Shown: positions 1 through 64,000 of the stretch, piece after piece
How positions within the stretch are numbered: position 1 is the stretch's first letter
Layout of the letters: every line of letters begins with the position of its first letter
Assembly (NCBI RefSeq): GCF_950295315.1
Contig: NC_080175.1
Location: 70,835,752-70,899,751 of the forward strand
DNA: 64,000 nt
DNA from: Erinaceus europaeus
Taxonomy: Eukaryota > Chordata > Mammalia > Eulipotyphla > Erinaceidae
Direction: 5' to 3'
Notes under the pieces: generated by a model
What the model saw: the letters and a program-made list of their open reading frames with translations, nothing else
What the model was told of the DNA's origin: nothing
Database searches by the model: none
Program-made: the position numbers and the translations under genes

Positions 1-565
1 GTGGCATAACTATACACAAATAATGTCAAAGGACATAAAATATGGTGATGATGCATATGATACAGCAAATCTTAACAAAGGGATTTTTTCAAAGTTAACC
101 CAATTGCCAAACAATGTGATTATAGCAATAACTAGCTATTGTCTTCTTAAACCCTAAGACAGCAGGAACCTCCCGCTTCCTCTATAGAGTCTGTATTTCC
201 CCCAGTCCTGGAACCTCTGGAGTGGGGCTCACTTTCCTGCATGCTTTTCTCAAGTCATACCAAATGATATTGAATCCACTAATCCCAGCCTAATCAATAC
301 AACGAGTAACACCTCAGCATACTTCACTTCAGACTGTGTCCAGAGACATCAGGCATGGAATGTCATCCCTTCACCCTCATTACTCAGGTGAGACCTTTCC
401 TTTCATGGTATTCTCTAATTCCATTCCAGGAGGTTCACTTCCTAACAAAGTCCCAAAACCTAGATATAGACCAGATCCAGTAAGACAGAGCATATGTTCA
501 CATGTATCCATAAATTAGGGCAAAATATATACCTGAAAGCAAAAGTACACAATAGTTTGTAGTGA
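1..565 (+). mobile_element. L1 3'UTR fragment, sense
   Basis: Matches the complement of 37330-37750 in the L1 at 36.8-39.2 kb: the shared blocks include CTTCACTTCAGACTGTGTCC, AGGTGAGACCTTTCC and AACAAAGTCCCAAAACCTAG. It extends beyond the window's left edge and stops before the L1 3' end. Confidence 0.8.
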
Positions 566-1734
566 GTCAGTATCAAGTTCATAATGAAATAGTGTCTATT
601 TAAACTTAGATACCCTTCTCACCTATTTCCTATTACAGTTTGTTTCACTTACTCCAAAGCTAACCTTATAAAAGCAAGGACTGCAAAAGCTTAATAAGGG
701 CAAGAGACTGGCATACTTTAAGGATGACTATTTAGTCACTATCAGGCCATTCCACCAGCTGGGACCCTAATCGGGGATTAGGACCCTAATCTGAGATTCC
801 CAAACAGACTTGATGGGCCTAGACCTTGAATAAATCCCTCTCTCCGTTGTTACAGGTCATTTCTATCAGGAATAACACTATAGATCCTTTTGTGGGCCCC
901 CATAGGACCTGGCCCTCAACTTGGATCATCACACCAAAAGCAAATACATATATCCCAGGAGAAGAAGGGTTAATTATTTCCCACTTTCAAGGATCAGACA
1001 TAAAATAAGTCAATCCAGAAATAAAGTACTGGTTTCCTGCCTATTCTTGTAAACAGCCTCATAAAGTAGTATGCTCTCATTGCAATCTGGTATGAAGAAT
1101 TTTATTGTAAATTAATGATTGTATTCTTTCATAACATCCACCCATCCACACTGTTTATTTGCAGTCTTTCAAAAAAAAGGCAAATTACACTTTTTCTCAA
1201 ACTAGAAATTTCCACAAATCACTCCAATGTTCATACCCTTCATGTTTGAGATCGAAGCTTCTCCAGGGGGAAACTTCTGATGAGGCTGCTCCACTGATAT
1301 CACGTGGAATGTGCAGATGGCCAATTATTCTAGTTATGAATCTAGATGGCTCTCCTCAAAGAACACATTAGATGTTTTATCTGTCTCTGAGTTTGCTTTT
1401 CTTATAATATAGTTTATAGCATATTTTGAAATGTTCTTGTTTTGGGGGTGCTTTAGGGAATGAAGTCATCTTGGAGTAGACAGTTGGTGAGTGCAGGGGA
1501 AATTAAGTATTTAGCATCATGTAGAAAAGGCAATCAGTTCTCATTTAACGCATTATCCCTCCAGTATAGGATTAAAGACACATTTTCAATATCTTTGTAT
1601 TACTTCCATTACGTATGGCTCACTAACAAATGATACATTTATAAATTCATGGAGAACTCCCTTTGCCAGTGCATTATTTCTAGGGTGTAAAGGCTTAAAT
1701 AAGAAACATGATTTTGTTTTTATAGTAGCAAACA
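566..1734. other. Intron with no recognised feature
   Basis: I see no gene, intact repeat head or strong structure here. The short ORFs have no family resemblance. Confidence 0.6.
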
Positions 1735-1862
1735 GACAGGGTAGCTAATATAATGGCTATGCAAAAGATGTTGAGACCTGAGACTGTAGTGCCAAGCTTC
1801 CCCCACTGCACCATCATAAGCCAGAACTGAGTAATGCTCTGATAAAAATAATAGAAATAAAT
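1735..1862 (+). repeat. S3 SINE, degraded
   Basis: GCTAATATAATGGCTATGCA at the head and CATCATAAGCCAGAACTGAG then AATGCTCTG before the A-rich tail match S3. Confidence 0.7.
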
Positions 1863-1889
1863 TATTACTACTACTGCTGCTGCTTTTTA

Positions 1890-2335
1890 ATATTTTTTCC
1901 TTTTATGGGGAGATGATGTTTTAAATTTGACAGTAAATACAATAGTTTGTACATGTATAACATTTCTCAGTTTTCCACATAACAATACAACCCCCACTAG
2001 GTCATCTGTCATCCTTTTCCAGGACCTGTATTCTCCCCTACTATTGTTAATAACTATAATAATAGCAATGATTTTTTACTGATTTAAAAATGATAAACAA
2101 GAACGTAGGATAAAAGGGGTACAATTCCACACAATTCTCACCACCAGAGTTCAGCATCCTATCCCCTCCATTGGACGCTTTATTATTCTTTATCCCTCTA
2201 GGAGTATGCATTATTTAAATATGGCATACGGTGATACTGAGAATTGAATCTGGGACTTCTGAGCCTTAGGCATAAAATTGTGCTGCAATTCCTTCAATAC
2301 CACGGGGACTGGGTTTTTTACTTTTTTATAGCCCC
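1890..2335 (-). mobile_element. L1 3'UTR fragments, antisense, with a SINE remnant
   Basis: 1920-2035 contains ATAGTTTGTACATGTATAAC and ACCCCCACTAGGTCATCTGTC, the complement of the L1 3' end seen at 16320-16440. 2090-2200 contains GGGGTACAATTCCACACAAT, the other L1 3' end type. The stretch 2225-2320 has a box-B complement (ATTGAATCTGGGAC) of an old SINE. Confidence 0.65.
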
Positions 2336-3480
2336 ATTTTTTTATTCTTGTTTTTATTTCACGTGTTAGTGACTTGAGTCTCCCAATATGTCTTTGGTTT
2401 TAAGATCCTGCAATGTTTCACCAATATTTTCTTTTATGTGGTCTAGTGTCTATATCTTCAATTCATTTTGATCTGATTTTGGTACAAGGAGTTAGAAGAG
2501 TATAGATATCACTGTCCAATTGTTCTAGCAACATTTGCTGAAGAAACCTTTTCCCCATTGAATGATTTTGGCCCCTTTTCCATATATTAAGTGATCGTAT
2601 ATGTATGGACTTATTTCTGAGCTTTCAATTCTGTTTCATTGATTCTGGCTCTACTTTTTTTCCCAGTACCATCCTGTTTTAGTTACTATTGCTTTGTAAT
2701 ATAAACTGAAGTTGGGGGCTGTAAAATGTCCATTTTTTATTCATTTTTCTCAGAAGGGTATTGCTGTTTGTGGGGTTTTGTGGTTCTACACATTTTTGGA
2801 TGAGTTGTTTGATTTCCTTGAAAAGTATCATAGGGGTCTTGATAAGGATTAATTGAAATTGTATGTAATTTTTGGTAGAATGGCCATTTAATATTTTTTT
2901 TCAATTCAGGAACAAATAATGTTCTTCCATTTCTATGTGTCCTCTATTTTATTAATATTTTATAGTTTTCCTTGTAAAGGTCCCTCACCTCCTTTGTTCA
3001 TGGCATCTATTATTATGATCTTAACAGACTATTATTAAGAACCATTCATTGCCCCCCAAAAGAATAAACATTCTTTTCAGGTGCGCACAGAATATTCTCA
3101 AGAATTGACCATGTATTGAGACACAAAGATAGCCTTAAAAAATATATGGGGAGTCGGGCTGTAGTACAGTGGGCTAAGCGCAGGTGGCGCAAAGCACAAA
3201 GACAGGCATAAGGATCCCGGTTCGAACCCCGGCTCCCCACCTGCAGGGGAGTTGCTTCACAGGCGGTGAAGCAGGTCTGCAGGTGTCTATCTTTCTCTCC
3301 TCCTCTCTGTCTTCCCCTCCCTCTCTCCATTTCTCTCTGTCCTATCCAACAACAACAACAACAATAATAACTACAACAATAAAACAACAAGGGCAACAAA
3401 AGGGAAAAAATAAATAAAATAAAAAAATATATATATGGACATTGAGATCATGATTTTTTTTTCCAGATGATGAGATTAGA
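2336..3480 (-). mobile_element. L1 ORF2 fragment with 5' inversion (antisense then sense after about 3048)
   Basis: 2336-3048 reads as antisense ORF2 (complement contains TGGGAGACTCAAGTCACTAA and ATTCAATGGGGAAAAGG). From about 3049 the orientation is sense (CATTCTTTTCAGGTGCGCAC, ATTCTCAAGAATTGACCATG), an ORF2 part that lies upstream. A SINE interrupts it at 3150-3420, and L1 continues weakly to about 3830 around the next SINE. Confidence 0.7.
3150..3420 (+). repeat. S1 SINE
   Basis: Complete: head with box A (TAGTACAGTGG), box B (GGTTCGAACCC), body and CAA-rich tail. TSD about AAAAAATATATGG on both sides (3137-3149 and the tail end). Confidence 0.9.
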
Positions 3481-3491
3481 AATCAACTACA

Positions 3492-3782
3492 GGGGGTTGG
3501 GCAGTAGCGCAGTGGGTGAAGCGTACATGGTTGAAGCACAAGGACCAGAGTAAGGATCCTGGTTCAATCCCCCGGCTCCCCACCTGCAAGGGGGTTGCCT
3601 CACAAGCGGTGAAGCAGGTCTTCAGGTGTCTTTCTTTCTGTCCCTTTCTCTGTCTTCCCCTCATTTTCCATTTCTCTCTGTCCTGTCCAACAACAGTGAC
3701 ATCAACAACAATAATAATAACCACAACAATGATAAAACAACAAGGACAACAAAAGGGAAATAAATAAATATTTTAAAAAAGT
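3492..3782 (+). repeat. S1 SINE
   Basis: Full-length copy with an 11-bp TSD AATCAACTACA (3481-3491 and 3783-3793). Box A TAGCGCAGTGG and box B GGTTCAATCCC are visible. Confidence 0.92.
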
Positions 3783-4059
3783 AATCAACTACAAAAATAC
3801 AAGAAGAAATTCCCCCAAAACATGAATTATGAGTTTTAGGCTTATGATTAGACAAACCAAACTAATTTCTAAATTTGATATAGTCATTGATCCAAAAAAT
3901 ATCTACTGAGGTGCTAAGCCATGGGAGTGCAGCAGTGAATGAAATCCCAGAGACTTATATTCTGACCAGTGAACAGAAAGCAACAATGGAATTAGAGCAG
4001 AGTAGACTATATTAAATCTATATGCAAGAACTTATGTGGGGGCCACATATGAGACTCAG

Positions 4060-4215
4060 GCAGCAACCAAGAGTTTATAGAGGGCTAGAGAATGGGAAAG
4101 CTATCATGGGAGGAGGTGGGTTAAGGAGATTGGGTGGTGGGAATTGTGTGGAGTTGTACCCCTCCTACCTTATGGTTTTGTTCGTTAATCCTTTCTTAAA
4201 TAAAAAATTTAAAAA
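4060..4215 (+). mobile_element. L1 3' end
   Basis: GAGAATGGGAAAGCTATCAT, GGTGGTGGGAATTGTGTGGA and TTATGGTTTTGTT then CTTTCTTAAATAAAAAA give the 3' terminus and A-tail of the same L1 type as at 36.85 kb. Confidence 0.85.
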
Positions 4216-4234
4216 AATTGTCATAATACAAAGT

Positions 4235-4455
4235 TTAAAAATTATTCATCTTTTTATTTCCTTATGTCATTTTATTTAGAGTGTTAGTTGTTTATAGTAC
4301 AGCTACTGATACCTGGGTAAAATTTCTCATCTCGCTATGATAAGTGTCTGCAAGAGCCTCTGATCCCCAACTTAGGTCCTTTTCCACCATCATGCACCAG
4401 TCAATCAACTTTTAGACCTGTACTTTACATTAATTCAAGAGGAGGTAGATTCTTG
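4235..4455 (-). mobile_element. L1 3'UTR fragment, antisense
   Basis: TATAGTACAGCTACTGATAC and TCCTTTTCCACCATCATGCA match the fragments at 23.4 kb and 63.6 kb. Confidence 0.55.
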
Positions 4456-5225
4456 AATAGTAATTTCAATCTTAATTATGAAAAAACTACTAGTAACACA
4501 AGATCTTTATGGTAAAAAAAAAGTCCACATAAATATATCTATGTTTATATACATAGAGAAAGGGATTATATAACATGACACATACCCAAGTGACTATTTT
4601 CTTTTTAACAACAACCAAAGCATCACAGTGCTGAATTTCACAACCTTGAGGGTTATGAGCTACTGATTTAATAAAACAGCAGCTGTATATACCAGGGCAG
4701 CAGTATGGCCAGCCAATTTAGTGCACTGGCCATTTCAGGGAAATAACTGTAAATATAGTTGGCTAAAATAAAAATGAAAAAAAATCTGTGCCAAACTTTG
4801 AGTGGTCTCACGTCTGTCAACGTGGCAGTCCTTTTTTTGGAGGAAATCAGATCACACACTCTGAGATAGCATCACTGATAGCTAGCAACTTAGTCATTTA
4901 ATATTTGAGTTTTTCTCATAAGAGTTCAGCACTGCAAAATGTGTTTTAAACACCCCAGCTTTTTAAGCTCTCTGCTTTCTTTGGCTCTGTGACAAATGGA
5001 GAGTATTTGCATTTGAGGTATGTCAGTCTTTACTATAGTGTATTTTAGTACTTGAGCCCCTAGAAAAGAAGATAGAAATCACTCTCTTTTACTCAGTTCT
5101 TGCTCTTTGGTTTCTGTTTATTAGAAGTTTTTGTCCTTCTTTAATATCCTACTGCCTTTCAGCCACCACACTGTAGATGCTACAAAAGAAAAGAAAAAGA
5201 AGAATATAGAGGTCAATTGGAATAT

Positions 5226-5530
5226 TTAAAAAAAAAAACTTCTTTTTAAAAAATATTTATTCACTTTTATTGCCCTTGTTTTTCATCGTTGTTATAGTTA
5301 TAATTGTTGTTGTTATTGATGTCGTCGTTGTTGAATAGGACAGAGAGAAATGGAGAGATGAGGGGAAGACAGAGAGGGGAAGAGAAAGATAGACACCTGC
5401 GGACCTACTTCTCTGCTTGTGAAGCAACTCCCCTGCAAGTGGGGAACTGGGGTCTCAAACCGGGATCCTAATGCCAGTACTTGAGCTTTGTGCCATGTGC
5501 ACTTAACCTGCTGTGGTACCGCCTGACTCC
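5226..5530 (-). repeat. S1 SINE
   Basis: Antisense copy: tail complement, GATAGGACAGAGAGAAATGG, box-B complement GGGGTCTCAAACCGGGATCC, head complement ending CCTGACTCCCC. TSD TGGAAT. Confidence 0.9.
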
Positions 5531-5681
5531 CCTGGAATTTTTATTCATGACTGAAAGTGGAATAATTGTAATTTTGTCCTCCAAATTGCCAAATTTATCT
5601 TCCTTTCTACTGGATGGTTTCTCTCAGATATAGAATACAGATAAGCAAGGCATAAAACCTCATTTAAAAAACTTGTAACCA

Positions 5682-5883
5682 GGGGGCAGGCAGTGGTGAA
5701 CCTGGTTAAGTGCTACATTACAGTGTACAAGGACCCAAGTTCAAGCCCCTGGTCCCTGCCTGCAATGGGAAGGCTTCACAGTGATGAAGCAGGGCTGCAG
5801 GTGTTGGTCTCTCTCACTCAATATCTATCCCCTCAAGTTCTCTCTGTCTCTATCCAATAATAAATAAATATTTAAAAAAAATA
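5682..5883 (+). repeat. S2 SINE
   Basis: Head GGGGGCAGGCAGTGGTGAAC, box B AAGTTCAAGCCCC, end CTCTATCCAATAATAAATAA. TSD GTAACCA (5675-5681 and 5884-5890). Confidence 0.9.
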
Positions 5884-5891
5884 GTAACCAT

Positions 5892-6182
5892 GGAGTCAGG
5901 TGGTAGCACAGTGGGTTAAGCGCACGTAGAGCAAATAGCAAGGACCAGCCTAAGGATCCTGGTTCGAACCCCACTCCCCACCTGCAGGGGAGTCACTTCA
6001 CAGGCAGTGAAGGAGGTCTACAGGTATCTTTCTCTCACCCTTCTGTCTTCCCCTCCTCTCTCCATTTCTCTCTGTCCTATCCAACAATGATGACATCAAT
6101 AACAACATCAATAACAACTACAACAACAATGAAAAACAAAAAGGGCAACCAAAGGGAAAATAAACAAAAAAATAAAATAAAA
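5892..6182 (+). repeat. S1 SINE
   Basis: Full-length. It begins one or two bases after the right TSD of the preceding SINE and ends AAAATAGTAA, so its own TSD (ATAGTAA) reuses the same site. Confidence 0.88.
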
Positions 6183-6214
6183 ATAGTAAACTGCCTCTTT
6201 TTGTGAAAACTGTG

Positions 6215-6432
6215 GTGTGGGCTGGGCAGTGATGCACCTGGTTAAATGCACACGTTAATTACTTTGCACAAAGACCCTGGTCAAACCCTGTGTGTGTGTG
6301 TGTGTGTGTGGGGGGGGGTGCTTAACAGGTGAATCAAGTGCTGCAGGTATATCTATCTCCCAGTCCCTCTCTGTTTCCCATTCTATCTCAATTTCTCTCT
6401 GTCCTATCAAGTAAAAGGAAAAAATAAACTAT
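6215..6432 (+). repeat. S2 SINE with (TG)n
   Basis: Head GGGCTGGGCAGTGATGCACC; a (TG)n then G10 run replaces the sequence after box B at 6290-6318. Confidence 0.8.
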
Positions 6433-6490
6433 GGTGCTTCTTAGACAGAAGAGGAGAGGGGAGTAATATTGGTGGTAGAGGTGGTAAGTT

Positions 6491-6554
6491 GTACACATAC
6501 ACTTAGGTGTACACATAGGTGTGTACACATACACTTAGGTGTACACATAGGTGT
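6491..6554 (+). repeat. Tandem duplication of a 32-bp unit
   Basis: Two identical 32-bp units of GTACACATACACTTAGGTGT followed by ACACATAGGTGT at 6491-6522 and 6523-6554. Confidence 0.9.
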
Positions 6555-6559
6555 GCAAC

Positions 6560-7415
6560 TGTACCTCTGAAATCTTAAAAAAATGAAACTGTGAGGGGTA
6601 TGATATTGAAAGCCTCAGGAGAATTTGGAAAACCAACTGCAGAAACTCTCAAGGCACCTTATGGAAGAAGAATGTCATTATTTATGTTATACGTGACCTT
6701 TAAGGGGCTTGCTTTATCCACCTAAAGGTTTTCCTTGGATATAGTTAATACTGTTGCCATTAATTGAATTATAAATAATAAAAAAAACTCCCCTCATCTG
6801 TGACACCTTAAGATTTATTTTTCTTTATCATTGTAATATCATGCCAAATTTTTGTTTTGTCAAAGAAGAGAGCTCCATGAAAATTTGACAAAAATACTGA
6901 ACTCGAATCTTTTCTATATTAAGTGATCTCAAGTCTTAACATGCAGTGAGATTGATATGATTGTAGTTGAGGAAAATGATGTCAGAGAAAAACAGAAGTT
7001 CAGAGAGATTAGAATGTTATGACATTCATTTGCAGCCTCTTAGTCTTTTAAGAAGAAAAAGGGAAGTTACTGGGGAGACTACCTCTTGTTTAAGTGCCGT
7101 GTCTCACTCTGCCATTTACTGGTTTCACTGGCAATCAAGCATACAGTTTAGATATTCTTTCTGAATCTGGTGATTTTAAAAAACAGACTTAGTGATTAAC
7201 TATGCTTTGATATGGGCAATGATTGTTTTTCACTAGTTCTGATGCAAAGAACCAGTTTAGTCAACAGTATTCCAAGGACTGCCCTCTTTGTGTACATGGA
7301 TAATTTGTATATATACATCTAAGATTTTTCAGACATTTATATGTTTTTTGTAAGCAAATAAAAATTTTAAATGATGAAAAAAAATTCAAACCAATGTTGT
7401 TACTAAAAATTGAAA
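6560..7415. other. Intron with no recognised feature
   Basis: AT-rich unique-looking sequence; no coding or repeat signature seen. Confidence 0.6.
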
Positions 7416-7424
7416 TGATTTGGG

Positions 7425-7617
7425 CCAAGTGGTGGTGCACCTGGTTGAACACACGTATTACAATGTCCAGGGACCCAGGTTTGAGCCCCTAGTCCCTACC
7501 TGCAGGGGGAAAGCTTTGAGAGTGGTGAAGCAGTGCTTCAGGTGTCTCCCTCTCTATCATACCCTTCCCTCTTGATTTCTGGCTTTTTCTATCCAATAAA
7601 GATTTAAAAAGTTTTTA
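7425..7617 (+). repeat. S2 SINE
   Basis: GGGCCAAGTGGTGGTGCACC head, GGTTTGAGCCCC box B, TTTCTATCCAATAAAGATT end. Confidence 0.88.
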
Positions 7618-7844
7618 AAAATTCAAATAATAATCAAGAACAAATTGTATCTTTGAAGATTTATTTTCATTTACATTACATGGTACAGTTTCACATGACA
7701 GAGAAAGTGAGAGAGGAAGCAAAGCACCATTCTGGTATAAATGGCATGAAAGATCAAATCAGGATTCAGGCGACTTCATGCTCTACCAACTATTTCTCCA
7801 GCTACCTCAGTTATCTTAGAGGAAAAGATAGTGATAGAAAGAAA

Positions 7845-8042
7845 TCGGGGCTGGCTTACCCAGTAGACGACACATGTTAATATGGATATTATCATGTACC
7901 TAGATCCAAGCCCCTTGCCCTCCTCTGCAGTGGGGAAACATGACTAGTGGTGGAGCAGTGTTGCAGGTGTATATCCTTTCCTTTATCTGTCTCTCCTTCT
8001 CTCTCCTTATTTTTCCTCTCTCTGTCTCTCACCCTCTGTAAT
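7845..8042 (+). repeat. S2 SINE, degraded
   Basis: GGGGCTGGCTTACCCAGTAG head; ACACATGTTAAT, GGTGGAGCAGTGTTGCAGGT and pyrimidine body match S2. Confidence 0.75.
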
Positions 8043-8377
8043 GTTACAGATGACCAATAGGCACACGAAAGAAATGTTCATCTTCAATTATTATTAGGGA
8101 AATACAGATCAAAATGCACTGAGAAGCCCAAGACAACAATAAGAAACAACCTTACACCTGTGAGAATAGTTTATGTCAAGAATACCAGAAACAGCAGGGG
8201 CTCCTGAGGGTATAGATAAAAATGATTCCTCTGTACAGTTCCGGGAGTATATAAATTAATTCATGTACTCTGAAAAATATTCTGAGATTTCTCTAAAGTA
8301 TTAATAATACATCTGCCAGATGATCCAAAGATTCACTCATAACTCATAGATCTCTAACTTAAAAAAAATAAAACATG

Positions 8378-8492
8378 GGCTGGGGAGAGAGCATAGTTAT
8401 CCAAAAAGACTTTTATGCTGAGGCACCAAAGGTCCCAGGTTCAGTCTTCAGAACCACCATAAGTCAAAGCTGAATAGTGCTCTTGTTAAAAA
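8378..8492 (+). repeat. S3 SINE
   Basis: GGGCTGGGGAGAGAGCATAG head, CCAGGTTCAGTCTTCAG box B, AAGCTGAATAGTGCTCTTG end. Confidence 0.8.
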
Positions 8493-8642
8493 AGGAGAGG
8501 AGAGGTGAGGAGATGGAAAGAAAGGAGAAGGGGATAAGATAGGATAGGATAGGATAGGATAGGAGAGGAGAGGAGAGGAGAGGAGAGGAGAGGAGAGGAG
8601 AGGAGAGGAGAGGAGAGGAGAGGAGAGGAGAGGAAAAAAGGG
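8493..8642 (+). repeat. (GGAGA)n / (GGATA)n repeat grown from the SINE tail
   Basis: Purine-only 5-bp repeat; five GGATA units are followed by about twelve GGAGA units. Long pseudo-ORFs on the other strand (LLSSPLLSSP) are only this repeat. Confidence 0.95.
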
Positions 8643-9194
8643 AATACAAACCCTAATCCAAAATGATATATTTTGTTCACTATGCGACACTATATAAAAT
8701 ATCCAAGATTTGGAAATAATCCATGTCCAATAAAACACACACACACATAATGGGATACTACTCAGCTATAAGAAGAGATGAAATCTTACCTTTTTCTGAA
8801 ACATGAATGGAATTACAGGTATCGTACTAAGAAAATTAAGTTGGAAGCAAAAAGAAAAATTCTAGACGTTCTCACTCACGTGGTATTTAAGAAACAAAGC
8901 AATGGGAAAAGAATGTGAAACCTATGTCTCCATGTTTCTGTCTACAGATATGATGTTACTAAGAGGATATTGGAAAGGTGCTTACAAGGGGCCAAGGAAT
9001 CCAATGTTCTGAGTTCATGAGATATTAGCTTACTTATGGGGAAGGTGTGCTATTGCATATTTCAAGGAGGTGTCTGTTTATGCCCCTCTTTTATGGAATC
9101 ATTTGGTTTTTGTTGTGGTAGAACTCAGAGAGTTTCATGTCTTAAAATTATTCGTTTATAATATTAGTGCAATATAACTACTTTCTTCCATTTA

Positions 9195-9472
9195 ATAGTT
9201 TTTTTTTAGAAATTTCTATTTTTATATTTATTTTTTATTCCCCTTTGTTGCCCTTGTTGTTTTAGTGTTGTTGTTATTGATGTTGTTGTTGAATAGGACA
9301 GAGAGAAATGGAGAGAGGAGGAAAAGACAGAGGGGGAGAGAAAGATAGACACCTGCAGACCTGCTTCACCACTTGTGAAGCAACTCCCCCACAGGTGGGG
9401 AGCTGGGGGCTTGAACCAGGATCCTTATGCTGGTTCTTGCACTTTGCACCACATGAGCTCAACCTGACTCCC
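9195..9472 (-). repeat. S1 SINE
   Basis: Antisense copy with GAATAGGACAGAGAGAAATG, GGGGGCTTGAACCAGGATCC and head complement AACCTGACTCCC. Confidence 0.88.
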
Positions 9473-9566
9473 GTAGATATTTTTTATGATAGTTTCTCTC
9501 ACTAAGCATTACTGAAATTGTCTTTAACCACAAAAGTGTACAGATTGCCAAAGGAAACCCCATCAA

Positions 9567-9610
<44 letters not shown>
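9567..9610 (+). repeat. (CA)n microsatellite
   Basis: 22 CA dinucleotides without interruption. Confidence 0.97.
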
Positions 9611-9612
<2 letters not shown>

Positions 9613-10368
9613 GTTCTGGATTTCAAATTGTACTTGGACGTTGTCAAAATAGCATGATATTGGACAAAGTAAGACCCATATGTGTGAAGCAGAATTAAGA
9701 TTCCAGAAAGTAAAACATATGTATGGCAATTTAGCCATGAGAAAGAAGCTGAGGGCATAAAATCTAAAAAGGATAGTATCTTTGATAAATGAGATTGGGC
9801 AAACTGGACAGCCATATGCAAAAGAATGAAACTGGACCACCATGTCAGCCAAGCACTAATATAACTGACGTGGATCAGAGCTGACTGGTAATCCCCAAGC
9901 ATACTGAAGGAAAAGCAGACAAAAAGACTCTAGCATGTGGGCTTTAAAAGAGATAGAAACAGACTCAATGCAAACCAAAAACCATTTTACACTTGTTGAT
10001 TAGTTGACTTGTTATCTATGTTGAAAGAAACTCTGGGAAAGTGTTGATATGGAGCTTATTGATACAGACACTATCATATGCAGTGTAGGGTGAGGTGAGC
10101 AAGCACAGTTCATCTTCTCCTATTTCTCAGATTGTCTCTGGGAATATGATGTAAGTTTTCAGTGGGAAAGTGTGTAATGATTTAAACCAATGCTTGTGTA
10201 ATGTGTATGTGAACCACTATCAAACATGATAGGGCACAGATTCTGAATCAGAAATCTGGGGTGCGGCCGGAGAGCATGCATTCCTCCTGCATTCTCAGGT
10301 CAGGATGCTGCTGCTTGTCTGGACAAGTATCTCTATCGTCTGTGTTTATGTTGTGCACTATGGATCTG
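9611..10368. other. Intron; weak L1-like segment, otherwise nothing recognised
   Basis: 9640-9900 contains AGAATGAAACTGGACCACCA, reminiscent of antique L1 ORF2, without a clear boundary. The rest is unique-looking. Confidence 0.5.
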
Positions 10369-10388
10369 CACACACACACACACACACC
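10369..10388 (+). repeat. (CA)n microsatellite
   Basis: About ten CA units. Confidence 0.9.
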
Positions 10389-10419
10389 ACTGACTTATAC
10401 TCCTCAGAAATTGTACTGC

Positions 10420-10639
10420 CAGGGGCCAGGTGGTGGCGCACCTGGTTGAGCGCACATGTCACAGTGCTCAAGGACCCAGGTTCAAGCCCCTGGCCCCCAC
10501 CTGCAAGGGGAAAGCTTCACAGTGGTGAAGCAGTGCTGCAGGTGTCTCTCTCCTTCTCTATCACCCCCTTCCCTCTCAGTTTCTGACTGTCTCTATCCAG
10601 CAAATAAATAAAGATAAAAAAAATTTAAAAAAAAAGAAA
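10420..10639 (+). repeat. S2 SINE
   Basis: Near-consensus head GGGGCCAGGTGGTGGCGCAC, box B GGTTCAAGCCCC. Perfect 14-bp TSD AGAAATTGTACTGC (10406-10419 and 10640-10653), so a recent insertion. Confidence 0.94.
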
Positions 10640-10861
10640 AGAAATTGTACTGCTCTCAGCGGTGATAGATCATTATCATTATTAACACAGAGACGGTCCT
10701 CCTTTACTTTACCAGCACTTTATTTTTACCTTGTTTTCCTAGCTACATCTTAGTTCCAGGAATCAAAATGTTTAAGATATTAATTCTCTGCAGGTTTATC
10801 TTTCCTGATACTCTTATGTAATTGTCATTTGCACTGATTTCTAGTTGAGTTTAAAGGAATT

Positions 10862-10867
<6 letters not shown>

Positions 10868-10904
<37 letters not shown>
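10868..10904 (+). repeat. (CA)n microsatellite
   Basis: About 18 CA units. Confidence 0.95.
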
Positions 10905-10905
<1 letters not shown>

Positions 10906-11490
10906 CACTCAGTGCTGGCAGAATTGGTGTTTTCTATATACACATAGTAGATGTGTTTGAAGTGAGCACCAAGAGAATGACACAAGTCTCTTTAACACCT
11001 ACCATTTGAAGATGTTTACATTAGAAAACATATTGACCATACTTCCTCAAATGCTGTATACTGTATTTCATGCTCTGGGGCACTGAATCATTTTAGGAAG
11101 TCAATGGAATGAAGACTTTTGCATGTCACCTTGGTATTGCAGTTGTATCAGATGGGACAGTTGGCATTTGACTACTTAAAAATAAAATAATTGCAAAGCT
11201 TCCAAAGATATTAAAATTTATATTTATTACATGCGGTATAGTTATTTATATATCACAATTCAAACAGTATATGAAATATGGAGTTCTACTCCGGTCTCCA
11301 TATGTGCCATACCTTTTTTACTATATGCATGTGTCATTGTATCCAAGATTATAATTATCAATATATGGATTTTTGAAAAAGAAATAGAAAAAAAATAAAG
11401 CAATGAAAAATAAAATAGGAAAAAAATTTTAAGCAAAGCATACAAAATAAAGATAAAATTAGATGATGCAGCAATAAAATGCATTGCCTA

Positions 11491-11753
11491 AGAAGTTGAA
11501 AAACAAGATCAGAAGGGAAAACACAAGTAGAACCTGAACTGGAATTGGCGTATTGCACCAAAGTAAAAGACTCTGGAGTGGGGATGGGGGGGAAGAATGC
11601 AGGTCCAAAAATGATGACAGAGGACCTAATGGGGGTTGCATTGTAATATGGAAAACTGGGAAATGTTATGCATGTACAAACTATTGTATTTACTGTCGAA
11701 TGTAAAACATTAATTCCCCAGTAAAGAAATTAAATTAAAATAAAATAAAATAA
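11491..11753 (+). mobile_element. L1 3' end, short 5'-truncated insertion
   Basis: L1 3'UTR end (AGATCAGAAGGGAAAACACA ... GTACAAACTATTGTATTTAC ... TTAATTCCCCAGTAAAGAAA) with an 18-bp TSD AATAAAATGCATTGCCTA (11473-11490 and 11754-11771). Confidence 0.92.
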
Positions 11754-11771
11754 AATAAAATGCATTGCCTA

Positions 11772-12579
11772 GGATTCTTGCTGAGAATGAATAATGTGTA
11801 AGATGACAGGTAGATGTGCACCATAAAAGGAGCACTGATACATAACATCAAAGTCTCTTCTGTATGGGCCCCTTTGTAAGTACCTGGTGTTCAGTTCACA
11901 TCTAATGGATTCTTTACAGAATGAAAATGGCACATGTTTTTGATTTTATTCAGAGTCTCTTGATACTATAAGAAAATGAATTTCTTGTATCACTGTCAAG
12001 TGAATTTAAAAACAGCTTTTGTCTGGAAATTGTTTGTAGTGTCCTATAAAGTCGTACTTTTTCATATCCACTCCCAGAAATGAACTGTTTGCCAAATTTC
12101 CATTAGGCTGAAGGTAAAAAATTAATGAACCACTTGCTTCAGGCATTTAAAAAAATCCAAGTCCATTAATCACACAGTACAAAATATCAAAGATGTGGAC
12201 ATGTTCAATTATGGTTTAGAGTTCACTCATATTTAACTTTTATGCATTGTTTCATATACCTAATAGAAAATTCTAAAAGAAAAAAAGAAAATGCTTGTAC
12301 TAATTTTAATAACAGATAAATATATCTCAAAGATGATTTTATTTAGATAAATACTTATCTGATACACCAAAGGTAATTATAAAGCAAGTTTAATCAGTGA
12401 GTTGATGGGGATGGATGGGTTTTGAGAGTTTGTTTAATTTGTGAGGTTAGTTTAGCTGGAGAGAAAGCATAAGTATATAACAAGCAAAATTATTAGAATT
12501 ATAATATATTCTTCAGTTGATCTTCTCCATGTTCTATGCATTTAGAAAACTAGTAAGATTGAAGCTATTTATTTTAAAT
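11772..12579. other. Intron with no recognised feature
   Basis: No repeat or coding signature recognised. Confidence 0.6.
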
Positions 12580-12862
12580 TTTTTGTACTGATTTATTTTC
12601 CTTTTTGTTGTCATTGTTGTTTTTTATTATTGTTGTAGTTATTGTTGTTGTTATTAATGTTGTCATTGGATAGGACAGAGAGAAATGGAGAGAAGAGGGG
12701 AAGACGGGGGAGAGAAAGACAGACACCTGCAGACCTGCTTCACCGCCTGTGAAGTGACTCTCTTGAGGTGGGGAGCTGGGGGCTTGAACCAGGATCCTTA
12801 GTCAGTCCATGCACTTAGCGCCACCTGCGCTTAACCCACTGTGCTACCACCTGTCTCTTCTT
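12580..12862 (-). repeat. S1 SINE
   Basis: Antisense: GATAGGACAGAGAGAAATGG, GGGGGCTTGAACCAGGATCC, CTTAACCCACTGTGCTACCA. Confidence 0.9.
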
Positions 12863-13608
12863 TTTATCCTTCCTCCCTCCCTTCCTTCTTTCCTTCTTCA
12901 TATTTTTCCCCTTCTGTTCTGGACGGCAAATTAAAAAGCCTATTTCTGTGTGTCATATGTCACAATGTGGTTAAAAATCACTCATCATGCATATAAAATT
13001 GCACAAAATTATGAGGGAAGTTCTGATACTATGTAATCATACTGGTTCTAAACTTGTCTTTATTTTTTTTCTTCAAAGCCATGACTTCCAAGCTTGCCAC
13101 AGGCCTAAACTAAATGTCATTTTTTTTTTAGCCCTATGCTTGTCCACATGACAAATTGAGGAAATGCTTCTGTAACATATTTTCTCATTTATAATCTGCC
13201 TCCTGAAGTCTAGATGCCAGTATTGTTGACTCTGTACCCCCTGCAGTCTTATCAAATTAAATTTGGAGGAAACCTTTGGCAATTATTTTTCCTAATAAAC
13301 ATTCTGAAAAAAATATATAACACTTTGCTCATAAACATTACTGGATGCCTGATTGAGTCATTCTGCTGTGTATTTCCTTTTCTGAGTTAGTTTATAAATG
13401 TATACACAGGAGAAGTATTAATTTCTTTCAGTTCTTTTTTTACACACAGCTAAGTTTAATCTTTCCATCTTCTTTACTCTGGGCACTTGTGTGTTTGTCT
13501 CTGGCATCATCACAATTCTTTCTTCTTATTTTACTTAACTTAAATAACAGGTGAATGCTAAAATTGTTAGAGAGTTTTATCAAGTTTTATTTATAAAAAA
13601 TACAGTGT

Positions 13609-13875
13609 TTTTTTGGGGAGCAGGGTCACACTCAGTTAAGTGCACATATCACTGTGTACAAGGACCTGGGTTTGAACCTCTGCTCCCCACCTGTAGGGAG
13701 AATGTTTCATGAGCAGTGAAGCACATCTGCAGGTATCTGTCCTTTTCTCCCCTTCTTTATCTCCCTCCCCCTCTCAGATTCTCTCTGTCCTGTCAAATAA
13801 AAATACAAAGGAAAAAATAGCTGCCTGGAGTGGTGGATTTGCAGTGCAGTCAGTCACAGAGCCCCAGCAATAGGG
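13609..13875 (+). repeat. S1/S2-like SINE with 3' module (S1m/S2m)
   Basis: GGGTTTGAACCTCTGCTCCC box B region, body ending TCTGTCCTGTCAAATAAAAA, then the module CTGGAGTGGTGGATTTGCAG ... GAGCCCCAGCAATAG. Confidence 0.82.
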
Positions 13876-14015
13876 AGCTATCACAATGGTTATGCAGAAA
13901 GACTTTCATGCCTGAACCTCTGGAGGTCCCAGATTCAATTCCCAGCAGCACTATCAACCAGTGTTGAGTAGTGCTCTGGTCTGTCTCTCTCTCATTAATT
14001 AATTAATTTTTAAAA
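13876..14015 (+). repeat. S3 SINE
   Basis: GGGAGCTATCACAATGGTTA, TTTCATGCCTGAACCTCTGG, GAGTAGTGCTCTGG. Confidence 0.8.
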
Positions 14016-14116
14016 TACAGGTTCCCACTGCATTTTGAAAGTCTGCATTGCATCACTTCACTTTTAAAGGAAGACCTCCACTAGTTGCTGTTTTCACTGG
14101 TGAAGAAATAAGAATA

Positions 14117-14322
14117 GCTGGGGCCCAGTGGTGGGGCACTTGGTTGAGCACACATGTTACAATGTACAAGGACCTGAGTTGGGTTTGAGCCCACTTGAAG
14201 GGGGAAAGCTTTGCGAGTGATGAAGCAGTACTACAGGTATCTCTCTCCCTTTCTATTATCCCCTTCCCTCTCAATTTCTGGCTGTCTCTATCCAATAAGT
14301 AAATAGACATAATGGAAAAAAA
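14117..14322 (+). repeat. S2 SINE
   Basis: GGGGCCCAGTGGTGGGGCAC head and CTCTATCCAATAAGTAAATA end. Confidence 0.88.
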
Positions 14323-14334
14323 AGAATGTGAATA

Positions 14335-14430
14335 CTAGGGTCCCAGTAGCTAGCACCCCCAGTAAAACATGCACTTTACTGTGCAGAAGTACCCAGGTTC
14401 CAGCACTGAGCACCACATGGTAGAAAAGTG
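14335..14430 (+). repeat. Degraded tRNA-derived SINE (S3/S5-like)
   Basis: CACATGGTAGAAAAGTGCTG and a weak box B (CCCAGGTTCCAG). Confidence 0.5.
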
Positions 14431-14539
14431 CTGTTATGTCTCTTCTATTTTCTCCTCTTTCCTAATCTCCCCTTCGACTTAATTTTCAGTATTATTTATA
14501 CTTTGTTCATTCATTATATTTTCTCCAAGTTACAGTTCT

Positions 14540-16465
14540 GTCACACTACTAGAACAAAGTATTCTGGGCCCCAAGCACAAAAAGTATCTGGAGAACATCA
14601 GAAGTTGTATTGTAATGAAGAAACAAGCTATCAAAATATTTGGGACACAGCTAAGGCAGTACTGAGAGGGAAGTTCATAGCCATACAAGCACACCTTAGG
14701 AACCAAGAGAAAGCACAAATAAAACAGCCTGATGGCACATATTAAAGCTCTAGAAGAAGAACAAAGGAACTCTAAAGCAAACAGAAGGACAGAAATAACT
14801 AAAATAACTAAAGCAATAAAGAAATAACTAAAGCTAGGGCAGAAATAAATAACAATGAAAATAAGAAAACCATACAAAAGATCAACAAAAGTAAATGTTG
14901 GTTCTTTGAAAGAGTGAACAAAATCAACAAAACTTTAGCCAGACTCACAAAAAAAAAAAAAAAGGGAGAAGACCCAAATAAATCGGATCATGAATGAAAG
15001 AGGAGATATCATAACAGACACCACAGAAATTCAACATATCATGTGAGACTTCTATGAACAACTATATGCCACCAAGCTAGAGAACCTGGAAGAAATGGAT
15101 GATTTCCTAGATACCTATAAACTTTCAAAATTAAATAAAGAGGAACTAGATAACATGAACAGGCCCATCACAGCTAATGAAATTGAAACAGTTATGAAAA
15201 ACCTTCCCCAAAATAAAAGTGCTAGACCAGATGGTTTTACAGATGAATTCTACAAAACATTCAAAGAAGAACTAAAGACACTAGAATACTCCCTTCCAGC
15301 TTCTATGAAGCCAACATCACTTTGATACCAAAAGCAGACAGGGACACAACCAAAAAGGAAAACTACAGACCAATATCTCTGATGAACATAGATGCTAAAA
15401 TATTGAACAGAATTCTAGCCAACTGGATACAGAATTATATTAAGAAACCACTACCCAAAACAAGAGACCCCTCACAGAATGGGAGAAGATCTTTACATAT
15501 CATACATGAGACAAGAGTTTAATAACCAAAACATATAAAGAGCTTGTCAAACTCAAAATAAGAAAACAAATAGCCCCATCCAAAAAACTTGGAGAGGACA
15601 TGGACAGAATATTCACCACAGAAGAGATCCAAAAAGCTGAGGAACACATGAAAAAATTCTCCATGTCTTTGATTGTCAGAGAAATGCTAATAAAACCAAC
15701 AATGAGATACCACTTCACTCCTGTGAGAATGTTATATATCAGAAAAGGTAGCAGCAGCAAATGCTGGAGAGGTTGTGGGGTTAAAGGAATCCTCCTGCAT
15801 GGCTGGTGAGAATGTCACTGGGTCCAACCTCTGTGGAGAACAGTCTGGAGAACTCTCAGAAGGCTAGAAATGGACCTATCCTATGATCCTGCAATTCCTC
15901 TCCTGGGGATATATCCTAACACACCCATACAAAAAGAATTGTGTATACCTATGTTCATTGCAGCACAATTTGTATTAGCCAAAACCTGGAAGCAACCCAG
16001 GTGTCCAACAACAGATGAGTGGCTGAGTTGTGGTATATATACACAATGTTGTGGTATATATACACAATGGAATACTACTCAGCTATAAAAAATGGTGACT
16101 TCATAGTTTTCAGCCGATCTTGGATGTTCCTTAGAAAATGCACGTTAAGTGAAATAAGTCAGAAACAGAAGTATGAATATCAGATGATCTCACTCTCAGG
16201 TAGAAGCTGAAAAACAAGATCAGAAGAGAAAACACATGTAGAACCTGAACTGGGGTTGGTGTATTGCACCAAAGTAAGAGACTCTGGGGTTCAGGGGTGG
16301 CAGATACAGGTCCAAAAAGGATGACAGAGGACCTAGTGGGGGTTGTATTGTTATATGGAAAACTGGGAAATTGTATGCATGTACAAACTATTGTACTTAC
16401 TGTCAACTCTAAAACGTTAATTCCCCAATAATTTTTTAATTTAAGAAATTAAAAAAGACATTAAA
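14540..16465 (+). mobile_element. L1 with internal ORF2 deletion, sense, ending in A-rich tail
   Basis: ORF2 segments in order: DTAKAVLRGKFIAIQAHLRN (about 14647), the RT lead-in [20 protein letters not shown] then [12 protein letters not shown] (15095-15325), and [20 protein letters not shown] (15352). Around 15460-15480 it jumps to the C-terminal third ([12 protein letters not shown], then FTTEEIQKAEEH and YDPAIPLLGIYPN ... WNTTQL), so the RT core including the catalytic Asp-Asp region is missing. Then 3'UTR from about 16200 and AATAATTTTTTAATTTAAG tail. A dead, deleted copy. Confidence 0.9.
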
Positions 16466-16989
16466 AAAGTTGTATTATAATACTATATAATTTGGGGGGT
16501 GCTATAGGATTTTAAATATGAAACTCAACCTTGCACTGTGTTTAGCTTTTGCTTTTTCAACCCCCACTTAGTTTTCTGCTAGAGTGAGGGAAAGAAGACC
16601 AGGTACTCTTCACAATAATCTGGTAATAAGGATTCTGGAAGAGAAATCCCAGCAGAACATAATTCCACCAGCTCTTTCTGTTTCCAGTCTCTGTTTCTTC
16701 CTTTTTTAGTAGGTAATTCATGTAACCAGGCTCAAAACTTGCTGATTCTGCAATACAAATTCTTCTCACCTTCCCTACCGCTGGCTTAGGTATTAGTTTC
16801 TTGGGGGTCTGTTATATTGGTTGATACTCATCTAGAATATTATTGCTGTTAGCTCTTCTTTTCTCTTGGCATGTGTGAATTTAAACTTCTTTATTCTTTG
16901 TTGTCATTTCAGTTGAGTTTTATGGGTGAATGGAGGTAAATGCATATGTATAAATTGCCATCTTTAACAGAAATACATAATTGTGCTTG

Positions 16990-17019
16990 GAGAGAGAGAG
17001 ATATATATATATATATATC
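16990..17019 (+). repeat. (GA)n(TA)n microsatellite
   Basis: Short GA run followed by nine TA units. Confidence 0.9.
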
Positions 17020-17154
17020 ACCAAAGCATCATTCTTGTACATGTTATGTCAAGAATTAAACTCTAGACTCCATGCTTATAAGTCTAATATTTTAGCCACT
17101 AGACATCCTTCTGGGCATCTTTGAGTACATTTTTGCTATGAAGCAACAAGAATC

Positions 17155-17420
17155 ATTTTGAATCATTTCTTATTTTTTGCTATCAGGGACTAGGACTTTA
17201 AGGCTCCAGCATTTCTAGAGACCATTTCCCCCCTTTATCCTTCCTTTTGATAGAGGTTGAGAGAGAGAAAGAGAAGGGAGACATAGAATGAGAGACATCT
17301 GTAGAACTGCTCCAAAGTTCATGTATCTTCCCATCTGTGGGGACCTGGGCTTGGATCCAGGCCCTTGCTCATGATAGTGTGCACTTTACCAAGTAACCCG
17401 CCATCCAAATCCCTCAAATC
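17155..17420 (-). repeat. S2m SINE, antisense, degraded
   Basis: Module complement (TGCTATCAGGGACTAGGACT, AAGGCTCCAGCA), then GATAGAGGTTGAGAGAGAG and CTTGGATCCAGGCCCTTG. Confidence 0.7.
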
Positions 17421-17839
17421 CATTTTAATAAATAGATAAATTACACAAATAAAACAGAATCTGTGTACTATGATGAATTATCACTCTTATTTTATTTTTA
17501 AAAGGCTTTGTATTAGATATTTGGTAATAGTTTATAAGATCTGGGAGCCATGCCACATCTACTAACCCAGTTCTGTGCCCATATTTCTAGTAGCCATAAC
17601 AGTTCTCACAAATTCTTAGAGACAATTGGACTAGTTTTTGTATACTACAAATAAGTTCCTAAGCTTCAGTTCTTTATTTTGCACATATGAGATATATGAG
17701 CAAAACCAATTTCAAAGAAATACAGGTCATTTGATAACAGGTATAAATTATATTTATAAGAATCCTTGAACACACCAACAAAACTGAATGATTATGCATC
17801 TGTCTCCTACTCCCACAATTTTTTTAACTGCAGATCTAG

Positions 17840-17985
17840 GGGGTAGGAGTTAGCAAAATCATCATGCAAAAAGACTTTCATGCCTGAAGCTTCAGAGTTT
17901 TAGACTCAGTCAGAGGCAACACCATAAACTGAGATTGGACAATGCTCTGGTGAAAAGAAAAGAGAAGACAAACAAAGAAAGAAAA
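17840..17985 (+). repeat. S3 SINE, degraded
   Basis: GGGGGTAGGAGTTAGCAAAA, AAAAGACTTTCATGCCTGAA, GGACAATGCTCTGGTG. Confidence 0.8.
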
Positions 17986-18064
17986 ACAGGAGTCTGGAAT
18001 GAATATGAGGGCCTTTGTATATCGTTCTCTGTTATATCTCTGAACTGTCTCATAGTATTTATGT

Positions 18065-18265
18065 ATGTATGTATTTAGGCAAATAAATAGAGGGGGAAGA
18101 AGTGAGGAGTGACAGTAGAGATATCACAGCACTGTCTCACCATCCATGGAGCTCCCCTGCTGCCTTCCATGGAATTTTCTTTTATGCCAGGGCTCAAACC
18201 CAGAACTTCACACGTGATAAAGGAAATGCCTTACTGGGTAAGCCGTAAGCCATCCCCTCAGATCA
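18065..18265 (-). repeat. Old tRNA-derived SINE, antisense
   Basis: CAGGGCTCAAACCCAGAACT is a box-B complement; ACTGGGTAAGCCGTAAGCC fits the head side. Confidence 0.55.
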
Positions 18266-18643
18266 TTCTTACAACAGTTTGTTCCAGAAAAACTATCTCA
18301 TTCAAATGTATATAGTGCAAAAGTTGATTCTATAACACTGAGACAAGAGACTATGAGAAAAACAGCATTGATCTCCAACATGTGAATAAATTAATGTAAA
18401 AGAAAAATGATGGTAAGGTGAATAATATATAAGATGTAGCATTGCAAAATAACTTTTAACTCACATTAGATGAAATATGGCAAGTAAAAATATACATGGA
18501 AAAGGAAAAGCTAGACATATATCTGGAGATTCTTATGCAACAAAAGGCAGGGGTAAATGGGAACTGGTGATGGTAGAACTCTGTACAGGAATACCAAAAG
18601 AAAAAAAAAAGGTCAAAATAATTTCAGAAATAAGTAACAAATT

Positions 18644-18895
18644 GGGAGTCAGGCAGTAGTGCAGCAGGTTAAGCTCACGTGGCGCAAAGCCCAAGGACCT
18701 GCGTAAATATCCCTGTTGGAGCCCCAGGAGGCTCCCCACCTGCAGGGGGCTCACTTCACAAGCAGTGAAGCAGGTCTGCAGGTGTCTATCTTTCTCTCTC
18801 CCTCTCTATCTTCCCCTCCTCTCTCCATTTCTCTCTGTTCTATCCAACAACGACATCAATAACAACAACAATAATATCTACAACAGTAAAAAAAA
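18644..18895 (+). repeat. S1 SINE
   Basis: Full-length with a 12-bp TSD AAGTAACAAATT (18632-18643 and 18896-18907). Confidence 0.93.
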
Positions 18896-18949
18896 AAGTA
18901 ACAAATTAAAGAAACCCAAAGTGCTAAATATATCACACGAAGAATGAGG

Positions 18950-20460
18950 AAAGCCAACAAAAAAAAATGTTACATGGAAGATTAAGATTAAATAGTGCTA
19001 GGGAGTAAAGAACATCATTTAAAAAGACAGAGGACTGTGTCTGTATCTTACTTTAAATGCATATTATGTATAATGCATATGTATATACATTTTTTGATGG
19101 AGTGTTTGTAATCATTGTTTATTCAGGATTGTGTTTCTTTCTCTTTGGAATATAGAGGGAAGCTTTAGGCAGCGCAGATCAAACCTCACCTCTCTACTTG
19201 TACAGCCCATCTCAGCATCTTTGGTTGCAAAACTGATCTCTTCATCCAAAGAACCAACCCAAAGTGGTCACTGCAGCCCTCTAGAGCTTCCAAACAATGG
19301 TAACGTATTTAATGCTTGTCATCCTTTTTCTTTCTTTTTTTTTTAAGAAACCATAGTCATTCTAAACCTTACCTTTACAAATACATAATCATTATTTAAT
19401 AATAATAATAATAAACCTGTTTTTGATGAGGTGAAACTTTATCTTCTATGATCACTTAAGGGATAGTTTTGAAAAGTAATTTTGATAAAAACTGAGAATT
19501 GACCAAACTGAGAAATTAAAAAAGAAAACAGAAAAAGAAGAAAAAAAGAGAGAGACTGTTTTGAATTGCAACATAGCAAAGCGGCTTTTGAAACATAGTA
19601 TTTTGTACATTCATAAAAAACTGCTTCACAGATCTGCTTCTTGGTTTCAGCTTCAGCAGTCTTATTGCCTGCCAAGATTCAGTGGATAGCAGTCAGCTAT
19701 CTGGGGTCTGAAAAATCTTCTAGTAGAAAGCATTAAATCCTAATTCCTGCAATTGACTTAAAAAAAAAATCCCTCTGCCTTTATGCATCATTGCCTGAAA
19801 TGCTTCTTCTACTGCAGTTCTGTTTGTCTGCCTTGTTAGACCACACAGGCAAAAAACAGTAGTAGTTAAGCTACCTGTGGAGGGATGAAAGCCACAGGAC
19901 ACATTCTGTTTCTGCCTCCAGCCCAAGTATTAGAATTTAAAGAAAGAGGATTGCTTTACATATTATGGACTTTGTATCTGGTTGCAGAGTAATTCAACTC
20001 GAGGCTCTCTGTTCGGGTGTTTAAGTTCTTGAGGGTCAACAGCCCTTGTTTTATCTTAGCCATTTTTTGTTTGTTTGTTTGTTTTCTCTTAACAAAAGGA
20101 TTAAAAAGTGTTTCAAGAAGTCTAAATAAAATTCTGAATGCATTCAGAGTTTCCCTTTGTAAAGACACACTGTCTTCATGTCCTAAAGTTTGATCCTAAA
20201 CTGATGATTAACTGAGCAAAGTGGGTTACAGGGAGCAATGAATGATAAGTCTAGCCAGAGTGGAGAAACCCTCAAGGAACATTTTTTTTTTTTGGGTACC
20301 AAACACCTCCCAGCCCTCTCTTTTTGCACTGTGCTTTCTCTGTTTATGTATTTCACATACATTTGCATAAAGATAATAAAAAATAAAAAGCTAATAGTTT
20401 AACAAGACAAAGTGGAGAGTTAGCTTTTGTAAAAAAAATTAATTAACCCCCTAATAAAAT
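18950..20460. other. Intron with no recognised repeat
   Basis: Apart from A-rich or GT-rich runs near 19510-19555 and 20060-20085, no feature was identified. No ORF has family resemblance. A candidate for conserved non-coding sequence simply because it lacks insertions. Confidence 0.5.
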
Positions 20461-20467
20461 TTTACAT

Positions 20468-20555
20468 ATATATATATCTATATATATCTATATATATCTA
20501 TATATATCTATATAGATATATATAGATATATATAGATATATATAGATATATATAT
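20468..20555. repeat. Perfect 88-bp AT palindrome
   Basis: Two 44-bp arms without spacer, centred between 20511 and 20512: (TATATATC)n units on the left and their complements (GATATATA)n on the right. C positions 20478, 20488, 20498 and 20508 mirror G positions 20545, 20535, 20525 and 20515. Confidence 0.95.
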
Positions 20556-20764
20556 CTTCATTGGGCTTACTGGACACCAAACTCACTTCTGGTAACTCAC
20601 CAAACATTCCTCTCTACGTATACTGTCAAATGGCTACTTTTGACTTAGCATTAACTCTTTACAAAGTACTCAGAGCACAACCTTTAAATGAGAGCAATGT
20701 ATGAATAGCATACACTTTTCACAAGTATGATTTGTCATTGGTAACTTATAGCCCTGGATACTTT

Positions 20765-21250
20765 TTATTTTTTTTATTTTTTTTATTATTATTATTTTTT
20801 ATTTAAGAAAGGAAACATTAACAAAACCATAGGGTAGGAGGGGTACAACTCCACACAATTCCCACCACCCAATCTCCATATCCCACCCCCTCCCCCGATA
20901 GCTTTCCCACTCTCTATCCCTCTGGGAGCATAGACCCAGGGTCATTGTGGGTTGCAGAAGGTAGAAGGTCTGGCTTCTGTAATTGCTTCCCCGCTGAACA
21001 TGGGCGTTGACTGGTCGGTCCATACTCCCAGTCTGCCTCTCTCTTTCCCTAGTAGGGTGGGTCTCTGGGGAAGCTGAGCTCCAGGACACATTGGTGGGGT
21101 CTTCAATCCAGGGAAGTCTGGCCGGCATTCTGATGACACCTGGAACCTGGTGACTGAAAAGAGAGTTAACATACAAAGCCAAACAAATTGTTGAGCAATC
21201 ATGAACCCAAAGCTTGGAAAAGTGGAGAGGAAGTATTAGGGAGGTATTAG
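20765..21250 (-). mobile_element. L1 3' end, antisense
   Basis: Poly(T)-rich start, ATTTAAGAAAGGAAACATTA, CATAGGGTAGGAGGGGTACA and onward match the 3'UTR of the 36.85-kb L1. 5'-truncated at about 21250. Confidence 0.9.
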
Positions 21251-21439
21251 GAACATTTTTTTCTGTCTCCTCTTTTTTTTAATCCTGGAAGATTGATCAT
21301 GAGCTCCATTTGTTAATCTATGGGAAAAGCACTTAATAATAGTTCAGTTTTCAGGAAAACATTACAATTGTGAAAGTACAGTTTTAAGTCCAGATTTCAT
21401 TAAGCACCTGATTTGGTCATTAACTCTTCACAGCTTCTA

Positions 21440-21590
21440 GTATTTCTTTTTTATAGATTTATTTTATTAGTGTTGGGGGGAGGAGAAGAAGGAGAGAGAG
21501 AGAGAATGAGAACATCACTCTGGCACATAGGATGCTGGACCTCATGTTTGAGAGTCTAAAGCTTTGTCCACTAAACCACATCCTGGGTTA
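21440..21590 (-). repeat. S4-like SINE, antisense, degraded
   Basis: TTTATTTTATTAGTGTTGGG, CACTCTGGCACATAGGATGC, ACCTCATGTTTGAGAGTCTA. Confidence 0.65.
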
Positions 21591-22124
21591 TTCTGAGGTT
21601 TCCTACTCACTACCCTTCCCTCAGCAAGCTCATAATGTCTGTACTACCTCTACAACCTATCATACACTACTTCTCCAATGGAAGATTATAGATCTATGGC
21701 TACCGAAAACTTTTTGACAATTTAGGATCTCAGCTTACTCTGAGGATTAAATTTTAACGTGTCTGAGTACTTTTGTACACTCTAAAATATAAGGCTAATT
21801 AGAACCTTTATTATGAGATTACTATATTAATTTACTCCCCACTATGTTAAAACATCTCCATAACAACTGGAAAGCTCAAGATGGCATGTTCCAGCTGTAT
21901 CTTCACAAAAGTTAGTGATATGAATAAAGCTTAGAAGAAAAATTGGGATCTGTACTAAAAACCTTTTTTACAACTTCACTATTTTTTTGTTTTTTTTTTA
22001 AAGGAAAAAAATTATTGAGAGGAAATATGGCAAAAAAAAAGTCACTGGCATGCTAATTAAAATATTGACATTAGTCATAAATTATTATCATTTTTTATAT
22101 GTGAGGCTTCTCCCTTTGTTTTTT

Positions 22125-22790
22125 TTTTTACATTTATTTTTTATGTAAGAAAGGAAAAATTAACAAAACCATAGGGTAGGAGGGGTACAACTCCACAGGA
22201 TTCCCACCACTCAATCTCCATATCCCATCCCCTCCCCTGATAGCTTTCCCATTCTCTATCCCTCTGGGAGCATGGGCCCAGGGTCATTGTGGGTTGCAGA
22301 AGGTGGAAGGTCTGGCTTCTGTAATTGCTTCCCTGCTGTACATGGGCGTTGACTGGTTGGTCCATACTCCCAGTTTGCCTCTCTCTTTCCCTAGTAGGGT
22401 AGGTCTCTGGGGAAGCAGAGCTCTAGGACACATTGGTGGGGTCTTCAGTCCAGGGAAGCCTGGCCGGCATCCTGATGGCATCTGGAACCTGGTGGCTGAA
22501 AAGAGAGTTAACATACAAAGCCAAACAAATTGTTGAACAATCATGGACCCAAAGGTTGTAATAGTGGAGAGGAGTGTTGGGGGGGCACTCACTGCAAACT
22601 CTAGTGTACTTCTGCTTTCAGGTATATATTTTGCAGTAGTTTATGGATACGTGTGAACATATGCTCTCTCTCACAGAACCTGGCGTATATCTAGGTTTTG
22701 GGACTTTGTTAGAAAGTGACCCACCTGGGATGGAATTAGAGAATTCTATGGAAGCAAGCATTATCACGATTTTTTTTTTAGTGGGTAGAG
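22125..22790 (-). mobile_element. L1 3' end, antisense
   Basis: Same L1 3'UTR as at 20.77 and 36.85 kb but extending further (GCAGTAGTTTATGGATACGT, CATATGCTCTCTCTCACAGA, ATGGAATTAGAGAATTCTAT). Poly(T) at the left end. Confidence 0.92.
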
Positions 22791-23154
22791 TAAATATCAT
22801 TGTTTTTTACATTTTCACTCAGATATTTAAATCAAGAAAATAGCACATTACAGAGGGTCCATGTTTCATTATTTAAAAATAGAGATTTATGCATTTAGAT
22901 TTCCAAAATAATTTGATAACCCAAGTTAATTATTAAATATAAGCTAGTCTTAAATGCAGAGTTGTGACTACTAGTCTCAGTGGTTTGAACTATAATGATG
23001 ACACAGCCAAGAAAACTAACTTCTAAGTCTTTTTAAATAAATATAAAACACATTGGTTGCTCACTATGATGGGACTTGGAAAGGATATAGAAAGATATGC
23101 TAAAATTTTTATTAATAACTGTAGCATACAAAGTTATGATTCAAAAATACTTTT

Positions 23155-23315
23155 AAGGGCTGGTGAAATAACTCATTTGGATAGTGCAGTGCTTTGCCAT
23201 ATATGTAATCACGTTCTAGACTGCCCCCATCATATTTAAGGAAGCATTGGTGCTGTGCTGTCTGTCTGTTTGTCTCTACCTCCATAAAAAAACATCTGTA
23301 ATAGTAACAATAATT
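23155..23315 (+). repeat. S5 SINE
   Basis: GGGCTGGTGAAATAACTCAT head; GGTGCTGTGCTGTCTGTCTG and CTACCTCCATAAAAAAAC end. Confidence 0.75.
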
Positions 23316-23339
23316 TAAAGTGTATTATATTTATTTCTA

Positions 23340-23570
23340 AATGTTAATTTTAATTTTTTTTATTTTATTGGCGGAGTTAATGGGTTATAATACAGTTATT
23401 GACATATGTCAACTCATCATCTCTCTGTGATGAGTGTCTTCAGAATACTCACTGAAGTCAACTAGTTGGGTATTTGTTTAACCCTTTAAAAACACTGAAT
23501 CAGAAGTCTCTCCCATCCAGACAACACTGTAGTTCAGATCACCAATGCTTTTTAGCATTTATTTGTATTC
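23340..23570 (-). mobile_element. L1 3'UTR fragment, antisense
   Basis: GGTTATAATACAGTTATTGA and CTCATCATCTCTCTGTGATG match the fragments at 4.25 kb. Confidence 0.6.
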
Positions 23571-23924
23571 CCTTTTATTAGGATGTTGCTGTTATTTTCC
23601 AGCAATATGATAATGACCTTTAATCACCAAACTCTAGAAATAGAGCCTGATTAACTTACCTCTATAAATATCAACTATATATTATGACAATAGATTCAAA
23701 CTTCTGGCCGTGTGGGACTAGTACTTGATTTGTGAACTTCGAGTAATGAATCACTGTAGCACTAGAGTTAAGAAAGAAACACATGTGTAGCCTTAGGATC
23801 TTTCCTTTTTAAACATCCACATAATAGATAATAAAGATAATGATTGCTTTAGATGATTTGGTCCTTTTGGGACCCCTTCAAATGAGATCATTATCTAGTA
23901 GATTTGTAAGAAAGAGGAAAGGGA

Positions 23925-24020
23925 GAAAGGAAGAAGAAATGGAAGGAAGGAAGGCAGGAAGGAAGGAAGGGAGGGAAGAGAGAAAGAAAAAAGAGAAGCA
24001 AGAGAGAAAGAAAGAGTAAG
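23925..24020 (+). repeat. Purine-rich (GGAA)n tract
   Basis: Almost uninterrupted A/G over about 95 bp. Confidence 0.9.
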
Positions 24021-24034
24021 AGAATTAAGAACAT

Positions 24035-24175
24035 GTTTGGGTGGGGGTAAAAAAGGATCTTGGTTATGCAAAGAGACTCTTATGTCTGAGGTTCAAACGC
24101 CATAGGTTCAATCCCCAATACTACTATAAGTCAGAACTGAGTAGTGCTCTAGAAAAGAAAGAGAGAAAGAATTAA
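24035..24175 (+). repeat. S3 SINE
   Basis: CTTGGTTATGCAAAGAGACT, CATAGGTTCAATCCCCAATA, GAGTAGTGCTCTAG. Confidence 0.85.
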
Positions 24176-24267
24176 AACATTAGATCAGGGTGAACTTTTA
24201 TGGCTTCCAGACATCAATTTGTACTATTTTATCCAGAAGAATATGGGACATTTTACATTTACACAGA

Positions 24268-24540
24268 GATTTTTTTTTTTACATTTTTATTGCTATCAGG
24301 ACTATTATTGGGGCTCCATGCCTGCACCAAGCCCAGTAATCCTAGTGACCATTTTTCCTTTATTTTTTTATGTGATAAGACAGAGAGAAGTTGAAAACAG
24401 GGAAATAAAAACTGAGATAGAGAGATAACTTCAGCCCTACTTCACTGCTTGTGAAGGTTCCCCCTGCAGGTAGGAACTGGGGACTTGAATCCAGGTCTTT
24501 GTACCATGTACACTCAACCAAGTGTGTCACTAACCAGTCC
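24268..24540 (-). repeat. S2m SINE, antisense
   Basis: Module complement (TTGGGGCTCCATGCCTGCAC), GATAAGACAGAGAGAAGTTG, GGGGACTTGAATCCAGGTC, GTGTCACTAACCAGTCC. Confidence 0.82.
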
Positions 24541-24544
24541 TCTA

Positions 24545-25744
24545 TTCAAAGAACTTCTGAATAGAAGGCACTCGTTCAAAAATAAAAAATAGTGAGTTGG
24601 ACTACATTAGGATGTTCTAATCAACTTTGTGAAAAGGCAAACTATGTTATCAGTCACTAAAATGTAATAGTAACACTCCAACCTTATGGTTCTTCAAGCA
24701 GCTGGTTGTGCAGTGAACCTAGGAGTCTGAGCTGGCATCTGAGGATAAAGTAATCCATGGGACTAAAGATCAGCCTTCATGAGCTGCCAGTCTGAAGTCC
24801 TTGGACAAAAGGAAGAAGTGGGAAAAAAAAGCTTCAGAAATCACTTTGAAGGACTATTCATCAAGGGTCTTAAACAGAGTGAACATAGGTGGGAAACCTA
24901 TTGTCCAAAGTCCTCAGAAAGTACAGTCAATTCTCTGTTTCCTGGGGAGTGCAGGTTGGGCATACTAAGGAGGACACAGTTCTGTCATTCACCTAGAACC
25001 TCTTTAGCTTCCGGCTTTCTTTCTTGGCAGTTTTGATTGTAGGAAAGGATCCAGTATAAATTCACTTAAGGGCCTTGTTTTCCTGAAGGACTTAAAGTTA
25101 ACACAGTGGACACTTTGAAGCCAAATTATTTTAACAAGTGTGTTCTAATTTCCAGGTCTTCTCATTAGTTTTTGTAGTTCTTTGCATTCTTATCTCATCA
25201 TTCTTTAAGAACCTGTCACTCTATAAATTACAAATACTCCAACCAAACACATAAGTTTGTGCTTGGTTTAGAAAGCAATAGTGTTGGTTTAGAAAGACAG
25301 GGAAATCCCACATGGGAAAGGCATACTATTTGTGATGGTATGGGATAAAGAAATAAATTATACCTAGGTGTCTTAGCACAGGGTTGGTGGTTAGGGGAAA
25401 AAAAATGTTAGCAAATTGCAGGATCCGAATCTTCAAAAGTGTGATTCTGAAGCAATTTCTACTCCCTGGTGTATAGAGAAATTAAAAAAAAAAAACATAG
25501 TCCTAACTATAGAAGTTCTTTTCTGGAGTTAGTCAAGAAAGAGACTAGTATAGACAGATTCTCAGGTAAAATTAATAGATCCTGGAAGAACTTTATGATA
25601 CCAACAAAAAGATTATTTACTGGAATTGGAATCCAAATGTAGTTGCAGTTGTTAGTACTCAAATGTCTATAAATACATATTTGGGCTAGATATTATAATA
25701 ATTATAATAATAAAACTGGTAAATAGAATTATCACTTGATCATG

Positions 25745-25776
<32 letters not shown>

Positions 25777-26590
25777 TGTTGTTCTTGCTGTTTTCTGTGA
25801 ACATGATAATTTTAAAGACTAGAGAGAAACACCTGTTTTATGTTTCTGATCTCTGGTTCTCCTAATTTAATTTAAATAGAGGTGCTCTCAGAATAAAATT
25901 CAATTTAGTCATCTTGATATCCTTTGAACTTCACATATCAAATTTAAATCTGTCATCAAACTTCAAAATAATGAAATATAGAAATCATTTGGCAAATGTG
26001 AGCTGGAAATGTTATCTTAAAGTAGAAATGTGAATACACAGACACAATGTACTCAAGATTTTGGATAATAAATGTGTTCTAAAATTTTCTAATTTCCAAA
26101 ACAATTTTTATCTTCAAAGAAATTGAAATTCATAGCAAAGATGCAAGGATTCTATAAGGATTTTTCCTCCTCAACTAACCACAAGCTTCAGATATAAAGA
26201 ATTATAACATCTGATATTTCCCACAAGCAATGGCATTTTCCTATACAAAATACAGCCACTACAATCATGAATTAAATGTTTAGACTTTCACCATGCATTT
26301 TATAGACACCATTCAGCATTTAGCAATTATCCCAGTACTGTCCTACATAGCAAATAGATCCAAACTAAGATCATGTGTTTGATGTTTCCAAGTCTTTCAT
26401 TCCCATTAGCCTAAAAAAAATTCTACATTTCACATCTTATTGGCCTAAAAATAAATCTCTCAACCTGATTATCTTTCAAATTCATTTTTCAATTATTTAG
26501 TTCAAATCATTTTTGTCTACTTAGTCTATACTTTTTGGTATATTCCAATGTCCTATGCATAGTGTTTTCTTTATAAAAAGATAGTGTCTT
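24545..26590. other. Intron, about 2 kb with almost no recognised repeat
   Basis: Only an AT dinucleotide run (25744-25771) stands out. The longest ORF (24779-25036, + strand) has no family resemblance. Confidence 0.55.
25744..25771. repeat. (AT)n microsatellite
   Basis: About 14 AT units. Confidence 0.95.
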
Positions 26591-26712
26591 GGGCCAGCAA
26601 CAGCTCATCTGAGAGAGAGCCTGCTTTGCCTTTTTGAGTCCATTCCCACTACACTGAAGGAATCTTTGGTGCCATTGTGCTTTTCCCTCTTTCTTAGTAT
26701 GAAAAAAAAAAA
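26590..26712 (+). repeat. S5 SINE
   Basis: GGGCCAGCAACAGCTCATCT head, AGGAATCTTTGGTGCCATTG, CCCTCTTTCTTAG. Confidence 0.7.
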
Positions 26713-26992
26713 GGATTGGTAGGGACTTCTGGAGGCATGACAATAAAGTAGCAGCTGCTGCATTTCACTAATCCCTGGACAACTAAAAACAAGTAATGAA
26801 AACCACCTGGAAACTCAACACAATAAGGCCAGGATTTTTTCAGAAACTCACCAAGCACAGATGAGTACAAACAACTGTGGTTCATGGGCAGAAAAGGAGT
26901 GAGGAAGAGATTCCTGAGGCCAAAAGGCCATATTCAGGGACAGCTGGCACCAAACTGGGAGAGTGACAGCTGAAGCACATCACTTCTTTGCC

Positions 26993-27356
26993 TTCTTCTT
27001 CTAGCATTTGCCCTCTTCCATAGCCAGTCAACAGCGTCAGGTTGAGCCTGATGTAAAGTTTCGAGACCTCCTTTGAATCTGGAGAGGTGGTAGTCGTTGA
27101 CTATGTGGGTCATAGTCTGTCTGGAGCTGCAGGGGCAGTTCGGGTCGTCTCTGGCTCCCCAGCGATTGAACATAGCGGTGCACCGGCCATGGCCTTTTTC
27201 GATAGCGATTGAGGAGGACCCAATCATAATGTGCTAGGTCAAAGCAGGGTTGACGCTTGCAGGGGTCTGTGATGAGGTGTTTGTTCTTTACCTCAGCTGA
27301 CTGCCAACTCTGTTTCCAAGAGTCTGGAACAGAGAAGTTCAGTGTAGGCGTAGGGG
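26993..27356 (-). mobile_element. Same non-L1 LINE family, copy A, 5'-truncated and degraded
   Basis: 364-bp insertion with a perfect 11-bp TSD ACTTCTTTGCC (26982-26992 and 27357-27367). On the - strand it has the same 3' terminus: the TAG stop then GAAGAA. It is more diverged than copies B-D: the frame is shifted around the RYRTGHGR region, and the knuckle reads CPCSSRQTMTHIVNDY, losing the last Cys. It lies in the 5' region of an old L1. Confidence 0.87.
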
Positions 27357-27367
27357 ACTTCTTTGCC

Positions 27368-27391
27368 TGAGTCAATGAAACAACTGTTAAG

Positions 27392-27435
<44 letters not shown>

Positions 27436-27452
27436 GAGAGAAAGAAAGAAAG
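27368..27452 (+). repeat. (GA)n tract
   Basis: From 27394 a nearly pure GA run, ending in GAAA units. Confidence 0.9.
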
Positions 27453-27656
27453 GGGCCAGGTGGTGTCGCACCTAGTTGAGTGCAGATGTTACAGTGCGCA
27501 AGGAACTGGGTTCAAGCCACCGGCCCTACCTTCAGGGGAAAACTTCACAAGTGGTGAAGCAGGGCTGCAGGTGTCTATCTCTCTACTTCTCTGTCACCCC
27601 CTTCCTTCTCGATTTCTGGCTGTCTCTATCCAAATAAATAAACACAAAGATAATTT
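27453..27656 (+). repeat. S2 SINE
   Basis: GGGGCCAGGTGGTGTCGCAC head, GGTTCAAGCCACC, CTCTATCCAAATAAATAAAC end. Confidence 0.9.
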
Positions 27657-27691
27657 AAAGAAAGAAGGAAAGAAAGAAAGAAAGAAAGGAA

Positions 27692-27737
<46 letters not shown>

Positions 27738-27745
27738 AAAAGAGC
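27657..27745 (+). repeat. (GAAA)n microsatellite at a SINE tail
   Basis: About 20 GAAA/GGAA units directly after the S2 tail. Confidence 0.95.
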
Positions 27746-28783
27746 AAAGAGAAAGAAAACCATATTAAGTCACAGGTGAGTAAAGACAGGTAGACAGGTG
27801 GGGCTTGTGGCTGGAAAGGTAGTAAGGGAGTGATTCCCATGACTATAAACCAGTTTTCAGGGACAACAACAACAAAAAAAAGCTGGGAAATTTGCTGCTG
27901 AGTCATACCACTTCTGGTCTGATATAAGCAAAATGAACTCACCAACTTACAACTGTATCTTCTTGAGTTTCCAATGCTTTTGGCCATAGGATGGAACAAC
28001 AGAAGGGAGGCCCTTATACTGAAATCAGGGACACTGATTCAACCTGGTGGCTCAGGATAAAATCTCAGATGCCCCACTGAGATATTAAAACAAGTAAATC
28101 AAACAACTTGGCCACAATGCCTCCTGCTGGCATAACAACAAAAGAACACGAAATGTGGAAGCTGAGAAATACACAGGCAATGACAGAAAAACAATGACAG
28201 ACAAAAAGACCTAGAAAAAATTAGAGATACAGTTCAGAAAACTCGTTATGAAATCACTTCAAGAAACTAAACTAAGACTCAAATCAGTGATAATTTTACA
28301 AAAGAATTATAAAGTACAGGGAACAAAATTAAAAAAAACAAACCTCCAAACAGGATAGCAAGGACACTTTGAATTCAGTTCAGGTTGAGGTAAGAGGTCT
28401 CAGAAGTAGACTTAATCAGGTGGAGGAGACAATATCAACACTAGAAGACACAACCACCAGACTCTGTGAATTTAAAATTCTAGAAGAAATTAAGATTAAG
28501 AAAAGTGAATTGCTTCATCTAAAATAGCAGATTCCATCAGAAAAAAGAATACCAGAATTATTGGGATCTCTGAGGAAGAGGAGAGGGAGAAAGGAATAGA
28601 GAACATAGTCAAAGAAATTTTAGCATAAAAATTTCTATAAGTCACCATCCACAAATTCTGTATCCTGCTAAATTTTAACATCAAAGATGAGGGAGAGATA
28701 AAGATCTTTGCAAACATTCAGAAACTAACATAATTTGCCACTACCAAACCTGCATATCAAGAAAAATGAAAGGAGTCTCACAT

Positions 28784-29646
28784 TCTTCTTCTAGCGTTTG
28801 CCCTTCCGTAGCCAGTCAACAGCATCAGGTTGAGCCTGATGTAAAGTTTCGAGACCTCCTTTGAATCTGGAGAGGTGGCAGTCGTTGACTATGTGGGTCA
28901 TAGTCTGTCTGGAGCCACAGGGGCAGTTCGGGTCGTCTCTGGCTCCCCAGCGATGGAACATAGCGGCGCACCGGCCATGGCCTGTTCGATAGCGATTGAG
29001 GAGGGCCCAATCATAACGTGCTAGGTCAAAGCCGGGTTGACGCTTGCAGGGGTCTGTGATGAGGTGTTTGTTCTTTACCTCAGCTGACTGCCAACTCTGT
29101 TTCCATGAGACTGGAACAGAGAAGTTCAGTGAAGGCGTAGGGGACCAGATTGGGTGACGAGACGTCAAGCGTTGGACAGGGTGGGCGAAGATATCCGCGT
29201 ATATTAGCAGGTCCGGTCGAGCGTAGACGTGGGAAATGAACTTAGATGATGCCGCATCCCGACGAATATCTGGCGGGGCGATGTTGCTAAGAACTGGCAG
29301 CCATGGAACCGGGGTGGAACGGATGGTTCCAGAAATTATCCTCATGGAGGAATATAATTTGGAATCGACCAAGTGGACATGGGGGCTACGGAACCATACT
29401 GGGGCACAGTATTCTGCAGTGGAATAGCATAATGCCAGAGATGATGATCGTAGTGTGGAAGCGCTCGCGCCCCATGAGGAGCTGGCCAGTCTTGCAATGA
29501 TGTTATTCCTCGCGCTCACCTTTGCTGCAGTTTTTATGAGATGTTCGTGAAATGACAGAGTGCGATCGAGAGTAACGCCAAGATAGACTGGCTGGGCTTC
29601 ATGCCGGATTCTTGTATCGTCAAGCTGCACATTAAGCTCACGTGAA
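28784..29646 (-). mobile_element. Non-L1 LINE (jockey/CR1/I-group-like), copy B, 5'-truncated, open frame
   Basis: 863-bp insertion flanked by the 10-bp TSD AGTCTCACAT (28774-28783 and 29647-29656). On the - strand it stays open from the 5' truncation to a TAG stop near 28791, about 284 codons. In order it encodes: LSRELNVQLDDTRIRHEAQP with the RT thumb motif VYLGVTLDRTLSFHEHL; then ARNNIIARL and LALCYSTAEYCAPVW; then the linker IAPPDIRRDAASSKF; and a C-terminal knuckle CPCGSRQTMTHIVNDC (C-x-C-x7-H-x4-C) before GGLETLHQAQPDAVDWL. This resembles the C-terminus of arthropod-type jockey/I/CR1-group non-LTR retrotransposons. It has no RNase H motif in the part present. After the stop comes only a (GAA)n-like tail, not poly(A). 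Clade assignment is uncertain; identity as a LINE reverse-transcriptase C-terminus is strong. Confidence 0.88.
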
Positions 29647-29849
29647 AGTCTCACATGAAAAGAAGAAGCAAGTGAATTACAACTTTTAATGAGATTATAA
29701 GTATTGGAACAAAACCAGAAACACACAGCAACAGGGAAACCCAGACACAAGAAAGGGGAGAACAAAATATTGTGACTCTGTCCAATGATGGTGAAACAAG
29801 GCCAACATAAAGACTATTTTTTAATTTTTTTTTTTTACTTATAAAATGG

Positions 29850-30056
29850 GATATTGGTTCGAGCCCCCAGCTCCCCACCTGCAGGGGAGTCATTTCACAA
29901 GCATTGAAGCAGGTGTACGGGTGTCTTTCTCTCCCCCTCTCTGTCTTCCCCTCCTCTCTCCATTTCTGTCTGTCCTATCCAACAGCAGCAACAACAATAA
30001 TAACTACAGCAATTAAACAAGGACAAATAAAGGGAATAAATAAATAAATACATATT
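29850..30056 (+). repeat. S1 SINE, 5'-truncated
   Basis: Starts at box B (GGTTCGAGCCCCCAGCTCCC); body and AATAAATAAATA tail complete. Confidence 0.85.
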
Positions 30057-31010
30057 TTTTAAAAGTAGAGATATTGACTAGACTATAGGATAACACAGTT
30101 ACAATTCCACACAATTACCACCACCAGAACTCCCTATCACATTTGTGAAATCTCTCCTAGTCTTTATCCCTCTGGGAGTATGGACACAGGGTCATTATAG
30201 GGTGCAAAAGGTGGAAGGTCTGGTTTCTGTAAGTGCTTCCCTGCTGAACATAGGTTTTGGCTGGTCGATCTATAATCCCAGCCTGTCTCTTTCCTTCCCT
30301 AGTGTGGAAGGGCTCTTGGCAGGTGGGGCTCCAGGACACAGTATTGGAGTTGTCTGCCCAGGGAAGTCCGGTTGGCATCATGGTAGTATCTGGAGGCTGG
30401 TGGCTGAAAAAGAGTTAAGATATAATACAAAACAAATTTTTAACTAATTATGAACCTAAAGGCTGGGACATTGCATATGAAGATTTGCAGGTCTCCAATT
30501 TAGGAAAAGCTAGTAGGTCTATTTTAGACACATACCAAGGGGCCCATGACTTTACTAGTTTTTTCCTGAATCTGACAGCTAACATGCAGGAGGACCCAAG
30601 GTACTGTCTGGGGAGATGGCGTGATATTGGAAAAAAGTACTAGAAAGCTGTATCAAGGAAGAGAGTAGCTCCCAAATATGGGGAAATTATGAAAATATTG
30701 TTAATGATAAACTCCATCAATTTGATCTGGGTCCCATATTCAGCACAGGAGCCTATGTAGCCTCTGTATCAGTATAGGTCTGTGGTCACATTCTGTGGTC
30801 ACAGCTAGGAATATTATAGGCTGCACTAATTTCAGGACCCATCTTCCTCAGGTGGTAGAGTATGTTATCCAACCTCCCTGCAGAGAATGGAACATTCCCT
30901 ACTATTGTTGATCCACATTAAGGGTCAGGTCTTGTAGGAGCCCAGAATGGGGTCCATTATGTTGTTCCTGATGGAGGTAACCAGTGACGGTAGAGATACT
31001 GTAAATTAGA
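30057..31010 (-). mobile_element. L1 3'UTR insertion, antisense, within the older L1
   Basis: ACACAGTTACAATTCCACAC, TTATCCCTCTGGGAGTATGG and AAGTGCTTCCCTGCTGAACA match the L1 3'UTR; later blocks (TCACATTCTGTGGTCACAGC) belong to an upstream 3'UTR part specific to this subfamily. Confidence 0.75.
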
Positions 31011-34000
31011 CACAATATTCATGACAACCACAAACCAAAATACAGCAGAAAGACAAGAAACATATATATCCTAGGCAAAACCATTATAGTATACCACACA
31101 CTTGAAACTACATAAACAAACAGGAAAATATTCAACAAGAACATAAAACAGCCTCAAAAAAAAAAAAAAAAAGCAGAATGGCTATAAGCAGCCACATTTA
31201 TCTGTAATCTCCCTGAATGTGAATGGCTTAAAGTCTAAAGACTAAGGGACTAAATGCCCATCTACACTGTGTCTCTAGGAAAAACAAATCCAAAGAGACA
31301 AAGAGAATCTCTGGGTGACAGGATGGAACAAGCTATGTCAAGCCAATAATGCAAACAAAAGGGCGGGAATAGCTATTCTAATGTCAGAGAAATGAGACTT
31401 TCAGGCAGAAAAGGTGAAAAGCAATAGACATGCACACTTCCTATTGTTCAGAGGACCAATCCAACAGGAAGTCATAACCATCATCAGTATATATGCTCCA
31501 AATATGCATGCACCAAATATGTAAGAAAAGGAACCTACTGGCTTTAAGAGAGATAAAGACAGCTGCACAGTATTAGTTGTACCTCAACACAGCACTCACA
31601 ACAAGAGACAGATAGATCATCAGGACAAAAATTCAGCAAGGACATAGAGACCTTAAAGGAAGTGATAACTGAGATGAGATCAAAAGATATATTCAGACCA
31701 TTTCACCCCTAAAAAATAATAATAATATACATTATTTTCAAGTGCACAAGGAAAATTCTCAAGGATGGACCATGTGTTAGTACACAAAGACAACTTTCTT
31801 AAATAAGTGAATATTGAAATGATAAAAAAATTATCTTTTCTGACCATGAGGTGGTAAGGTTAGAAATCAACCCTAAAAACAAACAAACAAACAAAAAAAA
31901 AACACCCAAACTATGGAGCCTGAACAACACACTTCTGAACAACATCTGGGTCATCAAATACATCAAAATTGAAATTAAAAATTACTTGTGAGACAATGAA
32001 AATGAAGAGACTTAACTACCAGATCCTGTGAGATGCAGCAAAAGCAGTTCAAAAAAGGAAGTTTATACCAAATACAGGCCCATATTAACAAATAGCAAAG
32101 ATACCAAATAACCTACTTAACGTCACTCTAAACCAACTAGATAAAAAGCAACTGAGACTCAGGATTTAGCAAGAGAAAGGAAATAGTCAAAATCATTGAA
32201 ATTTCATTAATGAATGAAACCAAGAACCACTTTTTAGAAAGAACAAATAAAATAGATAAACCACTGGCTAGACTCACAAAAAGAAGATGGAGAAAACTAT
32301 GATTAAATTTCAGCTGAAGATGGGGAGACACAAAGAATCATATGTGAACATTATGACTATCTCTATGGGAATAACTTGGGCAACCTAGGTGAAATGGATG
32401 CATTCCTAGAATTATACCATCTGCTGAACCTAACCCAAGAAGAAGTAGAGAGCTTAAACAAGCCAGTAAGTGGCTTAGAAATTGAATCAGTAGCTTTACT
32501 AACAAGTTCTATAAGACTTTCAAAGAACTAACACACACTATTTCAGAAAACTTGTCCACATACTATTTATTATCTTTATTTATTATCTTATCCACACACC
32601 ATGGCTGCCAGTTCTTAGCAACATCACCCCGCCAGATATTTGTCGGGATGCGGCATCATCTAAGTTCATTTCCCACGTCTACGCTCGACCAGACCTGCCA
32701 ATATACGCGGATATCTTCGCCCACCCTGTTCAACGTTTGACGTCTCGTCACCCAGTCTGGTCCCCTACGCCTACACTGAACTTCTCTGTTCCAGTCTCTT
32801 GGAAACAGAGCTGGCAGTCAGCTGAGGTAAAGAACAAACACCTCATCACAGACCCCTGCAAGCGCCAACCCGGCTTTGACCTAGCACGTTATGATTGGGC
32901 CCTCCTCAATCGCTATCGAACAGGCCATGGCCGGTGCGCCGCTATGTTCCATCGCTGGGGAGCCAGAGACGACCCGAACTGCCCCTGTGGCTCCAGACAG
33001 ACTATGACCCACATAGTCAACGACTGCCACCTCTCCAGATTCAAAGGAGGTCTCGAAACTTTACATCAGGCTCAACCTGATGCTGTTGACTGGCTACAGA
33101 AGAAGGGCAAACGCTAGAAGAAGAAGAATCCACACACTTTTTCGGAAAACTGTACAAGGGCAAACACTACCAAATACATTCTGAGAGGCGAATATCACTT
33201 TGATCACCAAAGCAGATCAGACTCGACCAGATAAGAAAACTATAGACCTATGTCCCTGATGAACACTGATGCAAAGATGCTGAACAAGATCATGGCAAAC
33301 TGAATTCAACAACATATCAAGAGAATGATCCACCAAGATCAAGTGGGATTCATCCCTGGAAAACAGGGATGGTTCAACATCCACATCAATCAAAGTAATT
33401 AATCATATTTATGAAAGACCCACAGCTAAAGTCATTCTCAATGGGGAAAAGCTGAAAATTTCCCCCCTAAAATTGGGAAACAGACAGGGATATGCTGTAT
33501 CTCCACTATTACTGAATGTAGTTCTTGAGTTCCTCACTACTGCAACCAGACAAGAAAGAGATATCAAAGGAATATAGAAAAAAAGAAATAAAATTATCAG
33601 TATTTGCTGATGCCATGATATTATATCTAGAGAACCTAAGACTCCTCTAAAAAGCTACTGAGAATAATCAATAAATTAAATAGAGTAGCAGGATACAAAA
33701 TCAGTGCACATAACTGTGTCATTTCTGTATATAAACAAGTTATCAGAGGAAAGGGAAATAAAAGACTCAACCCATTTACAACTGAACCAAAAAGATAAAA
33801 TACCTTAGGGTTAATATCATGAAGGTGGTAAGAGACCTTTATAATGAAACCTATTGCACATTGCTAACATTCAGAAGTAGAAAAGCATTCCTTGTTCCTG
33901 AATTGCAAGAATAAACTATTAAAGTGACATTACACAAAAATCCATCTATAATTTCAATGCAATCTCTACCAAAGTTCCAATGGCATTTTTAAACAAACTC

Positions 34001-34565
34001 AATGTGTCCAAAAATTTGTGTGGAACCACAAAAGGCCAACAACTGCCAAAGCATTTCTGAGAAAATTTGAAAAATATGGAGGTATCATGCTCCCAACATC
34101 TGTTTATACTACAAAGCAATAGTATTCAAAACAGCATGGTACTGGAATAAAAATGAATCAATGGAGCAGAATTAAAGCCTAGAAATGAGACCACACACAT
34201 ACAACCACCTAATATATGACAAAGGGGCCAAAACCATTCAGTGAGGTAACGAAGACCTTTTCAGCAGATGGTGATGGGATAATTGGACGGCCACATGTAG
34301 AAAAGTGAAACTAAACCACTGCCTAACACCATACACCAGAGTAAAATCAACATGGAGTAAAGATGTAGATATTAGACCGGCAACTCTAAAATCTGTAAAA
34401 GAACATGTTGATGATCCTTTGTAGGACCATCACGTTATGATGTATTTGGAAACTCAACCCCCTGGGCATGGGAAATGAAAACAAAAGTAAATAAATGGAA
34501 TTACATGAAAATAAAAAGCTTCTATACATTAAAAGCAAGGAATTAGTGGAGGCATTATGCAAGTA
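31011..34565 (+). mobile_element. L1 ORF2 region, sense, decayed; hosts LINE copy C
   Basis: Endonuclease-like start near 31200 (CCCTGAATGTGAATGGCTTA), then ORF2 through CAGATCAGACTCGACCAGAT and TAGACCTATGTCCCTGATGA (33240, RT) to ATTACATGAAAATAAAAAGC (34500). Many stops and frameshifts; no usable ORF. Probably one element with 26715-28783, now split by other insertions. Confidence 0.82.
32600..33127 (+). mobile_element. Same non-L1 LINE family, copy C, 5'-truncated
   Basis: 528-bp insertion on the + strand with a perfect 10-bp TSD ATCCACACAC (32590-32599 and 33128-33137), inside L1 ORF2-like sequence. The coding part is open from about 32737 to the stop at 33117. It carries SPTPTLNFSVPVSWKQSWQS, the LARYDWALLNRYRTGHGRCA block and the CPCGSRQTMTHIVNDC knuckle, then WLQKKGKR and the TAG stop. 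The tail is GAAGAAGA. Over the shared 3' part it differs from copy B at about a dozen sites, many of them transitions. Confidence 0.9.
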
Positions 34566-35405
34566 CTGAACCTTATTGATAACCTTGGTGGCAAATAAAT
34601 ATTTTGTCCATAAACATTTTTCCCAAGTTCAGCCACTATATATCTCTGTATTCTATATTTCCTTATATCGAATTTATGCCCCTACATATTATTTTTATTT
34701 ATCTTTAGTCATCAATCTGGGTAAACTTTTTCTTTTTTTTTTTTTCCCACATAGAAAGAGACAGACAAAGAAAGATAGGGAGGGGCACAAGAACATTGAA
34801 ACTTCCTTTCAGTGCTATTTGCTATTTGCTTGGGACTTAGAAACCTGGGTTATTTGCATGAAAAAGTTGGTATCATCCCAGGAAAAAGTTGGTATTATCT
34901 GTCTTATCTATGTCTTATCTATGTCTTATCACAACTCTCTAACAATTTTCTAAGTTGTTACCCTGTTAGGAATATTTCTGCAGATTTCTGTTGTAGAGTC
35001 TACTGCAAAAGAGTTTGATTACTCTTATAGAATACTTTTGATTTTTTAAAGTGTAAGGTTGCTGTTAGTTACTGTTATAAAGAATAATATTGCCTTACTA
35101 ATGGGTTGTTCAAATTAGCAGTGCAAACAGCAGTTGATGTGTCATGAGATTGAAAGTAGATCCAATATTTTAATGGCATCTACTGCAAGTGTAATTATGC
35201 TGTTGCTTTAGGAAAACAGGCTGCATGTTTGTTTTCAGATATGAATATGAAATTATATACAGCATTATTTAATATGCTCAACATTGTGTTTGGAAGATAA
35301 ATAAATTGAAGAAAATCTGCTTTTTGCTACATTATATGTAGATATTTGACCCTAATCTTTCTCCAGTGATGCATAATAAAATATTTTTGCTAGTCAGATA
35401 GATGC
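34566..35405. other. Intron with no recognised feature
   Basis: A TATGTCTTATC direct repeat near 34900-34930 is the only local structure. No gene signature. Confidence 0.55.
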
Positions 35406-35415
35406 AAAGTAAATA

Positions 35416-35552
35416 GGGCAGAGGTAGATAGCATAATGGTTATGCAAAGAGACTCTCATGCCTGAGGCTCCAAGATCCCAGGTTCAATCCTCTATACCAC
35501 CATTAACTACTTATCTTAAGAGATAAGCAGTGCTCTGGTTAAAAAAAAAAAA
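35416..35552 (+). repeat. S3 SINE
   Basis: Near-consensus S3 with a 10-bp TSD AAAGTAAATA (35406-35415 and 35553-35562). Confidence 0.92.
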
Positions 35553-35562
35553 AAAGTAAATA

Positions 35563-36655
35563 TAATCTTCTTAAAACAAAAGGTTGTTTTTATATTCTTG
35601 GATTTCACTATTTCTTAAAATAGAAGTTTTACAAATAATATCAAAGCAAGCCCGTGGGTTCTGATAACTGAACCGAGCTTATTAAGAAACAAGGTAAGGT
35701 TAACAAAAGGGCTGTAGGAAGAGGATAAGGGAGTCCAGTGAATTCTCATGGTGGAATGTTAATAAGTTAATGTTGGGCTTATTGTGTTAATGCACATTTT
35801 AAAACTGTACTCCAAAAAAAAAAAAAAAGAAAGAAAGAACGAAAATACAGCTAACAGGAATGGTAGATTCTTCCTGCTGGCAATGAGCCACAATGATAAC
35901 CCTTCTGGCAATAATAATAACAATAAAATAAAGGTTTAAAATAACTTGGAATCAGACCTCAGCCTTTGGAATAGAGGAAGATAAAATAACCTTAAGTTCT
36001 ACTAAACAAACATCTAAGATATTTCTGTGAAATATTAAAGCAAACTTTAAAATAATTTAACAAAAAGAAAATCAAATAGCCAAAAGGAAAAAATACAGAC
36101 AAAAAAAGAGAAAGAATTATGAGTTTATTCTGTGGTTAACTGCTGTTAGGAAGGTATGAATACTATTAAATTCAAATTGAAATGGGTAAAGAAAACATGG
36201 CTATGTGCTTAGAGGGAGCAGAGATTTGTAACTGGCATCACTACATAAAACTAGGTTCAAAAGGTAGAAGTAGTAATACTCAAAAGAAACTCACCCACCA
36301 GTGAAGGAAAGCTTCCATTTGTTTCTGTTACCTAATCTCTAGATAGAAAAATTAATAATAAGTAAGTAAATACAGTATGGTTTTAGGAGTAAAAGTCCCT
36401 GGTTTCAGAATTTTTACTGCAATTGTTAAATAGAAATTCCAAGCAAATAGGTTTGCATAATAAAATCCCCCAGTCAGATATGCTGCTTGAGATGCCTGGC
36501 AAATCAGATACAATGCTAGGGAAAACAGGTATCAGAGAAATTCTAAACAAAAGAAAAATGGAGTAAAGATCTTATAATTACAGCATTATGTGACAGTTGT
36601 CTTGTAAATAATTATTTTCCTAATAAGATTTTTTTAAAAAAATGATTTGTTCTTT
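35563..36655. other. Intron with no recognised feature
   Basis: A-rich tracts at 35815-35840; otherwise unique-looking sequence. Confidence 0.55.
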
Positions 36656-36770
36656 ACTAAAAAGAGAAAGAACTACTCTGTCATATATTATACCAAGGAT
36701 TGAACTGGGAAACTCATGCATACAAATTTGGTACTCTGCTCACTGCACCACCTACCAGGCCACATTCCTT
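36656..36770 (-). repeat. Old tRNA-derived SINE, antisense
   Basis: CCAAGGATTGAACTGGGAAA box-B complement and CACTGCACCACCTACCAGGC head complement. Confidence 0.65.
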
Positions 36771-36852
36771 GTAATTTTCAAAGATTTGATGTATTGGTTT
36801 TCCATTTAAAATTGTCCTAAAGGGTGGATTTAAGGAACAAAGCAATATTCTT

Positions 36853-39207
36853 TTTTTTTTTCTTTTTTATTTAAGAAAGGATTAATTAACAAAACCATAG
36901 GGTAGGAGGGGTACAATTCCACACAATTCCCACCACCCAATTTCCATATCCCACCCCCTCCCCTGATAGCTTCCCATTCTCTATCCTTCTGGAAGCATGG
37001 ACCCAGGTCATTGTGGGTTGCAGAAGGTAGAAGGTCTGGCTTCTGTAATTGCTTCCCCACTGAACATGGGCGATGACTGCTTGGTCCATATTCCCAGTCT
37101 GCCTCTCTCTTTCCCTATTAGGTTGGGTCTCTGGGGAAGCGGAGCTCCAGGACACAATGGTGGGGTCTTCAGTCCAGGGAAGCCTGGCCGGCATCCTGAT
37201 GATCTGGAACCTGGTGACTGAAAAGAGAGTTAACATACGAAGCCAAACAAATTGTTGAGCAATCATGGACCCAAAGCTTGGAATAGTGGAGAGGAAGTGT
37301 TAGGGGGATATACTCACTGCAAACTCTAGTGTACTTCTGCTTTCAGTTATATATTTTGCAGTAGTTTACGGATACGTGTGAACATATGCTCTCTCTCACA
37401 GAAACTGGCATATATCTAGGTTTTGGGATTTTGTTAGAAAGTGAACCACCTGAGATGGAATTAGAAGTATACTATGAAAGGAAAGGTCTCACCCGAGTAA
37501 TGAAGCTGAAGGGCTGTCATTCCACACGTGAAGTATCTGGACACAGTCTGAAGTGAAGCATGTTGAGGTGGCAATCGTTGTGTTGGTTAGGTTGTGATCG
37601 GCAGATGCAATATTATTTGATATGGATTGGGAGAGGCATACGGGAAAGTGGGCCGTATCCAATGGTTCCAGGACTGGGGGAAGTAGAGGCTCTATAGTGG
37701 AGATGTGAGGTTCCTGCTGTCTTAGGGTTCAAAAAGACAATCGGTAGTTAATGTTATCATTACATTATTTGGTAATTGGGTTAACTTTAAAAAGTACTTT
37801 TGTTAGGGTTTGCTGTACAGTACCCAGTATCTTGTATATAGCTGTGCTGCTGGTTGCTTCTGATCTACTTGGTCTAGGCTTTTGAGAGAGTCTGCATATC
37901 AATTACACAGCCTATATATTGAAAAGATTCAGTTTGTGTTTTGAAAAACTTCGAGACATACAATTAATTTCCCCCCTCTCGTATTAATTAACTAGTTATT
38001 TATATGACTACATTTTACTAGGAGTGTACATAAACACCATTCCCACCACCAAAAGACTGTGACCTATCCCTCCCACCCACTCCCACCCCCCACTGTCCCA
38101 GGAAGCTGCATGTCTACCCCTCACCACAGGGTTTTTACTTTGGTGCCCTTCTTACAATTTGGTCAGGTCCTGCTTTTAGTTTCCCTTTCAGATCTTCTTC
38201 CTCAACTTCTGTTGATGATTGGGATCATCCCATACTTATCTTTATCTTTCTGACTTAGCTCACTTAACATAATTCCTTCTAGCACTGTCCAAGATGGGTC
38301 AGAGAAGGTGGGTTCATTGTTCTTGATAGTTGCATAGTATTCCATTGTATATATATATACCACAACTTTCTCAGCCACTCATTTGTTGTTGGGCACCTGG
38401 GTTGCTTCCAGGTTTTAGCTATTATGAATAGTGCTGCCATGAACATAGGAGTACACACCTCTTTTTGGTTGGGTGTTATGGAGTCCTTGGGGTATAACCC
38501 CAGGAGAGGAATTACTGGATCATATGGAAGGTCCATGTCTAGCCTGGTGAGAGTTTTCCAGACTGCTCTCCACAGAGGCTGTACCAATTTACATTCCCAC
38601 CAGCAATGTAAAAGGGTTCCTCTGTCCCTACAACCTCTCCAGCATTTGTTGTAACATGCAGAAGAATGAAATTGAACCACTTTATTTCAACAGAAAAAAA
38701 ATCAACTCCAAATGGATCAAAGACCTAGATGTCAGACCAGAAACAATCAAATACTTAGAGGAAAACATTGGTAAAACACTTTCCCACCTATACCTCAATG
38801 ACATCTTTGATGAATCAAACCCAATTGCAAGGAAGACCAAAGCAGAAACAAACCAATGGGACTACATCAAATTGAAAAGCTTCTGCACATCCAAAGAAAC
38901 TAGTAAACAAACAGAGAGACCCCTCACAGAATGGGAGAAGATCTTCACATGCCAGACATCAGACAAGAAACTAATCACCAAAATATATAAAGAGCTCAGC
39001 AAACTTAGCACCAAAAAAGCAAATGACCCCATCCAAAAATGGGCAGAAGACATGAACAAAACATTCACTACAGAGGAGATCCAAAAGGCTAACAAACATA
39101 TGAAAACCTGCTCTAGGTCACTGATTGTCAGAGAAATGCAAATTAAGACAACACTAAGATACCACCTCACTCCTGTAAGAATGGCATACATCAAAAAGGA
39201 CAGCAGC
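36853..39207 (-). mobile_element. L1 insertion with 5' inversion and a 17-bp TSD
   Basis: Flanked by a perfect 17-bp TSD AACAAAGCAATATTCTT (36836-36852 and 39208-39224). From the left it reads on the - strand: poly(T) (the A-tail), about 1.4 kb of L1 3'UTR, and the ORF2 C-terminus (38279-38655, NKCWRGCRDRGTLLHCWWEC ... IPLLGLYP ... EWL ... WNTMQL). At 38656 the orientation flips; 38656-39207 reads on the + strand the ORF2 part just upstream (IKDLDVRPETIKYLEENIGK ... WDYIKLKSFC ... RMAYIKKDSSN). The two halves abut at the codons SSNK|CWRG of ORF2, the signature of twin priming. Coding is nearly free of stops, so it is fairly young. Confidence 0.93.
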
Positions 39208-39377
39208 AACAAAGCAATATTCTTAACAATATTCAGTTGGTAGTTATGATGTGCTATTAAGACCAGTCAGTACAGCACATTAAAGCTGCATTAGCAGCTT
39301 TCTAAAGAACACTTCCTACCCCAACAGGATTGCCTAAGTTTCCTTTGAGCCATCTCTGAAAAGTGCTCTCATCATGG

Positions 39378-39585
39378 GGCTGGGTAGTGGTGCACCTAGT
39401 TGAGTTCATATGTTATAATACATAGGGACCAAGGTTTGAGCCCTGGATCACCACCTACAGGGAGAAAGCTTTGTGAGTGGTGAACAGTGTTGCAGGTATC
39501 TTTCTCCCTCTCTATCACCCCATCCCTCTCAATTTTTGGCTGTCTCTATCCTATAAAGATAATTAAAAACTTTTTTAAAAAAAAG
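39378..39585 (+). repeat. S2 SINE
   Basis: GGGGCTGGGTAGTGGTGCAC head, CTCTATCCTATAAAGATAAT end. Confidence 0.88.
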
Positions 39586-39589
39586 AGAA

Positions 39590-40319
39590 AGTGTTTTCCT
39601 CTTTACCTTCCCAGTGTCCAAGGAGTACAGGACAAACGATGGCACCACAAAAAGCCTTCAAAAGACACTTTATCCTGTGACTAGCTCAAGATTATTGCCT
39701 CTGCTGTTTTCAAAAATTTAAATATAAAACATGAATAGAAGAACTCAAAGAGCTAGTGAAGTTAATGTATATTTATTTTCCCACAAGTGGGAAGAAATAC
39801 TTACATTTGAAATAATTTAGAGTACAGTCTTTTAATATATGTAATGTTTTACAGTTTTCAAAGAATGTAATAATGAGTAATAAAGAAAAGGTTAAATTGT
39901 CTTTCACATGGTCTTTTTCTAAAGCTTGAAAAATGCATGAAACTTTTGGAAATATTTTTAGCTTTTATTTATTTATTTATTTATTTTTTAGTATGTGGAT
40001 TGTCGACACGTCCCAGGAGTCTTCCTTCTCTGTTTACTTTTGAGTTGCATCTTATTGTAACTGTGAAGGTGAAGCTTAGAATTGTAGTTTTATCAATATT
40101 ACATCATAGGTACCTAAAGGAGACTACACAAAATGGTTCATAAATATTTGTCTAAAATGTTTGACTTTGATTACCTAAGATAATTTAATAGTTTGAAAAT
40201 CATTTGCTGATGATGTTTGGTAGATAAATTTGTATGCATTAAGAATAAACCTTATGATAGAATATAGAGAAATAAGCATCTTTATTTTCTTTATTCTATT
40301 TTATTTTATTTTTTGCCAG
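39590..40319. other. Intron just upstream of the first exon, no repeat recognised
   Basis: Ends in a T-rich tract and TTTTTGCCAG splice acceptor. An ATTT tandem run sits at 39968-39988. Confidence 0.6.
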
Positions 40320-40412
40320 AAAAAAGAATTATCAAGATGCAAGTTGAGACAGTCACAGAATTCAGGACAATTACTAATGTTGTTGGATATTTAAAGGGCT
40401 CAACATCTCCTG
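40320..40412 (+). CDS. NAALADL2: NAALADL2 internal exon (first of three here), M28B-like domain start
   Basis: A 93-nt exon preceded by a polypyrimidine run and TTTTTGCCAG, and followed by the strong donor GTAAGT. It begins with the last two bases of a codon, then 30 codons, then one base (phase 1). It reads KRIIKMQVETVTEFRTITNV followed by VGYLKGSTSP, and the split codon G|AT gives the Asp that opens the next exon. In glutamate carboxypeptidase II relatives this segment is the V.NV.G...GS..P lead-in to the peptidase-like domain, just before the first metal-binding strand. The reading frame is intact. NAALADL2 is a single-pass type II membrane protein whose catalytic activity has not been shown. 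A PSMA/NAALAD2 paralogue is unlikely, because the next exon lacks the catalytic residues of those enzymes. Confidence 0.9.
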
Positions 40413-41048
40413 GTAAGTAAAGTTAACTATTTGTAAAGTAGACATTATATACACTATCACAAAGAAATGCTCTATAATAATTGAGTAGCAGAGCTACTTG
40501 AGCTGTAGGTAGAAGTGTATGATACTCTAAAAGTAGATAAATATAAAATCAAGAGGTAGATCTTAATATCCCTTCTTGCCAACTATTTTTTTTTAAATAG
40601 TCACAGTAGATAATCAAAAGCAGAGAATCCAGTTTAAATTCATAAGGTTACTTGTGTCTGGTGATAGAAAGTTACAAAAGCCAATGTATTATTGCCCCCC
40701 TTTGATCACTATAATACTTATTATTTAATGAAAAAAAGTATTTTTAAGTTCATACTTAGTATTTCATTGCTGAGATAAACAGAGATAGGGAAATAGGCAA
40801 GAGCATCAGTTTACTATTTTTGTTTTACACTTATTGGAGATAAGAAAGGGAGAGACAGATAGGCAGGGGGACAGGGGGATCAGCACAGCTCCACCTCCCA
40901 TGAATTCTTACAGTGGTATTCATGATGACCCTTTATGGTGTCTGAGCTTAAACCTAAGACCTCATGGACTACAGAAAATGCACTCTCCTCTCGGGCAGTG
41001 AGCTACCTCTTGGATCTCAGAAAAGGCAGTTTAAAAAGAACATATTTT

Positions 41049-41385
41049 GAGGGTCCGGCAGTAGCACAGAGGGTTAAGTGCAGGTGGCACAAAGCGCAAG
41101 AACCAGCATAATAATCCCAGTTTGAGCACCCGGCTCCCCACCTGCAGGGAAGTTGCTTCACAGGCTGTGAAGCAGGTCTGCAGGTGTCTTTCTCCCTCTA
41201 TGTCTTCCCCTCCTCTCTCCATTTTTCTCTGTCCTATCCAACAACAATGATATCAGTGACAATAACAATCATAGCCACAACAACGATAAAACAACAAGGG
41301 CAACAAAGGGGAAAAAAAAATTCCTCTAGGAGCAGTGGATTTGTAGTGCAGGCACCAATCCCCAGCAATAACCCTAGAAGCAAAA
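41049..41385 (+). repeat. S1m SINE (S1 plus 3' module)
   Basis: S1 head and body, then the module (GGAGCAGTGGATTTGTAGTG ... CCCAGCAATAACCCTAGAAG). Perfect 16-bp TSD AAAAAGAACATATTTT (41033-41048 and 41386-41401) encloses body and module together, so they moved as one unit. Confidence 0.93.
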
Positions 41386-41404
41386 AAAAAGAACATATTT
41401 TAGT

Positions 41405-41622
41405 TTTTAACTTATTTTTAATTATCTTTATTCATTTATTGGATAGAGACCACCAGAAATTGAAAGCAAAGGGGAGGTACAGAGGGAAAGAGAGAGACAC
41501 CAACAGCACTGCTTCACCACTTGTAAAGCTTTCCCCCTCCAGGTGGGAACTGAAGACTTGAACCTGGGTCTTACACATTGTAACATGTGCACTTAACCAG
41601 TTGCAACAGCACCTGACTCCTT
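41405..41622 (-). repeat. S2 SINE
   Basis: TAATTATCTTTATTCATTTA tail complement, GGATAGAGACCACCAGAAAT, GACTTGAACCTGGGTCTTAC, GCAACAGCACCTGACTCC. Confidence 0.9.
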
Positions 41623-41720
41623 CATGTTTTGTTTTAAATAACATTCTTTGTCTCTAAATCTATGTGTTTCAGCAGTAACTCTGATCCTCGATCCACTAAC
41701 TATTGTACACAGTATTGTGG

Positions 41721-41875
41721 CCTAAGAGGTGATATTGTAGATCAAGCCTTGGGCCCTCAAGCATGAGCTTCTGAGTTTGAGTCCTAGCATCTCCTGAGCC
41801 GGAGTGATATTCTGGTTCTTTCTCCTCCCTCATTAATTAAAATAAATCTTAAAAAGATAATTTTACTTAATGTTT
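41721..41875 (+). repeat. S4 SINE
   Basis: GGCCCTCAAGCATGAGCTTC, GAGTTTGAGTCCTAGCATC, TTCTGGTTCTTTCTCCTCCC, ending AAATAAATCTT. Confidence 0.8.
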
Positions 41876-42301
41876 ATATAATTTGAACTTTTCATGTTAT
41901 TTATGAAAATGGTTATTTGTCTCAAAAAAAAAAGGGGACGGTCTCAAAAAAAAAAGAAAATGGTTATTTGGTTAAATTTTCAAATTTTATACCTTGTTCT
42001 GGGTAGTTGATGAAATTTTCTAATTTTATACTGGCTAATAAAGATAACAAAATATGTAAGTTTAGGAATAATAGAAGTACTTCCAAATACATTGTAATGT
42101 TGAATCATAATACCATCAAGTATACATGTTATTCAATATAGCATTTTTCATAAACTTTATTTTTATTTTTTACCTTCTTTTTTATTACATTTTGTGCCAC
42201 CCCTGTTCGTTTGGTTGAGGCATTCAGTCATGTACTCTTGGAGAATAATTCTCCATAATTTTTGTCACCCTGACCCACTAATAACAACTAAGATAATTTT
42301 T

Positions 42302-42862
42302 AAATATTTAAAAAATATTTATTTATTTATTCCCTTTTCTTGCTCTTTGCCAGGCTAGTCTGAGAGTGTTTCTTCCCAGGCATGTGCTCTCTGGGTTGGA
42401 AAGAACTCAACCAGAGCCAAAAATGGGCTGCGACATAGGAAAGGAACCAGGAACTCCTGGTGGAGCCGGAACGCAATGACTTTATTGATCAGAGACAATG
42501 CTTTTTATATCTTAGAAACCAGAAGTGGCAAGTCGGAAAAAGAAATGGCTAGGAAAGGGGATGGAGAAAAGGAAAGAGCAGCTAATGGTAGAAATTCCCT
42601 TAGCAACTGTTACAAAGGTTTTAACTGGTGGGATTAATTAATACCCTGAAGGAAGGGCAGGTCTCGGGCAAAACAATGATTATGTAAATAGACCATAGTA
42701 TTGATGGAGCAGAGCGGGGGGGGGGTGCCTGACAGCCCTTTTTTATTGTTGTTGTTAGATAGGACAGAGAGAAATGGAGAGAGGAGGGGAAAACATGGGG
42801 GGGGGGGTCAGAAAGATAGACACCTGCAGACCTGCTTCACCGCTTGTGAAGTGACTCCCCTG
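42302..42862 (-). repeat. S1 SINE body, antisense, headless, split by a solo LTR
   Basis: 42302-42347 is the tail complement, 42741-42862 the body (AGATAGGACAGAGAGAAATG ... CCTGCTTCACCGCTTGTGAA ... GTGACTCCCCTG). It stops in mid-body at 42862, where a + strand SINE body begins. Confidence 0.85.
42348..42734 (-). mobile_element. Solo LTR of an endogenous retrovirus (class II-like), inside a SINE
   Basis: 387-bp insertion, on the - strand TGTCAGGC...AGCCTGGCA. The 6-bp TSD is GCTCTT/GCCCTT (42342-42347, 42735-42740; 5 of 6). The - strand U3 holds GGTCTATTTACATAATCATTG, matching the 51.4-kb LTR, then a TATAAAA box near 42510 and AATAAA near 42482. It interrupts the 3' part of a - strand SINE. 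Confidence 0.8.
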
Positions 42863-43037
42863 CTTGAAGCAGGTCTGCAGGTGTCTATCCTTCTCTCTCC
42901 CTCTTTGTCTTCTCCTCCTCTCTCCATTTCTTTTTGTCCTATCCAACAATGACGACATCAATAACAACCACAATAATTACAACAACAGTAAAACAACAAG
43001 GGCAACAAAAGGGAATAAACAAATAAATATTAAAAAA
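42863..43037 (+). repeat. S1 SINE body, sense, headless, head-to-head with the previous one
   Basis: Starts CTTGAAGCAGGTCTGCAGGT and runs to GGGAATAAACAAATAAATAT. Tails therefore face outwards on both sides. Confidence 0.87.
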
Positions 43038-43254
43038 AGATTTATATTAGTCACAGGGTAAAATAGATCTCTATATTTAAATTCAGTTTATAAAGGAAAA
43101 AAAATTAATCAATTATGCCAGTAGTATTCTTCAGTGTATAATATGCAGAAGCTTCTCAAGTTTTGCTGATTTGATTCCTGTGTAAGAATATGTACACTAT
43201 GGCCCCCTGGGGTCCTCCCCCACTGGGGGCCATTTCTTTCTCTTTTTCTTTTCC

Positions 43255-43264
43255 CTCTCATTTC

Positions 43265-43310
<46 letters not shown>

Positions 43311-43332
43311 CTCTTTCTTTCTCTCTTTTTAA
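43255..43332 (+). repeat. (TTTC)n microsatellite
   Basis: About 18 TTTC units with some CTCTTTC variants. Confidence 0.95.
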
Positions 43333-44099
43333 GGTAAAATATTCAGTCATAAAAAAAGATTATGTAGACTGTTTAATATGTAATTTGCTTATTTAAGGAC
43401 TCTTACAATGTGAATAGTAATCAATTAGCATTCAAGTTTTGGGATTTGGTTTATTTGGGGTACAAACAATTGCAAACTGAACTTCCGCACATATCTGGGA
43501 GATGACTGAAGGGAAACTCCAGGTTTTCAACACTTGTAGACATACATCATAATTAAAACTTGACAAAATGTGGACAGATAAAATGCACTGCTAGTTCCAA
43601 TATCAGTGTGAAAAGTTAAAATAACTTTGCATATTGGTGGTACCTAAAGTTTTCTTTTTATGCCATGAAGGTAATGTTTGACTCATTTCTTCACAAATGA
43701 GTACTATTCACTACATGTCAGACATTGTTCAAATCCATAGAACTATATACATATACTATGTTATTACATTTTACGGCTGAAGAAATTAAGGCATAGATCT
43801 ATACTCTTAGCCATGCATGGCATATTTTCTAAGAAATGAAAAAGTGCTTTCACACACATGTTTCAGACTACTTGACCAAATAAATTTAGTTCTGTGCCAT
43901 TAACATCTTTTAACAAAATCAGAGGAAACTGGTGAGCAATGCACGTTTAACAGACCCTATCCGTGTATCATGGAGACTATTCCAGTTGTGGATACAACTG
44001 GATTTGTTGAATCACATGAAGTAAAATATGTGAAAAGGAAACTTAAAAGTAGTTGGATGGCATTTGATTATGATTGTTTATTTTATTTATAAACAAATT

Positions 44100-44262
44100 G
44101 TTTTTTAAATTTATTTTATTTTTGAGAGAGATGTACATAAAGACACAGAGAGAAACCTGTACACTGTTCAGCTCTGGCTTTTGGTGGTGCAGGGGATTGA
44201 ATCTGGAACTTTGGAGCCTCAGACACTAGAGTCTGTTTTCATAATCTGTATGCTGAAATTGA
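44100..44262 (-). repeat. S3-like SINE, antisense, degraded
   Basis: GTTCAGCTCTGGCTTTTGGT, GGGGATTGAATCTGGAACTT, GAGCCTCAGACACTAGAGTC. Confidence 0.75.
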
Positions 44263-44828
44263 GAGAAAGGGAAAGGTAGAGAGGGAAAGAGACACCTCCA
44301 GCACATATTAACAAGTTAAGCCCCACTTGATATTTTTTAAATCAGGGAAAAGAGTGAAAATTCAAACTTGAGAATGCTAATTGTCCAAGTATTTCTTTTA
44401 TAATGCAGTCTGTACATGACTACCACAGTTTTGATATATACAGCTGCTGACTCCTTCATAGGCATTCATAGTTCATTGATTTATACTGAGCATTCACATG
44501 TTGTTTACAGAGCACTTCCTGCTATGATTATGGGAAAATGTTAGATAAGGCTTTCATTCTGGCATATTTGTATACTTCATTAATTAATATGCATGGTACA
44601 AAAGACGGTAATATGGGTCTAAGCTTTAGATTCATAATTGGGTTTGGCAGCTGCCTCTAATTTGATATACACAGATGTGTGAATCAAGACTGTGGGTAAA
44701 AACGTCAGCCTTAATTATTGGAACAGTGCTGCATAATTGTTGCTCCTTTGTGCTAATGTAAATGTCATTAAATTTATTGTTAAGGTTTATATTTTCTCAT
44801 AATGGCTCTTGTTTCTTCCTGTTTCCAG

Positions 44829-45034
44829 ATCGGTATATCATAGTGGGCAGCCACCATCATACCTCTTACAGTTATAATGGACACGAATGGGCCAGTAGCA
44901 CTGCCATAATCACAGCTTTCATCCAGGCTTTGATGCTAAAAGTTAAGAGAGGGTGGAGACCAGACCGAACTATTGTTTTCTGCTCATGGGGAGGAACAGC
45001 TTTTGGCAATATTGGCTCTTATGAATGGGGAGAG
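44829..45034 (+). CDS. NAALADL2: NAALADL2 internal exon (second of three), core of the inactive M28B-like domain
   Basis: A 206-nt exon with acceptor CTGTTTCCAG and donor GTAAAT. It completes the split Asp codon and adds 68 codons, ending in phase 0. It reads RYIIVGSHHHTSYSYNGHEW, ASSTAIITAFIQALMLKVKR, GWRPDRTIVFCSWGGTAFGN, IGSYEWGE. The hydrophobic strands and the GWRPxRTIxFxSW signature identify the M28B fold. In active members the last motif continues as D-A-E-E, with the general base and a zinc ligand; here it is G-G-T-A. The first His of the metal site has a counterpart in SHHH, but the bridging Asp is not present. The exon is fully open. These substitutions are a property of NAALADL2, so this is a functional pseudoenzyme exon and not decay. 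Confidence 0.94.
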
Positions 45035-45314
45035 GTAAATGCATGCTAATTATAATACTTCCTGACTGTGCTCTTTTTGGCCGAAATAGACAAAGAAAAA
45101 CAGTTAAAACCAAGGTCAAAAATGTCATGATGTCAGTAAAACAGATTTACTGACATCACACACAAGCATGAAGGAGAATTAAACTACAGTTAATTGAGTA
45201 TGTTCTGCAAGTATCATAACTTTATGGCTTCTAAACCTACACTCTCTGCCTGAAGCACAAACATGCTTACCTGGTTATTGTGTTTTTATGTTATGCTACC
45301 AGGAAAGGATCAAA

Positions 45315-45360
45315 GTCTTCCTCTCTCAATCTCTCTCTGTCTCTGTCTCTCTCTCTCATC
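45315..45360 (+). repeat. (TC)n tract
   Basis: CTCTCAATCTCTCTCTGTCT and following TC run. Confidence 0.85.
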
Positions 45361-45684
45361 TATCTATATATTATGTATGTATATATTTCTTTTCCAGGAT
45401 TCCACTGCTCTAGGCTGACTATTTTCAAAGAGAGAGACCACAGTAACAAACATCTTCATGGATCACAGGATCACAAGCAGACACATTGTCCAAGTGATCT
45501 GTTTTGTCAGTCTACTCATTCTTTTTGACCTATCTCCCTGCCTCTCTACCTAATGCCTTAGGAAGCATTTGTCCAAATAGAAAGTTGTATGAATTGGTCA
45601 TGTTTCAAATGCAAGTAGAGTATTTGAGTTTTGTATATTGTTAATGTCTGTAATATATATGTCTATAAATATATAATTTTATTT

Positions 45685-45975
45685 GCATTTATTTATTTTT
45701 GCCACAAGGGTCATCTTTAGGGCTTGATACCTGCACAATAAATCCACCACACTAGACAGCTGCTTTTAACCTTTTTTTCCCTTTCTTTTGTTGAGAGAAG
45801 GGGAAAAATGAAAAGGAAAGTGGCAGTAGAGAGAGAGAAAGAGAGGCACTTATAGTACTGTCACTATTCATGAAGGTCTCCTCCTGCAGATAGAAACCTG
45901 GAACTTAAACTGAAGTTCTTGTGTATGGTAACCTGTATATTCTACTGTGTGTTATGCTTCACAGCCCCACTGCAC
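45685..45975 (-). repeat. S2m SINE, antisense; left source of an inverted duplication
   Basis: Module complement (GCCACAAGGGTCATCTTTAG), GAGAGAAAGAGAGGCACTTA body, AACTTAAACTGAAGTTCTTG at the box-B place, head complement ATTCTACTGTGTGTTATGCT. Confidence 0.78.
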
Positions 45976-46160
45976 TGTTAGTAAAATATAACAACTTTTG
46001 ATTGGATCGATGTTCTATTGATAAGATGAAAACATTACCATACACAAGAACTTCAGTTTAAGTTCCAGGTTTCTATCTGCAGGAGGAGACCTTCATGAAT
46101 AGTGACAGTACTATAAGTGCCTCTCTTTCTCTCTCTCTACTGCCACTTTCCTTCTCATTT
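45806..46160. repeat. Near-perfect inverted repeat, arms about 126 bp, 103-bp spacer
   Basis: Arm 1 (about 45806-45931) and arm 2 (about 46035-46160) are reverse complements with one mismatch seen by eye. Arm 1 is the middle of an antisense S2m SINE. The identity is far above that between separate SINE copies, so arm 2 is a local inverted duplication. Confidence 0.93.
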
Positions 46161-46216
46161 ATTTTTGTTAATAAAAATATCCCTAGATATTTTATTTATG
46201 TTTATCGTTTTTTCTT

Positions 46217-46470
46217 TTGTGTGTGTGTGTGTGTTTCCCTTTTGTTGCCCTTTTTTATTGTTGTTATTGATGTCATCCTTGTTGGATAGAATAGAGAGAA
46301 ATGGAGAGAGGAGGGGAAGACAGAAAGGGGGAGACAAAGAAAGACACCTGCAGACCTGCTTCACTGCCTGGAAAGTGAACCCCCAGCTGGGGGCTTGAAC
46401 CGGGATCCTTATGCCGGTCCTTGCACTTCACACCATGTGCACTTAACCCTCTGTGCCACTGCCTGGCTCC
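46217..46470 (-). repeat. S1 SINE with (TG)n in its tail complement
   Basis: 18-bp TSD TGTTTATCGTTTTTTCTT with one mismatch (46199-46216 and 46471-46488). Confidence 0.93.
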
Positions 46471-46499
46471 TGTTTATGGTTTTTTCTTAGAAAATTATT

Positions 46500-46700
46500 T
46501 CAGGGGGGACAGGTAGCATAGCACCCACTTAAGCACACGTATCTCTATGAATAAGTATCAGGGTTTGAGCCCCACTCCCCACCTTCCTGGACAATGATTT
46601 CTTTCTGTTGTCTAACAAAATTACAAACATGAAACAGGGGAAAAATGTCCACCTGGGAGTAGTGGATTCATAGAGCTGGCACTGAGCCCTGGTAGCAAAA
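46500..46700 (+). repeat. S1m/S2m SINE, short, with 3' module
   Basis: GGGGGGACAGGTAGCATAGC head, GGGTTTGAGCCCCACTCCCC, module CTGGGAGTAGTGGATTCATA ... GAGCCCTGGTAGC. Confidence 0.8.
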
Positions 46701-46734
46701 GTAAATGATAAAAGTTTCAGTAGAAATATGTAAA

Positions 46735-47019
46735 GGGGGGTGGTTAGGCAGTATGGATGGTATGAACATGGTTGAGCCCGTTACCATGCAAGGACCTGGG
46801 TCCCAGCCCTTGCTCCCCACCTGCGGGAAGGAAGCTTCATGAGCAGTTAAGTAGGTCCGTGGGTGTCTCTCTTTGTCTCTCCCTTTATATATTCCCCTCC
46901 TCTCTCAATTTCTCTTGGTCCTATCTAATAAAATTAGAAAGGGAAAGAAGAAAATGACCTCTGGGAGAAGTGGATTCATAGTATGGGCACTGAGCCCCAG
47001 GGATAATGCTGTTTTCATG
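46735..47019 (+). repeat. S2m SINE with 3' module
   Basis: GGTTAGGCAGTATGGATGGT head, CTTGCTCCCCACCTGCGGG, module CTGGGAGAAGTGGATTCATA ... GAGCCCCAGGGATAATGC. Confidence 0.85.
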
Positions 47020-47020
47020 A

Positions 47021-47112
<92 letters not shown>

Positions 47113-47226
47113 GGAAGAAAGGAAGGAAGGAAGGAAGGAAGGAAGGAAGAAAGGAAGGAAGAAAGAAAAAAAGAAAGAAAGAAAGAGTGAGAAAGGAAGA
47201 AAGGAAGGAAGGAAGAAAGAAAGATG
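47020..47226 (+). repeat. (GAAA)n/(GGAA)n tract, about 205 bp
   Basis: Pure purine run that directly follows a SINE module and probably grew from its A-rich tail. The long KERK/FLSFFLS ORFs on both strands are artefacts of it. Confidence 0.97.
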
Positions 47227-47279
47227 CAAAAGGAAAAATCTACATAATTTTATCTACTGTTTGAGGACATATGATATAA

Positions 47280-47460
47280 CTTACCTGAATAGGGGGCCTG
47301 CTTTACCTTGTATACAACTCAGGTTTGAATGCAATTCTCTCACCATTGGAGGAAAATTCAGTGCCATGGTGCCTAATTCTCCCATGTCTCTCTCTTTCTA
47401 TATGAGGAGAAGAGAAGAAAGAATAAAACTATTTGATAAACTAGTATTTGCTTTATACAC
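47280..47460 (+). repeat. S5 SINE, degraded
   Basis: GGGGGCCTGCTTTACCTTGT, CTCAGGTTTGAATGCAATTC, CAGTGCCATGGTGCC. Confidence 0.65.
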
Positions 47461-47971
47461 TTTGGAGGAAAAAAATCTTATGTATCTCATATGGAAAAAA
47501 AATCATTCCAGATTTTAAGAATTCAAAAAGAAGTACGTGTATACTGACTGTCTAATGAAAATATCCAAAAGGATTATCAAAGAAAATAGCAAGTGTCTTT
47601 TTAATTTGAAGGGCAAAAGACTCTTTAATATGAGAATAAAATTTCACTGGAAAATATATCAAGATTTGCAGATTACAAATTGGAATGCTTTTAGATATGC
47701 AAATTAGTAGTGTGAAATCTGGATCCATATTCAAAAGAACTAATTAAAATGAAGAAATCTCATTGCTGAAAAAGCATTTTTAATTGACATATTTTTATTA
47801 AGATGGAAAATGACTTAGTTGAACCAATCTCTCATACTGCTATTACAAGTTGTTTACTTTAATGTTTAAAAAAATTGGGTGGAATCGACATATGACCTGG
47901 ACTGATTTTTGTTTTTCAGAATGTTTTTATAATAATAAAAAAAATACGATTTTGATAAAATGTCTTAAAGA

Positions 47972-48229
47972 GGGAGTTGGGCTGTAGCGCAGCTGGTTAA
48001 GCGCACGTGGCAGGAAGCGCAAGGACCTGTATAAGGATCCCGGTTAGAACCCCTGCCTCCCCACCTGCAGGGGAGTCGCTTCACAGGTCTGCAGGTGTTT
48101 ATATCTTTCTGTCTCCCCCTCTGTCTTCCCCTCCTCTCTCCATTTCTCTTTGTCCTATCCAACTACATCTACAACTATAAAACCATCAACAACTACAACA
48201 ACCATCAACAACTACAACTATAAAAAAAA
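47972..48229 (+). repeat. S1 SINE
   Basis: TAGCGCAGCTGGTTAAGCGC head, GGATCCCGGTTAGAACCCC box B. TSD TCTTAAAGA (47963-47971 and 48230-48238). The tail contains tandem ACTACAACAACCATCAACA units. Confidence 0.92.
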
Positions 48230-48344
48230 TCTTAAAGATTATTTTTTAGATTAAAAATGTATTTACTATCTCAATATCTATCTAGTATATATGATTGATT
48301 TCTGCTAATGCTAAATGTCACATCTATTTTCTTTTAATTTAATT

Positions 48345-48668
48345 TTATTTATTTAGCCTTCAAGTTTATTGCTGGTGTTCGGTGCCTGCACTATGAATTC
48401 ACTCTTCCTCTGGCCATTTTTGAGATTTTTTTCTTTTTTGATAGGACAGAGAGAAATTGAGAGGGGAGGGGAAGATAGAGAGGGATAGAGACAGAGAGAC
48501 AACTGCAAACCTGCTTCGCTGCTTGTAAAGTGACCACTCTGCAGGTGGGGAGCCAGGGCTCGAACTGGGATCCTCGAGCTTCATACTATGTATGTATGTA
48601 TGTATATATGTATGTATGTATTATGTATGTATGTATGTATGTAACCCATGTGCTACCACCCAGCCCTC
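48345..48668 (-). repeat. S1m SINE, antisense, with an internal (TATG)n expansion
   Basis: Module complement (TGGTGTTCGGTGCCTGCACT), GATAGGACAGAGAGAAATTG, GGGCTCGAACTGGGATCCTC; (TATG)n at 48588-48642 lies within the head-complement region, which resumes with CATGTGCTACCACCCAGCCC. Confidence 0.85.
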
Positions 48669-49387
48669 TCTAAGCTATTTTCTGAAAGTAGGTTTATTTA
48701 ACAATAGTAGTTGCAAACTTTTAAGAGTCTGAATGCCTGTCTCACATAAAGAAGTTATTTCAAAAATTTCTTGAATTTATAAACCAGCAGTTAGTATCCA
48801 AACCTGTATGTAGAGTCGCTAATGTGGCCTTACATGTAGTTAATGAAATTCAAAACACTTCAAGGTTTTTGTGAATCTGTTATGTTTTTGGTAATGTTGC
48901 ATTTTCTCAATCAACAGGGTGGAGAGAAAATAAGTCACATAATGCCCTCTTGGGTTCTTCAGATTTTGAACAAATAGATAAGCATAGGTCATTTGATAAG
49001 AGAAGAAATAAATAAAATTTAATTAATAACCATGTATATAGGGCTTGTAATAGTTGCAGAGATCCCACCACAGAATCAGCTGCTATTATTAGAGCAGATT
49101 TCATTTTGTATTTTGAAGGTAAATATTATAGTGTGGTAACCATTTTAATGTCTCTTAAAATTTGACTTTTGGCAGTAGCACATTTTACACAAGTTTACTG
49201 TATGTTACATGTCATTTGCAACTTATTTAAAGTCTGTTTATGATTTTTGTGTGCCCTGTTAGATAATATGAACTTGTTTAAATTACTTAGGCAATGTAAT
49301 GAATTTTGAGTAAGAATATAGATTCTATAGCAGTTAACTGATAAACTAGAATATGTTAAAGTTAGATTTTTTTTTTTATATATATAG

Positions 49388-49507
49388 GATTTCAAAAAGG
49401 TCTTGGAGAAGAATGTAGTGAGTTATGTCAGTCTTCATAGTCCAATAAGGGGTAACTCAAATCTATACTACGTGTCTTCTCCTTCACTTCAGCAGCTGGC
49501 AACAGAG
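49388..49507 (+). CDS. NAALADL2: NAALADL2 internal exon (third of three)
   Basis: A 120-nt, phase 0-0 exon of exactly 40 codons. The acceptor is TTTTTTTTTATATATATAG and the donor GTAAGA. It reads DFKKVLEKNVVSYVSLHSPI then RGNSNLYYVSSPSLQQLATE, joining directly to ...YEWGE of the previous exon. In active M28B peptidases the strand matching SYVSLHSPIRGN is Y-I-N-A-D-S-S-I-E-G-N, whose Asp is a zinc ligand. Here His stands at that place, a third metal-site loss in addition to those in the previous exon. The frame is intact. The acceptor has an A/T tract interrupted by a TA repeat between the pyrimidine run and the AG, so slippage-prone sequence sits right at the splice site. Confidence 0.93.
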
Positions 49508-50273
49508 GTAAGATAACTATTCATTTTTGTAATGTGATTCATCAGATTTTCCTTTTTTCTGTAATTCATTATTTCTTGGTCTCTTTGTTCCTTTTAATGT
49601 GCCTAATTTTGTGAGCATGATCTATTGCTGACTTTTATCAACATTCCTTTAACTAATTTTTACATTCAGAGAATATTTGCCTGCTACTCTTTTAGAGTTG
49701 TATTTTAAGACACAAATTATGCAGTTGTAATGCTTGAATATAAAATGTAAATGAATTTCTTAGAAATTGAATTAAACTCAAAGTTCCAGTTCTTCCAGTC
49801 TTGATATTTTAGTGATCAACTTGGATTATTATGATAAACTTGGATATTTTGACTATGTATGAAAGCTACCCAACATTTTTACCTACCTGAGAAGACCCCT
49901 GAGAATGGAGTCTATATCTCACTCATGCAAAATATTCCTAACTACATTTCAGATATATATAGAAAATATTATTGGACAAACATTTAGGTCAAAGACAAGC
50001 ATGCATTTTCTATGAAATAACTTGAAAATTTGTAGTTTGTGCTGTCTCACAAATTATTTTTTTTACTTCTCAAAAATCCTAAAGAATTCTGCTCAATGCT
50101 TTTTTTCTTTTCTTCCAATAGACTTCACACTTTTATATATGCATTCATTTATAATTTTCATAGCATATAAAATACTTTGTATTATTTTTCCAAACTAAAA
50201 CAATCACATACCTAGTGGGAGATGGTTTACTCCAAGCCCTAGTGGCCATTGGTATGTAAGAAGTGACTTAAAG
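49508..50273. other. Intron after the third exon, no repeat recognised
   Basis: Starts with the donor GTAAGATAAC. AT-rich, no features seen. Confidence 0.6.
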
Positions 50274-50285
50274 AGAGAAAAATAA

Positions 50286-50973
50286 GCTGCCAGGTGGTGG
50301 CACACCTGGTTAAGTACACATTTGTCGGGCTGCACCGCGGAGAAGAGAAAGAGGAGATCCGGAGCGAAGAAGGAATACAAATCGTTATTTGCTCTGGCAC
50401 CTCAGAGTTGGGTGAGAGAGAAGCAGGTTTGGCCACGTGGAGGTAGAAAAAAATGGCCGCCTCAGGCAGCAACCTTTGCTGCCTCTAATCACTGAAGTGA
50501 AGGAGCCGGCAAGAGAGAGAGGTGCTAAGAAGAAGGGCTTTTATTGGAGTAGCTCTCATGAGAATGGGAAGGGGAGGAGTAACCATAGCACTCCAGGGTA
50601 GGATAATAACTCTCGTGAGAATGGGAAGGGGGAGGAGTAACCAAGGCACTCCAAATATCCCGGGGAATAGACAATGCCCTGAGGGCACAACATGGCGGAA
50701 CAGGCGCTCAGAGAATGTCCCAACTCTCGTGTTAACTAGCAATAGACTGAGTGTTCAACATGGCAGATGTGACTGCATCTGCACAATTTCCCAGCAGACA
50801 TTACAATGTGTAAGGACTAGGATTCCAGCCCCCACTCCCCACCTGCAGGGTGAAAGCTTTGCAAGTGGTAAAGCAGGGCTGCTGGTGACTCTCTGTCTCC
50901 CTCTTTGCCTCTTCCTGCCCTTTTGGCTTCTGGCTGTCTCTGTGCAATAAATAAAGATAATTAAAAAATTAAA
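50286..50973 (+). repeat. S2 SINE split by a solo LTR
   Basis: TSD AGAGAAAAATAA (50274-50285 and 50974-50985). The head GCTGCCAGGTGGTGGCACAC precedes the LTR; TTACAATGTGTAAGGACTAG and the rest follow it. Confidence 0.92.
50323..50796 (-). mobile_element. Solo LTR of an endogenous retrovirus (class II-like)
   Basis: 474-bp insertion splitting an S2 SINE. On the - strand it starts TGCTGGGAAA and ends GCCCGACA, with flanking 6-bp TSD CACATT/GACATT (5 of 6; 50317-50322 and 50797-50802). An AATAAA signal on the - strand lies near 50544. The + strand half contains two copies of a block around GAGAATGGGAAGGGGAGGAG. No internal retroviral genes are present. A 6-bp TSD is usual for class II (ERVK/IAP-type) elements. 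Confidence 0.75.
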
Positions 50974-51264
50974 AGAGAAAAATAACCAAACAGTATTTTG
51001 AATTAACAATAACTCTTGATTGAAACATAGTGCAAACTAATATTTTATTACCTTTATGGAGAACTTCCTAGTTTGATAGCCTTCACTGGCATTTCCACAC
51101 GTAAAACATTGTGAAAGATGTGCATTTAAGATCATCCAGCTCCCTCTCTGCTTGTTTTAAATTATGTCCAGATGTCTATCTGAATTTCTCCTGCTCTGTC
51201 CTTACTTTGAATTTTCTCTCTTACTCGTTTGGGAAAATTCTCAAAAGAGGAAGGTCAATTTTCT

Positions 51265-51818
51265 TTATTTTTTTTAATTATCTTTATTTATTGGATAGAG
51301 ATAGCCAAAGATTGAGAGAGGTGTGGGAGATAGAGAGGGAGAGAGACAGAGAGACACCTGCAGACCTGCTTCACCACTGGTAAAGCTTCGCCCCTGCAGG
51401 TGGGCGTTGGTCTGCTTCTAAATTCTGCTTCTAAGACCCCTTAATTGCTTGACATTGTGGTCTATTTACATAATCATTGTTTTCATTGGTTTAACCCCCA
51501 CAGGTTTTCACACTTTTTCCTTCTCCCCACCCCCTATCCTACGTACATCCTCTTCTGACCTGACACTTCCGCCTCAGGAGATACATATAGGACAGGATTG
51601 TGATTAGAGATAGCTAGCTTGCACTGCATTCTTCATCAATAAAGACTGAACTGCGTTCCCAGCTCAGCTATGAGTCCCTGGTCGTCTCTCTCTAGCCCTC
51701 GAAGCTAGCCTGGCATCTGGCGTCCGAACTGGGACCACCAGGTGGGGACCAGGGTTTCGAACCTGGGTCTTTGTGCACTGTAATGTGTGTGCTTAACCAG
51801 ATGCACCACCAGCTGGCA
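51265..51818 (-). repeat. S2 SINE, antisense, split by a solo LTR
   Basis: 14-bp TSD AAGGTCAATTTTCT with one mismatch (51251-51264, 51819-51832). Continuous SINE sequence is restored when 51405-51746 is removed. Confidence 0.93.
51405..51740 (+). mobile_element. Solo LTR of an endogenous retrovirus (class II-like), inside a SINE
   Basis: 336-bp insertion with perfect 6-bp TSD GGTGGG (51399-51404 and 51741-51746) inside a - strand S2 SINE. The 5' end, CGTTGGTCTGCTTCTAA, matches the TGTTGGTATGCTTCTAA start of the LTR at 54373, with the terminal T changed to C. It has AATAAA at 51638-51643 and shares AGTCCCTGGTCGTCT downstream of it with the 54.4-kb LTR. Its last 25 bases resemble a lysine-tRNA primer site, which is odd for a solo LTR. 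Confidence 0.8.
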
Positions 51819-51934
51819 AAGGTCAGTTTTCTATGTCTCACATACAACTTTTTTTTTCTGAATTAATGGATCGCTAGATGGAAGAATGCATATATGCACT
51901 CAACTATCTAGAAAGTGGGGAGTGTTTTTGTTTG

Positions 51935-52160
51935 TTTGTTTACTACTTATTTTTGGGTAAAGACAGAGAAAATCTCAGAAGGAAAGGGAAGTTACAGAGA
52001 GGGAAAGAGTGAAAAAGGGGGGGAAAGTGATCATGAGAGAAACATGTGCAGCACTGCTTCACCACTTTGCAGGTCGAGACCAAGAGCTTGAACCCTGTCC
52101 TTGAACATTGTAACAGGTGTGCTCTATCAGGTGTGCCACCATGTGCCCCCCCCCCCCACT
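51935..52160 (-). repeat. S2 SINE, antisense, degraded
   Basis: AAAGACAGAGAAAATCTCAG, ACCAAGAGCTTGAACCCTGT, GCTCTATCAGGTGTGCCACC. Confidence 0.75.
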
Positions 52161-52371
52161 CCTCAGTTTGTGTATTTTGAGACTATTGGACAGTTAAGAT
52201 TCATGGGCATATAGAAATTACAAACTATTAAGGAATACCAAATATATAGAGATACCAAATCTGTAGAAGATGTCTGAAGTCAAATTGTTTTAAAAGCCTT
52301 GCATATCATGTGACAGGACTGTAAAGTATTTAAGTATCTAAAACTCTCTGAAAGTATGCTGTGACTACAAT

Positions 52372-52620
52372 CTTCTTCTTCTAGCGTTTGCCCTTCTTCC
52401 GTAGCCAGTCAACAGCGTCAGGTTGAGCCTGATGTAAAGTTTCGAGACCTCCTTTGAATCTGGAGAGGTGGCAGTCGTTGACTATGTGGGTCATAGTCTG
52501 TCTGGAGCCGCAGGGGCAGTTCGGGTCGTCTCTGGCTCCCCAGCGATGGAACATAGCGGCGCACCGGCCATGGCCTGTTCGATAGCGATTGAGGAGGGCC
52601 CAATCATAACGTGCTAGGTC
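52372..52620 (-). mobile_element. Same non-L1 LINE family, copy D, 3' fragment fused to a SINE
   Basis: About 249 bp of the LINE 3' end on the - strand, starting with CTTCTTCTTCTAGC on the + strand (the tail and stop) and running up to the LARYDWALLNRYRTGHGR codons. At 52620/52621 it joins, with TCA microhomology, the body of a + strand S1 SINE that lacks its tRNA head. The LINE part is open and nearly identical to copies B and C. The fused - strand frame continues into the SINE as a fortuitous 104-codon ORF. No clear perfect TSD; ACTACAAT (left) and ACTACCAT (right) are possible flanks. Confidence 0.85.
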
Positions 52621-52806
52621 ACAGGCGGTGAAGCAGGTCTGCAGGTGTCTATTTTTCTGTTCCCCTCTCTGTCTCTCTTCCTCTCTCCATTTCACTCTGT
52701 CCTATCCAAAAACGACGATATCAATAACAACAACAATAATAACTACAACAATAAAATAAGTGCAACAAAAGGCAATAAATAAATATTTAAAAATAAATAA
52801 ATAAAA
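52621..52806 (+). repeat. S1 SINE body lacking its head, fused head-to-head with LINE copy D
   Basis: Starts abruptly at ACAGGCGGTGAAGCAGGTCT, the middle of S1, and continues through the pyrimidine-rich body to the CAA/ATAA tail. Box A and box B are absent. Confidence 0.85.
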
Positions 52807-53086
52807 CATTTATTACTACCATTAAAATTTCATATTGAAATAAAATGTCTTTCAGCTGAAATTGTAAACAGGAGGGTATGTATCATAGGACAATTTTTAA
52901 GGGTGAGGTTATCACAAATTCAAAGGAACAATAACATAAACAACTTAAGAATATAGGAACTCAGTGTCTGGATTGGTTAAATTATATCAATGTACAGCTA
53001 TTATATATGTCAATTTAATATATATTTTATACAAAAATATTACTATCACATATTATTTAATATAAAATCACTCTTAAAATCCTAAA

Positions 53087-53336
53087 GGTTTGAGTTTCCC
53101 TCTCTGTTCTTTCTCAACTTCTGCTTGTGAGTGGGATCATTCCATACTTGTGTTTGTTTTTCTGAATTATTTCACTTAACAAAATTGAATGTATCCCCAG
53201 GGAGATAAAGAATAGGGAAGCTATCAAGAAAGGGGACTGGACATGGCGCTCTGGGGGTGGGCACTGCGTGGAAATGCACCCCTCTTATCCTATAGTATTG
53301 CCAATATTTCTATTTTATAAATAAAAAAGAAAAAAG
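53087..53336 (+). mobile_element. Short L1 insertion with 5' inversion
   Basis: 53087-53190 is antisense L1 (TCAACTTCTGCTTGTGAGTG, GATCATTCCATACTTG); 53190-53336 is the sense L1 3' end (GGGAAGCTATCAAGAAAGGG ... CTATTTTATAAATAAAAAAG). TSD AAATCCTAAA (53077-53086 and 53337-53346). Confidence 0.88.
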
Positions 53337-53346
53337 AAATCCTAAA

Positions 53347-54366
53347 ACTTATATAAATCTCAAGGGTAATTTATACAGTCTATTTAAAACAATTCAACAT
53401 GAGTAGCATTTAAAAAAGATTTAAAATGTTGGTTTCAATAATGTCCATAGCACTGGTACAATTTGTAAAATTACTTACGAAGTAAGTAGACAATTTATCT
53501 ATCTTCAATTTAAAATTGTTATCATTCTATATGAAATCACATGTTTTATATAATTCAGTATAATGTAAGCCAAACAGAAAAATCAGAATTAATTTTATAA
53601 AGAGATAGTATCTGCTATAAAGAAAGCATATTGTCTATGTTGTGAATAATAAAAGATTATGGGGATAGTAAGTAAGTTTGTATAGCAATATACAGATTCT
53701 AAAAGATCTCGTGAGGTTAATGCTAAAGACTAAAATATATTCAGTTGGGATTGTTAAGGAACTATCATATAGAGCTAGTGAAATTGATCTAATACTTATC
53801 CTCATGGAGCATTCTAAGATTTTGTCTATTTACCCATTCACAATTATTTAAATGATATACACACTCTCAGATATAAGATATTCATCATGCCTCTCCCACT
53901 CTGTTGTGAACTATCAGAGGTTCAATAGAGAGGACTAGAATATATAGCTCACTAAATGAATAGGGAATGACAACTCCTTTGTAAAATTCAATTCCATTGG
54001 GGGGGAAATGGACATTTCTTAAAAACAGTTTCTAGTCACTCTTTAAATGCAAAATAAAAGACAACCCAACCCAACCCGTTCAATTTGTAATTCACAGGAA
54101 TGAAACACCACTGCCTTTGTGCAAAATAAGTAATGGAATTAAGATAAACTCCCTCCAAACCATTTTAAGAATTAAGATATAACAAGATGCAGTTGTCTCT
54201 CCTAATTTCTCTTTTTCACTCTCTCTGTGTGTGCATGTTTGTTGTTTCAAATCATCTCTCAAAGATCACAGAAAGTATTGATTTTGCCTTTAGAAAAATA
54301 GAATTTTGTCATGAATTTATTAGTGTTTTATGAGTCTCAAGAAGTTAGTGGTGGAATTTCTAAGAT
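53347..54366. other. Intron with no recognised feature
   Basis: AT-rich; nothing identified. Confidence 0.55.
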
Positions 54367-54431
54367 GGTATTTGTTGGTATGCTTCTAAAAACCCCTTTT
54401 GTTTCATTTGGTTTAAATCCCCCCTGCTTAA

Positions 54432-54497
54432 CACTGCATTCTATTTACATAACCACTGCATTCTATTTACATAACCACTATATTCTATTTACATAAC
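54432..54497 (+). repeat. Three tandem 22-bp repeats in an LTR U3
   Basis: Units of CACTGCATTCTATTTACATA plus AC at 54432, 54454 and 54476; the third has TA for GC. The related LTRs at 42.6 and 51.47 kb carry a single TCTATTTACATAA, so the array was amplified in this LTR lineage. Position and form suggest an enhancer repeat. Confidence 0.85.
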
Positions 54498-54528
54498 CTC
54501 TGTTAACAAGCACCACCCTCCCTCCAGG

Positions 54529-54562
54529 GCATTGGTGGTTCAGTGGTAGAATTCTTGCCTGC
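54529..54562 (+). other. tRNA-Gly 5'-half-like segment inside the LTR
   Basis: GCATTGGTGGTTCAGTGGTA then GAATTCTTGCCTGC matches the first 34 nt of tRNA-Gly(GCC/CCC) as I know it, with one difference (CTTGCC for CTCGCC). It includes a full box A (TGGTTCAGTGG). The anticodon arm, box B and 3' half are absent, so it is not a tRNA gene. Confidence 0.8.
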
Positions 54563-54815
54563 TCTGCCCCCTCTCCTTGTCATACCCTGATTTTCACCAG
54601 TCACTTTTCTCTCCACCCTCTCTGCGTCGCATCCTGTTCCTGGGCTGGTATATTTATAAGGACAAGATTGTTTGTAGTTTGTTAGTTTAGCTTAGCTTGG
54701 TATAGATTGCGCTGTGTCCTGCATGAATAAAGAGATACTGCGTACAGCTCAACCATGAGTCCCTGGTCGTCTGTTACCCGCCCGTGAAGCCAGCCCGTCA
54801 AAAACAACAGGTATT

Positions 54816-55459
54816 TTGGAAAAGCCTTAAGCTTTCATGCATATGGAAGTTGTCAGTTTAGCTCTGTCCTGCTTAAATGATGTGTTTCATGCCAGAAGCT
54901 GCCAAACCTGATCAAAATCAAACTATTACCCTCAATAATGTGAAACTTCCTAAAGAAAGGTCAGTAATTATTTTAACTGGGGAAAAGTGTGGCTAAGATA
55001 TATTTACTTTATAGGTAATTTTAATATTCATATTCTGTTTTCTATAGAATATCAACCACCTGACACCCAATACAGCACATATATCTCAAATCAATTATAT
55101 TTGTTAGAGTTAGGAGCCCAAAACTAGACAACGCTATGACTTTATTGGGATTACCAGTCATTTGTGGAGCTCTGTTATGTGATAAATATATAGAGAGGAC
55201 TCAAGTGTCCGACATTGCTTTAGGGCACACAGGAAGTAGTAAAATACCCACCTTGTTTCCTAGGAGCTTATGATTTTACTGTGAATCCAAGACATACATA
55301 AATAGCTATAGTAGAGGTGTGAACTCAACTGAAATTCACAGGAAGCACAGTGATTTTTTTATTAGTTTAATTCATCATAAAATAGTGCCAACATTTTGAA
55401 TGTACTCAGAACCTAAAGAAACATAAACATCTGTCTTCGCAAAACTCAAACCTCTCAGC
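54816..55459. other. Intron with no recognised feature
   Basis: Between the solo LTR and the unassigned minus-strand ORF; nothing identified. Confidence 0.5.
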
Positions 55460-55765
55460 TCATATAGAGAAGTTTCTCCTGTACTGGACTACTCGTGCTT
55501 CTTTGCAGATCACACTGGGGTTGACTTCCATTTTCAAGTTCAGAGCTAGTGTAGTGGTGGTGTACTGCTTCTCTTTGTTGTCTGGTATAGGCTGAATGAG
55601 CTGCAGAGCAACATGTGCATAGTACCTGGAGAAAGTCTTCTGAATGTCACAGAGCTGGTTTTCGTTCTGCATGATCAGACCATTTAGCCCGTGAAGGAAA
55701 TTGACTCTAATGCTTGATGATTGAATTGCCACAAGTCTGACTTTCAAATAACAGAAATGAGTAAC
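55460..55765 (-). pseudogene. Unassigned ORF fragment, possible processed-pseudogene piece
   Basis: A 95-codon - strand frame that stays open a little further upstream, reading ...LVAIQSSSIRVNFLHGLNGL, IMQNENQLCDIQKTFSRYYA, ALNLKMEVNPSVICKEARVV. The composition is protein-like, unlike the repeat-derived ORFs around it, with no low complexity and no L1 or SINE match. There is no ATG at the natural start and I see no splice sites or TSD. I do not recognise the family; chance is possible. Confidence 0.35.
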
Positions 55766-55874
55766 AGAAATGAATTGTGCTTGTTCTCTTTTACTTATGT
55801 CCTTCTACGCTAGAATTTTAAAAATAAATCAAACTAGCCTGCACAGATATTATAACAAAATATCTTTGATGTTG

Positions 55875-56120
55875 GGGGGCCAGTTAGTGGTGCACATAGT
55901 ACTAAGCACAAGGACCCAAACAGGGACCTGGGTTTGAGCCCCCTGTAACCCCCCCCCCCACTGCAGAAGGGACACTACACAAACAAAGAAGCAAATGTCT
56001 ATCTTTATCTCTCCCTCTCTGTCTCCCTCTCCTCTCTCAATTTCTGTATGTCTTATCCAATAAAAAAAAAGTGGATTTGTAGTGCTGGCAATAAGCCCCG
56101 GCTATAATCCTGGTGGAAAA
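55875..56120 (+). repeat. S2m SINE with 3' module
   Basis: GGGGGGCCAGTTAGTGGTGC head, GGTTTGAGCCCCCTGTAACC, TCTTATCCAATAAAAAAA, module GTGGATTTGTAGTGCTGGCA ... ATAATCCTGGTGG. Confidence 0.87.
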
Positions 56121-56499
56121 GAACAATCTTTGATATTCTTGATAATTCTTGACACTAGAACTTGAAAATAATGTAAAGGAAGGACATTTGTCTCCTGAGG
56201 TCTAGCTCTTTAGTTGGCTGGCTACTAAATTCTCACTGCATCTCCAGGACATGCCTTTTTTTTCTCTGAGCACATTCATTCGTGGGGTATCTCATTCTCA
56301 TTTTATAAGGCACCTTCCCTCTTGCAGTGGTACCTACCCATCTTTATCAATTCACCTAAACTTCTTAGAGTTCGAACCTCCAAGTAGCCACATCAAAGGA
56401 TACGACTCAGCCTAGGAATTTTAGAATGACTTCTTTATAACAATGACCCGAAATATGTAGTGGTAGAAAATAGTGAACATGGTGATAGAATTAAAATAA

Positions 56500-56632
56500 A
56501 GGGGCAGGGGTAGATAGCATAGTGGTTATGCAAACAGACTGTCATGCCTGAGGCTTCACAGGCACAGGTTCAATCCCCTGCACTACCGTAAACCAGAGCT
56601 GATCAGTGCTCTGGTAAAAAAAAAAAAAAAAA
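56500..56632 (+). repeat. S3 SINE
   Basis: Near-consensus with 13-bp TSD AGAATTAAAATAA (56487-56499 and 56633-56645) and an uninterrupted A-tail, so recent. Confidence 0.94.
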
Positions 56633-56645
56633 AGAATTAAAATAA

Positions 56646-57279
56646 TGGCATTTACTTTTTTGCTTTTCCTTGTTGGAAATGTTAGTGCAGTGCGTGAAAT
56701 GAATTTGATTTCTACTCTATTTTCTGTAAAATGTGTAACAGTGAAATTAAGGTTGAAACAAACCTCCTTCAGTGGACTTGTACTACATTAGATATGGCTA
56801 AATTTAGTTTTGCTTGGGATGTTTATATTTTTGGGGACTTTTAATTAGGTTTTTTTTTTTTTTTTAGAAAATTCTCTTCAAATAGTTGTACATTATCAAT
56901 TACAATTCTTTTCAGTGGTGTACATTTATTTTTTCTTTCTGTGACTCTACAAGTGGTAGTTAAGTGAAGTGAACTTAAAGGCTAATAAACTAAGTTAAAA
57001 CCACTTCTTACACTACTTTACCACTTCAGTAAAGTCTAGCATTTAAAATTTTGATTCCATGGGCAGGTTTATCTATCTTCTAGGTTTGCATGTGTTACTT
57101 TTTGTGAAAACCAAACAATCCTTCCAATTTATTACTGTTTTATAAGGTTTTCTGTTCAGTATATACTGAAAATTTGTAAATCTATTACTTAAATCTGTGC
57201 ATCAGGGAAATTCTTTGTGAGGTTCTTAAATAAGGCAGCTGATTTGAATATTTGAGCTGTAAAGCCCAAGTAAAAATAA
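56646..57279. other. Intron with no recognised feature
   Basis: A T15-like run near 56850; otherwise nothing identified. Confidence 0.55.
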
Positions 57280-57455
57280 TTTGAGAAAAAAATATTTATT
57301 TATTATCGGATAGAGACAGAGAGAAATTGAGAGGTGGAAGGGAGATAGAAATGGAAAGAGACAGAGAGACACCTATAGTCCTGCTTCACCGTTCATGGAA
57401 TTTTCCCACTACAGGTGGTGACAGGGCCTTGAACCTGAGTCCTTGCAAGAATTTT
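57280..57455 (-). repeat. S2 SINE, antisense, head missing
   Basis: TATTTATTTATTATCGGATA, GACACCTATAGTCCTGCTTC, GGGCCTTGAACCTGAGTCCT. Confidence 0.8.
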
Positions 57456-57459
57456 TTTT

Positions 57460-58730
57460 TAATTTTTTTATTTGTTAAATAGTATGTTACAAAATTGTAA
57501 AATTACAATGTATAGTTCCACACACACCACCAAAGTTCTGTATCCCCACCCTCCAACCATCCAAAGAAAACAACCATGGTTCTCACAAGTCTTACAGTTT
57601 GCTTGCTTCTATTTTGTTTGGATTTTTTTTTTGAAGTCTATGTAAATCACATCTCTAGATTTGACATGTAAGTGAAACTATCTGGTAGTTGTTTTTCATC
57701 TCTTTACTTAGTTTGCTAAGCATAATCACTTCTAGTTCTATCCATTTTGTCCCAAAGGACACAGTATCATCTATTTTCATTGCAAAGTAGTAGTTCATGG
57801 AATATGTATCCCATAACTTCTTTAGCCAGTCATGTCATCTGCTGATGACCATTTAGGCTGCTTCCATTTGGCTATTGTGAATAATGCAGCTATGGACATA
57901 GGGGTGCATGTGTATCTTATAACTAGTGCTTGAGTGTCCACAACATAAATGCCTGAGAGCGGTATTGCTGGATCATAATGTGATTCCATTTTATTTGTTT
58001 AAGGATTCTCCATACAGTCTGCCAAAGGGACTGCACCAGTTTGCATTCCCACCAGCAGTGAGGCAGAGTTCTACTTTCTCCACAACCTCTCCAACACCTG
58101 TCATTTCCTTGTTTCTTTATGTAAGCCATTCTTCCAAGTGTGAGATAGTATCTCAGTGTAGTTTTAATTTGCATGTTTCTAATGATAAGTGAAGTGGAGC
58201 ATTTCTTGATGTGTCTGTGGATCATGTATATCTCTTCTGTAGAAAACTGTCTTGTTTCTTTGGACCACTTTTTTATTAGATTCTTCTTTGCTTCTTTTGT
58301 AGATCCATATCAATAATTCTGTATAGATGTCTGATATTGGTCATGTCTCTGTTGTGTGATGAGCAAATATCTCCTCCCATTTACTGTACTGGGTTTCCTG
58401 ATTAACCTTGTGTGTTTACTTTTAGGTATAGAAGGGTTTTAGTTTCATGTAGTCCCATTGATTTATTCTTGTTTTCATTTCCCATGCCCAGGGGGTTGAG
58501 TCTCCAAATACAGCTTGATGTGACAGTCCTACAAAGTTTCACTCACATGTTCTTTTATAGGTTTTAGAGTTTCAGTTCTAATATCTAGATCCTTAATCCA
58601 TTTTATTTTGACCTTGTGTATGGTGTTAGGTTGTGTTCTAGTTCACTTTTCTACACGTGGCTGTCCAATTTTCCCAGCATCAATTGTTTGAGACTTTATT
58701 TACCCCATTGATTTAAAAATAGTATAATCT
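57460..58730 (-). mobile_element. L1 ORF2 3' half and 3'UTR, antisense, decayed
   Basis: The complement encodes HIKKCSTSLIIRNMQIKTTL, then MAYIKKQGNDRCWRGCGESR and LPHCWWECKLVQSLW (57923-58225), L1 ORF2 C-terminal motifs; then the segment about GACTCAACCCCCTGGGCATG near 58500. 3' end with T-rich tail at about 57460. Confidence 0.88.
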
Positions 58731-58808
58731 TTGTGGATAACAGTATGGCTACTTCAAAAATAATTAAGTGAGGCATATAGATACACATTGTTCATTGTGA
58801 CATGTTCT

Positions 58809-58893
58809 CTCATATCATATATTTTATATCTAATCATCCATTACTGAACACAGGTGATTAATGGATGATTAGATATAAAATATATGATATGAG
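58809..58893. repeat. Perfect 35-bp inverted repeat, 15-bp loop
   Basis: Arm 58809-58843 (CTCATATCATATATTTTATA TCTAATCATCCATTA, split here for length) and arm 58859-58893 are exact reverse complements. AT-rich but not simple repeat. Confidence 0.95.
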
Positions 58894-58969
58894 TTATTAA
58901 TAGTTCAAACTTGAAGGCAAAATATATGCTCAGTGACATATAGGTGACTAAGGAAATTGGTTTACAGTG

Positions 58970-59345
58970 GCCTGGAAGGTGATATAGTAGATAAAGTGTT
59001 GGGCTCTTGGGGCCAGGTAGTGGTGCTCCTGTTTGAGCACATATGTTACAATGCACACGGACCTGGATTTAAGCCCCTGGTCCTCACCTGCAGGGAGAAT
59101 GCTTTGTGAGTGGAAAAACAGGTCTGCAGGTGTTTCTCTTTCTCTCTCCTTCTCCATCACCCCTTCCCTCTTTATTTCTCGCTATCTCTATTAACTAAAT
59201 AAATATAATTTAAAAATTAAAAAAAAAATGAAGTGTTGGATTGTCATCTATAAGGTCTCAGGTTTGATCCCTGGCATGTAGCAGAGTGATACACTGTTCT
59301 GTTCTCTCTCTACTCTTCTCATAACTAACTAAATAAATAAATCTT
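58970..59345 (+). repeat. S4 SINE split by an S2 SINE
   Basis: CCTGGAAGGTGATATAGTAG ATAAAG at the left; GGATTGTCATCTATAAGGTC, CAGGTTTGATCCCTGGCATG and AATAAATAAATCTTTA at the right. Confidence 0.87.
59003..59230 (+). repeat. S2 SINE inside the S4 SINE
   Basis: GGGGCCAGGTAGTGGTGCTC head. TSD AAGTGTTGG (58994-59002 and 59231-59239). Confidence 0.92.
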
Positions 59346-59365
59346 TATATAAAGTAAGTTGTGGT

Positions 59366-59515
59366 GGTCTGGGAGGTGGCACTGTGATAAAGCTTTGGAC
59401 TCTCAAGCATAGGGTCCTGGGTTTGACCCCTGGCAGCACATGTGCCAGAGTGATGCTGGGTTCTTTCTCTCTCCTCCTTTCTCATTAATAAAATAAAATA
59501 AAATCTTAAAAAAAG
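59366..59515 (+). repeat. S4 SINE
   Basis: GTCTGGGAGGTGGCACTGTG head, GGGTTTGACCCCTGGCAGCA box B, GGGTTCTTTCTCTCTCCTCC, AATAAAATAAAATAAAATCT end. Confidence 0.9.
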
Positions 59516-59569
59516 AACAACTTTAAAAAAAGTAAAATACTTGATAGGTATTCTTAATTTAAAAAAAAA

Positions 59570-60185
59570 GTAAGTTGTGGCATATATACACAGGGAGTAT
59601 CACGTTGCCTCATCCTGGATGGAGCTTGAAGGAATCTTCTTAATTGAGGTGAGCCAAGGGACCAGGTGGTGACGTACCTGGCTGAGCGCACATGTTACAG
59701 TGCACAAGGACCCAGATTCGAGCCCCCAGTCCCCACCTGCAGCGGGAAAGCTTTGTGAATGGTGAAGCAATGCTGCAAGTATCTCTGTGTCTTCCTCTCG
59801 ATCACCCCCTTCCCTCTAGATTTCTGGCTGTCTCTATCCAATAAATAAAATAAAGATAATAAAAAAGAGATAAGCCAAAAAGAGAAGTATGAATACTAAC
59901 TGATCTCACTCATAGATGGAACTTAAGAAACAAGGCAGAAGTGGAAAACACGTAGTGAAACTTAGACTGAATATGGTGTATTGCACCAAAGCAAAGGTCT
60001 CTGGGCAATGAGGAGATGGAAGAGCCTGGAGGACTTTGGGGTCTAAGTGCATTGTGGTAGAAAAAGACCTACACTGGGGATGAGAGTGTTTTGCAGACAA
60101 GTGTCATGGGGAGATGAGAAATTGTACCCATATGTGAGCATCTGTACTATGAACTATTGACCCCTCAATAAACTGAAAACAAGAA
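59570..60185 (+). mobile_element. L1 3' end, sense, interrupted by an S2 SINE
   Basis: TTGTGGCATATATACACAGG and TGGATGGAGCTTGAAGGAAT before the SINE; GATCTCACTCATAGATGGAA, CACCAAAGCAAAGGTCTCTG and ACCCCTCAATAAACTGAAAA after it. Confidence 0.88.
59658..59868 (+). repeat. S2 SINE
   Basis: GGGACCAGGTGGTGACGTAC head; CTCTATCCAATAAATAAAAT end; TSD near GAGCCAA/AAGCCAA. Confidence 0.9.
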
Positions 60186-60199
60186 GACTATATTATATA

Positions 60200-60545
60200 C
60201 GTTCATACGCACATTTGTACTCAATGAAATATTATTCAGCCACAAAAAGTAAATTTCACCATATGTGACAACATAGATGAATCCAAAGACTGTTTGCTAT
60301 CACTTATATGTGAAACCTAATTTAAAAATCCAGTTACATAGACACAGAGAATAAAAAGATGATTACCAAAAGCAGGAAAAAGGGAAATAGAGTGAGATAG
60401 ACATTCAAAGTCACAAACCTCTAGTTAGAAATGGTTAATAAATATGAGATTATTAAAATTTAAATAAATAATATTAGATTTGTAATTCAACTATTGTACA
60501 ATATGAATATCACAACTAAAAGTGCAATGTAGTATCCTCAGAAGT
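60200..60545 (+). mobile_element. Second, older L1 3' fragment, sense
   Basis: GAAATATTATTCAGCCACAA, CATAGATGAATCCAAAGACT, AGAGAATAAAAAGATGATTA match L1M-type 3' ends. Confidence 0.75.
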
Positions 60546-60551
60546 TGTTGA

Positions 60552-60775
60552 GAGTAGGGGCTGGGTGACAGCTCACCTGGTTGAGTATTCACATTACCAT
60601 GCACAAAGACCAGGATTCAAACCCCAACCTCCACTTGCAGGGAGAAGCTTCATGACAGGTATAGCAGTGCTGAAGGTGTCTCTCTCTCTCTCTCTCTCTC
60701 TCTGCTCTCCATCTCTGCTTATCCTCTCAATTTCTATCCTATCAAAAATATATGAATAAATACCAAAACAAACAT
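60552..60775 (+). repeat. S2 SINE with (TC)n
   Basis: GGGGCTGGGTGACAGCTCAC head, AGGATTCAAACCCCAACCTC box B, (TC)n at 60678-60703. Confidence 0.87.
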
Positions 60776-60825
60776 TTTGAGAGTAAATCATAAGCATTCT
60801 CACTACCATAAAAGTTACCTACACT

Positions 60826-61101
60826 GGGAGTCCAGCGATAGCGCAGTGGGTTAAGCGCAGGTGGCACATAACGCACAAACCGGTTTAAGGATCCCGGTTC
60901 GAGCCCCCGGCTCCCCACCTGCAGGGGAGTCCCTCCACAAGCGGTGAAGCAGGTCTGCAGGTGTCTACCTTTCTCTCCTCCTCTCTGTCTTCCCCTCCTC
61001 TCTCCATTTCTCTCTGTCCTATCCAACAATGATGACAACAAGAATAACTACAACAATAAAACAAGGGCAACAAAAGGGAATAAATGAATAAATTTTTTTT
61101 T
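60826..61101 (+). repeat. S1 SINE
   Basis: Near-consensus; box A TAGCGCAGTGG, box B GGTTCGAGCCC. 15-bp TSD AAAGTTACCTACACT with one mismatch (60811-60825 and 61102-61116). Confidence 0.94.
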
Positions 61102-61176
61102 AAAGTTACCTATACTAATAAGGCAATTTTTTTTGGCTCTTGGCCTTGTTAACCATTTCACTGTGTATATTTAAAT

Positions 61177-61177
<1 letters not shown>

Positions 61178-61217
<40 letters not shown>

Positions 61218-61275
61218 GGATCCATATATGGTGTATATCTATATGTGCATATCTATCTATCTATCTATTTATATA
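61178..61275 (+). repeat. (TA)n and (TATC)n microsatellites
   Basis: About 18 TA units (61178-61214) and a short ATCT run (61249-61270). Confidence 0.93.
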
Positions 61276-62200
61276 TAAATACAAAATATAAAATGATATT
61301 AACAAGTGTTTTTCAGAATTGTTTTTTCCCCCAAGTGTTGTTAGTAGACCCTTCAGTATGTTACCATGCATGGCAAAAATCCAGCATTAAATAGAGTATG
61401 CAGCTTTTTTCAAACTTGCTTTCTGCTAGAGCTTTTTTTCCTGCATGCATCTTATAAAAGTAAACACAGAATTTCTGTTTTTAAAGACGGTTGATATCCA
61501 CCTAAGAGGTTTTTTTTACAGAAACTATTTAATCCCTTACCTTTGAAAAGAATTTCTTTTAGTGTTCCCATCTACAATTCTCAAACATTTTTTAAAAACA
61601 GACCTTTCTATATAGACCTGATAATATTAGAAGGCACTGATAATTCCTTCTCTTTGATCTGGAATTTTGCCTGCAAATTTATGGCCTTAAGTATCTTTAC
61701 AACTCGGAACTAATCCCTCCAAAGTTACAACTGATAACTATACTTTTCAGTTGCAAAATTATAATTTTGCACCAGGATGTTAAAATAAATTGAACTTCAG
61801 AATAAATTAAGCTCTCTTAACCCTGAAACAACAATCCTGAGGTCTGGGAAATAGTTTTCTGTATGTTCCAAGGAATAGGGAAATTATTTCAATTCAGCCC
61901 TAGGAAGAATTCTCAAGTGGAAAGAATTATCTTAAGGTGCTCAGACACTTAACAGATATTGTGAAGGGGTAATCAAAATTTGTTATCAGGAGGAAGGATC
62001 ACTCCAACCTATCTTTATTTACACAGTAATTCACTCATATTTCTCCTTTTTTAAAGTTTTTTCCTTATGTGTTCAATTTCTTAAAATACAGGAAAGCTGG
62101 CTTCTTAGTTCTGTTGATTTCTAGGATTTCAGCTTGCATGTATAGTATTGATTTATGCATAGTATTCCTTTACAAAATCTGAAACTATATGATATATTTG
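61276..62200. other. Intron with no recognised feature
   Basis: Nothing identified. Confidence 0.55.
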
Positions 62201-62204
62201 TTTG

Positions 62205-62650
62205 TTTATTTATTTATTATATTTCTTTATAAAATGGAAATATTGACAAGTCCATAGGATAAGAGGGTTAAATTCTACACAATTCCTGCCACCAGAATTC
62301 TGTATCTCATCCTTTCCCTTGAAAGCTTTCCTATTCTTTATCCCAGGATCATTGTTGGGTACAGGAGCTGGAAGGTCTGGCTTCCGTAATTGCTTCTCCA
62401 CTGAATATGGACATTGGCAGGTTGTTTCATCAGTTGGTGAATTTAAGAGACAATGACTATTTTAGCTGTAGAGTGGATGGCTGTAATTGTTTTCTGTATG
62501 ACTACAGAAACATGGTGGGTGGCTATGGACACACATCTGTGATAACCATCTCTCCCCCAGACAACTCTCACTCATTTGTCTGTGAGAGTCAGTGACAACT
62601 ACAAAAAAATAGTAAAGAAGGCAGTAACCAAGATACAAAACTGAAAGAAA
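62205..62650 (-). mobile_element. L1 3' end, antisense, old
   Basis: GTCCATAGGATAAGAGGGTT, AATTCTACACAATTCCTGCC and GCTGGAAGGTCTGGCTTCCG match the L1 3'UTR with many changes. Confidence 0.82.
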
Positions 62651-63585
62651 CATGATACAGAAAGGATTACAAAGAAAGGATGGTTTAGAATCAAAACATA
62701 GAATTTTCTGACTGTGACCCCTGTTAAGTAATCAACAAGTATTTAGCTTGAAAATATCAGAAATTAATGGTGATTGTTAATTGATAAGTTTTGTTTTACA
62801 TGAAGTTCAGCATACTTTATAATAAAATGAATATTGTCCAACACGAATATAAAATTTAAGATATGAATGTTTCAATATATGTTAATACTTAACATTGTCA
62901 GTAGGTAGTGTCAGTAGGTAGTTATAAATTAATAAAATAATTATATATTATACAACCTCAAAAGTAGTTTGTTCTAGTAAGTAAAGTAGTTTTATCAGTT
63001 TATTAATCTCATTTTATCAGTCTATTAATCTCCTTATATATATGAAGTACACCTAGAAAAAATAAAAAATCATAATTAATCATATAAAATTTTATTATCC
63101 AGAGAATTCCACTGTGAATGTTATCTCACTGTGTAATGCATGTAGATATATTGTTACCAAAAATGGAACTGTATCTGTCTGTATTTTCTGTCTTAATAAA
63201 ATGCTTAGTTTGAGAATTTTATACTACAGAATCATTAGCATCTTAATGAATTTGCATGAGTGTGAGCAGAAGGAAATTCATTGTAATATAAGATATTGGT
63301 AGGTTATTATTTTTTAAAAAACAAACTCAATTCATGAAGGCAAGTGACTTCACTCATACAGTGTACTATGAGCCATAATCACTTGCTTTTGTTAACACTT
63401 ATAACATACTTTGTTTTTTTTTCAGAGGGAAAGAGAACACTGCACGATTCTGTCATTTTATGTGGTACTGAGGACTGAAATCGGAGTATTACACATTCAT
63501 GGAATGGTGTTTTTCTCTGAGCACCCTCTTTGGTCCAACACTTGAGTCATTTTATTTATTTATTTACTTTCATCATCTTATGGAT
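62651..63585. other. Intron; a tRNA-SINE remnant at 63420-63530 and otherwise nothing recognised
   Basis: 63420-63530 (TTTTCAGAGGGAAAGAGAAC, GACTGAAATCGGAGTATTAC) may be an antisense SINE relic. Confidence 0.45.
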
Positions 63586-63589
63586 GAAA

Positions 63590-64000
63590 AAGAGCTCTTT
63601 AAATTTAATTATTAATTGAGGAGAATTGATGGCTTATAGTAAATGTAATTGTTGGCATATGCGTAATATTTCTCAATTTTTTGCCAAATACTCTCAACCC
63701 CCAACTAGGTCCTCCTCCACCATCCTGATGGACCTGAACATACCTCCCACCACACCCTTATACACACAGTCTTTTATTTGGTGCAATATACCAAACCCAG
63801 TCCAAGTTCTACTTTGGGTTTCCCCTTTATATTCTTATTTCTCAACTTCTGTCCAGGAGTGAGATCATCCCATATTCATCTTTTTCTTTCTGGCTTATCT
63901 CACTTAACATGATTCCTTCAAGCTCCATTCCAGATGAGGTGAAGAAGCATTTGTTGTTACTGTACTTTCTGATGTATGACATTCTCACAGGAGTGAAGAA
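63590..64000 (-). mobile_element. L1 3'UTR and ORF2 end, antisense, runs off the window
   Basis: ACTAGGTCCTCCTCCACCAT, TTTGGTGCAATATACCAAAC, CTTCTGTCCAGGAGTGAGAT match the complement of 16200-16420. The last 45 bases (GACATTCTCACAGGAGTGAA) jump to an upstream ORF2 part, implying an internal deletion. Confidence 0.85.

Follow-up and report, generated by a model that had tools for sequence, protein, structure and literature searches.

Four copies of a LINE family in hedgehog DNA

The window (the whole 64-kb stretch of hedgehog DNA that was analysed) contains four 5′-truncated copies of one LINE family, here called A to D (Table 1), which together span 2,001 nt and have a mean length of 500 nt. 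Nothing else in the window matches them at E 1e-3. Three of the four start within 5.6 kb, as do around 8% of random placements of four. All four end in GCTAG(AAG)n, with tails that differ in length by a few bases, and each begins at a different point of one longer element. On either side of copies A, B and C lie exact target-site duplications (TSDs) of 10–11 bp, the sequence of which is different each time; no TSD was seen on inspection by eye of the flanks of copy D. A previous sequence-only reading of this DNA had described one exact 3′ end for four copies and three clean TSDs, and both descriptions hold. Because a single 3′ end is combined with different truncation points and, in three copies, with different TSDs, the copies are 5′-truncated LINE insertions that were made independently. 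The assignment to a LINE-type element is likewise supported, as the common 3′ end with varying 5′ truncation expected of TPRT-type LINEs is found in every one of the four copies, and three of them have TSDs.

Table 1 Positions of the LINE copies, their target sites and adjoining host elements in the window
Feature	Position	Strand	Remarks
Copy A	26993–27356	−	364 nt; frameshifted; oldest among A–D
Copy A 5′ TSD	27357–27367	−	GGCAAAGAAGT (11 bp); by eye
Copy A 3′ TSD	26982–26992	−	GGCAAAGAAGT (11 bp); by eye
Copy B	28785–29646	−	862 nt; longest; extra A at 28784 may be tail
Copy B open frame	28794–29645	−	284 codons; TAG at 28791–28793
Copy B 5′ TSD	29647–29656	−	ATGTGAGACT (10 bp); by eye
Copy B 3′ TSD	28774–28783	−	ATGTGAGACT (10 bp); by eye
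L1 ORF2 piece left of copy C	32316–32492	+	ORF2p residues 403–461; match to LINE-1 ORF2p
Copy C 5′ TSD	32590–32599	+	ATCCACACAC (10 bp); by eye
Copy C	32600–33127	+	528 nt; frame open up to the TAG stop common to the family
Copy C 3′ TSD	33128–33137	+	ATCCACACAC (10 bp); by eye
L1 ORF2 piece right of copy C	33362–33574	+	ORF2p residues 618–688; match to LINE-1 ORF2p
Copy D	52372–52618	−	247 nt; open frame
Host SINE adjoining copy D	52619–52785	+	without 5′ part

The L1 ORF2 fragments identify the window as mammalian. Two of them, on the same strand and in ORF2p order, enclose copy C, which is thus integrated in mammalian DNA; copy C is the genome’s own DNA and not part of a stray contig, and the same is probably true of all four copies. 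Contaminant or misassembled foreign DNA, a concern raised by the earlier reading and one that the GC content of the copies might encourage (52–56%, compared with 34–41% in blocks of the window), is scarcely credible, given that copy C sits with its TSD inside the ordered L1 pieces, that copy D adjoins a host SINE and that the four truncated copies are independent. When the 528 nt of copy C and one TSD are removed, the flanking L1 pieces lie 331 nt apart rather than the approximately 468 nt expected, which would mean either that some sequence was lost or that the pieces are two fragments.

Other host elements were recorded nearby. The SINE that lacks its 5′ part meets copy D exactly at 52618/52619, possibly because target DNA was deleted, or the template switched, as copy D inserted. 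At 38551–39243 (+) lies an L1 ORF2 fragment with an open stretch of 230 codons (LINE-1 ORF2p match at 1e-58), which suggests a fairly young L1 in this host. SINEs of tRNA type are dense in the window (20 pieces of more than 100 bp, at a median of 10% from their consensus), and from the look of this consensus we take them to be the hedgehog tRNA-type SINE. The left flank of copy B resembles L1 ORF1 by eye; this candidate was rejected, as the best L1 match had an E value of 0.13 and an unrelated chain scored higher.

Coding sequence and kind of LINE

Copy B retains the 284 open codons to a TAG stop that had been claimed for it, a length reached by no six-frame maximum in 2,000 dinucleotide shuffles (largest 247, mean of the maxima 112). 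We take its domains to be an RT thumb-like region and a C-terminal Cys–His knuckle. The knuckle, CPCGSRQTMTHIVNDC, reads C-x-C-x7-H-x4-C in copies B, C and D, as the sequence-only reading had it, and in copy A the last C is replaced by Y. The accompanying statement that the frames are open and only a few per cent apart stands for B, C and D, which differ by 0.8–2.3%, and fails for copy A, the frame of which is shifted by small indels. The TAG stop directly precedes the (AAG)n tail, leaving essentially no 3′ UTR, and all four copies stop short of the RT catalytic core and endonuclease. AlphaFold2 applied to the copy B product alone gave a mean pLDDT of 32.

Differences between copies B and C are unevenly spread, with 1 in the last approximately 247 nt and 11 in the approximately 274 nt upstream (Fisher p 0.0066, for a split chosen post hoc). 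The low difference at the 3′ end perhaps reflects constraint on an RNA end signal within the coding sequence, or else subfamily history. Folding z-scores of the 3′ end give no consistent support for such a signal (copy D, −0.40 over 150 nt and 1.17 over 80 nt; copy B, −2.76 and 0.19), and no RNA families or tRNAs were found in the window. Synonymous changes account for 6 of 12 differences between B and C and for 2 of 2 between B and D, compared with 30% expected (B–C alone, p 0.12; pooled, p 0.03, a weak test because copy B is counted in both pairs).

No PDB chain is matched by the product of copy B at any E value up to 10, whereas three local L1 pieces match LINE-1 ORF2p, with L1 pieces of as few as 74 and 82 residues doing so at around 1e-12 and 1e-18. 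All four tails are (AAG)n and not poly(A). The claim that the family is unlike L1 is thus borne out, and the presence of a young LINE other than L1 in a mammal is solid. A Pfam search, which found no family for copies B and C, is a weak negative, as it also found none for three other open reading frames of the window, one of which is plainly L1. L1 could nevertheless be involved if its machinery had mobilized the transcripts of a family that made no active enzyme itself in this host; L1 ORF2 pieces are indeed present in the window, and one of them has a long stretch free of stops. Products of L1 end in poly(A), however, whereas all four copies here pair (AAG)n tails with a single fixed 3′ end, and the TSDs are 10–11 bp long; we regard mobilization by L1 as very unlikely.

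Among other LINEs, we infer a jockey-like affinity, though the family is assigned here to neither Jockey nor RTE. The order of motifs in copy B (a YLGV-type thumb start, EYCAPVW and the QTMTHIV knuckle) presumably resembles that of jockey-like proteins of invertebrates and some fish, and a C-terminal Cys–His knuckle, present here in B, C and D, occurs in Jockey and also in other clades. In elements of the RTE and BovB kinds, the 3′ UTR is very short and the tail consists of short repeats; the window family, in which TAG is followed at once by (AAG)n, has the same arrangement and to our eye recalls RTE in this respect. No such knuckle is known in RTE or BovB, and its presence argues against a family of RTE type (BovB or RTE-X), the kind of horizontally spread LINE already known in mammals. 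In favour of that assignment, the repeat table published for the African hedgehog (Atelerix albiventris) contains 1,333 RTE-BovB, 888 RTE-X and 47,737 unclassified LINE copies, and several of the unclassified consensuses were placed in RTE-BovB and RTE-X (PMC12026660). Overall we consider an RTE-type family doubtful but a serious alternative; it overlaps with horizontal entry and would alter only the clade and the novelty.

Relatives were sought in viral_contigs, genome_contigs, phages and E. coli, collections that are prokaryotic or viral and so say little about animal LINEs. A peptide-pattern search with copy B returned 4 stretches from viral_contigs and 20 from genome_contigs; tblastn bore out none of them. 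A degenerate knuckle pattern had no matches in either collection, a looser one picked out 3 stretches in viral_contigs that tblastn attributes to chance (best E 0.30), and two further motif patterns had no matches in viral_contigs. Searches with the window element of phages by tblastn and of E. coli by blastn gave no match.

Divergence and age of the copies

Pairwise differences are 0.83% (B–D), 1.21% (C–D), 2.30% (B–C), 3.67% (A–D), 4.18% (A–B) and 4.41% (A–C). Without CpG transitions, B–D and C–D fall to 0% (over 241–247 nt) and B–C to 1.54%. The ratio of observed to expected CpG is 0.51–0.83 for the copies, compared with 0.18 for the window. In columns shared by at least two copies, the CpG sites retained number 12 of 18 in A, 31 of 33 in B, 27 of 33 in C and 15 of 15 in D. 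The host SINE pieces of more than 100 bp (n = 20) lie 4.0–22.4% from their consensus (median 10.0%; non-CpG median 8.6%). The copies, at 0.8–4.4%, are far less diverged, which upholds the youth implied by the recent amplification that the sequence-only reading had proposed; within the window, they form the young burst in the host that is looked for in horizontally transferred transposable elements.

Most SINEs of A. albiventris are reported to be 35–45 million years old (Zhu et al. 2025, PMC12026660). If the SINEs of the window are of that age, copies B and C would be around 4 and copy A around 9–12 million years old, on a rough clock borrowed from the dates of another hedgehog.

Origin of the family and comparison with known transfers

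The A. albiventris annotation lists 4,476 copies of LINE I-Jockey covering 2.232 Mb (Zhu et al. 2025, PMC12026660), a label that is the output of an automatic pipeline, in a source whose LINE copy totals disagree between text and table. Its main text contains ‘jockey’ once, in one table row, and ‘horizontal’ never. Three of the four I-Jockey consensuses were built de novo and one was found by homology, so that a repeat-database entry for the family may well exist. The host is again a hedgehog, and the mean I-Jockey length of around 499 bp (2.232 Mb/4,476) is close to the 500 nt found here; the window family may correspond to this row of the table. The tabulated amount predicts approximately 0.1 copy (around 54 bp) per 64 kb, whereas the window has 4 copies (2,001 nt). 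The excess may be due to another family (RTE-BovB, RTE-X or unclassified), to local clustering or to a differing host or count.

Jockey-labelled proteins occur in fish. According to a sea-snake paper, the CR1/Jockey superfamily includes the Rex1 elements of a vertebrate, and Jockey is described in a Drosophila paper as restricted to Arthropoda. For the first two reasons the arthropod-only view may be too strict; taken together with I-Jockey in Atelerix, it makes a Jockey-type transfer into hedgehogs plausible. Among the matches listed in the open-licence literature, no paper describes hedgehogs as having acquired such a LINE horizontally.

Young copies of such a LINE are not known from other mammals. 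A non-L1 LINE already present in early mammals (of the CR1/L3, L2 or some less common clade) could have survived by descent and stayed active here while being lost or silenced elsewhere, and the A. albiventris table does contain CR1 (2,569 copies) and LINE2 (20,612 copies). However, the CR1 consensuses in that table are all homologous, with none de novo (PMC12026660), and continuous activity over tens of millions of years would be required of a family whose copies in the window are a few per cent apart; we consider vertical survival unlikely. Judged by elimination rather than from a tree, horizontal entry of the family into this mammalian lineage, followed by amplification, is the probable explanation. 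Arrival through an arthropod parasite, which the sequence-only reading had itself raised as speculation, would still be conjecture. The narrower proposal that a Jockey-type LINE entered hedgehogs within roughly the last 10–20 million years and rose to thousands of copies, as the first case of its kind in a mammal and one unremarked in the published table, is possible and is put forward tentatively.

The copies were most likely made by the family’s own machinery, including a putative RT of its own. This enzyme would start on the (AAG)n 3′ end of the RNA at a nick in the host DNA, copy upstream and usually stop early, leaving 5′-truncated copies with TSDs of 10–11 bp. The amplification that followed entry would have left the copies in the window roughly 4–12 million years ago.

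Few transfers of LINEs into mammals are documented. In one survey, 24 of 975 transfer events in vertebrates involve mammals and birds, by a method that excluded recent splits. If horizontal entry is correct, the hedgehog family would be a near-fresh invasion, with donor, route and host response open to study, and it would show that a LINE can function in a mammal with an (AAG)n end and practically no 3′ UTR. Confirmation of the clade would also call into question the restriction of Jockey to arthropods.

BovB is not known to carry a C-terminal knuckle like that of the window family. The two are alike in that BovB is a LINE that has spread horizontally among animals (PMC6036668). RTE1_Sar, a LINE transferred between parasitic nematodes and the common shrew, involves a mammal of the hedgehogs’ order; it differs in being an RTE element and gave no significant hits in reads of hedgehog, solenodon and mole (PMC6542046). 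Mariner_Tbel, shared by hedgehog and tree shrew, is a likely insect-to-mammal transfer that reached the hedgehog, but it is a DNA transposon and, at 69–100 million years ago, far older (PMC3517439).
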